Source: Chloroflexota bacterium
GTDB lineage: Bacteria > Chloroflexota > Limnocylindria > P2-11E
Direction of reading: 5' to 3'
Assembly (NCBI GenBank): GCA_005889405.1
Contig: VBFY01000056.1
Span: 1 to 46,388, forward strand
Length of the DNA stretch: 46,388 nt
Shown: in pieces, positions 1 through 46,388 of the stretch
How the letters are laid out: every line of letters begins with the position of its first letter
How positions within the stretch are numbered: position 1 is the first letter of the stretch
The notes under the pieces: model-generated
The model's input: only the letters and a program-made list of their open reading frames with translations
Databases searched by the model: none
Told to the model about the DNA's origin: nothing
Position numbers and translations under genes: made by a program

Positions 1-1481
1 CGCGCATCGTCGATGGGCGAGACCGACAGATACACGATGCCGTTCGTGACCCAGACGGCGTACGCGTTCCCGCGCGCGTCGAGGTTGAGCCACGGGAAGA
101 TCGCGGGCTGGTCCGTCGTGACGAGGTTCGCTTGCCACGACGCCGCACTCGCATAGCCCACCGCCGGGGCGCTCGCGACCTGGTAGCCGCCGCCGTTCCG
201 GTACGGCAAGTAGATCCAGCTGCGGCCGGGGCCGCTCGTGTTGTCGACACGCAGATTCCCGGACTGGCTCACGTCGGTCAGTTGCGGGATCGGCTGGAAG
301 ATCGGTGTGCCGGACGCGGTGATCGCCATGACGTGCACCGCGAGCGCCGGGACGTGATAGGAGAAGAACGCCTCGATGGGCTGGCCGGCGATGGAGATGA
401 ACGTGGGGTCAGCCCAGGCAAGCCATTGGCGGTCGACCGCGGTGCCGGCGTTCGAGACCGCGAACTGGCGCGCCGCCGGGAAGGTGTCGCCATGATCGAT
501 CGACGACGCGAGCGCCTCGTTCGCGACGACCTCCTGATCGGCGAAGAACAGATCGCCGTTGATCAGGTTCACCTCGTTCTCGGTGTCCCCACCCCCTTCG
601 GTGAGGCAGTTCGGACGGCTGCGCTGCGCGCAGGTCCGGTCGTACAGCAGGCGGAACGAATCGCCGCCGTCGAGCGACCGGGACAGCTGGCCGATGCCGG
701 TGCGCGATGAGAGCGGCCAGTCGATGAAGATCCGGTTCGGGTCGACGCGTCCGCTCTGCGAGCCCGCGAGCCGCCGCTCGAGCGTGGTTTGTGGCTCGGC
801 ACCGAAGAAGCTCGCCGAGACCGTCGTCGTCGGCGCGAACGAGAACGGTGTCGCGGTATCGAAGGTGACGGTCGGCGTCACCGGGAGCGGGCCACTCACG
901 AAGCTGAAGTTCGAGGGCGTCGTGGTCGCGTCGTAGAAGACGTGGATCCCGTTGCCGGTGATGATCGAGGTCGCCGCGACCTGGATCAGCATCTCCCTTT
1001 GGACCGCGCCGTTGATGAAGATCGCGCCGTGCATCTCGCTGGCGCCTCCGGCGGGCGCGAGCTGCACCACACCGCGGCCGATGATCCTCTCCGGTTGCAC
1101 GCTCGACGGCGCGGCGTAGTCGGGATCGGCGAACACCGTCACCGACACGCTCGTCGCCGCCGGAGCGGTCCACCACCAGTCGAAGACGAGCTGACCGGTG
1201 AGCGTCCCGGCCGGGAACGCGCCGTGCCAGTACGCGGTGAGGGGGTTCGCGATGAAGTCCTGGTTCGCGACCCCCGTCGTCGTCTGCACGACCGGGACGG
1301 TCCCAGTTGGGGCCGTCTGGTCGAAGGTCGCGTTGGCCACTCCGTTCGCCTTGTCGGCTTGATCGGTCGTCTGGCCGTGAAAAAAGTACGTACCGGCCGC
1401 GGCCGCGCTCGCGGGGGGCATCAAGGGAACAGTCGAAAGAGCGAGCGCGAGCGAGGCGCCGAGCACGAGCAGAAATCGCAT
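1..1481 (-). CDS. Secreted BNR/sialidase-like repeat protein (3' end outside window)
   Basis: The reading frame is open from an ATG at 1479-1481 to the left edge, so the C-terminus is missing. The start has GGAGGA a few bases upstream. The first ~25 residues form a signal peptide (MRFLLVLGASLALALS, then AAAAG), so the product is exported. The middle region has Asp-box-like strings such as SRSLDGGDSF and SSIDHGDTF, and phrases like LINGDLFFADQEVV and RQWLAWADP, typical of secreted BNR/beta-propeller proteins related to exo-sialidases. An N-terminal beta-rich part of about 200 residues precedes the repeats. I see no catalytic signature that would prove sialidase activity, so 'BNR-repeat secreted protein' is as far as the sequence goes. 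It could be a surface protein that binds glycans or proteins. The gene is the last on its strand, 139 bp below the membrane-protein gene at 1621. Confidence 0.75.
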   Translation of the reverse strand, partial: MRFLLVLGASLALALSTVPLMPPASAAAAGTYFFHGQTTDQADKANGVANATFDQTAPTGTVPVVQTTTGVANQDFIANPLTAYWHGAFPAGTLTGQLVFDWWWTAPAATSVSVTVFADPDYAAPSSVQPERIIGRGVVQLAPAGGASEMHGAIFINGAVQREMLIQVAATSIITGNGIHVFYDATTTPSNFSFVSGPLPVTPTVTFDTATPFSFAPTTTVSASFFGAEPQTTLERRLAGSQSGRVDPNRIFIDWPLSSRTGIGQLSRSLDGGDSFRLLYDRTCAQRSRPNCLTEGGGDTENEVNLINGDLFFADQEVVANEALASSIDHGDTFPAARQFAVSNAGTAVDRQWLAWADPTFISIAGQPIEAFFSYHVPALAVHVMAITASGTPIFQPIPQLTDVSQSGNLRVDNTSGPGRSWIYLPYRNGGGYQVASAPAVGYASAASWQANLVTTDQPAIFPWLNLDARGNAYAVWVTNGIVYLSVSPIDDA

Positions 1482-1620
1482 GGGTCCTCCGCTTCCGATC
1501 GGCCGAACGGGGTCGGCGAGTACCGGAGGGCGGGGCGCTGCAGGTTACGTGCTCGTTACGGTCTACGCGCGGTAAAAAATGCGCTGACAGTCGAGGCTGA
1601 CGACGGGCATCCCCAGAGGT

Positions 1621-3063
1621 TCAGCGAGCGGCGGCCTCCGGCATGACATCGCCTTCTCCGGGATCGACGCGGATCACGCGCGACTCAGCCCGCGAGATCG
1701 GCTGGATGTGCAGCTCCCGTGCGCGATCAAAACTCGCGAGCCAGTTCCACAGCGTCTTTCCCGGAAACATGAGGACGTCGATGACACGCTGGAGCACGAG
1801 ACCGAGGCCATCCGTGACGCGCGCGAGGAGCCGCAGGCCATACACGACCGCTTGGGCCACCAGCCATGCGGCGATCCACAGCGCGAGGCCCACGGCGCCG
1901 AGAACGAGGACGGTCGCGACAGCGACGATGCTGATCGCGAAGTAAACGATCGCAGCCAGACCGAGGAAGCCGATCACGGCGCCGAGCGCGATGATGCCGA
2001 TGATCCGCAGGAGTCCGCCGAGCAGGACCGCCGCGGGCGGGAGCGCGCGGCTCACCGCGCGCAGGACGAGAGCGACGAGAAGCATCGCGAGCGCGAGCGC
2101 GCCGACGACGAGGATCCACGCCAGCCACGGCATCGCGATCGCCCCCCACGCGATGAGCGCGGTCGCGAGGAGCATGAGCGGGACGGGCGCGGTGAGCGCG
2201 ATGCCGAGCAGCTTGTCAGCGAGCTCGGTTGGCATGAACGAGGGCACGATCACCGACGCTCGCCATAGGGCGAGGAAGAGCGCGAGCAATAGGAAGGACA
2301 CGGCAAGCGCTCCGGCGATGCGCGTGAGCCATACGCGAGGTCGCTCCTCGAGATCGTCCCACGGCCCGAGATGCGTCATTCCCATGAGGTCGAAGAACAC
2401 CAGACCGAGCATGAGCGCGCCGACGAACGACGCGATGGCGTACGCCAGCGTGATCTCCCTGAACCAGTCGGGCAGGAACGCGACCGGAGCGCCTATCGCC
2501 TTCTCATGGCTCGCGATGGAGAGCGCCGCATCCGCGTAGAGGAACAGGCAGAGTCCACCGAAGAACAGGAGGCCGCCGATCACGCGCCACCCGGCCCAGC
2601 GACCGGACCTCCCGCGTAGCTCCCCGGCCGCCGAGCGCGCCTGCGTGGCAAGACGGTCGCTCCCGTTCTCCGCGTGGGTGGCGGCTTGATCGACGAGCGG
2701 GCTCACGAGACCGACGATCGCGTTCGTGATCGGCGCGACCGGCCACACCGGTGCATGCGTCGCGGTCGCAAAGAGCGCGACGATCGCGCGACCCAAGCTG
2801 CGAGCCGGACGATCCAGGACCGGACCGAAATATCCGCGCAGATTCCGGAGGAACCGGTTCGGCGCGGACGGCGCCACGCGACGCAGCGCGGGATCGATGT
2901 CGGTGCGCGTGAACTGCGCCGGGACGCGGAGCACGACCGCGAGCGCGCCGACGAGATTCCGCGCCGGGTTGCCGAGGAGCGTCACGAGCACCAGCGCGAG
3001 CAGCACGACCTGCCAGCGGTCGAGGATCGGCTGGAGCCAGTCGAGGACGTCGCTCGCGGTCAT
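1621..3063 (-). CDS. Polytopic membrane protein, unknown function
   Basis: About 480 residues beginning MTASDVLDWL. This ATG overlaps the TGA of the upstream lipoprotein gene by four bases (ATGA at 3060-3063), so the two are translationally coupled; an upstream in-frame start would run far into that gene. The sequence has an N-terminal hydrophobic segment (VVLLALVLVTLLG), a soluble stretch to about residue 165, then seven or more hydrophobic segments rich in Ala, Leu and Val, ending in a short soluble tail. No family motif is recognised. The pairing with a lipoprotein suggests a membrane/extracytoplasmic pair, but the job is unknown. Confidence 0.8.
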   Translation of the reverse strand: MTASDVLDWLQPILDRWQVVLLALVLVTLLGNPARNLVGALAVVLRVPAQFTRTDIDPALRRVAPSAPNRFLRNLRGYFGPVLDRPARSLGRAIVALFATATHAPVWPVAPITNAIVGLVSPLVDQAATHAENGSDRLATQARSAAGELRGRSGRWAGWRVIGGLLFFGGLCLFLYADAALSIASHEKAIGAPVAFLPDWFREITLAYAIASFVGALMLGLVFFDLMGMTHLGPWDDLEERPRVWLTRIAGALAVSFLLLALFLALWRASVIVPSFMPTELADKLLGIALTAPVPLMLLATALIAWGAIAMPWLAWILVVGALALAMLLVALVLRAVSRALPPAAVLLGGLLRIIGIIALGAVIGFLGLAAIVYFAISIVAVATVLVLGAVGLALWIAAWLVAQAVVYGLRLLARVTDGLGLVLQRVIDVLMFPGKTLWNWLASFDRARELHIQPISRAESRVIRVDPGEGDVMPEAAAR

Positions 3064-3977
3064 CGCGCACTTCCCTTCAGCTGCTCGGCGAGCTTGTCCG
3101 CCGTCGTCGCGGCCCACGGAAGGAAGACCGGAGCGCGCGCGCCGAGCGCCTTGAATGTGGCCTCCCAGTCCTTCTGTCCCTTGCCCTGATCGCTCGCGTC
3201 ATCACGGTGGTACAGCGCGACCAGGACCTCGCTTTGCGCCAGGTCCGGGCGCACCGGATTGCCGATCGTGTCCGTCATATCCGAAAAGACGACGAGCTTG
3301 TGGGTCCCAGGATTCGCGGTGAACACCCCGGATGCGACCGCGAGGCCACCGAAGATGTCGGTGCCAACGGGATCCTGCGACGGCGCTGCAGCGCGGATCG
3401 CAGCCGAGGTCGAGGTGATGAAGGATGCGACGTTGCGTTGGTCTTCATCGTTCGCGCGCTGCTGCACCTCGATCACCTTCGCCCGCCACACGGTGGCGGC
3501 CTCGTTGAACGTCCTCACACTCGCCGCATACTCGTTGCATTCGAGCTTGTTCAGTGGAAGCTTCGGCGCGGTCGGTGCCGCCGGAAGCTCGGGCATCGGC
3601 GCCCGCGTTACCTGGCTGATCGGCAGGAAGATCTCGCTCGTGTTGTTCGAGTTGTGGCTGATCCAGGCGCCCATCACCGCATCGCCAGGATGCAGATCGA
3701 GCTTTGGCAGCGCCGCCGCGACCGTCTCCAGCGCGGTGCGCGGAAGCTGCGGCCACGGATATGACGGCGATCGCTTCGCGTCGCCCGTGTACGCGCGATC
3801 GATCAGAACGGCGTACGTCACCGGCACGACCGCCTTCGTGTCGACCGTCACCGATTCGAGTGTCGCGGGCGGGCACAAGGTCGCGCTCGGCCCCGACCCG
3901 CCGATCGCTCCGCACGCCGCGAGAACGAACGCCGTCGCGAGCGCCAACGCCAGACCGCGCCGCGCAGAGTTCGTCAT
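3060..3977 (-). CDS. Lipoprotein with a von Willebrand A-like fold (tentative)
   Basis: The product is 305 residues from ATG 3975-3977; another in-frame ATG lies 36 bases further up, but this one puts the signal peptide at the N-terminus. The signal RGLALALATAFVLAAC ends in a lipobox (LAAC), so the protein is probably lipid-anchored outside the membrane. The body has a beta strand with Asp (YAVLIDRAYTG), a later strand HKLVVFSDMTDT and then VLVALYHR, an arrangement like a degenerate vWA domain with an incomplete metal-site motif. The family call is weak. It is the first gene of a two-gene unit with the membrane protein at 1621-3063. Confidence 0.75.
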   Translation of the reverse strand: MTNSARRGLALALATAFVLAACGAIGGSGPSATLCPPATLESVTVDTKAVVPVTYAVLIDRAYTGDAKRSPSYPWPQLPRTALETVAAALPKLDLHPGDAVMGAWISHNSNNTSEIFLPISQVTRAPMPELPAAPTAPKLPLNKLECNEYAASVRTFNEAATVWRAKVIEVQQRANDEDQRNVASFITSTSAAIRAAAPSQDPVGTDIFGGLAVASGVFTANPGTHKLVVFSDMTDTIGNPVRPDLAQSEVLVALYHRDDASDQGKGQKDWEATFKALGARAPVFLPWAATTADKLAEQLKGSAR

Positions 3978-4064
3978 ACGACTAGTACCGAGTATGCGGG
4001 CGGCGGATTGCACTCTTAGCCAGTTCTTAACTAGCTTGGCAGGTGACCAGGCGACTTCGCCGGG

Positions 4065-6164
4065 CTAGAACGGCGTGGTGCTGACCAGCGTGCTCTTCAG
4101 GCCGAGCGTCGTGCGCAGGAAGCGGTCGCCCTTCACATCCACGGCGGCGTCCGTGCCCCGGACGCGGACGGAGATCGGCCGGCCGCCGGGGCTCTCGTTG
4201 AATTCCAGCGCGATGAAGCTCCCGATGTCGACGCCGTAGTCCTCGATGATCTGCTTGCGGATCTCCGCGCCGCTGAAGTGCGTGGACCACAGGCCGTGCG
4301 GCATCCCGCCGCGCTTGTCGTACGCCGCGGTCTCGGCCGGATCCGGTGTGACCTGCAGGTACGGCCAGCCCTGCGCGCACTGCCACGTGTCGCCGACCCT
4401 CTCCGCATCGAGGATGCAGCCGACGTTCTCGCTGACACCCCCGCTCGCCGACGAGTACAGCGCGCGGATCGGCTTCCCGTCGTACGTGAGGATGAGCCCA
4501 GCGGTCGAGTCGACGGCTGCGGTCGTGCGCGGGCTCTCGAAGCCGTCGCCGCCGTAACACTGGTCCGCCGTGTCGTCACGCACATCCCAGGTGCGATCCC
4601 CCGCCGTCGACTGACGCCACGCCGCGTACGTACGCGCGGTGATCGCCTGCGCGCGCAGCGCTTCCATCTCCCAGTGCGAAGGCATCTCACCCGGCAGCGC
4701 GCCACGCATGTAGTCGTCGGACGAGACGAAGTTCACGACGCGCAGGTTGCCCTCATCACGCAGGCCGACCTGGATGTTGCCGCGGTAGCCGAGATTCTTC
4801 TGATCGATGTAGATCGGATCCCAGAACTGCTTCGGCATGAGCACGACCGTGTCGGCGCCGAAGAAGACGATCTGGTTGTTCGAGTCATTCCGAACCGCCA
4901 GCGAGCCACCATCGTTCCAGAACCGCAGCGGTTGATTCGGCAAGGTCTCCGTATAGACGACGCTCGGATCCGCGTTGTTCACGAGACGCATGCCGCCCGC
5001 CGATTGCATGCGCGCGACGTTCGCGATCGTGCGCCCGATGCATGCCGTCGACGGCGCGGAGAGGAGCACGCGGAACGGCTGTGTGATCGGCTGGCGCGCG
5101 AGCCGCGCTCCGGGGAAGTACGTCGCGACGATCTGTTCGCCGGTGAGGCGCGGCCCGACGGCGCCTTCCGCCCATCCCTGCGCGCCCCACTGTGAGAGGC
5201 CGATGCCATGGCCCCAGCCCTTGCCGTAAAAAGTCACGCCCTGCCAGACCGCGACCACTTCGCTCTTCGTCGGCACCGCATGACCCGAGAACCAGCCGAT
5301 CCCGCCGTCCTGGACCATGTCCCACACCAATACGTAGTCACCGTCGTGATCCGGCGCGCGCACATTCACGCTGAGCGTGATCTCGCGGCCCGGCGCGAGG
5401 TCGCGGGCGAGCGGTACCCGTGCGCCGTCCCACACGACCGCGTTGCCGTTCCCGTCGAGCCAGTGGTACCCGAGACGCACCGGAGCGTTCCCGCCGGCGG
5501 GCCAGCTCTGCAGGCCGATGTTGGTGAGGTGGACCTCGACCGGAGTTTCGCCGCCCGGGATGATCGCCGCGGGCGCGGTCGTCGCTCCGTAGCCGGCGTC
5601 AAGATCGGACGTGACGCGGAGCGGGAACGAGCCCGGCGCCCCGCCCGCGGATGAGAACCAACCGACTCCATCACGAACGAGATCGGGCTTCACGGTGTAG
5701 GTGCCGGTGAGCGCGGGAGCAGCGACGGTCATGGGGATCACGTCACCGCCGCCGACCGGGAGATCGTCGGGCAGGCTCGAGCGGAGACCGTCCCAGGCGA
5801 TGACGCGACCGGCCGCGTCGTACAGGTGATACGACAGCTTCACGGCCTGCTCGCCCACCGCGGGCCAGTTGACCGTGTCGCGATTGCGCAGCGCGACCGG
5901 GATCATGAGCGTCTGGCCCGGACGTGCAGTGCCGCTCGGGTAGCCGATGTACGTAACGGTGGAGTTCGTCTCGATCGCCGATGCCGTGGCGTTCGCGCTC
6001 TGCGCATCACCACGGGCGATCGCGACCGCGCGCTGCGCCGCAGCTTCCGCATCCGCGCTCGCTCGAGCACTCGCGCTCGTTGGACCGCCGTCGAAGGGAA
6101 CGATGGCCGCGGTGACGAGCGCAGCGATCGCGATCCGGATGAGGAATGGTGAAGGGGTCCGCAC
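4065..6164 (-). CDS. SpoIID/LytB domain protein with two Ig-like repeats
   Basis: About 699 residues from a GTG start, with a signal peptide (FLIRIAIAALVTAAIVP). Residues ~70-185 and ~195-310 are two copies of a beta-sandwich module: each has a YHxxD-type strand, the string VxWDGxR and a late DGxGWFS. The second half is a SpoIID/LytB domain: GHGIGLSQWGAQGWAEG, then VNFVSSDDYMRGALPGEMPS and LRAQAITARTYA, then SASGG. SpoIID-family proteins cleave or modify denuded glycan strands of peptidoglycan or stimulate amidases; related proteins occur widely in non-sporulating bacteria. It most likely acts on the wall outside the membrane. No clear ribosome site precedes the GTG, so the mRNA may be leaderless. 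Confidence 0.9.
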   Translation of the reverse strand: MRTPSPFLIRIAIAALVTAAIVPFDGGPTSASARASADAEAAAQRAVAIARGDAQSANATASAIETNSTVTYIGYPSGTARPGQTLMIPVALRNRDTVNWPAVGEQAVKLSYHLYDAAGRVIAWDGLRSSLPDDLPVGGGDVIPMTVAAPALTGTYTVKPDLVRDGVGWFSSAGGAPGSFPLRVTSDLDAGYGATTAPAAIIPGGETPVEVHLTNIGLQSWPAGGNAPVRLGYHWLDGNGNAVVWDGARVPLARDLAPGREITLSVNVRAPDHDGDYVLVWDMVQDGGIGWFSGHAVPTKSEVVAVWQGVTFYGKGWGHGIGLSQWGAQGWAEGAVGPRLTGEQIVATYFPGARLARQPITQPFRVLLSAPSTACIGRTIANVARMQSAGGMRLVNNADPSVVYTETLPNQPLRFWNDGGSLAVRNDSNNQIVFFGADTVVLMPKQFWDPIYIDQKNLGYRGNIQVGLRDEGNLRVVNFVSSDDYMRGALPGEMPSHWEMEALRAQAITARTYAAWRQSTAGDRTWDVRDDTADQCYGGDGFESPRTTAAVDSTAGLILTYDGKPIRALYSSASGGVSENVGCILDAERVGDTWQCAQGWPYLQVTPDPAETAAYDKRGGMPHGLWSTHFSGAEIRKQIIEDYGVDIGSFIALEFNESPGGRPISVRVRGTDAAVDVKGDRFLRTTLGLKSTLVSTTPF

Positions 6165-6230
6165 TACAGTGCGGAACGCCGCGCGACCGCGCGCATGACG
6201 GCCACCGATCCCTTCCCCATCGCGAGGAAG

Positions 6231-6265
6231 CCTGACCCACTTGGCGGGTCAGGGCCAGCCTGACC
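6231..6265. promoter_or_regulatory. Inverted repeat CCTGACCC-N7-GGGTCAGG with a third half-site
   Basis: A perfect 8-bp inverted repeat (6231-6238 and 6246-6253) is followed by another CCTGACC at 6259-6265. It lies in the 278-bp gap upstream of the minus-strand SpoIID gene and downstream of the small membrane gene. No T-run follows on either strand, so a protein-binding site is at least as likely as a terminator. I see no gene in the rest of the gap (6165-6442). Confidence 0.4.
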
Positions 6266-6442
6266 TCTGTACGACCATGAGGTACGGTGGCCGTATGGCT
6301 GTGTTGCGATCAAGCAAGCTACTCACGCACAGAACATTGGTCCGCCGCTCGCGCCGTGTGCGTTAACCGGGCGATCCTCTGCGTCTTGCCCGGATCGTTC
6401 GATGTGTTTGATACAGCACCGCGACCGAGCCGCTCACGTGGC

Positions 6443-6667
6443 TCAGTGCTTTCGCAGGGCTCCCACCCACGCCGCGATCACGATCGCGGAAACGACAGGG
6501 ACCACGATCGCGAGGACGACCGCGAACGCGTAGCGGACCGCGTCCGTGTACGGACCGCCCGCCGGAGTCTGAAGCATGTAGTTGAGCGCGAGCCAGGCCA
6601 CGACCGCGATCCAGATGATCGTGTTGCGGATGAGGTCGTCGATCTCTCCGTCTCGGAATCGTCGCAT
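6443..6667 (-). CDS. Small two-helix membrane protein
   Basis: A 74-residue product with ATG start. It has a charged N-terminus (MRRFRDGEIDDL) and two hydrophobic segments: NTIIWIAVVAWLALNYML and, after a short GGPYTD turn, YAFAVVLAIVVPVVSAIVIAAW, ending in ALRKH. It resembles short uncharacterised inner-membrane proteins and has no recognised motif. It is divergent from the M23 peptidase gene, with 50 bp between the two starts, so a shared promoter region is possible. Confidence 0.55.
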   Translation of the reverse strand: MRRFRDGEIDDLIRNTIIWIAVVAWLALNYMLQTPAGGPYTDAVRYAFAVVLAIVVPVVSAIVIAAWVGALRKH

Positions 6668-6717
6668 TGACCGAGACTACGCTCGGTCGATATCAGCGCG
6701 CTCCTAGACTTTCACGG

Positions 6718-8178
6718 ATGAGGGCGAAGCTTACGCTCGCGTTGCTACCGCTTGTTCTCTGCGCGTGGATGCCAGCCGGACCACGTGACGCCACACAGGT
6801 TCCCGACGACCCCGCTGGTGCGTGGGAGCCTGGCTTCAACTGCACTGGACGCGTCGACCTCCCGCTCATCCAGAACGCCATCGAGGCGAAATGGTCGCCC
6901 GATAACAAGACGCTCGCGATCACGGCGGGGCAACGCACTCCCTCGACGACGTCTCCCGTCGGTTGGAAAGAAGACGAGGTCATCTACACCGTCGACGTCC
7001 GCACCGGTTCGCTGTCGCCGGTCGGGTTCGGGATCCGGCCCGAGTGGTCGGGCACGGGCACGTACCTCTCCTACTGGCCGAGGGATCAGGACCTGCGCGT
7101 GCTGCGCGGCCGAAAGGTCGAAGCGAAGCTGCTGATGTCGATCCCCGAGGTGCGCTGGGTCGGCGACAAGCTCCTCTACATCTACAAGCGGGACATCCGA
7201 GAGTGGTCGAATGGCGAGACACGCACGGTCGCGCGATTCGACAAGGACTTCGAGCCGGCGTATCCGCTCGACGATGTGTACTGGAGTGCGGACGGCTCCC
7301 GCTTCACGATGACGCGCTACTCGTACGACGGGACCGTCGAGCGCTACATGGGCAAGACCGCGACCGCCGAGGTCGACCTGCTCGACGCGCCGGGAGCGAC
7401 GTACACGGAATGGTCGCCGACGGGCAATACGCTCCTGGTGCGTTATCCCGACAGGCTCGAGCTCATCGCCGCCGATGGCGGTACGCAGAGCACGCCTCTT
7501 AACCGTTTCAGCGGCGCCATCGCGTCGTGGACAGCGGACGGCCGGTCGCTTCTCATCGGGCGGATCTCGTCGACGATCCCCGCGGGCGATAGGTTCGAGA
7601 AGTTCGCGGTGTGGGGCGGCGCGCAGGCGAAGAGCGTCGCGATGCTGCCGAATCTCATCGGCGCGCGCACCTTCAGCCCCGACGGCCGCTACTTCACCGG
7701 CCTCAGCCGGGAGCGTCTCGATACGACGCGTCTCGAGCTCTACCGATGCGGCACCTGGTCGGACGAGGAGTGGAACATCCGCGGGGACCCGGAGGCCCCG
7801 GCGCGTCTCGGGTTGATCGACGGCGACGAGCTGCGGTTCGTCCGTCCGGCTGCGGGCGACGTCGCGCAGTTCCTCCAGTACTCGCACACCGGCATCGACA
7901 TCGCGGCGCCCGTCGGCTCGATCGTGGTCGCCGCCGATGGCGGAACGATAAGTAAGGTCGGATGGCAGGGCGTCGGTGGCAACGGCGTGTGCATGTCACA
8001 TGGGGGCGGGCTCGAGACCTGCTACTTCCACACGTCCGCGACGCTGGTGAATGTCGGTCAGCGTGTCGTGCGCGGTCAGCCGATCGCGCTCGTCGGCATG
8101 ACGGGAGTGACGACCGGTCCGCACGTCCACTGGGAAGCGCATCTCTTCGGACAGCTCATCGACCCGCTCGCGCGCTAG
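6718..8178 (+). CDS. Secreted M23 peptidase with N-terminal TolB/WD40-like propeller
   Basis: The product is 486 residues. ATG 6718 is chosen because it places the signal peptide (MRAKLTLALLPLVLCAWMP) at the N-terminus; the frame stays open to a TTG at 6667. Residues ~40-370 contain repeated blade-like strings (AKWSPDNKTLAIT, YWSADGSRFTMT, TEWSPTGNTLLV, ASWTADGRSLLI), a beta-propeller of TolB/WD40 type. Residues ~385-485 are a LytM/M23 zinc peptidase domain with HTGIDIAAP, ETCYFHT and GPHVHWE, containing the expected His and Asp ligands. M23 enzymes cut peptide bridges in peptidoglycan. The M23 part closely matches that of the gene at 24523. The stop overlaps the stop of the opposing gene (CTAG, 8175-8178). 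Confidence 0.9.
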   Translation: MRAKLTLALLPLVLCAWMPAGPRDATQVPDDPAGAWEPGFNCTGRVDLPLIQNAIEAKWSPDNKTLAITAGQRTPSTTSPVGWKEDEVIYTVDVRTGSLSPVGFGIRPEWSGTGTYLSYWPRDQDLRVLRGRKVEAKLLMSIPEVRWVGDKLLYIYKRDIREWSNGETRTVARFDKDFEPAYPLDDVYWSADGSRFTMTRYSYDGTVERYMGKTATAEVDLLDAPGATYTEWSPTGNTLLVRYPDRLELIAADGGTQSTPLNRFSGAIASWTADGRSLLIGRISSTIPAGDRFEKFAVWGGAQAKSVAMLPNLIGARTFSPDGRYFTGLSRERLDTTRLELYRCGTWSDEEWNIRGDPEAPARLGLIDGDELRFVRPAAGDVAQFLQYSHTGIDIAAPVGSIVVAADGGTISKVGWQGVGGNGVCMSHGGGLETCYFHTSATLVNVGQRVVRGQPIALVGMTGVTTGPHVHWEAHLFGQLIDPLAR

Positions 8179-8750
8179 CGCCCCGTCACGCCCTCGATCG
8201 TGACCGTGCCTTCGCCGAGCGTCACCTTCTGCACCGTCACCGTCGATGGCACCAGCTGGCCGATCGCGCCCTCCACCGAGGCAGCGGCCGAGGCCCGTAC
8301 GGAGTCCGGCAAACCGAAGCCGCCGAGCGTGACCGAGTCCACGCGGACCGCGACCCGCCCGGCGCTCGCGTAGGCGGTACCGGTCATCACGAACTCGGTC
8401 GTGCCGAAGAACAGGCGCGCGGACGCGGTCAGTCGGACGTTCGTCGTCGTGGTATGCACGACGGGATCTCGTACGGTCACGCCGCTCACGGTCTGCGGGA
8501 ACGATGAGGCCGCAGCCTTCGTGAGCTCTGCGTCGGTCACGGTCAGCGCGAAGGTCGCGGGCGGTGCGATCGTCGCCGTTCCGCTCGCCGACGGCCGCGG
8601 CGTCACCGATCGCGTCGGCGCCGCGCTACCGGGCGACGCGGTCGGACTCGGTGATGGGAAGACCACACGCGACGGCGCGCACTCGCGCGACAGCAGGAAC
8701 ACCAAAGCGATGACGACGGCAATGATGGCGACGCGCGCGAGAGCCGCCAC
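8175..8750 (-). CDS. Membrane-anchored DUF2993/LmeA-like protein (tentative)
   Basis: The product is 191 residues from a GTG start that lies 3 bp after the stop of the preceding minus-strand gene, so the two are probably cotranscribed. An N-terminal membrane anchor (ALARVAIIAVVIALVFLL) is followed by a Ser/Pro/Thr-rich linker (residues ~30-65) and then a domain of ~125 residues: FALTVTDAELTKAA, then RLTASARLFF, AVRVDSVTLGGFGLPDS and a final STVTVQKVTLGEGTVTIEG. This layout and the ending resemble extracytoplasmic lipid-binding DUF2993/LmeA proteins. The match is from memory of the pattern, so it is tentative. Confidence 0.7.
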   Translation of the reverse strand: MAALARVAIIAVVIALVFLLSRECAPSRVVFPSPSPTASPGSAAPTRSVTPRPSASGTATIAPPATFALTVTDAELTKAAASSFPQTVSGVTVRDPVVHTTTTNVRLTASARLFFGTTEFVMTGTAYASAGRVAVRVDSVTLGGFGLPDSVRASAAASVEGAIGQLVPSTVTVQKVTLGEGTVTIEGVTGR

Positions 8751-8753
8751 CCG

Positions 8754-9341
8754 CTAGGCGTCGCGGCGCAGCAGCCGCCCGAGCCAGAGCCAGTAGATCG
8801 GACCGCCGATCGCTCCCGCGATGAGCGATGTGAGATAGACGACGCCGCGGTTCTCGGACAAGCCCGTGACGAACCCCGCGAAGAGATCGGCCGCTGCGAC
8901 CAAGCCCAGCAGCGCGAGAACGCGGGGCGTCCTCGTGCGCCAGAGCAACAGGTTCGCGACGAGGAACCAGAGACCTGTGAGGCCGAATGACATGATGCCG
9001 AGCGGATCCGTCGCCGAGGCGCCGGCGAGCGGCGGATTCTGTCGCAGATTCGCGACCTCGTACATCGCGGTGACCATCGTGCCCACCGACGCCGCGACGC
9101 CGACGAGCGTGGCGAAGAACGCCCACGCCTCGCCAACGGACCTCACACGGTAGTAGACGGCGACGATGGCGAAGAGCGCCCAGAAGGCCACGAGCGCGTA
9201 CAGGAACCGGAAGATCTGGAGGCCCAGGGGGCTGGTGCCGGGCTGCACGAGAGCGGCGTAGGCGAGCACCGCAGCCCACGAAGTCAGAGCGAGCAGGATC
9301 GCCGCGAGGCCGCCGAAGCGCGCGAACGAGCGGTCGTCCAT
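8754..9341 (-). CDS. Integral membrane protein, DUF4386-like
   Basis: The product is 195 residues from ATG at 9339-9341. It has about six hydrophobic segments, the first being ARFGGLAAILLALTSWAAVL. The string YYRVRSVGEAWAFFATLVG and the late ISRGxx-like segment with GGPIYWLWLGRLL resemble uncharacterised DUF4386-type membrane proteins. The function is unknown. It is divergent from the amidase gene and is followed on its own strand by the LmeA-like gene. Confidence 0.7.
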   Translation of the reverse strand: MDDRSFARFGGLAAILLALTSWAAVLAYAALVQPGTSPLGLQIFRFLYALVAFWALFAIVAVYYRVRSVGEAWAFFATLVGVAASVGTMVTAMYEVANLRQNPPLAGASATDPLGIMSFGLTGLWFLVANLLLWRTRTPRVLALLGLVAAADLFAGFVTGLSENRGVVYLTSLIAGAIGGPIYWLWLGRLLRRDA

Positions 9342-9376
9342 TGGAGCACGATACGGTGCTCATACCATTCAGCGCC

Positions 9377-10762
9377 GTGAGCGACGTCGCGCTCTTACCG
9401 CTTCAGGCCGCCTCCGAGCTGATCCATTCCCGTCGAGCGTCGTCGGTGGATCTGGTTGGCGCGTGTCTCGATCGCGTCGCGCGGCACGACCGCGAGCTCG
9501 GCGCCTTCATCACGCTCACCGCCGAGAGCGCCATCGCCGAGGCCAAACGCGCCGACGCCGACCTCGCGAACGGCGTCGATCGCGGGCCGCTCCACGGCAT
9601 CCCGGTCGCGCTCAAAGACCTCTATGACACCGCCGGCGTCCGAACCACAGGTGGGTCGCGCATCTTCGCCGACCGCGTGCCGGAGCGGGACTGCGCCGTC
9701 GTCGAAAAGCTGCGGGCCGCCGGGGCGGTGTTCGTCGGCAAGCTCAATCTTCATGAGTGGGCGCTCGGCGTCACGAATCAGAACCCGCACTTCGGCCCGG
9801 CGTGCAATCCCTGGGACACCACGCGCATCCCCGGCGGCTCGAGCGGTGGCAGCGCGATCGCCGTCGCGTCCGGCTTCTGCTACCTCTCGCCCGGGAGTGA
9901 CACCGGCGGATCGATCCGCATTCCCGCTTCGCTCTGTGGCGTCGCGGGCCTCAAGCCGACCTACGGCCGCGTCAGCCTACGAGGCGTGATCCCGCTCGCG
10001 TGGACGCTCGACCACTCCGGACCGCTCGCCCGCACGGTCGGCGATCTCGCGCTCGCGCTGAGCGCGATCGCGGGTCACGACCCGCTCGATCCGTCGTCGT
10101 CGGACACGCCGAGCGAGGACTACGGCGCAGGCATCGAGGACGGCGCCAAGGACGTGCGCGTGATCATCCCGACCAACCATTTCTTCGATGACATCGATCC
10201 CGAGGTCGACGCGGCGGTGCGCGAAGCCGCACGCGTGCTCATCTCGCTGGGCGCGTCCGTGGCGGAGCTGACACTTCCGCGCGCGGACCTGATCTCAGCG
10301 CAGCGCGCCATCCTTCTCACCGACGCCGCCGCGTATCACCGCGAGCATCTGCGCGAGCGCGCCGCGGACATCGGGGCCGACGTGCTGACGCGCCTGCGCA
10401 CCGGCCAGACGTTCACCGGCACGGAGTACGCGCAGGCGCGGCGCGACCAGGGCGAGCTGCGCCGCGAATGGCTCGGGGTTCTGCACGAGCACGACGTGAT
10501 CCTCTCGCCGACGACGCCGATCGCGGCGCCAGCGCGCGAGGGCCAGGACGCGGTCGCGGCGGCCCAGCGTCTCACCGCGAACACCGCACCGTTCAACCTC
10601 ACCGGCCTTCCGGCGATCTCGATCCCCTGCGGCTTCACCCAGTCGGGCCTGCCGATCGGACTTCAGCTCGCCGCCGGGCCGTGGCGCGAGCGACTTCTCC
10701 TACGCGTCGCGCGTGCCTACGAGCACGTGACGCCGTGGCACGAACGCCTGCCGCTTTCCTGA
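9377..10762 (+). CDS. Amidase signature family enzyme (GatA-like amidase)
   Basis: About 461 residues. The frame is open to a TTG at 9341 that collides with the divergent start; GTG 9377 gives VSDVALLPLQAASELIHSR, which matches the usual family N-terminus, so it is preferred. The Ser-cisSer-Lys triad is visible: Lys in VALKDLYDTAG (residue ~80), the Gly/Ser loop GGSSGGSA, and the nucleophile Ser in GSDTGGSIRIPASLCG. The family hydrolyses amide bonds; members include GatA, indoleacetamide hydrolase and many broad amidases. With no gatB or gatC beside it, a stand-alone catabolic amidase is more likely than the transamidosome subunit, but the substrate cannot be read from sequence. Confidence 0.92.
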   Translation: MSDVALLPLQAASELIHSRRASSVDLVGACLDRVARHDRELGAFITLTAESAIAEAKRADADLANGVDRGPLHGIPVALKDLYDTAGVRTTGGSRIFADRVPERDCAVVEKLRAAGAVFVGKLNLHEWALGVTNQNPHFGPACNPWDTTRIPGGSSGGSAIAVASGFCYLSPGSDTGGSIRIPASLCGVAGLKPTYGRVSLRGVIPLAWTLDHSGPLARTVGDLALALSAIAGHDPLDPSSSDTPSEDYGAGIEDGAKDVRVIIPTNHFFDDIDPEVDAAVREAARVLISLGASVAELTLPRADLISAQRAILLTDAAAYHREHLRERAADIGADVLTRLRTGQTFTGTEYAQARRDQGELRREWLGVLHEHDVILSPTTPIAAPAREGQDAVAAAQRLTANTAPFNLTGLPAISIPCGFTQSGLPIGLQLAAGPWRERLLLRVARAYEHVTPWHERLPLS

Positions 10763-10888
10763 CCACAGCAGCGCAAACAGCGCGACCGCGGTCTCGATCG
10801 GCTCGCCCGAATCGGTCGAGCCGAAGATCAGAAGGACGATGAGGCCGACGAGCGCTCCGATGAGGAGCAGGCACCCGCAACCGGTCAC
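10700..10888 (-). CDS. Possible small membrane protein
   Basis: The frame codes for 62 residues from a GTG: MTGCGCLLLIGALVGLIVLLIF, then a short charged tail. The single strong hydrophobic helix and the Cys pair near the N-terminus resemble genuine short membrane proteins, but the last third overlaps the amidase gene on the other strand and no ribosome site is obvious. The coding part outside the overlap is only about 125 bp. Confidence 0.3.
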   Translation of the reverse strand: MTGCGCLLLIGALVGLIVLLIFGSTDSGEPIETAVALFALLWSGKRQAFVPRRHVLVGTRDA

Positions 10889-10938
10889 GCCTGACCGAGC
10901 CTAGCATCGCTAACCTCAACGACCGGGGAGGTGCGCCG

Positions 10939-11499
10939 ATGACCCGCGATGAAGCCTGGGAGCTGCTCTGCGAGCACACCAAGGGCGACAGCCTGCGGAA
11001 GCACGGGCTCGCGGTGGAAGCGGCGATGCGTCACTTCGCGCGCAGACTCAGCGAGAACGAAGAGATGTGGGCCGTGACCGGTCTGCTCCACGATTTCGAC
11101 TACGAGCGCGATCCGGACGGTCATCCGCAGAACGGAAAGCCGATCCTCGAGCAAGCTGGTGTGCCGGGCACGATCGTCCATGCGATCCAGTCGCACGGCG
11201 ATCACACCGGGATCCCGCGCGTGACGCCGATGGAGAAGACGCTCTACGCGGTGGACGAGCTCTGCGGATTCGTCACGGCCGTCGCGCTCGTGCGGCCATC
11301 GAAGGCCGTGCGCGATGTCGATGCGGGCGCGGTCCGAAAGAAGATGAAGGACAAGGCCTTCGCACGGGCGGTGAGCCGCGAGATGATGCTGAAGGGTGCG
11401 GAGGACATGGCGATCCCGTTCGAAGAGCTCACAAGCGAGGTGATCGCTGCGATGAGCGATGTCGCCGATCGGCTGGGTCTCGCCGGCACCGCGAGCTGA
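10939..11499 (+). CDS. HD-domain phosphohydrolase family protein
   Basis: The product is 186 residues with a strong ribosome site (GGGGAGG) before ATG 10939. An HD domain is visible: His22, then LLHDFDYE with His51-Asp52, then further His residues (HAIQSHGDHTG) and an Asp in YAVDELCGF. The layout matches short HDIG-type proteins related to YedJ/YfbR-like hydrolases, which act on nucleotides or related phosphoesters with a divalent metal. The substrate is not evident. Its 3' part overlaps the LuxR-like frame on the other strand by 256 bp, and the protein looks intact throughout. Confidence 0.88.
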   Translation: MTRDEAWELLCEHTKGDSLRKHGLAVEAAMRHFARRLSENEEMWAVTGLLHDFDYERDPDGHPQNGKPILEQAGVPGTIVHAIQSHGDHTGIPRVTPMEKTLYAVDELCGFVTAVALVRPSKAVRDVDAGAVRKKMKDKAFARAVSREMMLKGAEDMAIPFEELTSEVIAAMSDVADRLGLAGTAS

Positions 11500-11777
11500 C
11501 CGGTCCCGCGCCACACGATCGCCGCCGCGGCGGCACGCGTCGGGACGCCGAGCGTGCGACACGCGCGACGGATGTGCGTGCTGACCGAGTGCGGACTGAT
11601 GCCCTCATGCCGCGCGATCTCTTTCGTCGTGAGTCCGCGTGCGACCAGCCACAGGATCTCTACCTGTCGGTCGGTCAGCGCGAACTCGGCGCGCGAACGG
11701 TCCAGCAGGACGCGACGCGACACCGACCAACCAACGAACGCACCGACCGCGAGCCACGCCGGTCCGCGCACGTCCAC
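11244..11777 (-). CDS. Membrane-anchored LuxR-type helix-turn-helix protein
   Basis: GTG start at 11777, 41 bp below the zinc-ribbon gene, so probably the second gene of its unit. An N-terminal hydrophobic stretch (GPAWLAVGAFVGWSVSRRVLL) precedes a LuxR/FixJ-type HTH: FALTDRQVEILWLVARGL, then TTKEIARHEGISPHSVSTHI and RRACRTLGVPTRAAAAA. There is no receiver domain. Past residue ~95 the frame runs 256 bp antisense through the HD gene before reaching a stop; that tail (SLIAAITSLVSSS and onward) shows nothing family-like. The HTH is convincing; the tail may be read-through sequence after loss of an original stop, or the overlap may be real. Confidence 0.7.
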   Translation of the reverse strand: MDVRGPAWLAVGAFVGWSVSRRVLLDRSRAEFALTDRQVEILWLVARGLTTKEIARHEGISPHSVSTHIRRACRTLGVPTRAAAAAIVWRGTGQLAVPARPSRSATSLIAAITSLVSSSNGIAMSSAPFSIISRLTARAKALSFIFFRTAPASTSRTAFDGRTSATAVTNPQSSSTA

Positions 11778-11818
11778 GGAGGAACGAGCGGCGACGGCTT
11801 GCGCCGCCGGCCGCTAGG

Positions 11819-12073
11819 TCAGCTGGCCCGCCTCAGGGTGCGGCGCTCGTCCGCGCGGATCACTTCGTGCTCGAACCGCTCGAGGAACAGCTGTCCGCCG
11901 CAGCGCGGGCAAAGGGGCTGATCCGACTCGTCCCAGACCGGGGTCTCGCGGCCACCGGCGGCGTAGGCGGTCCGGAGCTGCTCGAGCGACGGACGGCGGG
12001 CGCGGGTCGGGACGAGGACCTCGCCCAGTCCATGTCCGCAGAAATAGCAGTAGAGCTCAGCACGAACAGCCAC
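11819..12073 (-). CDS. Small zinc-ribbon protein
   Basis: 84 residues. The start is GTG 12071-12073, chosen because GGAGG lies six bases upstream; the frame is open to an ATG 57 bases further up. It has two Cys pairs, YCYFC (Cys9, Cys12) and CPRC (Cys55, Cys58), consistent with one four-Cys zinc ribbon split by a ~40-residue charged insert. The C-terminus is basic. No specific family is recognised. It lies just upstream of the LuxR-type regulator on the same strand. Confidence 0.7.
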   Translation of the reverse strand: MAVRAELYCYFCGHGLGEVLVPTRARRPSLEQLRTAYAAGGRETPVWDESDQPLCPRCGGQLFLERFEHEVIRADERRTLRRAS

Positions 12074-12270
12074 CAAAACCTCCAAAAAGGACCCACCCGA
12101 AAAACGGTGCCAGGGCCTTCTCTGTTCCATTACCCGAAAGCAGGCGCTCGCGTTCCGTTAATTAGGGCACGGCCCCGGCCGCACGCTCGCTTCGCTCGCT
12201 GACAGGGGCCCCTTCCCCTGAGCCGGGCGGGGCCGACAAACTTACGGCGAGGTGGGCGCGGGCTGCCGGG

Positions 12271-12576
12271 TTAGGCGGACTCGAGCTGGAGGGAGACCAG
12301 AGAGCCGGCGTCCGTGAGATAAGTGAGCTTGCGGATGACGCCGCGAGGAATGATGTGGAAATCGTTGTGGCGGTAGTCCTTGCCCTCGTTGGTGAGGTCG
12401 TAATCGCCCACGATCACGACGTACTCGGTCGTGTCCTTCCACAGCATCCCGCAGGTGAGCTTGCGCAGCCGGTAGGGCTCGAAGTCTTCAGGGATCGCTG
12501 TCCGCGAGTAGGCCGTGATGTCTTCCCACTCGACCGCCACCAGCGGTGTGTCCGATCTGACCGTGTCGCCGTCCAA
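12271..12576 (-). CDS. Hypothetical protein, ~101 residues
   Basis: The frame is open to an ATG at 12726, giving 151 residues, but a good promoter (TTGACA-N16-TATCGT, 12693 to 12666) sits inside that upper part, whose product is a low-complexity Arg/Ser run. TTG 12574-12576 has GGGAGAAGG just before it and is preferred. The body is well formed: VAVEWEDITAYS, then RLRKLTCGMLWKDT, EYVVIVGDYDLTN and FHIIPRGVIRKLTYL. It is beta-rich and soluble, with no family recognised. It lies 182 bp below the KGG-repeat gene. Confidence 0.65.
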   Translation of the reverse strand: MDGDTVRSDTPLVAVEWEDITAYSRTAIPEDFEPYRLRKLTCGMLWKDTTEYVVIVGDYDLTNEGKDYRHNDFHIIPRGVIRKLTYLTDAGSLVSLQLESA

Positions 12577-12665
12577 CGCCTTCTCCCTCGCTCGCGCCAG
12601 AAATCGTGCCGTCCGGATGTCGGTACACAAACGAGATTCTTCGTCACGTTCGCGTACAGAACGCG

Positions 12666-12693
12666 ACGATACGATTCGCCATCGTCGTGTCAA
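12666..12693 (-). promoter_or_regulatory. Sigma-70-type promoter for the hypothetical gene at 12271
   Basis: On the minus strand the sequence reads TTGACA (12693-12688), 16 bases, TATCGT (12671-12666). The -35 is a perfect consensus and the -10 matches at four positions. A start around 12659 would leave an ~80-base leader to the TTG start at 12576. Confidence 0.5.
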
Positions 12694-12758
12694 CGGCGTT
12701 GAGCGCGCCGAGGTCGAGTTATTCATTTCAACGCGGACTCAGTTTGTCGCTTCGCTTG

Positions 12759-13097
12759 CTAGCCCGCCTGGCGCCCGCGAGCGATCAACTCAGCGACCTT
12801 CTGTCCGCCCTTCTTGCCGATCTCCTCGAAATGCTCGTGTCCGTACTTCTCGGAGACGGTGTCGCCGCCGATCTTTCCGATGCGTCCGTAGAAGCGCGGG
12901 CCGTAGAGCTCCTTGACCTTCTGGCCGCCCTGCTTCCCGATCTGCTCGTAGAAATCAGAGCCATGGCGCGCCGCGGTCGTGCGGCCACCCTTCTTGCCGA
13001 TCTGCTCGTAGAACTCGGGACCGTGACGCTGCGCTGTGGTCGCTCCGCCTCGCCGGCCAGCCTCCGCGACGGTCATGGCGCCCTTGTTGCGCGTCAT
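12759..13097 (-). CDS. KGG-repeat stress-type protein
   Basis: 112 residues from ATG 13095-13097, with GGGAGA seven bases upstream; an in-frame start 81 bases higher has no ribosome site. After MTRNKGAMTVAE it is built almost wholly of a 20-residue unit, IGKKGGxxxxxxxGxxFYEx, repeated four times with a partial fifth. This is the KGG motif of small hydrophilic bacterial proteins such as GsiB-type general stress proteins and plant group-1 LEA-like proteins, thought to protect against desiccation or stress. It is highly charged, Gly-rich and lacks hydrophobic segments, so it is probably cytoplasmic and largely unstructured. Confidence 0.88.
   Translation of the reverse strand: MTRNKGAMTVAEAGRRGGATTAQRHGPEFYEQIGKKGGRTTAARHGSDFYEQIGKQGGQKVKELYGPRFYGRIGKIGGDTVSEKYGHEHFEEIGKKGGQKVAELIARGRQAG
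12786..13061 (-). repeat. Tandem 60-bp coding repeats (KGG units)
   Basis: Five in-register units of 60 bp code for residues 13-32, 33-52, 53-72, 73-92 and 93-104 of the KGG protein. Each begins with (I/A)G(K/R)xGG and ends in (F/Y)(Y/F)xx. The units have diverged at the DNA level, so the expansion is not recent. Confidence 0.8.
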
Positions 13098-13182
13098 CCA
13101 GTGTCTCCCTTCGATGGCTGACGGGGGCACCGTGTCTCCCCCGCTCAGTAGCGAGGCAGGCTGCAAGTCCCATGCCATCGCT

Positions 13183-13215
13183 CGCCTGATCGGAAGACGA
13201 GCTGGTCATCAGGCG
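13183..13215. other. Hairpin CGCCTGAT-N17-ATCAGGCG
   Basis: A perfect 8-bp stem (13183-13190 and 13208-13215) lies 42 bases past the stop of the RlpA-like gene and ~86 bases before the KGG-gene start, both on the minus strand. No T-run follows, so it is at best a weak terminator or a leader structure. Confidence 0.35.
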
Positions 13216-13256
13216 CGCGCGGCCATAAGACAGGCCGGACGGCAAGCGGACGGTAG

Positions 13257-14090
13257 CTAAGGAACTTGCATCACGACCGTGCACAGGTCGGCGCAGTTGA
13301 GGGCTGCCTTCACACGGGGTGAGAGGTCGAACTCACGACCGGCGACGTAGGGTCCGCGGTCGACCACAGGCACGGTCACGATGTTCGCGCCGTGCGTCAG
13401 CGTGACCATCGTGCCGCACGGAAGAGACTTGTGCGCGACGCCCCAGGTATCGGGCAGGAACTGGATCGGCAGACCATTCGCCGCCAGCCACTGCCAGCAC
13501 GGCAGCCGGTTCTCGTAGAAACCGGGCCCGTACCACGAGACCGTCACGACGCTGCCGCTCGCCGCCGCGGGTACGGCGGTGATCTCGATCGGGACGGCCG
13601 GAACGTCCGCAGCCGTCGTTCGCGGCGTGGGCTGCGGACTCGGCTCCGGCGTGGGAACGACGAGACGCGACCGCGCTACCGGTTCTGGCATGCGTGGCAG
13701 CTCGTAGGGAGCTGTCACTTGCAGCTCCGTCGTCGCCGCGACGACGACCGAAGCGTCCCGATGCGGGACGGCGCCGGACACGAACATCGGAAGGACCATG
13801 GAGACCCCGAACACCGCGACACCAGCCCGCGCGATGACCGACGCGCGCTGCGGTGAGGAAAGCGCGAGCATCGCGCTGAGCGCGCGGAAGAACCACTCGT
13901 CCTGCCCTGGGACCGGTCGCGGTCGCCGTGCGACGCGAGACTGCGGTGACGCATCGCGTGAGCCGTATGCGTTGCAGGTCAAACATGTGCGGCGACCGTA
14001 GAGCGAGCGCAGCTTCCCGTCGACGAACTGCCGCGCCGGAAACGGTCGCGCGCACGCGACGCAGATCTGATGTCGCACCGGCCGCCCCAC
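13257..14090 (-). CDS. RlpA-like double-psi beta-barrel protein with N-terminal zinc finger
   Basis: About 277 residues from GTG 14088-14090; a second in-frame GTG is four codons on. Residues 7-45 carry a CxxC...CxxC zinc finger (Cys10, Cys13, Cys36, Cys39) with DGKLRSLYGRRTCLTCNAYG, similar to the finger that leads many HNH nucleases. A membrane segment follows at ~85-105 (ARAGVAVFGVSMVLPMFVS), then a Pro-rich linker. Residues ~180-275 are an RlpA/DPBB domain: SWYGPGFYENR, GVAHKSLPCGTMV, then VVDRGPYVAGREFDLS. RlpA-type domains bind or cleave denuded peptidoglycan. The finger would be cytoplasmic and the barrel outside. The sortase-like gene lies 128 bp upstream on the same strand. Confidence 0.85.
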   Translation of the reverse strand: MGRPVRHQICVACARPFPARQFVDGKLRSLYGRRTCLTCNAYGSRDASPQSRVARRPRPVPGQDEWFFRALSAMLALSSPQRASVIARAGVAVFGVSMVLPMFVSGAVPHRDASVVVAATTELQVTAPYELPRMPEPVARSRLVVPTPEPSPQPTPRTTAADVPAVPIEITAVPAAASGSVVTVSWYGPGFYENRLPCWQWLAANGLPIQFLPDTWGVAHKSLPCGTMVTLTHGANIVTVPVVDRGPYVAGREFDLSPRVKAALNCADLCTVVMQVP

Positions 14091-14218
14091 TGGCCGCGCC
14101 GCTATGCACGACCGGTTCCAGCCTGTGTCCCTGCTGTTGACAGACCGTTACGCCGCCGACATCCCGTGCGGGGCGAGCGCTCGCTCGCTTGAGATCCTTT
14201 CTCGCACCGCGCAGCGAT

Positions 14219-14803
14219 TCAGGTCGGTAATGCGACGACGACGAAGCGCGGGTCTCCGGAATTCGGACCGGTCGAGGTCTGGAGCGTGAGGCGCGCGCCA
14301 GTGGTCGGCCCGGCCCACGAGACGTCGGTGGGGTCCACGCGCGGGTGTACTTCGCTCACGACGTAGTGAAGCTCACGCGCATCGGGCGTGGTGATCACGA
14401 CCTGATCGCCTTCGCGGGCGTTCCAAAGTGCGAGGAACATCCCGGCACGCGCGTGGGCGTAGAAATAGGCGTTGCCGGAGTCTCCGGGCAGCGCACTGCC
14501 GGGCAGGTGGAACGCGAAGTTCTCGGGCGTCTGCTGTCGAACCGCGTCGCGTTCGATGTCGCCCTCGGCGAGAGGCAGGTCGATCGCGAGACGCGGGACC
14601 TTGATGCGGTAACCAGGCGGGATCGCCGGCACCGGTGTCGCGATGGGCGCGGAAATCGCGCTCGGCGCCGGTGATGTGGTCACCGCTGCGACCGCCGGCG
14701 GCAGGACGGCCGCGGGCGCTGCGGGTCGCGACCCCACGATGAGCACCAAGCCGAGGCAGAGCGCGAGGACACTCACGGCGGGCGTCCAGCGATTCACGGG
14801 CAT
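14219..14803 (-). CDS. Sortase-like protein with Ser replacing the catalytic Cys
   Basis: The product is 194 residues from ATG 14801-14803. A signal anchor (TPAVSVLALCLGLVLIVG) and Pro/Ala linker precede a sortase fold: IKVPRLAIDLPL, GNAYFYAHARAGMF with the catalytic-type His117, GDQVVITTP, then RLTLQTSTG and DPRFVVVA. The normal motif is TLxTC ending in the nucleophile Cys; here the residue is Ser177 (codon TCG), while His117 and Arg186 are kept. Sortases of classes D-F attach proteins to the wall; this one may use Ser, be inactive, or act as a binding protein. Its start is 17 bp from the divergent aminopeptidase start, so their promoters must overlap coding sequence. Confidence 0.85.
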   Translation of the reverse strand: MPVNRWTPAVSVLALCLGLVLIVGSRPAAPAAVLPPAVAAVTTSPAPSAISAPIATPVPAIPPGYRIKVPRLAIDLPLAEGDIERDAVRQQTPENFAFHLPGSALPGDSGNAYFYAHARAGMFLALWNAREGDQVVITTPDARELHYVVSEVHPRVDPTDVSWAGPTTGARLTLQTSTGPNSGDPRFVVVALPT

Positions 14804-14820
14804 ACTCCCGAGCAGAGCAG

Positions 14821-15927
14821 ATGCCCGCTGAACACCTTACGTACCAGTCACGCCGCAAACGGGCGAGCGAAGGACTTCGCGCTCGCGGCCTCGCCGCGCT
14901 GCTGCTCTCGCCCGGCTCGGATCTCGCGTACCTCGCAGGCTACCGCGTCTTCGCGAGCGAACGTCTCACGTGTCTGGTCGTGAACGCGGACGGCGCCCCG
15001 ACGCTCGTCGTCCCCGAGCTCGAAGCGCCGCGCGCGCAGGCCGCGGCGCCCGATCTCACACAGCGCACCTGGGGAGAGACGGAGGATCCGTACGCACTCG
15101 TCGCGCGCCTCGTCACCGCATCTGGCGATGTCGCTGTCGCGGATCAGATGTGGTCGCTGTTCGTCCTACGGCTGCAAGCGGCTCTTCGCGGTCGCGGCTT
15201 CCAGCTCGCGTCGGACATCACGCGCGGTCTGCGCATGCGCAAAGACGCCTACGAGCGCGACGCGCTGCGGGCGGTCTCCGCGGCAGCCGACCGCGCCTAC
15301 CCACACCTTCTCGAGCGCGAGTTCGCTGGTCGGTCCGAGCGCGAGGTCGGCGCCGATCTGGCGGCTCTGCTGCGCGAAGAGGGACACGACGAGGTGACCT
15401 TCACGATCGTCGCCTCCGGTCCGAACGGGGCGTCGCCACATCACGAGACCGGCGAGCGGCGCATCGCGCGCGGCGATACGGTCGTGCTGGACTTCGGCGG
15501 CACGCGTGCGTGGTATTGCTCCGACATCACGCGAACGGTCCACGTCGGGAATGACGTCGACGACGAGGTCCGTAAGGTCCACGACATCGTGCAACGATCG
15601 CAGGAAGCCGGCTATGCGGCCGCGCGCAGTGGCGCGACCGCGGCATCGGTCGATGCCGCGTCGCGGCGCGTGATCGACGAGGCTGGCTACGGCGAGCGGT
15701 TCATCCACCGCACGGGACACGGCATCGGCCTCGACGGCCATGAGCACCCATATCTCGTCCGCGGCAATGACGAGAAGCTGGAGCCCGGAATGGCGTTCTC
15801 GATCGAGCCCGGCATCTACATCCCGGGTCGGTTCGGCGTCCGCATCGAGGACATCGCGCTCCTCGGAGACGACGGCCGCGCCGAACCATTGAACCGAGCG
15901 GATCACGCGCTCGCGATCGTCCGCTAG
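14821..15927 (+). CDS. M24 family Xaa-Pro aminopeptidase
   Basis: The 368-residue protein has an N-terminal creatinase-like domain (~1-130) and a pita-bread metallopeptidase domain. The five metal ligands of the family are visible: two Asp in LDFGGTRAWYCSDITRTVH, His in HRTGHGIGLDGHEHPYL, and two Glu in FSIEPGIYIPG and RIEDIALL. The family removes N-terminal residues before proline in the cytoplasm. Length and motif order match PepQ/YpdF-type enzymes. It starts 17 bp from the divergent sortase-like gene. Two small membrane-protein genes follow on the same strand. Confidence 0.93.
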   Translation: MPAEHLTYQSRRKRASEGLRARGLAALLLSPGSDLAYLAGYRVFASERLTCLVVNADGAPTLVVPELEAPRAQAAAPDLTQRTWGETEDPYALVARLVTASGDVAVADQMWSLFVLRLQAALRGRGFQLASDITRGLRMRKDAYERDALRAVSAAADRAYPHLLEREFAGRSEREVGADLAALLREEGHDEVTFTIVASGPNGASPHHETGERRIARGDTVVLDFGGTRAWYCSDITRTVHVGNDVDDEVRKVHDIVQRSQEAGYAAARSGATAASVDAASRRVIDEAGYGERFIHRTGHGIGLDGHEHPYLVRGNDEKLEPGMAFSIEPGIYIPGRFGVRIEDIALLGDDGRAEPLNRADHALAIVR

Positions 15928-15949
15928 CCCGCTGCGCTTTTGGCTGGCC

Positions 15950-16297
15950 GTGGTCGCGGCGGCGGTCGCGGACCTCGCCGCGTTCCTCGCCGTGCCGAAC
16001 TGGTTCGGCGTCGCGGCGATCGGGGCGATCGGATACCTCCTCTTCTCCGCGTTCGGCGCCGGATGGTTCGCGATACGCAGGTCCGCGCTCGCGGGCTGCC
16101 TATCGGTGATCGTCGGTGCGCTCATCTACGGCGCCTACTCGCTCTGGGCACAGGGCGCGAGCCTCGGCGCGAGCGCTGTGGATCTTGTTGGTTGGGAAGC
16201 GCGCCTCCTCATCGATCTTCTTCCGTACGCGGTCGGCGGCGCGTTCGCGGGCGCCGCCGGCGGTTGGCTGCGCCGTCGCGCGCTGGCGCGCATCTGA
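15950..16297 (+). CDS. Small membrane protein (first of an overlapping pair)
   Basis: 115 residues from GTG 15950, the first usable start after an in-frame stop at 15890 (a CTG at 15932 is less likely). It has three or four hydrophobic helices, including AVADLAAFLAVP, FGVAAIGAIGYLLFSAFGAG and SALAGCLSVIVGALIYGAYSLW, and ends GGWLRRRALARI. It lies 22 bp after the aminopeptidase stop. Its TGA shares one base with the ATG of the next gene (TGATG), so the pair is coupled. No family is recognised. Confidence 0.7.
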   Translation: MVAAAVADLAAFLAVPNWFGVAAIGAIGYLLFSAFGAGWFAIRRSALAGCLSVIVGALIYGAYSLWAQGASLGASAVDLVGWEARLLIDLLPYAVGGAFAGAAGGWLRRRALARI

Positions 16298-16686
16298 TGC
16301 GCACGCGGCTCATCGCGTCGGTGACCGCGACGTCCGTCGGGCTCGCGTTCTGGTGGGGCCTGACCGAGCCGCTACCGGTTCCGCCGGTCATCCTGCTCGG
16401 CGTGCCGGCGGCGATCCTGTTCTGCGCGGGCCTCATCGCGGGGCGCCTCGGCGCGATCGCGTCACCGGTCGCACTGCTGTTCTCGCTGTTCATCGGCAGC
16501 ATCATCGCGACCCAGCTCCATCAGGCGTTCCGTCCGAACACGCCGCCGGTGTCCTCCTTCGGCGACCTCATGGTGCTGACCTTGCCGGACCTGCTCATCC
16601 CCCTGGGCATCGCGGTCATCCTGGGCGGCGTGGGGGGTCTGTTGGGCGAGCGGCTCCTGCCGTCGTCACTGGACGCGAGGATGTAG
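16297..16686 (+). CDS. Small membrane protein (second of an overlapping pair)
   Basis: 129 residues from ATG 16297, which overlaps the previous stop by one base. It has about four hydrophobic helices: TATSVGLAFWWGL, PVILLGVPAAILFCAGLIAG, SPVALLFSLFIGSIIATQL and LIPLGIAVILGGVGGLLG. The frame is open upstream, but that part is antisense-like and composed of Arg-rich sequence, so it is rejected. The function is unknown. The gene converges on nuoN with an 11-bp gap. Confidence 0.7.
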   Translation: MRTRLIASVTATSVGLAFWWGLTEPLPVPPVILLGVPAAILFCAGLIAGRLGAIASPVALLFSLFIGSIIATQLHQAFRPNTPPVSSFGDLMVLTLPDLLIPLGIAVILGGVGGLLGERLLPSSLDARM

Positions 16687-16697
16687 CGAGTGCGTCG

Positions 16698-18155
16698 TTA
16701 CTGGCGGAGCAGCGGGTTCGCGGCCTGCAGGGCCCACTCATATAAGGAGTTCGGCAGCACGCCGAGCACGATCGTGGCGACCGCCGAAAGGCCGAGCGCC
16801 GCCGATAGAAGCCGCGTGCTCGCGACCATCGGCACTCCCGTCTCGGGGTCGTACATGTACATGTGCACGACGACGCGCAGGTAGTAGAAGGCCGCGAGAA
16901 CGGCGTTGAGCGCGATGAACACCGCGAGCCAGGCGTAGCCGGCGTCGAGCACCGGCTGGATCACGAGGAACTTCGCCACGAAGCCGACGGTCGGCGGGAT
17001 GCCGGTGAGCGAGAACAAGAAGATCGCGAATGCGAATGCGCCAAGCGGTTGGCGGCGAGCGAAGCCGTTGAGCTCTTCGAGCGTCGCGCCACGCGAGCCC
17101 TCGATATCGAAGTAGAGGAGGCACGCGAACGCGCCCAGGTTCATGACGCCGTACGCGAAGACGTAGAAGAGCACCGCCGCCGTCGCCGACGGGCCCGCGG
17201 CCGACGCGGCAACCGCGGCGAGGATGTAGCCGGTGTGCGCGATGCTCGAGTAGGCGAGCATCCGTTTCGTATTCGTCTGCGCCAGCGCGACGATGTTCCC
17301 GCCGGTCATCGTCACCGCCGCCAGCACTGCGAACACGGTGCTCCAGTCGACCTGCAGCGGCGCGAGTCCGCTCACGAGCACGCGCAGGATCGCGGCGAAC
17401 GCCGCGGCCTTCGGGCCCACGGACATGAATGCCGTCGCGGGCGTCGGCGCGCCATCGTACGCGTCGGGCGTCCACTGGTGGAACGGGACGACCGCGGCCT
17501 TGAACCCGAGACCGACGGTGACGAGCGCGAGGGCGACGATGGTGGGTCCGTTCGCGAGTCCGATGCGCTGCAGCTCGGTCGCGACGTCGATGTAGCGTGT
17601 CGAGCCGGTCACGCCATACAGCCACGCGAAGCCGTAGACCAATAGCGCCGAGCTGAACGCCCCGAGCAGGAAGTACTTCAGCGCGGCCTCGTTGGCGAAG
17701 CGGTCGCGACGCTGCATTCCCGCAAGCACATAGATCGGGATGGTCATGAGCTCGAGGCCGACGAAGAGCGTGATGAGATCGGTGGAGAGCGCGATCGTCA
17801 TCGCGCCGACGGTGGAGAAGCAGATCGTCGCGTAGTACTCGCCGGGTGGGATTCCTCGCCGGTCGAGGTACGAGGGTGCGACGAGCGTGGCGAAGACGGC
17901 GAGCACGATGAACACCGCGCGGAAGAACGTCGTGAAGGTGTCGATCTGGACGAACCCGCCGAAGTACTGGCCCGAAGGCGGAGCGAGCGGCCCGCTGAGG
18001 AACGCCAGCGCGAGGCCGACGACCGTCATCGCGGGAAGCACCAGGCGCGACTGCCCGCGCGGCAGGAGTCCGTCGACGACGAGCACGATGCAGGCCGTGA
18101 TCGTGACGATCACCTCGGGCAGGACCGGGGTGAGCGTGTCGACGAACGCGGTCAC
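16698..18155 (-). CDS. nuoN: NADH-quinone oxidoreductase subunit N
   Basis: The product is 485 residues from a GTG that overlaps the nuoM stop. It is an antiporter-like membrane subunit of complex I, one of three homologous proton channels with NuoL and NuoM. Diagnostic strings include LITLFVGLELMTIPIYVL (with the channel Glu), GLGFKAAVVPFHQWTPDAY with its Lys and His, and KRMLAYSSIAHTGY. About 14 hydrophobic helices are present and the length is normal. It is the last gene of the operon that starts at nuoA. Confidence 0.96.
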   Translation of the reverse strand: MTAFVDTLTPVLPEVIVTITACIVLVVDGLLPRGQSRLVLPAMTVVGLALAFLSGPLAPPSGQYFGGFVQIDTFTTFFRAVFIVLAVFATLVAPSYLDRRGIPPGEYYATICFSTVGAMTIALSTDLITLFVGLELMTIPIYVLAGMQRRDRFANEAALKYFLLGAFSSALLVYGFAWLYGVTGSTRYIDVATELQRIGLANGPTIVALALVTVGLGFKAAVVPFHQWTPDAYDGAPTPATAFMSVGPKAAAFAAILRVLVSGLAPLQVDWSTVFAVLAAVTMTGGNIVALAQTNTKRMLAYSSIAHTGYILAAVAASAAGPSATAAVLFYVFAYGVMNLGAFACLLYFDIEGSRGATLEELNGFARRQPLGAFAFAIFLFSLTGIPPTVGFVAKFLVIQPVLDAGYAWLAVFIALNAVLAAFYYLRVVVHMYMYDPETGVPMVASTRLLSAALGLSAVATIVLGVLPNSLYEWALQAANPLLRQ

Positions 18156-19678
18156 TTGAACGCGACCTGGAAGCCCGGGTCGGTCGCGAGCCGCAACACC
18201 TGCTGGAGCGAGGGCTCGATGATCGCGATCGCCGCCTGCGGAAAGACGCCGAGCAGCACGGTGAGGACGAGCAGCGGCACCGCGCAGGCGACCTCGATCG
18301 GCGAGAGGTCGGGGAGCGCGCGATACGCGTCACGCACGGGCCCGTACATCACACGCTGGAACATCCAGAGCAGGTAGACCGCGGCGAGGATCACACCGAG
18401 CGCCGCGACCGGGCCCCAGAAGAGGCCGCCAAGCGGAACGCCGCTGAACTTGAACGTTCCGAGCAATACGAGGAACTCGCCGACGAAACCGTTGAGACCT
18501 GGCAGGCCGAGCGACGCGAGCACGAAGATCCCGAAGAACGTCGTGTAGAGCGGCCAGCGGTTCGCCAGTCCTCCGAGATCCGCGATGAGCCGTCGGTGCG
18601 TGCGTTCGTACTGGATCCCGACGAACAGGAAGAGCGCGCCCGTGACGAACCCGTGGTTCAGCATCTGCAGCACCGCGCCGACGCCACCCTGCGAGTTCAG
18701 CACGAAGATGCCGAGCGTCACGAAGCCCATGTGCGCGACAGAGGAGTACGCGACGAGCTTCTTCAGATCCTTCTGGACCGTCGAGACGGCGGCGCCGTAG
18801 AGGATCGCGATGACCGAGAGCACGATGATCACCGGCAGCCAGAGCTGCGTGCCCACGGGGAAGAGCGGCAGCGCGAAGCGCAGGAAACCGTAGCCGCCCG
18901 CCTTCAGGAGGACACCGGCGAGGATGATCGAGCCCGCGGTCGGCGCCTCGACGTGGGCGTCGGGCAGCCAGGTGTGGAACGGGACCATCGGTAATTTGAT
19001 CGCGAACGCGAGTCCGAATGCGAGGAAGACCCAGAACTGGAAGTCGGCGGAGAAACGGCTCCGAGACGCGAGCAGCTCCGGCAGAGAGAGCGTGCGCGAG
19101 CCCTCATCGCCGGACGCGAGCCAGACAGCGACGATGGCCACGAGCATGAGCAGGGAGCCCGCGAGGGTGAAGATCACGAACTTGAGCGTCGAGTAGATGC
19201 GACGCGGGCCACCCCAGATCCCGATGATGAGATACATGGGCACGAGCATCAGCTCGAACATGACGTAGAAGAGGAAGAGATCGAGCGAAACGAACACGCC
19301 GACCATGCCGATCTCGAGCACGAGGAACGCCGCCATGAACGACGCGATGCGGTCCTTGATCGCGCCGCCGGACGAGTAGAGGACCGAGATGAACGTGAGC
19401 AGCGTCGTCATCGGCACGAGCAGCACCGAGATCCCGTCGACGCCCACGAGGTAACGGATGCCGAGGCTCGGGAGCCAATCCGCCTGTTCGACGAGCTGGA
19501 AGCCGGCTTCGCCCGGGTGGAATTGCACGAGCATGACCAGCGAGAGGACGAGCTCGAACAGCGTCGTGACCACCGCGACCTGCTTCACCGAACGCGGATC
19601 GTTCCGGAACACGTAGAGCGGCAGGAGCCCGACCGCGGGCACCGCCAGGAGCAGCGTGAGGATGTGGTCGATCGTCAT
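18152..19678 (-). CDS. nuoM: NADH-quinone oxidoreductase subunit M
   Basis: The product is 508 residues beginning MTIDHILTLLLAVPAVG. The ATG at 19676-19678 overlaps the nuoL TGA (ATGA), which fixes the start although the frame stays open upstream. It is an antiporter-like proton-pumping subunit of the membrane arm. FELMLVPMYLIIG holds the conserved channel Glu; AFAIKLPMVPFHTWLPDAHVEAP and QKDLKKLVAYSSVAHMGF are family hallmarks. It is intact and of normal length. Confidence 0.97.
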   Translation of the reverse strand: MTIDHILTLLLAVPAVGLLPLYVFRNDPRSVKQVAVVTTLFELVLSLVMLVQFHPGEAGFQLVEQADWLPSLGIRYLVGVDGISVLLVPMTTLLTFISVLYSSGGAIKDRIASFMAAFLVLEIGMVGVFVSLDLFLFYVMFELMLVPMYLIIGIWGGPRRIYSTLKFVIFTLAGSLLMLVAIVAVWLASGDEGSRTLSLPELLASRSRFSADFQFWVFLAFGLAFAIKLPMVPFHTWLPDAHVEAPTAGSIILAGVLLKAGGYGFLRFALPLFPVGTQLWLPVIIVLSVIAILYGAAVSTVQKDLKKLVAYSSVAHMGFVTLGIFVLNSQGGVGAVLQMLNHGFVTGALFLFVGIQYERTHRRLIADLGGLANRWPLYTTFFGIFVLASLGLPGLNGFVGEFLVLLGTFKFSGVPLGGLFWGPVAALGVILAAVYLLWMFQRVMYGPVRDAYRALPDLSPIEVACAVPLLVLTVLLGVFPQAAIAIIEPSLQQVLRLATDPGFQVAFK

Positions 19679-21576
19679 CGCGTGAAGAACCCTGCCGCAT
19701 ATCCGCCGTAGACCACGAGGACCAAGAGGAGGCCCGCCACGATCGTGAGCGCGTAGTTGCCGACGATGCCGGTCTGCGCGCGACGCAGCGAGCTTCCGCC
19801 CGCGGCGGCGAGCCAGCCGAGCCGGTTTGCGAGCCCATCGATGACGTGCACATCGAACGCCCACATCGCGCCGAAGGCGGCGTGCAAGGCATCGACGATC
19901 CGTCGGTCGTAGAGCTCGTCGACGAAGTACTTGTTCACCAGCAGGCGGTAGAACGGACCGGCGGCGCGCGACACCGCGGCCGGATCGGGCCGGTGGCGCA
20001 CGTACATCGAGAGACCGGCGAGGATCCCAAGAACGCCCGCGGCGACCGAGATCGCGGCGAGCACGAGGATCGTCGCGGCCTCCGGCGCGTGCTCGGCGAT
20101 GCCCTCGACCTGGGCGACCGGGCCAAGGAACCGGTGGATGAACCCCGTCTCGGGCGGGAACCCGATGGCGATGCCGAGCACGACCGTGCCAGCGGCCAGC
20201 GCCACCAGCGGCAGCGTCATCACCGCCGGCGACTCGTGGGCGTGCTCGTAGAGATGGTGATCGCGCGGCTCACCGTGGAACGTGAGCCACATCGCGCGCG
20301 TCACGTAGAACGCGGTGAGGACCGCGGTCAGGATGGCGACCGCCCAGAGGACCGGATATCCGCCCAGGAACGCCGCGGCGACGATCTCATCCTTGGACCA
20401 GAACCCGGCCAGCGGCGGCAGCGCCGCGAGCGCGCCACCGGCGAGCAGCATCGTCCAATACGTGACTGGGAGCTTGCGCCGCAGTCCCCCCATCTTGCGC
20501 ATGTCCTGCTCGCCTCCGAGGCCGTGGATGACCGACCCGGATCCCAGGAACAGCAGCGCCTTGAAGAACGCGTGGGTCGCGAGGTGGAAGATCGCGGCAA
20601 CGGGCGCCCCGACGCCGAGCGCAAGGAACATGTAGCCGAGCTGGCTCACGGTCGAGTAGGCCATCACGCGCTTGATGTCGAACTGCACGAGCGCGATCGT
20701 GGCGGCGAAGATCGCTGTGACGGCACCGACGACGCCCACGACGGCGAGCGACGGACCCGCCGCCGCGAACAGCGGCATCGAGCGCGCCACGAGATAGACG
20801 CCGGCGGTGACCATCGTCGCCGCATGGATCAGCGCCGAGACCGGCGTCGGGCCTTCCATCGCGTCGGGCAGCCACGAGTAAAGGGGCAGCTGCGCCGACT
20901 TGCCGGTCGCGCCGAAGAAGAAGGCGATGCAGATGAGCGTGAGGTTCGCCTGCGTTGCGATGCCGACGTGCTCGAACACGTCGGTGAACTGCACCGAGCC
21001 GAAGACGAGGAAGGTCGTGATCATTCCGATCGTGTAGCCCCAGTCGCCGATGCGGTTCATGACGAAGGCTTTCTTCGCCGCGACGTAGGGCTCGGGACGC
21101 TCGAACCAGAAGCCGATCAGCAGGTAACTGCAGAGGCCGACCCCCTCCCAGCCGACGAACATCAGGAGGTAGTTGTCGGCCATGACCAGGATGAGCATCG
21201 CGAACACGAACAGCGACAGCCAGGTGAAGAAGCGATGGAAGCCGTGGTCGTGCTCCATGTACCCGTTCGAGTAGACGAAGATGAGAAAGCTCACCACGGT
21301 GACGACGAGCAGCATCACCGATGAGAGCGGATCTACGAGCGCCGCAACATTGATGTGGAAGTCCCCGACACCGATCCACTCGTAGAGCGTGACGGTGGTC
21401 CGTGTCTGGCCGCCGAGGACCTCGAGGAAGACGCCGATCGCGATGAGCGCCGAGAGTCCGACGGCCGCCGAGGCGATGACGCCGGTCCATTTGTGCAGCC
21501 ATCGCCGGCCGAAGAGCCCGTCGATGAGGAACGCCGCCAGCGGGAACGCGGGGATGAGCCAGACGTTCTGGATCAC
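19675..21576 (-). CDS. nuoL: NADH-quinone oxidoreductase subunit L
   Basis: About 633 residues from GTG 21574-21576 (VIQNVWLIPAFPLAAFLI), with AAGG a few bases upstream and 4 bp after the nuoK stop; the in-frame extension to 21609 would enter nuoK. It is the distal antiporter-like subunit with the long lateral helix at its C-terminus. Hallmarks: FVGWEGVGLCSYLLIGFWF, FFGATGKSAQLPLYSWLPDAM, EGPTPVSALIHAATMVTAG, and KRVMAYSTVSQLGYMF. The C-terminal region (~480-633) matches the transverse-helix part and is complete. Confidence 0.97.
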   Translation of the reverse strand: MIQNVWLIPAFPLAAFLIDGLFGRRWLHKWTGVIASAAVGLSALIAIGVFLEVLGGQTRTTVTLYEWIGVGDFHINVAALVDPLSSVMLLVVTVVSFLIFVYSNGYMEHDHGFHRFFTWLSLFVFAMLILVMADNYLLMFVGWEGVGLCSYLLIGFWFERPEPYVAAKKAFVMNRIGDWGYTIGMITTFLVFGSVQFTDVFEHVGIATQANLTLICIAFFFGATGKSAQLPLYSWLPDAMEGPTPVSALIHAATMVTAGVYLVARSMPLFAAAGPSLAVVGVVGAVTAIFAATIALVQFDIKRVMAYSTVSQLGYMFLALGVGAPVAAIFHLATHAFFKALLFLGSGSVIHGLGGEQDMRKMGGLRRKLPVTYWTMLLAGGALAALPPLAGFWSKDEIVAAAFLGGYPVLWAVAILTAVLTAFYVTRAMWLTFHGEPRDHHLYEHAHESPAVMTLPLVALAAGTVVLGIAIGFPPETGFIHRFLGPVAQVEGIAEHAPEAATILVLAAISVAAGVLGILAGLSMYVRHRPDPAAVSRAAGPFYRLLVNKYFVDELYDRRIVDALHAAFGAMWAFDVHVIDGLANRLGWLAAAGGSSLRRAQTGIVGNYALTIVAGLLLVLVVYGGYAAGFFTR

Positions 21577-21580
21577 TCGG

Positions 21581-21892
21581 TCAACCCTTGAGCTGCCGGA
21601 TCTCGTCAACGTCGACGGTCGGCTTGTTGCGATACGCCGAGAGCACGATGGCCAGACCGACCGCGACCTCCGCCGCGGCGACGACGAAGATGAACACGAC
21701 GAACACGCTCCCGCGCTCGTCGATCGACGAATAGCGCCGTGAGAACGCGACCAGCGCGAGGTTCGTCGCGTTCAGCATCAGCTCGACTGACATGAGGATC
21801 ACGACCGCATTTCGCCGGACGAGCACGCCGGCCGTGCCGATGAAGAACAGGACCGCCGAGACCGCGATGAACGCTCCGAGCGGAACAGCCAT
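21581..21892 (-). CDS. nuoK: NADH-quinone oxidoreductase subunit K
   Basis: 103 residues from ATG 21890-21892, with three membrane helices. The motif VILMSVELMLNATNLALVAF holds the conserved buried Glu of NuoK, and a second Glu lies in FVVAAAEVAVGLAIVL. It abuts nuoJ with no gap and precedes nuoL by 4 bp. Its length is standard for the family. Confidence 0.97.
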   Translation of the reverse strand: MAVPLGAFIAVSAVLFFIGTAGVLVRRNAVVILMSVELMLNATNLALVAFSRRYSSIDERGSVFVVFIFVVAAAEVAVGLAIVLSAYRNKPTVDVDEIRQLKG

Positions 21893-22393
21893 TCAGTCCT
21901 CATCCCGCTTCACGAGCACGATCGCGCCGACCATGGCCGCCAGGAGCAGCACCGACGCGACCTCGAAGGGAAAGGCAAAGTCACGGAACACGCTCGTCGC
22001 CAGCGGCAGGAGGTCGCCGCCTTTGGCGCCCACCGTCGCCGAATCGCGGAAGGAGAATGCGATGAGCGCGACGATGATCGCGATCGGCACGACCAAGAGC
22101 GCGGCCCAATATTTCTGCGTTTGGAAGAACAGACCATAGGGCCGCGGGGACTGCGGCGTGAACATCACTCCGTAGAGGATCAGCACGGTGATGGCGCCGA
22201 CGTAGATGAGCACCTGGAACATCGCGACCGTCTCCGCACCGAGCAGCACGAACATGCCGGCGATGTTGAGGAAGGTGAACGCCATGAGCAGCGCCGACGT
22301 TGTGATCCGGTTCGCGAGCACCACGCCGGCGCCCGCCGCGACGATGGCGATGGTGAGGACCGCGAACAGCGCCGGTTCGATGAGATCGAGCAT
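21893..22393 (-). CDS. nuoJ: NADH-quinone oxidoreductase subunit J
   Basis: 166 residues beginning MLDLIEPALFAVL. The ATG at 22391-22393 shares one base with the nuoH stop. There are five hydrophobic helices with the family string MFQVLIYVGAITVLILYGVMF and the earlier LMAFTFLNIAGMFVLLGAE. NuoJ lies between NuoA/H and NuoK in the membrane arm. In the usual operon nuoI sits between nuoH and nuoJ; here there is no room for it. Confidence 0.95.
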   Translation of the reverse strand: MLDLIEPALFAVLTIAIVAAGAGVVLANRITTSALLMAFTFLNIAGMFVLLGAETVAMFQVLIYVGAITVLILYGVMFTPQSPRPYGLFFQTQKYWAALLVVPIAIIVALIAFSFRDSATVGAKGGDLLPLATSVFRDFAFPFEVASVLLLAAMVGAIVLVKRDED

Positions 22394-23517
22394 CAGGCCG
22401 CGGTCCGCAGCCGCTCGCGGAGCGCGACGAGCCGCCGGCGCTGGACATACGGCAGCAGCACAACGAACGCGGCGAGCAGCAGCCAGTTCGCGATCGCGAC
22501 CGGCACCACGGTGCTCGGGAAGACCAGCAGCAGAGTCGCCGTGATCACGAGATTCGTGAGCGTCAGTGGGATCAACACCTTCCAACACAGCGACATGAGC
22601 TGGTCGATGCGCAGCCGTGGCAGCGTGGCGCGGATCCACATGAAGACGAGGACGAAGAGATACGTCTTCAGCGTGAACCAGAGCACGCCGATCAGCGGGA
22701 ACACCTCGACGAACGGGCCATGCCACGCGCCGAACCAAAGGGTTGTCACGATCGACGACACGACCGTGACCTCGCCGTATTCGGCGAGGAAGAAGATGGC
22801 CCAGCGCATCCCGGAGTATTCGGTGAGGAACCCCGCCACGAGCTCGGATTCCGCCTCGGGAAGGTCGAAGGGGGCGCGGTTCGTTTCGGCGAGTCCGGCG
22901 ATGAAATAGGTCACGAACGCGAGCGGCAGAACCAGGACGTTCAGCTGCCAGCCCGGCTGACTTTCGGCGATGCCGACCATCGACAGCGTCCCGACGACGA
23001 GCACGACGGTCACGAGGGACAGGATCTGCGGCACCTCGTACGAGATGAGCTGACCGGCCGACCGAAGCCCGCCGATGAGCGAGTACTTGTTGTTCGAAGC
23101 CCAACCGGCGATGACGATGCCAAGCACCGTCATCGATCCGAGCGTCGTCATATAGAGCAGTCCGACGTTCAGGTCGGCGCCGACGATGCCCGGCGCGAAG
23201 GGGATCACGACGTAGCTTGCGAGCATCGGGCTGAAGACGATCGACGGCGCGGCGAGGAAGAACCACTTGTCGGTCAGTCGTGCGCGGATGTCTTCCTTGC
23301 CGAGGAGCTTGATCGCATCGGCGAACGTCTGGAGCAGGCCCCAGGGCCCGGTGTGCAACGGTCCGAGGCGGTCCTGGATGATCGCCTGGATCTTCCGCTC
23401 GAGGTAGATCTGCGCCAGCGCGCCGTTGAAGACGAGGCCGACCACGAGCAACACCGCGATGACCAACCGCAGCGGTGCCCAGATGACGGGATCGATGCCG
23501 AACGGACCTAACGGCAC
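22393..23517 (-). CDS. nuoH: NADH-quinone oxidoreductase subunit H
   Basis: About 374 residues from GTG 23515-23517 (VPLGPFGIDPVIW), seven bases after the nuoC stop; the frame stays open into nuoC, which is not used. NuoH forms the quinone-entry site at the base of the peripheral arm. Hallmarks are YLERKIQAIIQDRLGP, QTFADAIKLLGKED, FIAGLAETNRAPFDLPEAES and LVAGFLTEYSGMRWA. It has eight or more membrane helices and a normal length. Confidence 0.96.
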   Translation of the reverse strand: MPLGPFGIDPVIWAPLRLVIAVLLVVGLVFNGALAQIYLERKIQAIIQDRLGPLHTGPWGLLQTFADAIKLLGKEDIRARLTDKWFFLAAPSIVFSPMLASYVVIPFAPGIVGADLNVGLLYMTTLGSMTVLGIVIAGWASNNKYSLIGGLRSAGQLISYEVPQILSLVTVVLVVGTLSMVGIAESQPGWQLNVLVLPLAFVTYFIAGLAETNRAPFDLPEAESELVAGFLTEYSGMRWAIFFLAEYGEVTVVSSIVTTLWFGAWHGPFVEVFPLIGVLWFTLKTYLFVLVFMWIRATLPRLRIDQLMSLCWKVLIPLTLTNLVITATLLLVFPSTVVPVAIANWLLLAAFVVLLPYVQRRRLVALRERLRTAA

Positions 23518-23524
23518 AGCGTCA

Positions 23525-24013
23525 TCAGCCCCCGCGGGCGTCGCTGCGGGGCGGAAGGAACGACTTCCGCATCGGGTGACCGGGGAACGATTCCTCGAGG
23601 AAGATGCGGCGGAGATCCGGGTGTCCATCGAAGACGATCCCGAACATGTCGTACGTCTCGCGCTCGCACCAGTTCGCGCCGCTCCACACCGAGGTGAGCG
23701 AGGGCACGTGTGGCTCGCCTGAGTCGCACGGCGTGCGGAGCATGACGAAGACGTGCGTTTCGATGCCGCGAACGAACGTGACGCTCCGAAGCTCGGTTCC
23801 CGTGTCCACGCCGGCGTTCACCGAGTAGAGGTCGCACCGCGTCGCCGGGTCGTCACGCACCACGGTCGCTACCTCTACCAGCCGGGCGGCATCCACGTCG
23901 ACGACGACCATGTCGTGCAGCGTCGACACGCGCGCTCGGTCGCCCAGACTCTTCGCGAGCGCGTCGCGCGCGGCCGCGAGGTCGATCGTCGCGCGGGGGG
24001 TGCTCAGTACCAA
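23525..24013 (-). CDS. nuoC: NADH-quinone oxidoreductase subunit C
   Basis: 162 residues from TTG 24011-24013, which overlaps the last codons of nuoA by 10 bp; this gives a normal NuoC length, whereas the frame otherwise runs antisense-like through nuoA. The C-terminal signature [21 protein letters not shown] is canonical, followed by [13 protein letters not shown]. It is the 30-kDa subunit of the peripheral arm, which normally contacts NuoD and NuoB. Those partners are missing from this operon, and the protein is not fused to NuoD. Confidence 0.95.
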
Positions 24014-24369
24014 TTGAGCGCTTTCTTCTTCCAGGCGTAGACGAGGCCGACGACGAGGATGGCGATGAAGATCGTCATCTCGATCAGGCCATACCAACCG
24101 AGGGCGCGGAACAGCACCGCCCACGGGAACAGAAAGATCACCTCGACATCGAAGACCACGAATAGCAGCGCGAAAACATAGAAATGCGTCGGGTAACGAC
24201 CCCAGGCTTGCCCGACCGGCTCCTCCCCGGATTCGTAGGTCTTGAGCTTCTCGCGTGTGGGCTTCCACGGGGCCAGCAAGTGGCTGAGCAGCATCATGAG
24301 TGTGACGACCAGTGCTCCCGCTACGAAGAACGCGAACACATAGACATAGGAGAGGTTGTAGTCGGGCAC
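24004..24369 (-). CDS. nuoA: NADH-quinone oxidoreductase subunit A
   Basis: 121 residues from GTG 24367-24369 ([18 protein letters not shown]). It has three membrane helices and the family strings [20 protein letters not shown] and [18 protein letters not shown], the latter with the conserved acidic residues. It is the first gene of the complex I operon. Its end overlaps the start of nuoC, so nuoB is not between them. Confidence 0.96.
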
Positions 24370-24421
24370 ACGCCTAGCCTACGGAGGTACTAATGGGTCA
24401 GCAAACGTGACGCCCCCGCAA

Positions 24422-24454
24422 TTGACAGCGTTTGACCTCGTGGGTACGGTACCC
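24422..24454 (+). promoter_or_regulatory. Sigma-70-type promoter with palindrome over the -10
   Basis: TTGACA at 24422-24427, 17 bases, then TACGGT at 24445-24450. The -35 is perfect; the -10 is moderate. The -10 lies inside a perfect 13-bp palindrome, GGGTAC-G-GTACCC (24442-24454), a natural operator position. It points at the LysM/M23 gene, with ~70 bases of leader. Confidence 0.45.
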
Positions 24455-24471
24455 CGGCTCAGGACAGGGCA

Positions 24472-24486
24472 GTACGCATTGCGTAC
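24472..24486. promoter_or_regulatory. Perfect 15-bp palindrome GTACGCA-T-TGCGTAC
   Basis: It lies 17 bp downstream of the GGGTACGGTACCC palindrome, within the leader of the LysM/M23 gene and upstream of nuoA on the other strand. Both palindromes share the GTAC core. It could be an operator read by a dimeric repressor or activator that controls either direction. Confidence 0.4.
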
Positions 24487-24522
24487 AAGACCCAGGCGCT
24501 TCGTGCGGGAGGGATCAGGGTA

Positions 24523-25650
24523 TTGGCGACGAACGTTAGAAGGGCGCATGCCACACCTTCGCTGACGCTCGGAGCGCGAAGGACGATCAGGCGGAGCGCC
24601 GCGTCGCTACTCAGCTTGGGTCAGCACTCGAAGGACGGGCTCGTCCACGTGACGACGCGTCGCGTGCCGCGCGCACTCGGGGCGTACTTCGGGGCGAAGG
24701 GTCTTCGCCTTGTGCTCAACACCGCGACCGCAATCCTCGTCATGCTGCTTCCGTATACCGCCGCGACTTCGGCGCGCGCCGACGCGGCACCGACAGACGT
24801 AGCAGCCCCGACATTCGCCGCGGTCCCGAACGACGATACCGCGCGCGCGCAGACCGCTGCACGCGGCGTGATCGCAGGAACGCGCAGCCCAACCACCGTC
24901 GCAGCACCAGAGTCTCGTCCCGTTCTGTTCCGCACGATCGCGAAGGACGACACGCTCTCCACGATGGCGAACTATTACGACCTCTCGCTCGAGACCCTCG
25001 CATACGCGAACGGCATCAGCCAGGAGGACGAGGTCCTCTCGATCGGCCGCGAGCTCACGATCCCGCCGGGCGAAGGCGCGCTCTATAAGGTCAAAGACGG
25101 CGACACCGTCGAGGACGTCGCAGCGCACTTCAAGGTGGACCCCGCCGTCGTCTACTCCTTTAACGGCTTGTACTTCGAGCCCGAGCACTTCGCGGTGGGC
25201 CAGATGATCTTCGTTCCAGGCGCGGCGCTGCCCGCGCTGAAGCGAACGGAGCGCACGAAGTCGATCGCGCCACCATCGACCGCATCGCTGCCGGCGCGCA
25301 CGGGTCGTCTCGGCTGGCCGGTCAACGGCGTGATCACGCAGTACTTCTGGTGGGGCCACACCGGCGTGGACATCGCGGCGCCATTCGGCACCGGCATTGG
25401 GGCGTCCGACGACGGCATCGTCGTCGCCACCGGTTGGGTCGCGGTCGGTGGGCTGCGCGTGTGCGTCCAGCACGCCGAGGGACTGCAGACCTGCTACTAC
25501 CACACCGGTGCGGTGTTCGTGAGCCCCGGGCAGAACGTCGTCCGCGGGCAGCTCATCGCATCGATCGGCATGACCGGTGTCACGACGGGACCGCACGTGC
25601 ACTGGGAACTGAAGGTCAACGGAGTGGCGAAGGACCCGCTCGGCTACTAG
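24523..25650 (+). CDS. LysM-M23 peptidoglycan endopeptidase
   Basis: About 375 residues from TTG 24523, preceded by GGGAGGG. A basic N-terminus leads to a membrane segment (LVLNTATAILVMLLPYTAA), so the rest is outside. Two LysM modules follow: residues ~135-185 (RTIAKDDTLSTMANYYDL, ILxxGRELTIPPG-type ending) and ~190-240 (YKVKDGDTVEDVAAHFKVD, FAVGQMIFVPG). Residues ~265-375 are an M23 zinc peptidase: HTGVDIAAPFG, QTCYYHTGAVF and GPHVHWELKVNG. LysM binds glycan and M23 cuts cross-bridges, so it is a wall hydrolase. Its catalytic domain is a close paralogue of that at 6718. Confidence 0.92.
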   Translation: MATNVRRAHATPSLTLGARRTIRRSAASLLSLGQHSKDGLVHVTTRRVPRALGAYFGAKGLRLVLNTATAILVMLLPYTAATSARADAAPTDVAAPTFAAVPNDDTARAQTAARGVIAGTRSPTTVAAPESRPVLFRTIAKDDTLSTMANYYDLSLETLAYANGISQEDEVLSIGRELTIPPGEGALYKVKDGDTVEDVAAHFKVDPAVVYSFNGLYFEPEHFAVGQMIFVPGAALPALKRTERTKSIAPPSTASLPARTGRLGWPVNGVITQYFWWGHTGVDIAAPFGTGIGASDDGIVVATGWVAVGGLRVCVQHAEGLQTCYYHTGAVFVSPGQNVVRGQLIASIGMTGVTTGPHVHWELKVNGVAKDPLGY

Positions 25651-25654
25651 TCCC

Positions 25655-25825
25655 GACAGCGGGGGCATCGCTCTCTCGAAACGGGCCCGCTCCGCACACT
25701 GTTTGCTACGCGTCTTCTTACCGCGGTCTCGACTCTCGTTCGCGATGCCCCCGCCGTCTCCTACCCGCTGGGTCGTCTCCCGCCGCTTCGATTCTCGTTC
25801 GCGATGCGCCCGCTGCCTCTCACCC
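25655..25825. repeat. Structured intergenic region with inverted and direct repeats
   Basis: The 282-bp gap 25651-25932 holds no convincing gene. It contains a 13-bp perfect inverted repeat (25659-25671 against 25742-25754), extendable to 17 bp with one mismatch, and a direct repeat of about 46 bp (25721-25766 against 25780-25825, about 37 of 46 bases identical, 59-bp offset) sharing the core TCTCGTTCGCGATGC. No T-run marks a terminator. Confidence 0.5.
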
Positions 25826-25932
25826 TGTAACGCGCTGTCATTCGGTACGCCTGCACTCCTTGTCGTACCCCGTATCGCAGCGTTCTGAGTCCCTCTCGCT
25901 CGCATCCGCTTGCCCCTCCCCATACTCGTTAT

Positions 25933-27162
25933 GTGTACCGAGCAGTCCACGCGGATAGAGCTGGGCGGATCATCGTTTCCGACTACGCGGCGGCGGGATT
26001 TGATGGCGCTGCGACCGTGCCGTTCGCTGATCCGATCAGGCTCCCGACCGGCGCAATCGTGCTGCACATCGAACGGGAGGCGGAAACGCTCGACCGCTCA
26101 CGTCGCGCGCGTGGCGTCGGCGCGGGTCGCTTAGCCGTCGCGGCGATCCTTCCACCCGGTCATCTCCGCACGCAGCTGCCGGCGTACGCGGACGCAACGG
26201 ACAAGCCCGATCTGGCGCCGCGCGCCTATGCGGCCGTCGCGGCCGACGATGCCGGTGACCTGGCGGTCGCGGCGGCGCTCATCGATCGCGACCCCACGCG
26301 CGACTTCGACGCGTATCCGAAAGCCGAGATCGCCGCGAGGGTCAACAACGCGCTGCGCTCCCAGCCGGCGGACCGTCTCGTCAGGCAACTCGCGCGCTGC
26401 GCTCGGGAGTACGGCTGCCGCGGAGCCGCAAACGCCTTCTATGGACGCTGGGAATGCGCGCTTCCCATCGCCGCGCCCGCGAACGAGCATCCGCCCGCGG
26501 TGATCGCGCCGCGCCTCGATGGCGAGGCCGAGCCACGCGAGCCCGCCGCGTTCCATGCCACGGCGGAGGAGGTCGCCAGTCTCGCGACGCAACATATCGC
26601 CGCGGGTGGAACGCTCGTGTCGTTCGGGCGGGCGTGCGAGGGGGAGCCGCTCCTCTCCGCGCGGCTCGTCGAGGACGCGATACGTCTCGTCCGCGCGAAG
26701 ACGGGCTCGGGCACGATCCACCTCGAGACGAACGGCTCGATCCCCGCGGCACTGCGACGGCTGGCGGCGACCGGGCTGGACGCGGTCACCATCCGCATCG
26801 CATCGGCACGCGCCGACACGTACGAGACGCTGCATCGACCCGAGGGCTACCGCTTCGCCGACGTGCGCGCGTCGCTGCGCGTCGCGACCGAGCAGCGCCT
26901 CGCGACGAACCTCGTCATCCCGGTGCTCCCGGGGATCTTCGATCGCGCTGAGGAGATCGCGGCGCTCGTCGGTGTTGCCGGCGAGCTACGGGAGGGAAGC
27001 GCGATCCTGCTGCGCGACCTCGCGGCCGACCCTCTCCGCGCGCTCGCGCTGATGAAACCGCGCGAACCGTCGATCGGTGTCGCGCGCGCGCTCGAGCGCC
27101 TGCGCGAGGAGCTGCCGCATCTTCGCGTCGGCTCGTTCGTGCGGCCGCTCGCGAGGATCTAG
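25933..27162 (+). CDS. Radical-SAM-like protein lacking the cluster-binding cysteines
   Basis: The product is 409 residues from GTG 25933. The second half follows a radical-SAM barrel family: SFGRACEGEPLLSARLVEDA, then GSGTIHLETNGSIPAALRRL, GLDAVTIRIASARADTYE, HRPEGYRFADVRASLR and NLVIPVLPGIFDRAEEI. The first half (ILPPGHLRTQLPAY, LVRQLARCAREYGCRGAANA, FYGRWECALPI) also matches that family. After RWEcALPI, relatives carry CNxRCxGC, which binds the 4Fe-4S cluster; here residues ~181-195 read APANEHPPAVIAPR and hold no Cys. The only Cys are 156, 162, 175 and 235. So a conventional radical-SAM reaction looks impossible. It abuts obg without a gap. Confidence 0.75.
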   Translation: MYRAVHADRAGRIIVSDYAAAGFDGAATVPFADPIRLPTGAIVLHIEREAETLDRSRRARGVGAGRLAVAAILPPGHLRTQLPAYADATDKPDLAPRAYAAVAADDAGDLAVAAALIDRDPTRDFDAYPKAEIAARVNNALRSQPADRLVRQLARCAREYGCRGAANAFYGRWECALPIAAPANEHPPAVIAPRLDGEAEPREPAAFHATAEEVASLATQHIAAGGTLVSFGRACEGEPLLSARLVEDAIRLVRAKTGSGTIHLETNGSIPAALRRLAATGLDAVTIRIASARADTYETLHRPEGYRFADVRASLRVATEQRLATNLVIPVLPGIFDRAEEIAALVGVAGELREGSAILLRDLAADPLRALALMKPREPSIGVARALERLREELPHLRVGSFVRPLARI

Positions 27163-28464
27163 GTGTTCCTCGATCGCGCGCGTGTGCTGATCCGCGGCGG
27201 GGACGGCGGCAAAGGCGTGATCTCGTTCCGCCGCGAGGCGCATGTCCCGCGCGGCGGACCGGATGGCGGCGACGGCGGACGAGGCGGCGACGTCATCCTC
27301 CGCGTCGATGATCAGCTCGCCTCCCTCGGTGACTATCGCAACCGACAGACGCACGCCGCGACGAGTGGCGGCGCCGGCGGTGGGTCGAACAAATCCGGGA
27401 AAGCGGGCGGCGATCTCACCCTCAAGGTGCCGCCGGGCACGACGGTGAAGGACATCGCGACCGGAGAGGTCGTCGCCGATCTCGTCGCGCCTGGTCAGGA
27501 GATCGTCGTCGCGCGCGGCGGAAAGGGCGGCCGCGGCAACGCGCGCTTCGCGTCGAGCACCCGGCGCGTGCCGCGCATCGCCGAGGACGGCCAGCCCGGC
27601 GAGCAGCGCGAGCTCGAGCTCGAGCTCCGCCTCATCGCCGACGTCGGTCTCGCCGGCCTGCCGAACGCCGGCAAGTCGAGCCTGCTCGCGGCGCTGACGC
27701 GCGCGCGGCCGAAGATCGCGGACTATCCGTTCACGACCCTCACGCCGAACCTGGGCGTGGCTCGCCTCGATGACCGCGAGCTCGTGATCGCTGACATTCC
27801 CGGCCTGATCGAGGGCGCGAGCAAAGGCGCAGGCCTCGGCGAGGAGTTCCTCCGGCATATCGAACGCACGCGTCTCATCGTCCACGTCGTCGATGCCTCG
27901 CTAGCCGATCCGCTGGCGGCCATCGCGACGATCGACGCGGAGATCACGGCGTACGGCCATGCGCTCGAGGCGCTGCCCGAGCTGTTCGCGCTCAACAAGA
28001 TCGATCTCGCGGAAGCCCGCGACGCCGTACCTCGGATCGTCGAAGCGCTCGAGGCTGAGGGTCGCGAGGCCGTGGCCGTCTCCGCCGCGACTGGCGAGGG
28101 CGTGGATCGTCTCAACAAGCGCATCTTCGCGCTGTGCGCCGCGCGGCCGAAGCCAGAAGCCGCTGCGCCGGCCGAGCGGCGCATCGTCTTCGCCGGCGGC
28201 GCCAAGGACGTGCGAGTGTCGCGCGAGGGCGAGGCCTACCGCGTGCGAGGCGATCGCCTCGAGCGCCTCGCGACCGGGATCGACTGGGATAGTCCCGAAG
28301 CTTCGGCGTACTTCCATCGTCTGTTGCTCAGGTCGGGCGTCGAAGGAAAGTTACGCACGCTCGGTGTCAAAGAGGGCGACACGGTACGCATCGGCAAGCT
28401 CGAGCTCGAATGGACGGACGCGCCGCAGCAGCTCGCGGCACCTGGCGCCAAGAAGAAGCGTTGA
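27163..28464 (+). CDS. obg: Obg GTPase
   Basis: 433 residues from GTG 27163, which directly follows the stop of the preceding gene. Residues 1-~158 are the Gly-rich Obg fold (RGGDGGKGVISFRREAHVP, GGPDGGDGGRGGDV, GGKGGRGN). The G domain (~159-335) has GLPNAGKSSLL (G1), FTTLTPN (G2), DIPGLIEGA (G3), NKID (G4) and SAATGEG (G5). A C-terminal OCT domain follows, with ASAYFHRLLLRSGVE and GDTVRIGKLELEW. Obg acts in 50S ribosome assembly and stress control. The obg-nadD-rsfS order is common and fits a ribosome/growth operon. Confidence 0.97.
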   Translation: MFLDRARVLIRGGDGGKGVISFRREAHVPRGGPDGGDGGRGGDVILRVDDQLASLGDYRNRQTHAATSGGAGGGSNKSGKAGGDLTLKVPPGTTVKDIATGEVVADLVAPGQEIVVARGGKGGRGNARFASSTRRVPRIAEDGQPGEQRELELELRLIADVGLAGLPNAGKSSLLAALTRARPKIADYPFTTLTPNLGVARLDDRELVIADIPGLIEGASKGAGLGEEFLRHIERTRLIVHVVDASLADPLAAIATIDAEITAYGHALEALPELFALNKIDLAEARDAVPRIVEALEAEGREAVAVSAATGEGVDRLNKRIFALCAARPKPEAAAPAERRIVFAGGAKDVRVSREGEAYRVRGDRLERLATGIDWDSPEASAYFHRLLLRSGVEGKLRTLGVKEGDTVRIGKLELEWTDAPQQLAAPGAKKKR

Positions 28465-29024
28465 CGCCGCGCATCGGTGTCTTCGGTGGCACGTTCGACC
28501 CGGTGCACGTCGGTCATCTCGCGATCGCGCTCGCGGCTCTCGAGTCCGTTCCGCTCGACCGCGTGCTATTCGTTCCGGTCCGGCGCTCTCCACTGAAAGA
28601 CCGCGACCCGCTCGCGAGCACCGCCGATCGGGTGGCGATGCTCGAGACCGCCATCGCGAGCGAGCCGCGCTTCGCGCTCTCGCGCGCCGAGCTCGAGCGT
28701 GAGGGCGTCTCGTACACTGTCGATACGCTCGAGCAGCTGCGCTCGCAGGGAGAGCTGTTCCTCATTCTCGGAAGCGACGCCCTGGCGGATCTCGCGCGCT
28801 GGCGGGCTCCCGATCGCATCCGCGAGCTCGCGACCATCCTCGTCGCGGCTCGACCCGGCGCTCCGGAGCCCGGTGCGATGCATGGTGCACGTGCGTTCGA
28901 CGCGCCGCGTCTGGACATCAGCTCGCGCGAGCTGCGGGCGCGCGCCGCCCGCGGTATGTCGCTGCGGTACCTTGTTCCGGACGCAGTGTGGGAGCACATC
29001 AGAAGGCGCGGCCTCTACAAATGA
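28461..29024 (+). CDS. nadD: Nicotinate-nucleotide adenylyltransferase
   Basis: 187 residues from TTG 28461, which overlaps the obg stop (TTGA). The N-terminus RIGVFGGTFDPVHVGHL holds the nucleotidyltransferase HxGH motif. Later strings LFVPVRRSPLK, LILGSDALADLARW and LDISSRELRARAARG match NadD. It converts nicotinate mononucleotide and ATP to deamido-NAD in the NAD biosynthesis pathway. Translation is coupled to obg and to rsfS. Confidence 0.96.
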   Translation: MTPRIGVFGGTFDPVHVGHLAIALAALESVPLDRVLFVPVRRSPLKDRDPLASTADRVAMLETAIASEPRFALSRAELEREGVSYTVDTLEQLRSQGELFLILGSDALADLARWRAPDRIRELATILVAARPGAPEPGAMHGARAFDAPRLDISSRELRARAARGMSLRYLVPDAVWEHIRRRGLYK

Positions 29025-29389
29025 CGTCATCCACGCGCGCTGAGCTTCCGCCGCGCGCGCTCGCCGATCTGGTCGTCGAAGCGGCGAGCGATAAGAAGGC
29101 CGAGGACATCCTGGTGCTGAACGTCGCCGAGGTGACAACGATCGCCGATCTATTCGTCATCTGCAGCGCTCGCGGTGAGCGGCAGGCGCAGGCGATCGCG
29201 GACGGCATCGTGGAGAAGGCCAAGGCCGCGGGGCAGCAGCCCTTCGGCGTCGAGGGCTACAGCGCCGGCCGCTGGATCCTCATCGACCTCAGCGACGTCG
29301 TCGTACACGTGTTCGTGCCGGAAGAGCGCGACCTGTACCGGCTCGAGCGTCTCTGGGGCGATGCACCGGTGGTGCTGCGCATCGCCTGA
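29021..29389 (+). CDS. rsfS: Ribosomal silencing factor RsfS
   Basis: 122 residues from ATG 29021, which overlaps the nadD stop (ATGA). The family strings are VEAASDKKAEDILVLNV, TTIADLFVICSARGERQ, GYSAGRWILIDLSDVVVHVF and YRLERLWGDA. It binds uL14 on the 50S subunit and blocks joining with 30S when nutrients are short. Length is normal. Confidence 0.96.
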   Translation: MTSSTRAELPPRALADLVVEAASDKKAEDILVLNVAEVTTIADLFVICSARGERQAQAIADGIVEKAKAAGQQPFGVEGYSAGRWILIDLSDVVVHVFVPEERDLYRLERLWGDAPVVLRIA

Positions 29390-29395
29390 GTCCGG

Positions 29396-29761
29396 TCAGC
29401 GGCGCAGGTAATCGTCGGTCCTGTCGATCCAGTCCTGCCGCGGCGGGCTGAACACGTCGACGTCGAGCGTGTCCTCGAGCGCTTCGGCCCGGTGCGGGAC
29501 GTTCGACGGGATCGTGAGGATCTCGCCCGCGCGGACCGTGACCTCCTGCTCGGCCCTCTCGCCAAGCCAGAGCCGCAGGGCACCTTCGAGGATGTAGGTG
29601 ATCTGTTCGCTCTCGTGCGTGTGTGTCTGGACGACCGCGCCCTTCTTCAAGAAGACCTGCGCGACCATCGCGCGCTCGCCGTGCACGAAGCGGCGCTCGA
29701 TCTGCGCCGTCATGCGCTCCTTCGGGATGCTGTCCCAGCGGTGGTGCGTTCCCTGTTTCAC
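29396..29761 (-). CDS. Cupin-domain protein
   Basis: 121 residues from GTG 29759-29761, with GGGGAGGG upstream. The single cupin_2 barrel is clear: QTHTHESEQITYILEGALRL (motif 1, metal-binding His and Glu) and GEILTIPSNVPHRAEAL (motif 2, His). Such small proteins bind a divalent metal and may be isomerases, dioxygenases or sensors; the ligand cannot be told. The gene converges on rsfS with a 6-bp gap. Confidence 0.88.
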   Translation of the reverse strand: MKQGTHHRWDSIPKERMTAQIERRFVHGERAMVAQVFLKKGAVVQTHTHESEQITYILEGALRLWLGERAEQEVTVRAGEILTIPSNVPHRAEALEDTLDVDVFSPPRQDWIDRTDDYLRR

Positions 29762-29831
29762 GGCGGCCCTCCCCTCACGAACGCTGCCGACTCTACGCGT
29801 GTGTTAGCCACGCTCTCGTCGGCTAGGATTG

Positions 29832-29848
29832 AAGCGGCTTCGCCGCTT
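29832..29848. other. Hairpin AAGCGGC-TTC-GCCGCTT
   Basis: A perfect 7-bp stem with a 3-nt loop sits between the cupin start and the tRNA gene. No T-run follows. It may be a leader structure for the minus-strand cupin mRNA or have no role. Confidence 0.35.
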
Positions 29849-29868
29849 GGGGTGCGCAGCCATCAATC

Positions 29869-29941
29869 GGGGCTGTAGCTCAGCTGGGAGAGCGCTTGAA
29901 TCGCACTCAAGAGGTCAGGGGTTCGATCCCCCTCAGCTCCA
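29869..29941 (+). tRNA. tRNA-Ala (anticodon CGC)
   Basis: A full cloverleaf folds: acceptor GGGGCTG with CAGCTCC, D arm GCTC/GAGC, anticodon stem CTTGA/TCAAG around loop ATCGCAC (anticodon CGC, codon GCG), and T arm AGGGG-TTCGATC-CCCCT. The third acceptor pair is G-T, the G3:U70 identity mark of alanine tRNA. The discriminator is A29941, followed by CCG, so the 3' CCA is not encoded. Confidence 0.95.
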
Positions 29942-30005
29942 CCGAACTAGAGCAATTCATTGAGCAATGCGTTTAAGACGTCAGCCGGGCAGCGGCGAGA
30001 AATCA

Positions 30006-30053
30006 CTTGACGACTACTCAAGAAGCCAGGGTTCGTGTCCGTTCAGATCCACC
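30006..30053 (+). pseudogene. Degenerate copy of the 3' half of the tRNA
   Basis: CTTGA-N7-TCAAG (30006-30022) matches the anticodon stem of the tRNA-Ala gene, followed by AGGGTTCGTGTCC and then CAGATCCACC, which aligns with CAGCTCCACC of the functional gene. The T arm no longer pairs well, so it is not a working tRNA. A further T-loop/acceptor-like fragment (GTTCGATTCC then CTCCAC) lies at 30070-30089. Such copies are typical scars of integration at tRNA 3' ends. Confidence 0.6.
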
Positions 30054-30089
30054 TCAGACGCATCGTTCCGTTCGATTCCGGAACTCCAC

Positions 30090-30502
30090 GCTTCCGCGCG
30101 GACGCTTGAATTGCACCGCGGTCACTTGAACCGACTCCGTTGAACTGAGCGCTGCGAATCAGGGCCGCGAGTGCGACGTCCGCGCTCCCTGGTGTCTTCA
30201 CATGCGAGTACATGCGGAGCATCGCCAGCAATCGCTGCTGAACGTATCGCCGATCAGCACGGCGATCACGCACGTAATGACAATGACCGCAGTGTCGCGC
30301 GCGGGCCTACCCACGACCTGCAGACCCCACGTGCGACCGGTCCCGGCTGGTCCGCGAGGGCGACGGATATGCACCGGAGCGAGCCTCCGTTGCGTTTGCG
30401 ACTTGTCGCCATCGGCCTGGCAGTTTTGCCCGATAGGGCTGCATCGCGGGCTGCGTGCAGGCTCCTTGACATGAGACGTCCTAATCAACAGCATCGCGCA
30501 TC
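30090..30502. other. Gene-poor stretch between tRNA remnants and antitoxin gene
   Basis: About 410 bp without a convincing gene on either strand; short frames there show no family features and appear to have lower GC than the surrounding genes. An anticodon-arm-like string ACGCTTGAATTGCAC at 30102-30116 again resembles the tRNA. I see no integrase or other intact mobile-element gene. Confidence 0.5.
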
Positions 30503-30721
30503 ATGCCAAGAACGACACTGAACCTCGATGCCTCCGTCCTAGGGGAGGCCAAGCGCCGGGCCAGGGATCAGGGGAAGAGCGTTGGCGACGTCATCTCAGA
30601 GCTCGTTCGGCCAGCGCTCGCCCAGGGGAACCGGCGGCAGGGCCACCCCGAGTTTCGTTGGCGGACCGCACGGATGGGACCCGCGAGGATCGATCTGGAG
30701 GACAAGGAAGCCGTCCGGTAG
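30503..30721 (+). CDS. VapB-type antitoxin, ribbon-helix-helix
   Basis: 72 residues from ATG 30503. MPRTTLNLDASVLGEAKRRA is a ribbon-helix-helix DNA-binding start and the tail contains RIDLEDKEAVR, the usual VapB-type region that grips the toxin. The reading frame stops at TAG 30719-30721; the next codons would read ALGHG before another stop, as if the true end were a few residues later and a nonsense change had trimmed it. It lies directly upstream of a damaged PIN-domain toxin gene. Confidence 0.7.
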   Translation: MPRTTLNLDASVLGEAKRRARDQGKSVGDVISELVRPALAQGNRRQGHPEFRWRTARMGPARIDLEDKEAVR

Positions 30722-30735
30722 GCCCTCGGGCATGG

Positions 30736-31082
30736 ATGAGCGCGACGGTCGACGTCAACATCCTGCTCTACGCATGCGACGAGTCGAGTTCGCTCTATGC
30801 GAAGGCTGCGGAGCTGATCGAACAGCTCGCGGGCCCCGAAGTTCTGTGTCTCTTCCGGCCGGTGCTCATGACCTATCTGCGGATGGCCACACATCCTGCG
30901 ATCTTCCCCCGGCCGCTGTCTGTTGGGGTGGCGAGCGGGAACGTCGGCCCAGTGCTGGGGCTTCGGCACGCTCGTGCCCTGGGTAAGGGGTGGCGACTTC
31001 CGGCAGGTGTTTGGACACGCGACGGACGGCATGGTGCGTGAAAATGTCTATCGAGATGGATCGCACTCAATGGGGTCAGCGC
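30736..31082 (+). pseudogene. VapC-like PIN-domain toxin, frameshifted
   Basis: From ATG 30736 the frame reads MSATVDVNILLYACDESS and later LMTYLRMATHPAIFPRPLSV, a PIN-domain N-terminal half. About 30970-30985 the homology moves to the +1 frame: GGDFRQVFGHATDGMVREN continues the family pattern through to ~31080, while the original frame ends in unrelated sequence at 31041. A one-base change has therefore split the gene. The first-frame product (101 residues) lacks the third catalytic acid and is probably inactive. Confidence 0.65.
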
Positions 31083-31085
31083 GTC

Positions 31086-31766
31086 ATGCCGTCGCCCGCC
31101 CTCGGACGCTGCAGATTCTGCTTAAGCGAAGACGTAGCGCTGACGCGCGAGCACGTGTTCGCGCGCTGGCTCGTTGAACGGCTGCGCGCATTTCGTGCGA
31201 CACGCGCCGCGCAGTTGCCGGCCGACGCTGCGGCGGACGCACGGCTCGCCCGGCTCGTGACGATGGTCTGCGGGGCGTGCAACGCCGGCTGGATGAGCGG
31301 GCTCGAGGTGAGCTTCCGTCAAGCGGTCTTCGCGCGGTCGCGGCCCGATCATCTGGCCGAGCCGACACGTCGGACTCTTAGTCGTTGGTTCACCAAGACG
31401 GCAATGCTCGTGGCTCACTCGGCAAACAAAGAACTGGTGCCGGAAGAGCAGTGGCCGGACCTTACGGACACCATGCCCGACGGGATGCGCGTCGGTCTTG
31501 CACGTCTCCGTCGCCCGCGGCAGCCGTTGGACCTTGAGTTTGGGTACGAGGAAAGTGCGGGCACGGAGAGCGCGCGGCTTACCGGCGTCGCCGTCCAAGT
31601 CGACGACCTGGTCGGCTTGGTCACACGACGGTCGTCGGTGACGCCGGCGACGACGCTGTGGCCGCTCCGCTCACACACGCTGCGGTGGACGACCCTGCCG
31701 GTCGTGAGCCGGCTATCCGATCTCACGGGCGACGGCGCCATCGCACGACGCCATAATCCGACGTAG
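31086..31766 (+). CDS. HNH-like zinc protein
   Basis: 226 residues from ATG 31086; an earlier ATG at 31044 falls in the decayed toxin gene. The N-terminus has CRFC (Cys9, Cys12), LTREHVFARWL with Glu22-His23, then VCGACNAGWMSGLE (Cys62, Cys65, Asn66). This is the layout of HNH-type endonuclease-like proteins whose zinc ribbon frames the EH motif. The C-terminal ~150 residues have no recognised domain. DNase activity is possible but unproven. It lies in the tRNA-linked island beside the toxin-antitoxin remnant. Confidence 0.7.
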   Translation: MPSPALGRCRFCLSEDVALTREHVFARWLVERLRAFRATRAAQLPADAAADARLARLVTMVCGACNAGWMSGLEVSFRQAVFARSRPDHLAEPTRRTLSRWFTKTAMLVAHSANKELVPEEQWPDLTDTMPDGMRVGLARLRRPRQPLDLEFGYEESAGTESARLTGVAVQVDDLVGLVTRRSSVTPATTLWPLRSHTLRWTTLPVVSRLSDLTGDGAIARRHNPT

Positions 31767-31888
31767 TGAGCTTCTTTTCGAGCGATGACCCTGAACGGCA
31801 GGCGAACATTGCCTTCATCCTCATCTTCCTCGGGATCATCTTCGTCGGCGGGCTGACGATCTGGCTGTTCTACGGAGCCAGCTTCTAG
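31766..31888 (+). CDS. 40-residue membrane peptide
   Basis: GTG 31766 shares a base with the stop of the HNH-like gene. The product starts VSFFSSDDPERQAN, has one strong helix (IAFILIFLGIIFVGGLTIWLF) and ends YGASF. A single helix with a charged N-terminus and no stray stops looks like a genuine small membrane protein. Function unknown. Confidence 0.5.
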   Translation: MSFFSSDDPERQANIAFILIFLGIIFVGGLTIWLFYGASF

Positions 31889-31926
31889 CCGCCGACCGCG
31901 CGCGACGCAGTAAGGGGAGTGGAACC

Positions 31927-33429
31927 ATGGCCACGACACATCTGAAGAACCACATCGACGGCCGCTGGGTCGATTCGACCTCGGGCGATGCGTTCGAGGA
32001 CACCGATCCTGCGAACGGCGACGTCATCGCGACCGCGACGAAGTCGACGACCGCCGATGTCGACAGGGCCGTCGAGGCCGCGCGCCGGGCATACGACAGC
32101 TGGCGACTAATGCCCGCTCCGAAGCGAGGCGAGATCCTCTACCGGGCCGGCGAGATCATGCTCGACCGCAAGGACGACCTCGCGCGCGAGATGACGCTCG
32201 AGATGGGCAAGGTGCTCGCGGAATCCAAGGGCGATGTCCAAGAGGGCATCGACATGACCTACTACATCGCCGGCGAGGGCCGCCGCCAGTTCGGCGATGT
32301 CGTTCCCGCGGAGCTGCCCAACAAATGGGCCATGAGCATGCGCCATCCGCACGGCGTCATCGCCGCGATCACACCCTGGAACTTCCCGTTCGCGATCCCG
32401 ACCTGGAAGATCATGCCCGCGCTCATCCTCGGCAACACCGTCGTCTTCAAGCCGGCGTCGTACACGCCGATGCTCGCGGTGCGGCTCGTCGAGATCCTCG
32501 AGGAAGCCGGACTTCCGAAAGGCGTGCTCAACCTCGTGCTCGGGCCCGGCGGCACGCTGGGCGACCACCTGGTCCAGCATCCGAGCGTCGATCTCATCTC
32601 GTTCACGGGATCGAGCGACACCGGCGCGCACATCAGCGAGATCGCTGGCCGCCTGCTGAAGCGCGTCTCGGCCGAGCTCGGTGGCAAGAACGCGATCGTG
32701 GTACTCGATGACGCCGACGTCGACCTCGCGCTCGACGGCATCGTGTGGTCGGCGTTCGGTACCTCGGGCCAGCGCTGTACGGCCGCCTCGCGGGTCATCG
32801 CGCACCACGGCGTCGCGAACGATCTCATCGACAAGCTCGTCGGACGCGCGAAGAAGCTGCGGCTCGGACACGGTCTGGAATCGACGACGGACGTGGGGCC
32901 GGTCGTGTCGAAGGCCGCGCAGGACAAGGTCGCGAGCTACATGCCGATCGCGGAGAAGGAAGGCGCGACGATCGCCGCCGGCGGTCGCGTGCCGACCGAA
33001 GGCGCTCTCGCGAAGGGGTTCTTCCACGAGCCGACGGTCCTGGTGGACGTGAAGCCGAACATGCGCGTCGCGCAGGAGGAGATCTTCGGACCGGTCACGT
33101 CGGTCATCGAGGTCAAGGGCGTCGACGAGGCCATCAAGGTGCTCAACAACACCAAATACGGACTTTCGTCTTCGGTGTACACGCGCAACATCAACAACGC
33201 CTTTCGCTTCATGCGCGACGCCGAGACGGGGATCGTCTACGTGAACGCAGGCACGATCGGCGCCGAGATCCAGCTGCCGTTCGGCGGCATGAAGGCCACC
33301 GGCAACGGGCACCGTGAGGCCGGCCGAGCCGCGCTCGACGTCTACTCCGAATGGAAGTCGATCTACATCGACTACTCGGGCAAGCTGCAGCGCGCGCAGA
33401 TGGATGCCAACGGCGGCAAAGCGCCCTGA
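31927..33429 (+). CDS. NAD(P)-dependent aldehyde dehydrogenase
   Basis: 500 residues from ATG 31927, preceded by AAGGGGAG. It is a full ALDH: the NAD-binding region (AITPWNFPFAIPTWKIMPAL, then FTGSSDTGAHISEIAG), the general base Glu in VSAELGGKN (about residue 250) and the nucleophile Cys in GTSGQRCTAAS (about residue 284), ending IQLPFGGMKATGNGHREAG. The overall look is that of 2,5-dioxovalerate/alpha-ketoglutarate-semialdehyde or succinate-semialdehyde dehydrogenases, but the substrate is not decided by the sequence. It is a single gene with no operon partner visible. Confidence 0.93.
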   Translation: MATTHLKNHIDGRWVDSTSGDAFEDTDPANGDVIATATKSTTADVDRAVEAARRAYDSWRLMPAPKRGEILYRAGEIMLDRKDDLAREMTLEMGKVLAESKGDVQEGIDMTYYIAGEGRRQFGDVVPAELPNKWAMSMRHPHGVIAAITPWNFPFAIPTWKIMPALILGNTVVFKPASYTPMLAVRLVEILEEAGLPKGVLNLVLGPGGTLGDHLVQHPSVDLISFTGSSDTGAHISEIAGRLLKRVSAELGGKNAIVVLDDADVDLALDGIVWSAFGTSGQRCTAASRVIAHHGVANDLIDKLVGRAKKLRLGHGLESTTDVGPVVSKAAQDKVASYMPIAEKEGATIAAGGRVPTEGALAKGFFHEPTVLVDVKPNMRVAQEEIFGPVTSVIEVKGVDEAIKVLNNTKYGLSSSVYTRNINNAFRFMRDAETGIVYVNAGTIGAEIQLPFGGMKATGNGHREAGRAALDVYSEWKSIYIDYSGKLQRAQMDANGGKAP

Positions 33430-33457
33430 TCGGTGATCGGGACCTTCGCCTGCGGGC

Positions 33458-34597
33458 TTAACTCGTGGCCGGCAGCGTGAAGCGCATGTCGGTGCCCTGA
33501 CCCGCCTCGCTTACCGCCTCGATCTCGCCGCCGTGCGCGACCACCAGGCTCTTCGCGATCGCGAGCCCGAGTCCCGCGCCGTGCGACTCCTCCGACTTGT
33601 AAAAGCGGTCGAACACATGCGGCAAGGCGTCCGCGGCGATGCCGGGGCCGGTGTCGTGGACGGAGACGCGTACATGGCCATCCAACCTGGACGCTCCAAC
33701 GCGCACGTTCCCGCCACTCGGCGTGTAGCGCAGCGCATTCGATAGGAGATTCGAGAGCACTTCGCGCAGCCGCACGGGATCGACCTCCAACTGCGGAAGC
33801 GCAGCGTCGATCGCCGTGACGAGGGCGACCCCCGCGCCGTCGGCCTGCGGCCGGAACGACCCGACCGAGTCCGCGACGAGCTGGCCGATGTCGGTCGGCT
33901 CGCGATGCAGGGTCAGCGCGCCGGCTTCGGCGAGCGACAGCGTGCGGAGGTCGTCCACCAGACGCGATATCACGCGCGTCTCGTCGAGGATCGGCTCGAG
34001 GTGCTGAGCATCCGCGGGGTACAACCCGTCGAGCAGCGCCTCGAGATTCCCCTGCATGATCGTCAGCGGCGTGCGCAGCTCGTGCGTGACGTCCGCGAGC
34101 AGCCGCCGCCGCTGTTCCTCGCTCGTCTCCAGGCGCGTGCTCATAGCGTTGAAGGCGCGCGCGAGGGAGCGAAGTTCCCTCGGACCGCGCGGTCGTACGC
34201 GCGCGCTGTAGTCCCCCGCCTCGACGCGCTCTGCCGCGTCGATGAGGTCGCCGAGAGGGACCGCGAGTCGTCGGATGCCGCGCGCGACGCCGAACGCGAC
34301 GATGACGACGGCGAGGATCGCAAGAGGCACGAACACGGCGGATCCGCCACCCCTGGCGGAGTTGAAGATGTTGATGAGCAGCGTGACGAACGCCGCGACG
34401 ACGAACGCAAAGACCAGGAACGCCAGGAACGCGAAGCCCGCCGCGCGGCGAACGAAACGGCCACGCATGTGGCGCCAGCGCTCCGGCGGTCCGCTCGGCG
34501 GCCAGGCTTCTCCCTGCGGCCACCACTGTGGCCGCCGACCAGAGGCCCACGAGTACCGTCGCCGCCATTCGCCAGTGTCGTCCTCCGGCGGTACCAC
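33458..34597 (-). CDS. Sensor histidine kinase
   Basis: 379 residues from GTG 34595-34597, which shares a base with the stop of the response-regulator gene. Two membrane segments (~53-78 and ~87-107) are separated by only a short loop, so it probably senses within the membrane or envelope. HAMP ~108-160 (IRRLAVPLGDLIDAAERVEAG), HisKA with VTHELRTPLT (His172), then HATPase: LSNLLSNALRYTP, DTGPGI, FDRFYKSEESHGAGLGLAI. It is of BaeS/MprB type and complete. It pairs with the regulator upstream. Confidence 0.95.
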   Translation of the reverse strand: MVPPEDDTGEWRRRYSWASGRRPQWWPQGEAWPPSGPPERWRHMRGRFVRRAAGFAFLAFLVFAFVVAAFVTLLINIFNSARGGGSAVFVPLAILAVVIVAFGVARGIRRLAVPLGDLIDAAERVEAGDYSARVRPRGPRELRSLARAFNAMSTRLETSEEQRRRLLADVTHELRTPLTIMQGNLEALLDGLYPADAQHLEPILDETRVISRLVDDLRTLSLAEAGALTLHREPTDIGQLVADSVGSFRPQADGAGVALVTAIDAALPQLEVDPVRLREVLSNLLSNALRYTPSGGNVRVGASRLDGHVRVSVHDTGPGIAADALPHVFDRFYKSEESHGAGLGLAIAKSLVVAHGGEIEAVSEAGQGTDMRFTLPATS

Positions 34598-35283
34598 TAC
34601 GTCTCCTCATCGGCGAAGCGATAGCCGACGCCATACACCGTCAACAGGTAACGCGGCTCGCGCGGATCGGGCTCGAGCTTGCGACGGATGTTCTTCACGT
34701 GCGCGTCGATGGCACGTTCGTACGACTCGAACGCGACGCCGTGCACCGCGTCGAGCAGCTGCGAGCGTGTGAAGATCCGGCCAGGCGAGCGCGCGAGCGC
34801 AGCGAGGAGCTGGAACTCCGTCGGCGTGAGCTCCACGGGACGAGCGCCGACGCGCACGCGCATGCGCGGAACGTCGAGCGTGACCTCGCCCGCGCGGACG
34901 ATGTCGCCGGCATCGGGTGGCCGTTCGGTGCGCCGAAGGACCGCGCGGATCCGCGCGACGAGCTCTTTCGGACTGAACGGCTTCGTGACGTAGTCGTCCG
35001 CGCCGATCTCGAGACCTGCGATCTTGTCGGCCTCGTCGCCGCGGCCGGTGAGCATGACGATCGGCACGGTTGAATCGCGGCGAAGCGTGCGTGCGACATC
35101 AAGGCCGTCAAGCTCGGGGAGTCCGAGATCGAGCACGACGAGATCCGGCCGCGACACACGCGCGGTCGCGAGCGCCGCCTTTCCATCGGAGGCGCTCACG
35201 ACCGCGAATCCGGCGTGCTCGAGGTAGTCCCGCGCGAGCTGGACGATCTTCGGCTCGTCATCGACGACGAGGACCGTCTTCAT
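34597..35283 (-). CDS. OmpR-family response regulator
   Basis: 228 residues beginning MKTVLVVDDEPKIVQLARDY at ATG 35281-35283. The receiver has the acidic pair DDE, phospho-acceptor Asp52 in VVLDLGLPELDG, Thr in MLTGRGDEAD and Lys in YVTKPFSPKEL. The C-terminal winged helix (~130-228) includes PTEFQLLAALARSPGRIFTR and VKNIRRKLEPDPREPRYLLTVYGVGYRF. The gene is 10 bp below the small membrane-protein gene and coupled to the kinase downstream. Confidence 0.96.
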   Translation of the reverse strand: MKTVLVVDDEPKIVQLARDYLEHAGFAVVSASDGKAALATARVSRPDLVVLDLGLPELDGLDVARTLRRDSTVPIVMLTGRGDEADKIAGLEIGADDYVTKPFSPKELVARIRAVLRRTERPPDAGDIVRAGEVTLDVPRMRVRVGARPVELTPTEFQLLAALARSPGRIFTRSQLLDAVHGVAFESYERAIDAHVKNIRRKLEPDPREPRYLLTVYGVGYRFADEET

Positions 35284-35293
35284 GCTCGCGATG

Positions 35294-35644
35294 CTAGGTG
35301 CTGGTCGAGGAGGGCTGGTCGCTGCTCGGCTTCTTCCCGTGCAGCTCATCGTGGATCTCCTCGATCCGCGCCCGGCCATTGCCCCAGCCTCGTCCGCCGT
35401 ACCCACCGCGTCCGCCCCACATCGCGGCTCGAAGCAGCCCGAAGATGAGGAAGAGGAAGAACAGCGGGAACAGGAGCCCGAGGAAACCGAAGCCGAAGCC
35501 CCAATGCGGGTAACCGTAGTAGGCGACCGGCGCCGCGCCTGCGGGGATCGTGGTGGCGAGGCCCTGTGACAGACCGAGTTGATACGCGAAAACGCCGACG
35601 ATCAACGCGATGACCGCGACGGCGAGGACCCTGAGACCGTTCAT
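35294..35644 (-). CDS. Small membrane protein, first gene of the two-component operon
   Basis: 116 residues from ATG 35642-35644, with AAAGGGG upstream; the frame is open far beyond but enters the APH gene on the other strand, so the internal start is used. An N-terminal helix (LRVLAVAVIALIVGVFAYQLG) is followed by an Ala/Pro loop, a second very hydrophobic Phe-rich helix (FGFLGLLFPLFFLFLIFGLL) and a basic Gly-rich tail. It may be a sensor partner or target of the two-component system; this is inference from operon position. Confidence 0.75.
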   Translation of the reverse strand: MNGLRVLAVAVIALIVGVFAYQLGLSQGLATTIPAGAAPVAYYGYPHWGFGFGFLGLLFPLFFLFLIFGLLRAAMWGGRGGYGGRGWGNGRARIEEIHDELHGKKPSSDQPSSTST

Positions 35645-35695
35645 GAGTGAACCCCTTTCGTGGTGTGTCTCGACGAGAAGAGTCGCTCCGCCATG

Positions 35696-35711
35696 TGAAG
35701 CGGTTATGAAG
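35696..35711 (-). promoter_or_regulatory. TGAAG direct repeats, candidate response-regulator site
   Basis: TGAAG occurs at 35696-35700 and 35707-35711, an 11-bp period, about 52-67 bp upstream of the small membrane gene that starts the two-component operon. OmpR-family regulators often bind direct repeats about one helical turn apart, so this is a plausible autoregulatory site. Confidence 0.3.
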
Positions 35712-35752
35712 ACACGGCGGAGGCCTCCGGCGGTGCGGCAAACTCGCGCTAC

Positions 35753-36517
35753 ATGAGCGAAGAGGCCGCGCTCGGCGGCAATCTCTCGGATGCCGTGCGC
35801 GTCGGTGACACGGTACGCCGACGGGCAGGGCCCTGGACCCCTGCGGTGCACGCGCTGTTGCGGCATCTCGAGGCCGTCGGGTTCGAGGGATCGCCACGCG
35901 TCATCGGCATCGACGAGCACGGCCGCGAGGTGCTGGCGTACATCGGGGGCGACGGACCAACGGGTTGGCCGGACCCGATGCCCCAGTACGTCTGGCGCGA
36001 CTCGAACCTCATCGCCGCGGCGAGGCTGCTGCGCCGGTACCACGACGCGCAGGCCGGCTTCACGCCACCTGCGCCGGCGACCTGGCGATGGCCGAGCAAC
36101 GCCGCAGAAGTCATCTGCCACAACGACGTCGCGCCCTTCAACGCCGTCTTCCGCGACGGCGAGCTCTTTGCGATGCTCGATTTCGACAACGCCGGACCGG
36201 GACGCCGCCTCTGGGATGTTTCGATGGGGATCTGGCGCTGGGTCCCCGTCTACAACGACTCTGATCCGACGGTCCGCGATCGCGCGGCGCGCGTCCGCCT
36301 GTTCTGCGACGCCTATGGTCTCGGTCCCGAGCGCAAGGAGGTCATCGTCGCTCTCTTGGATCGCCAGAAGGCCGGGAGAGAGTTCGCCCGCGACCAGGTG
36401 GCGCGCGGCGATCCGGGCTTCGCGAAGATCTGGAGCTGGTTCCCCAACGACTCGTACCTGCTTGAAGCCATCGCCTACACCAAGGCGCATCGCGACGAGC
36501 TGTCGCGCGATCTCTAG
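35753..36517 (+). CDS. Aminoglycoside phosphotransferase-family kinase
   Basis: 254 residues from ATG 35753. The catalytic loop is VICHNDVAPFNAVF (HxDxxxxN) and the metal motif is LDFDNAGPGRRLWD, as in APH/choline-kinase-like phosphotransferases. The N-terminal lobe is short; the string EVLAYIGGDGPTGWP is common in small APH-like proteins. The family phosphorylates aminoglycosides, choline or other small molecules, and resistance cannot be assumed. Its stop overlaps the opposing hydrolase stop (CTAG, 36514-36517). Confidence 0.88.
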   Translation: MSEEAALGGNLSDAVRVGDTVRRRAGPWTPAVHALLRHLEAVGFEGSPRVIGIDEHGREVLAYIGGDGPTGWPDPMPQYVWRDSNLIAAARLLRRYHDAQAGFTPPAPATWRWPSNAAEVICHNDVAPFNAVFRDGELFAMLDFDNAGPGRRLWDVSMGIWRWVPVYNDSDPTVRDRAARVRLFCDAYGLGPERKEVIVALLDRQKAGREFARDQVARGDPGFAKIWSWFPNDSYLLEAIAYTKAHRDELSRDL

Positions 36518-37059
36518 CGCAGCGTCGCGTCGAGCCAGCGCGCCACCTGGTCGACCGCTTCCTTCTCCTTGGCTCCGAAGTCGTGACCGGCGCCTTCGAT
36601 GACCGCGAGGTCAATGAGCGGATTCACGAGCGCGATGCGCTGTAGCACCGCGAGCGGTCCGAGCTCGTCACGCTCGCCCTGAACGACGAGGGTCGGGCAC
36701 CGCATGCCCTGCAGCGCCTCCTCGTCGGAGGGACGCGGTCGGTCCGGCGGTGAGATCGGATGGCCAAGGATCGCCAGCGCGTCCGGCGGTTCGACGGCCG
36801 CGAGGAATGCGCACATGCGTCCGCCGAAGCTGCGACCGACGAGCGCGATCCTGTCGTGCTGGGTGCGCAGCGCGTCACGCGCGGCGCGCAGATCTTCGAG
36901 CTCCGACACGTACCCACGGCTCGGACGCGTGCCTCTGGTACGGAACGTGATGGCGCGGCTGTCGATATCGAATCGCCGGAGCGCGCGCGCGAGCGCGCGC
37001 AGGATGCCCTGTTCAGCGGTGCCGCCGTATCCCGGCGCGAGGACCGCCGCGCGCGTCAC
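36514..37059 (-). CDS. Alpha/beta hydrolase of the KANL3/Tex30-like type
   Basis: About 181 residues from GTG 37057-37059, which overlaps the ligD stop (GTGA); the frame runs on upstream inside ligD. The nucleophile elbow is LVGRSFGGRMCAFLA, the acid is in LVVQGERDELGP and the His in IEGAGHDFG, a complete Ser-Asp-His triad. It resembles short dienelactone-hydrolase-like proteins. The substrate is unknown. It is coupled to ligD but no DNA-repair role follows from that alone. Confidence 0.88.
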   Translation of the reverse strand: MTRAAVLAPGYGGTAEQGILRALARALRRFDIDSRAITFRTRGTRPSRGYVSELEDLRAARDALRTQHDRIALVGRSFGGRMCAFLAAVEPPDALAILGHPISPPDRPRPSDEEALQGMRCPTLVVQGERDELGPLAVLQRIALVNPLIDLAVIEGAGHDFGAKEKEAVDQVARWLDATLR

Positions 37060-39461
37060 CGTGACTTCGCGCGGATCTTCGGCAGCTTCTGCGCGAGGTC
37101 GTGCGCCGGCGCCAGCAGATCCCCGACGGATGCAAGGCGCGCCGACATGTTCGACATCGTGAATGCGTCGGGGCGGCCGAGGGCGCCGATCTCGTCCCAC
37201 CCCAGTGGTGCGGACACCGGCGCGCGACGGATCGGCCGGACGCTGTATGGGCCGGCGGTCGTTTTCCCGCGCACGTTCTGCAGGAAATCGATGTAGACCC
37301 CGCGCCGGCGGTCCTTCACGACCTCGACCGTGATCAGCTTCGGCGCGCGCTCGCGCGCGGCCTTCCCGAGCTCGAGGACGAAGTTGCGCGACTCGTCGAA
37401 GCTGTATTTCCGCGCGATCGGGACCCAGACATGGATCCCGCGAGATCCTGTGGTCTTCGGGAAGCCTTGAAGGTCCATCCCGTCGAGCAGCTCGTGCACG
37501 ACGCGAGCGGCCTCCTTCACGTCGTCCCAGGTCGTGCCCGTGGACGGATCGAGGTCGATGATCGCGATGTCCGGATGATCAGGATCGTCGACGCGGGAGA
37601 GCCAGGGATGGATCTCGATCGCGGTGTAGTTCGCGAGCCAGACGAGCGTCGCGAGGTCGTTGCCGAGGACGTAATCGATGCCGCCCTCGCGTTCCGCGGT
37701 TTTGTCGACCCAGGTCTTGATCCACTTCGGGGTGAACTCGGGTTTGTCCTTTTGATAGAAGAACGGGCCCGCGATCCCATCGGGCATCACCTTCATCGTG
37801 AGCGGCCGGTCCATGATCGCCGGGAGGAGATACGGCGAGACCTCGGTGTAGTAACGGATGAGGTCGGCCTTCGTGTAGCCGTCCTCCGGAAAGATGACCT
37901 TCTCGAGGTTGGTGAGGCGTAGGTCGTGACCATCGATGTGCAGGATCGAAGGCACGCGCGCTTTGGGCGCGCTCGCCGCCGCGCCGTTGCCACTCTCGGA
38001 CGCGCGGGCGGCCTCGCGCAGCGCGTTCTTGGTCGACTCGCGCCGCTCCTCACCGGTGCATTCCTCAGGACTGACATCGGCGCGCAGCCCGCGGTAGCTC
38101 GGGTGCCGCAGCGTCCCCTCGCGCGTCATCTCCGCGTACTGCACCTCGCAGACGAGCTCGGGCAGGCACCAGTGCGCGGGCGCGTTCACACGCGGCTCCG
38201 TCGCGAACGGCATCGTCGGCGACTCGCGTTCCCGAAGCGTTGCGAGAAGCTCCTTGAGCGTGCGCTCGTCGAAGCCCGAGCCGACATGACCGACCGGCAT
38301 GAGCTTGCCGCCCTGGTAGATGCCGAGGAGCAGGGCGCCGAGAGCCTTCGACCGGCCGCCCTCGCCCTCCGTCCAGCCACCGACGACGCACTCCATCGTG
38401 CGGAAGGCCTTGATCTTCACCCACGACGCGGAGCGCCCTCGCACGTAGGGCGCGTCGAGGCGTTTTGCGACGATCCCCTCGATCCCCTGCTCCTTCGCCG
38501 CCTCGAACAGCGCGACGCCGGTGCCGACGAACTGCTCCGAGCGCCGGATCGCGCCCATCGGCGTCAGGATCTCGTCGAGCAGGCGCTGTCGCTCGCGAAG
38601 TGGCTTCCGCCCCAGATCTTCGCCGTCGAGCCACAGCAGGTCGAAGACCTCGTAGATCACCGGCGTCGTGCGACGCAGCTTGCGCACCGCCGACTCGTCA
38701 CGCACGTGCATGCGCGGCTGGAGCCGTTGGAACGACGGCGCGCCGCGCTCGTCGAGCGCAACGACCTCGCCGTCGAAGATCGCCTGGTAGCCGCCGGTGT
38801 TCGCCTCGGCGATCTGATGTGCCTCCGGGTACTGCGAGGTGCAGTCGAGAAGGTTGCGCGTCTGGAGACGCACGACGCCGCCGTCGACGAAGGCGAGCGT
38901 CCGTACGCCGTCCCACTTCGGCTCGAACGCGAAGTCCGGTGAGTCGAACGGCTCGTCCGCGGTGATGGCGAGCATCGGGCCGATCCTGGCGTCGAGCGGA
39001 TGGTCCCTGGCGACCGGCCCATGCTTGATCATCAGCCAGTCGCGTCCCTCGTTCTGCTTCGTCTTCACCAGCACCCACTCGCCCTCGAGACGCTTTCCGT
39101 GAAATGCGACCTTGTACTCGTTCTCGCTGTCCTTGAGCAGGTCGTAGGTGCCCTGGTCCCAGATCGTCATGCTGCCGGCGCCGTACCCATCGGGGATGAC
39201 GCCGGAGAAGTCGAGGTATTCGATGGGGTGGTCCTCGGTGTGGACCGCGAGCCGGCGTTTGCCGCCTTCCAGTGGCGGCCCCTGTGGCACCGCCCACGAC
39301 GCGAGGATGCCGCGCATCTCGAGACGGACGTCCCAGTGCAACCGCGTCGCGTGATGCCGGTGCACCACGTAGCGACGGGTAGGCTCCGCCTTCGGGCGCT
39401 GTCCTTTCGGCTCGGGCGTCCGCTTGAAGTCGCGTTTGCGCTGGTATTCCTCGAGGCTCAC
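37056..39461 (-). CDS. ligD: Multifunctional NHEJ DNA ligase LigD
   Basis: About 801 residues from GTG 39459-39461 (VSLEEYQRKRDF), with GGAG upstream. Domain order is phosphoesterase (~30-155: HRHHATRLHWDVRLE), ATP-dependent ligase (~160-485: adenylated Lys182 in FEPKWDGVR, EGIVAKRLD, SWVKIKAF) and primase-polymerase (~510-795: FPEDGYTKADLIRYY, AIIDLDPSTG, TTGSRGIHVW). This PE-LIG-POL order is the Pseudomonas type rather than the mycobacterial POL-PE-LIG. With Ku it repairs double-strand breaks by processing, filling and sealing ends. It is divergent from the DUF885 gene, with 34 bp between starts. Confidence 0.96.
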   Translation of the reverse strand: MSLEEYQRKRDFKRTPEPKGQRPKAEPTRRYVVHRHHATRLHWDVRLEMRGILASWAVPQGPPLEGGKRRLAVHTEDHPIEYLDFSGVIPDGYGAGSMTIWDQGTYDLLKDSENEYKVAFHGKRLEGEWVLVKTKQNEGRDWLMIKHGPVARDHPLDARIGPMLAITADEPFDSPDFAFEPKWDGVRTLAFVDGGVVRLQTRNLLDCTSQYPEAHQIAEANTGGYQAIFDGEVVALDERGAPSFQRLQPRMHVRDESAVRKLRRTTPVIYEVFDLLWLDGEDLGRKPLRERQRLLDEILTPMGAIRRSEQFVGTGVALFEAAKEQGIEGIVAKRLDAPYVRGRSASWVKIKAFRTMECVVGGWTEGEGGRSKALGALLLGIYQGGKLMPVGHVGSGFDERTLKELLATLRERESPTMPFATEPRVNAPAHWCLPELVCEVQYAEMTREGTLRHPSYRGLRADVSPEECTGEERRESTKNALREAARASESGNGAAASAPKARVPSILHIDGHDLRLTNLEKVIFPEDGYTKADLIRYYTEVSPYLLPAIMDRPLTMKVMPDGIAGPFFYQKDKPEFTPKWIKTWVDKTAEREGGIDYVLGNDLATLVWLANYTAIEIHPWLSRVDDPDHPDIAIIDLDPSTGTTWDDVKEAARVVHELLDGMDLQGFPKTTGSRGIHVWVPIARKYSFDESRNFVLELGKAARERAPKLITVEVVKDRRRGVYIDFLQNVRGKTTAGPYSVRPIRRAPVSAPLGWDEIGALGRPDAFTMSNMSARLASVGDLLAPAHDLAQKLPKIRAKSR

Positions 39462-39495
39462 GCTTACTGCTCCAGCCAATTCTCGGGGAGGTGCG

Positions 39496-41127
39496 ATGGT
39501 GCCGTCGGCGTTCGCCTCGCTCGTCGATTCGTTCCTGAAAGAGGAGTACGAGGACTCCCCGACCCTCGCCTCCAGCCTCGGGCTCACCGAGTACGACGAG
39601 CGCCTCGACGACACGAGCGCGGCAGCGTACGAGCGGCGCCGCGCGTCGGACCTCGAGTGGCTGCGGAAGTTCCGCGCGGTCGCGGATGACGGTCTGGCGC
39701 CTGCCGAAGGCATCGATCGGGACCTGCTCGTCTCGGTCCTGCGCGGGCGCGAGCTCTATCAGCCGCTCGAGCTGTGGAAGCGACAGCCGAACTACTACCT
39801 GAACCCAGGTCTGAATGGAGTGTTCTCGCTCTTCCTCCACCGCCTACGCCCCGAGCGCGAGCTCGCCGACGCCGCGGTGAAGCGGCTCGATGGCGTGCCG
39901 ACGAACATCAAGGACGGCGTCGCGAATCTCGACTTCGCGCGGACGCCGCGTGTGTATGCAGAGCGCGCGATCGGTCAGGCGAGGGCCGCGGCGCGCTACG
40001 CGCGCGAGCTCGTGCCGGCCGAGGTCACGGACGCGTCGTCGAAGGAGCGCCTGACCGAAGCCGGCGCCAAGGCCGCGAAGGCGTTCGACGACTTCGCGGC
40101 TTACCTCGAGTCGAATAAAGAGCGCACGCTGGGCGATTGGGCGATCGGCGAGGAGCTCTACACCGCGCTCCTCCGCGAGAAGGAGCTCTTGCCGTTCGGC
40201 GCTTCCGAGCTGCGCGAACGCGGTCGCGAGCAGCACGCGCTGCTTTCGACCGAGGCGAATCGCATCGCGACCGAGGTCGACGGCTCGGGCGATTGGGCGA
40301 AGACGTGCGACCGGCTCAACAAGATCCACGCGCCGACGCCCGACGCCATGCGCGACGAGTACGCCGACTGGACGGAGCGGGCGCGCACGTTCCTGCGCGA
40401 CACGCGGCTCGTCACGCTACCGCCCGGCGAGGAATGCACCGTCGAGCCTTCGCCGCCGTTCCAGCGCCCCGTGCTGGCGGTCGCCTCGTACCAGCGGCCA
40501 CCCGCGTTCCGCGACACGCTGCACGGGTACTTCTTCGTTCCCTATCCGCCCGATGGCACGCCGCCGGAAGAGGTGCAGAAACGCCTCGAGGGCAACTGCA
40601 GCGCCGGCATCCCGACGACGGCGGTGCACGAGGCCTATCCCGGTCACCACTGGCATCTGGTGATGGCGAAGGCCAACCCATCGCACGCGCGACGGATCTT
40701 CGGCACGCCGTACTTCAGCGAGGGGTGGGCGCTCTACGCCGAGCGCGTCATGCGCGAGCAGGGCTTCTTCACCGATCCGAAGCATCTGCTCTACCAGTAC
40801 GAGGCCACGATCTTCCGTGCGGCGCGGATCGTCGTCGACACGAGCCTCCACATGGGCGAGATGACGTTCGACGAAGCGGTGCGCTTCATGGTGGAGAAGG
40901 GAAATCTCACCGAGCCCAACGCGCGCGCCGAGGTCGGGCGGTACTGCAGCTGGCCAACGCAGGCCTCGAGCTACCTCACCGGCATGCTCGAGATCATCGA
41001 TATCCGCACGCGCTGGCTCGCGCGACGCGGCAAGTCAGATCGTCCGGCCCTCCGGGCGTTCCACGACGCCATCACCTCCGCCGGGATGCTGCCGACGACC
41101 CTTGCGGAGAAGGCGATCGGGTCGTGA
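39496..41127 (+). CDS. DUF885 family protein (predicted metallopeptidase-like)
   Basis: 543 residues from ATG 39496, with GGGGAGG four bases upstream. It matches the DUF885 family along its length: FLKEEYEDSPTLASSLGL near the start, PTNIKDGVANLDFARTPR, then TTAVHEAYPGHHWHLVMA, whose HExxPGHH is the family's zinc-site-like signature, then YFSEGWALYAERVM, FRAARIVVDTSLHMGEMTF and the ending SYLTGMLEI. It has no signal peptide. Peptidase activity is predicted for the family. Next gene overlaps its stop. Confidence 0.92.
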   Translation: MVPSAFASLVDSFLKEEYEDSPTLASSLGLTEYDERLDDTSAAAYERRRASDLEWLRKFRAVADDGLAPAEGIDRDLLVSVLRGRELYQPLELWKRQPNYYLNPGLNGVFSLFLHRLRPERELADAAVKRLDGVPTNIKDGVANLDFARTPRVYAERAIGQARAAARYARELVPAEVTDASSKERLTEAGAKAAKAFDDFAAYLESNKERTLGDWAIGEELYTALLREKELLPFGASELRERGREQHALLSTEANRIATEVDGSGDWAKTCDRLNKIHAPTPDAMRDEYADWTERARTFLRDTRLVTLPPGEECTVEPSPPFQRPVLAVASYQRPPAFRDTLHGYFFVPYPPDGTPPEEVQKRLEGNCSAGIPTTAVHEAYPGHHWHLVMAKANPSHARRIFGTPYFSEGWALYAERVMREQGFFTDPKHLLYQYEATIFRAARIVVDTSLHMGEMTFDEAVRFMVEKGNLTEPNARAEVGRYCSWPTQASSYLTGMLEIIDIRTRWLARRGKSDRPALRAFHDAITSAGMLPTTLAEKAIGS

Positions 41128-41567
41128 CCGCATCCGCCGACTACACACGCGCGAACGATGAGAGCCGCGCGCGGCTTCGTGCGATCATCTCGCGCCTCGA
41201 CCGCGGCCAGCTCGCGACGAACGTGATGGAAGGCTGGTCCGCTTCGACGCTGCTGGCGCATGTCGCGTTCTGGGACCGCTTCACGCTTCAGCGCTGGCAG
41301 AGCCGGCTCGCCGGCAACGTGGTTCCCGACATCGGTCCGCTCGCGGACGCGCTCAACGACGCAGCCGTTCCGATGTGGAATGCGGTGCCGCCGGAAGTCG
41401 CGACCCGCGAGGCGGCGGCGGCGGCCGAAGCGGTCGACAGGTTCGTCGCCGCGCTACCACCGGACGTGATCGCCGAGGTCCTCGCAGAGGGACGCCCGCG
41501 ATGGATCGCGCGGTCGGAGCACCGCCGGGAGCATCTCGAGCAGATCGAGCGCGCGCTCGCACGCTGA
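41124..41567 (+). CDS. DinB-like / maleylpyruvate isomerase N-terminal-type protein
   Basis: 147 residues from GTG 41124, which overlaps the DUF885 stop (GTGA). It is a small helical-bundle protein with TRANDESRARLRAIISRLD, then EGWSASTLLAHVAFWDRFTL, containing the His typical of the DinB/MDMPI metal site, and a C-terminal RSEHRREHLEQIERAL that supplies further His residues. Such proteins bind a divalent metal and often act as thiol-dependent transferases. The thiol and substrate are unknown. Confidence 0.8.
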   Translation: MTASADYTRANDESRARLRAIISRLDRGQLATNVMEGWSASTLLAHVAFWDRFTLQRWQSRLAGNVVPDIGPLADALNDAAVPMWNAVPPEVATREAAAAAEAVDRFVAALPPDVIAEVLAEGRPRWIARSEHRREHLEQIERALAR

Positions 41568-41629
41568 TCAGGCGGGCGCTCAAGCGTCCGAGCGCTTTGT
41601 GATCAAGTGCTGCTAATACATTCGCTCGT

Positions 41630-42220
41630 ATGCCGCCCAGCATCTTCGACGCGCCACTCTATCTGTTCGTCGTCGTCCTCGGCATCGCGCTCATCGTCCT
41701 CGCGCGATGGGCAGCGCGCCGAAAAGGAACACGGTGGGAGACATTCGTCGCGCTTCGTGTGGGCGACGTGCTGTTCACAGAAGTCGTCGGCGCGTTCCTG
41801 ATCGGCTTCGGGATCGGTGCTCTCATCGTGCCGCAGCTCGACTCCCCCGGACCCACCGGGCCGCCCGGGCGCCCCGGCCCCCCGTCGCGTTTCGGCGGTG
41901 CCCTGGCCGGCAGCCGATTGCCGTTCCTGCTTGGGATCGTCTTGGCGGCCATCACCGCCGTTGTGCGGATCGACTGGACCGACCACCTGCTGCGTGGCCC
42001 GTCGAAAGGAAACTCGCTCACGACATACATCGGGTGGGACGCGAGAGTGGTAGCGCCGATCCGGGCCGGCGAATTCGGTGAGATCGCGATGCCCGACGGA
42101 TCCGGAAATGTGATGTCGGTCGTCGCGACCGCGGACACCGACATCGCGCTGGGCACGCGCGTTCGGGTCACTGGAACGAAAGATCTGAACCTCGTCGTCG
42201 CGCCCATTCGCCCCGGCTGA
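41630..42220 (+). CDS. Membrane protein with short collagen-like run and NfeD-like C-terminus
   Basis: 196 residues from ATG 41630. A first helix (APLYLFVVVLGIALIVLA) is followed by basic residues, a second helix (LFTEVVGAFLIGFGIGALIV), a Gly-Pro-rich linker GPTGPPGRPGPP (four G-x-y triplets), a third helix (LPFLLGIVLAAITAVV), then a soluble part (~130-196) with WDARVVAPIRAGEFGEIAM and LGTRVRVTGTKDLNLVV, like the OB-fold ending of NfeD proteins. NfeD proteins accompany membrane stomatins; no stomatin gene is next to it. Confidence 0.7.
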   Translation: MPPSIFDAPLYLFVVVLGIALIVLARWAARRKGTRWETFVALRVGDVLFTEVVGAFLIGFGIGALIVPQLDSPGPTGPPGRPGPPSRFGGALAGSRLPFLLGIVLAAITAVVRIDWTDHLLRGPSKGNSLTTYIGWDARVVAPIRAGEFGEIAMPDGSGNVMSVVATADTDIALGTRVRVTGTKDLNLVVAPIRPG

Positions 42221-42329
42221 CGCCGCGCTGGGTAGAGCTACTCCTCCGCCCGGAGTTGTGCTCGACTCTCGTTCGGCATCGGCCATTGTCTCTGCCCAAC
42301 TCGCCGCGCTTGACGCGGTCCGTTACGCT

Positions 42330-42347
42330 CGCGCGGCAAGCCGCGCG
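42330..42347. other. Inverted repeat CGCGCGGC-AA-GCCGCGCG
   Basis: A perfect 8-bp inverted repeat with a 2-base centre ends 30 bp before the ku start, so it would fold in the leader or serve as a protein site. The rest of the 157-bp gap 42221-42377 shows no gene. Confidence 0.35.
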
Positions 42348-42377
42348 CAAAAGAGAACAAGCGGCTGGGGGTGGCGA

Positions 42378-43256
42378 ATGCCTCGTTCGATCTGGCGTGG
42401 AGTCATGAGCTTCGGGATGGTCGCCATCCCCGTGCGGCTCTATCTGGCGACCGAGAGCAGCAGCAAGGTCTCGTTCAATCTCCTTTGTCCCGAGCACAAG
42501 TCACGCATCAAGAACAAGCGCTGGTGCCCCGAGGGCGATCATGAGGTCGCCTGGGGCGACGTCGTCCGCGGTTACGAGTACGAGAAGGGAAGCTATGTCG
42601 AGCTGACCGACGAGGATCTCGAGAAGCTCCCGCTGCACAGCAGCAAGGCGATCGACATCGCCGGCTTCATCGAGAACAAGGAGCTGCCAGGCGAACTCTA
42701 TTTCCAGTCCGCGTACTACCTTGAGCCCGAGAAATCGGCCGCCAAGCCCTACGCACTCCTTAAGAAGACGCTCGAGAAGACCGAGCGCGTGGCCATCGCG
42801 AAGTTCGCCCTCCGGGATCGCGAGCGACTGGTCTCGGTGCGCTCGCATGATGGCGTCCTGGTGATGAACACGCTCCATTGGCCGGACGAGATCCGCTCGA
42901 CCGAGGAGCTCGAGCTTCCCGAGGACGTGAAGGTGAGTCCACCCGAGATCAAGATGGCTGAGAACCTCGTCGGCATGATGGCGATGAAGTTCGAGCCTGA
43001 CGAGTTCAAGGACGAGTACAAGAAGGCCGTCATGGAGCTCGTGGAGGCCAAGGTCGAGAAGCGCCAGATCATCGAGGCGCCAGAGCCGGAGGCCGAGACG
43101 ACGGTGGTCGACCTCATGTCCGCGCTCAAGGCGTCGGTGGAGAAGGCGAAGAAGGGCGAAACCGCGCGCGGCCGCGAGAGCCGCGGCGGGCACGAGTCGC
43201 TCGTGAACAAAAAGACGACCGCGCGCGAGAAGAGCGCGCGAAAGAAGGCTTCCTAA
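42378..43256 (+). CDS. ku: Ku homologue, NHEJ end-binding protein
   Basis: 292 residues from ATG 42378, with a G-rich ribosome site; the frame is open upstream without coding character. The start SIWRGVMSFGMVAIPVRLY is the family hallmark, followed by CPEHKSRIKNKRWCPEGDHE, VVRGYEYEKGSYVELTDEDL and the bridge region. The C-terminal ~45 residues are a Lys/Arg/Glu-rich tail (KKTTAREKSARKKAS), often involved in DNA or LigD contact. Ku dimers encircle DNA ends and recruit LigD. It precedes a second ligase by 27 bp. Confidence 0.96.
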   Translation: MPRSIWRGVMSFGMVAIPVRLYLATESSSKVSFNLLCPEHKSRIKNKRWCPEGDHEVAWGDVVRGYEYEKGSYVELTDEDLEKLPLHSSKAIDIAGFIENKELPGELYFQSAYYLEPEKSAAKPYALLKKTLEKTERVAIAKFALRDRERLVSVRSHDGVLVMNTLHWPDEIRSTEELELPEDVKVSPPEIKMAENLVGMMAMKFEPDEFKDEYKKAVMELVEAKVEKRQIIEAPEPEAETTVVDLMSALKASVEKAKKGETARGRESRGGHESLVNKKTTAREKSARKKAS

Positions 43257-43283
43257 GCAAGGTCCGCTCGATATGCTCGGCGA

Positions 43284-44348
43284 GTGCGAGGTGACACGCG
43301 CTCGCCGGGCGGCGAGCATCCCACACTCCTCGAGGTCGGCGATGCGCAGGCCGGGCTCCCGCGCGATCTCATCCCGATGCGACCTCGCCTCGCGGCGAGC
43401 GCGTTCAACTCGCCGGACCACCTGTTCGAGCTGAAATGGGACGGCATCCGCGCCATCGCGTCGATGGACCGCGGACGCCTGCGTCTGGCCGACCGCGGCG
43501 CCGGTGACCTGCTGCCGCTGGTGCCCGAGCTTGCGGAACTGCCGGTGCCCGAGGGCACGGTCCTCGACGGCGAGATCGTCGTGTGCGACTCGCGCGGGCG
43601 CCCGAGCTATGACCTCCTGACCGGTCGGCTCGGCCCGAAAGCCGCCAAACGCGGGCGCGGGCCGGTCTTCGTGGCGTTCGACCTGCTTTACGAAGATCGC
43701 CGGCCCCTGCTTGGGCGACCCCTTGAAGAACGCCGGCGCCGGCTGACTGCGCTCGGCATGCGCAGCCGCTCGCTCGCCGTGCCCGAGCACCTCGCCGAGG
43801 ACGGCGAGCCGTTCCTTGACGTCGTCGCCGAATACGGTCTCGAGGGGATCGTCGCGAAGCGTCGCGACAGCCCGTACATCCCCGGCACGCGCAGCGGCGA
43901 CTGGCTCAAGTGCCATGTCACACCGCGCGCGGACGTCGTCCTCGGCGCTCTCGTCGAGGACGAACGGCGCGGTGCGGTCCGCGCGCTTTGCGGGATGTAC
44001 ACGGGCGACATCCTCGCGTTCGTCGGCGAGGCGTACGTACCACCGTATCTCGGACGGTGGCTCGACGAAGCGACGCGCGATTTCACCGCCGACGTATCGC
44101 CGTTCGCGACGCCGCTGCCATTACGAACGGGCCTGCGCTGGCTGCGCCCGCGCATCGTCGCCATCGTCGAGCACGCCGGCGAGACCGGTGAGCTGCGCGA
44201 CGCACGATTTCGCGCACTGCGGTTCGATGGCCGGCTCGACGATTGCCGCGTCGATGAGCCGATCGAGATGGAATCGGCGCCGCCACGGTCCGGAAGCGAA
44301 CGTCCGCGTCTCATGGTGCTTCATTCATTGCCATTCGGACCGGAGTGA
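43284..44348 (+). CDS. Stand-alone ATP-dependent DNA ligase
   Basis: 354 residues from GTG 43284. It is a nucleotidyltransferase plus OB-fold ligase: motif I LFELKWDGIRA (Lys51), motif III VFVAFDLLY, motif IV EGIVAKRR (Lys192) and a C-terminal OB region ending VAIVEHAGETGELRDARF and RALRFDG. Motif V reads DWLKCH (Lys209, His211) rather than the usual WxKxK, so its second lysine is changed. It resembles the ligase part of LigD or LigC-type enzymes. Placed right after ku, it is probably a backup or lesion-specific ligase in end joining or excision repair. Confidence 0.92.
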   Translation: MRGDTRSPGGEHPTLLEVGDAQAGLPRDLIPMRPRLAASAFNSPDHLFELKWDGIRAIASMDRGRLRLADRGAGDLLPLVPELAELPVPEGTVLDGEIVVCDSRGRPSYDLLTGRLGPKAAKRGRGPVFVAFDLLYEDRRPLLGRPLEERRRRLTALGMRSRSLAVPEHLAEDGEPFLDVVAEYGLEGIVAKRRDSPYIPGTRSGDWLKCHVTPRADVVLGALVEDERRGAVRALCGMYTGDILAFVGEAYVPPYLGRWLDEATRDFTADVSPFATPLPLRTGLRWLRPRIVAIVEHAGETGELRDARFRALRFDGRLDDCRVDEPIEMESAPPRSGSERPRLMVLHSLPFGPE

Positions 44349-44357
44349 AGCGCGAAC

Positions 44358-44819
44358 TTGTCACAGGCCCACGGGCGCTCCGTGTTGGATCTGGCGTGGG
44401 CGGAGCTGGGCCGGTTCGTCGTTGGATCGTTCGCACTCGTGTTCGCGGTCGGGTGCGTCGCGATCGTCATCGTGGCCCTGTGGACGCGCATGGATGCCGG
44501 ATGGCGATTGCTATTCGGATCGGCAGCACTGGCGGCGCTGTTCTTCGCGATGCGACGCGTTCGAACGATCAGGCGGCTGTGTGATCACGGGGTGGAGGTC
44601 GAGGCGCACCTCTTGCGCGTCTGGGACAGCCAGGGCAGCGAGACGGACTTCCGTCACGCCGATTACGCGTATGAATACGGAGGCCGTTCATACGAATTCA
44701 CGGTGCGCGGTGTCGACTTCTTCATGAGTTTCGCGACGCGTTACGGCGAAAGAGTCAGAGTCCTCCTCGATCCGGAGCAGCCCGAGACTTCAGTGATCCT
44801 CGGGACCATGTACCATTAG
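44358..44819 (+). CDS. Membrane protein with DUF3592-like domain
   Basis: Up to 153 residues from TTG 44358; a GTG at 44382 is an alternative start. Two membrane helices (FVVGSFALVFAVGCVAIVIVALW and LLFGSAALAALFFAMR) are followed by a soluble domain of ~80 residues with GVEVEAHLLRVWD, DYAYEYGGRSYEFTV and GERVRVLLDPEQPETSVIL. That pattern, a small beta domain ending in VxVxYDPxxPxxs, is the DUF3592 type. It lies between the ligase and pyrG. Confidence 0.75.
   Translation: MSQAHGRSVLDLAWAELGRFVVGSFALVFAVGCVAIVIVALWTRMDAGWRLLFGSAALAALFFAMRRVRTIRRLCDHGVEVEAHLLRVWDSQGSETDFRHADYAYEYGGRSYEFTVRGVDFFMSFATRYGERVRVLLDPEQPETSVILGTMYH

Positions 44820-46388
<1,569 letters not shown>

Follow-up and report, generated by a model that had tools for sequence, protein, structure and literature searches.

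The gene immediately upstream of obg on contig VBFY01000056.1 of a Chloroflexota bacterium (46,388 nucleotides, all of which we refer to as the window) encodes a protein with a radical-SAM fold that has lost the cysteine motif of the radical-SAM cluster. Judging from the sequences of the window's family, radical chemistry has almost certainly gone, because about ten further invariant residues have also been replaced, several of them by new conserved ones. The family probably has a different job from a radical-SAM enzyme. Our preferred reading, held with moderate confidence, is a radical-SAM pseudoenzyme that was converted in place and serves as a core protein, acting as a binding partner or scaffold in a ribosome or translation context. 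The features of the locus are collected in Table 1.

Table 1. Coordinates of the gene, of selected residues of its product and of neighbouring genes in the window.
Feature	Position	Strand	Evidence
LysM + M23 peptidase gene, upstream	24523..25650	+	Pfam, synteny
Cys-motif-less radical-SAM-fold protein, 409 aa	25933..27162	+	ORF, PF04055, AF2, VIA
N-terminal all-β domain, ~residues 1-118	25933..26286	+	DSSP (AF2 models, window protein and L019), alignments
C156, invariant in own family and intact relatives	26398..26400	+	24/24 and 113/113
C162, invariant in own family and intact relatives	26416..26418	+	24/24 and 113/113
Former cluster loop, residues 181-194, APANEHPPAVIAPR	26473..26514	+	alignments, residue counts
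R233, in place of invariant Gln of intact relatives	26629..26631	+	R 22/24, H 2/24 own family; Q all intact
C235-E-G-E-P239, counterpart of GGE(P) SAM motif, kept	26635..26649	+	C235 24/24, 113/113; E238 23/24; P239 24/24
E265, in place of invariant Asn	26725..26727	+	E 22/24 own family; N 113/113 intact
R288, in place of Ser (proposed SAM ribose position)	26794..26796	+	R 23/24 own family; S 109, T 4 intact
obg (GTPase, 50S assembly), 0 nt downstream	27163..28464	+	Pfam GTP1_OBG E 3.6e-56, MMR_HSR1
nadD (longest ORF; true start probably near obg end)	28410..29024	+	Pfam CTP_transf_like E 1.3e-22
rsfS (ribosomal silencing factor)	28988..29389	+	Pfam RsfS E 6.1e-34

A radical-SAM barrel without a cluster motif

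The gene has a GTG start and an open frame throughout, in agreement with the initial annotation, which had taken it not to be a broken gene. The family framework that the same annotation had seen from end to end is borne out by three strings, SFGRACEGEPLL (residues 230-241), TGSGTIHLETNGS and SARADTYETLHRPEGYRF, and by profile and structure comparisons. In Pfam, hmmscan matches the protein to PF04055 (Radical_SAM) with an E-value of 4.5e-10 and 40.4 bits, above the gathering cut-off of 29.5. The match covers only profile positions 21-165 of 166, so it is the cluster-carrying part that fails. The AlphaFold (AF2) model has a pLDDT of 90.3 and a pTM of 0.88. Its best structural match is NifB (6y1x; VIA Z 17.5 for 215 residues, 3.7 Å), and all leading VIA matches are radical-SAM proteins. 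We regard assignment to the radical-SAM superfamily, and the barrel fold as modelled, as sound. None of the named NCBIfam radical-SAM families (NrdG2, MoaA, BlsE and others) scores above its curated cut-off, the best being 29.8 bits where NrdG2 requires 131; these cut-offs are missed by the intact relatives too. The all-β N-terminal domain of about 118 residues is common to the whole family, including the intact relatives.

The CX3CX2C motif that defines the cluster site of radical-SAM enzymes (PMC8124187) is missing from the loop after strand 1. As first noticed in the window sequence, residues 181-194 contain no cysteine where relatives have CNxRCxGC, and A183, P187 and V190 occupy the cysteine positions of all intact relatives. 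The intact protein of the sister family (L019; contig VBHP01000067.1 of a Chloroflexi metagenome-assembled genome), which reads CNARCVGC, aligns in register and without gaps: its ACNARCVGCIS lies opposite PANEHPPAVIA of the window protein. The motif is absent from all 25 sequences of the window's own family (f1) that cover the loop, namely the window protein and 24 relatives. Every homologue outside this family that covers the loop carries a CNAxCxGC-like motif; such proteins occur in the order's one other family (f2), the rest of the Chloroflexota, Bacillota, Vulcanimicrobiota and Nitrospirota. The sole motif-less homologue from outside (L226) is truncated ahead of the loop. These are unfiltered homologue counts, used here because the 113 intact proteins to which we compare other residues were chosen for the motif, which makes their count of the three cluster cysteines circular. 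Of the 582 or more relatives met in the contig scan, the 80 best were used, and Cys-less lineages beyond f1 may exist outside those 80.

A shift of the cysteines to another place would have undermined the initial annotation. CX3CX2C occurs nowhere in the window protein, nor in the 24 family members that cover the loop; proteins of this family contain only three to six cysteines each, and we rejected relocation of the motif. Cover by an intact paralogue was also rejected, as each genome has a single match. Five other radical-SAM proteins of the genome keep CxxxCxxC (by eye, they read as MoaA, HemW-like, LipA-like, RlmN-like and SPL-like), so the lineage has not abandoned radical-SAM chemistry in general.

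Residues replaced and kept

The changes extend well beyond the cluster loop. Of the residues shared by all or almost all of the 113 intact relatives, the window's family has lost about ten, including R204, Q233, G234, N265, R286, S288, Y300, N328, Q359 and N364. Several of the replacements are conserved in their turn, not only at positions 233, 265 and 288 (Table 1) but also as A234 and H301, each in 23 of 24 members. According to the predicted secondary structure, many of the replaced residues lie in or at the ends of the barrel strands, the site of SAM and substrate in radical-SAM enzymes. From the roles described for the GGE, ribose and β5 motifs (PMC6231123), we infer that S288 is the ribose motif; this polar residue (Ser or Thr in all intact relatives) has given way to Arg. 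The window protein therefore lacks both CNAxCxGC and invariant barrel residues of the intact family. Retained in the window's family are CEGEP, corresponding to the motif for the SAM amino group, and the PGxxD turn. Binding of SAM or another ligand may therefore persist.

The f1 changes look like coherent re-modelling rather than decay, and this agrees with dN/dS values of 0.12-0.35 by a simple Nei-Gojobori estimate, which indicate purifying selection (values for obg in the same genomes are somewhat lower, 0.05-0.29). Lost ligands and lost active-site residues in a gene kept under selection would, on the sequences, make the protein a pseudoenzyme. Decay of a pseudogene, or an assembly or binning artefact, could also have removed all three ligands, but we give this almost no credence: the frame is open in all complete copies, the gene is found at the same locus in 29 of 29 genomes, dN/dS is low and the new residues are conserved.

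The same conservation could instead reflect a new, non-radical active site, built for example from R233, E265, R288 and H301, with SAM or a nucleotide perhaps bound at CEGEP. The replacements do not drift, CEGEP and PGxxD are kept and dN/dS is low, as expected of such an enzyme. Pfam and NCBIfam, however, return radical-SAM profiles only, with none from a family of non-radical enzymes, and the conserved charged residues would equally fit a buried salt-bridge network. We think a remodelled enzyme quite unlikely.

Loss of the motif need not mean loss of all metal, because C156, C162 and C235 remain; these are present in 137 of 137 proteins, cluster-free and cluster-bearing together, and 16 of 24 f1 members have a further Cys at position 175. 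From their conservation, the three could be structural, or they could be an auxiliary metal site surviving in f1, and a site independent of CX3CX2C is possible. The corresponding alternative is that these residues, with C175 in many members, hold an Fe-S cluster or zinc at an auxiliary site that the intact enzymes would share, which would make the protein a sensor of metal or redox state and not metal-free. Consistent with this, family proteins have few other cysteines, and lipoyl synthase, which has a cluster N-terminal to its radical-SAM motif, is among the structural matches of the window-protein model. Three cysteines spread over 80 residues may nonetheless be structural, and a relocated or auxiliary metal site seems rather improbable.

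Descent and gene neighbourhood

In a search of related genomes, the gene was found in the window's genus and family and in the sister family, and it is missing from most of the class outside the order. Each of the order's 29 genomes has one copy, with no intact paralogue elsewhere; one copy (G011) is in two pieces on two contigs. The intact sister protein (L019) is matched over its full length (E-values from 1e-95 to 1e-67). In a maximum-likelihood tree, a single branch sets f1 apart from the other proteins (SH-aLRT 100), its stem is long (0.66), and the intact proteins L019/L106 are sister to it (SH-aLRT 99). The window protein thus shares full-length homology and common descent with the intact CNAxCxGC/FGQGCEGEP family. 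The simplest history is one loss of the cysteines in the ancestor of f1.

The gene order in both families of the order is M23 peptidase, radical-SAM gene (Cys-less or intact) and obg, followed by nadD and rsfS in the window and in f2. The zero spacing to obg reported initially holds, the TAG stop being followed directly by the obg GTG at 27163. Of the 24 f1 loci measured, 23 have a spacing between -11 and +4 nt and the other has a gap of 68 nt, where the start may be mis-set; in f2 the spacing is -1. The gene had also been described as fused into the obg-nadD-rsfS unit, which is apt for an operon-like arrangement and not for a protein fusion. A fusion of the M23 peptidase to the radical-SAM protein, suggested by long open frames at four loci (L018, L020, L021, L028), was rejected, as the upstream part is in another frame. 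A promoter and terminator scan gave no match and was uninformative for this genome. Further downstream, a tRNA-Ala gene (CGC anticodon) lies at window positions 29869-29943, beyond rsfS and a cupin gene, and Pfam matched neither the ORF at 30658-31041 nor that at 30990-31766.

The suggestion that cysteine loss and obg adjacency belong together was not supported by the comparison in that form. Intact relatives adjoin obg in f2 and in two other Chloroflexota families, overlapping it by a few bases in five genomes of f18 and one of f17 (obg neighbours were counted by tblastn and include Obg proteins with PLGGP as well as PRGGP). Because these proteins bear the motif, obg adjacency is older than the loss, and we rejected it as a trigger. 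Nor was a clear co-change of Obg seen: six family-specific Obg positions differ, four of which are common to cluster-bearing f2.

Within 3.5 kb, the intact gene of Bacillota and of other Chloroflexota lies 3' of rho in 35 of 79 named loci and 3' of pth in 18, and 5' of rpmE in 43, DUF1385 in 17 and prfA in 17. A block of rho, (M23 peptidase), radical SAM, rpmE, DUF1385 and prfA recurs in both phyla (L111, L095, L097, L160 and others) and suggests that the intact family may act in translation; in Selenomonadaceae the gene comes after pth. The parent family was thus already associated with the translation apparatus before the cysteines were lost.

Obg adjacency could be mere inherited gene order, and the protein's role could be unrelated to ribosomes, for example linked to the upstream cell-wall peptidase. 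In 26 family loci and in 14 of the 79 named loci (mostly Bacillota), an M23 peptidase gene does lie 5' of it, and obg adjoins M23 where the gene is absent. Still, rho, rpmE, prfA, pth and obg are the commoner neighbours across phyla, and the peptidase is presumably exported while the window protein gives no sign of export; such a passenger role strikes us as unlikely. In class relatives without the gene (L190-L206), the LysM-M23 gene stands directly 5' of obg at almost every one of the 17 loci, so that a cell-wall peptidase and a ribosome GTPase are repeatedly found side by side. Because of this direct contact, the radical-SAM gene was either inserted between the two or lost from there.

Proposed role and comparison with known systems

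In the pseudoenzyme reading that we prefer, the ancestor would have been a member of the widespread, uncharacterised radical-SAM enzyme family with the signature CNAxCxGC ... FGQGCEGEP. The comparisons show that, on the f1 branch, the three cluster cysteines and many otherwise invariant residues were replaced, while the fold, the locus (M23 peptidase, gene, obg, nadD, rsfS), the single copy and purifying selection persisted. Without the cluster, the protein should not cleave SAM reductively, and Arg288 and other replaced strand residues may fill or re-shape the old SAM pocket. Because reductive SAM cleavage would be lost, we suggest a binding role, with that of a partner or scaffold the most probable; the gene neighbours make ribosome assembly or translation the likeliest context. 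Tight coupling of the two genes makes Obg the first candidate as a partner. Obg serves in 50S assembly and as an anti-association factor, and it responds to ppGpp (PMC4028186); translational coupling may cause the two proteins to be made in step. A more elaborate version, which we regard as a long shot, combines a barrel lacking the SAM cluster with a separate three-Cys site and a new charged pocket, in a sensor or assembly partner of Obg that links a ligand or redox state with the late steps of 50S assembly.

In the open-access full texts searched, we found no description of a whole clade that lost the radical-SAM cluster motif in place and kept the gene as a core gene, and nothing relevant on rho-rpmE-prfA together with radical SAM. 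As radical-SAM proteins are recognised by their cysteine motif, cluster-free descendants are easily mis-annotated or overlooked. The parent family is, as far as we found, uncharacterised. In several phyla its gene sits beside rho, rpmE, prfA, pth or obg, which suggests that the translation apparatus has a radical modification or a factor still to be described.

Pseudoenzymes as such are already known, as are carriers with a radical-SAM fold: HemW and Campylobacter CgdH2 are radical-SAM proteins that serve as carriers, not radical enzymes (PMC10320005). They resemble the proposed role in putting the fold to binding or chaperone work. Heme binding by CgdH2 is experimental; the window sequence shares no more than superfamily membership with these proteins, and we do not imply that it handles heme. 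ThiC (PMC4389238) and Dph1-Dph2 (PMC11048331) also depart from the canonical radical-SAM arrangement, but they still hold a cluster by cysteines of their own; the window family has no new cysteine triad, only the three ancestral cysteines. The solved structures most like the window model, NifB, PFL-activating enzyme (Z 16.2), BlsE (14.8), RlmN (14.7) and MoaA (13.5), have the radical-SAM barrel and bind [4Fe-4S] via CX3CX2C, unlike the window protein; at 13-19% identity, none is a close relative.

The intact CNAxCxGC/FGQGCEGEP family (Ktedonobacteria; Bacillota such as Paenibacillus, Selenomonas and Pelotomaculum; Vulcanimicrobiota) has the same length and two-domain layout as the window protein, and the sister-family protein is 40-49% identical to its members. 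It shares with the window family the three invariant cysteines, CEGEP, PGxxD and, in f2, f17 and f18, the obg neighbour, and it differs in keeping the cluster motif together with Q233, N265, R286, N328, Q359 and N364. With a whole family lacking the motif, the gene in all its genomes and an intact sister as a ready control, the f1/f2 pair offers a clean comparison for what the fold does without the chemistry.
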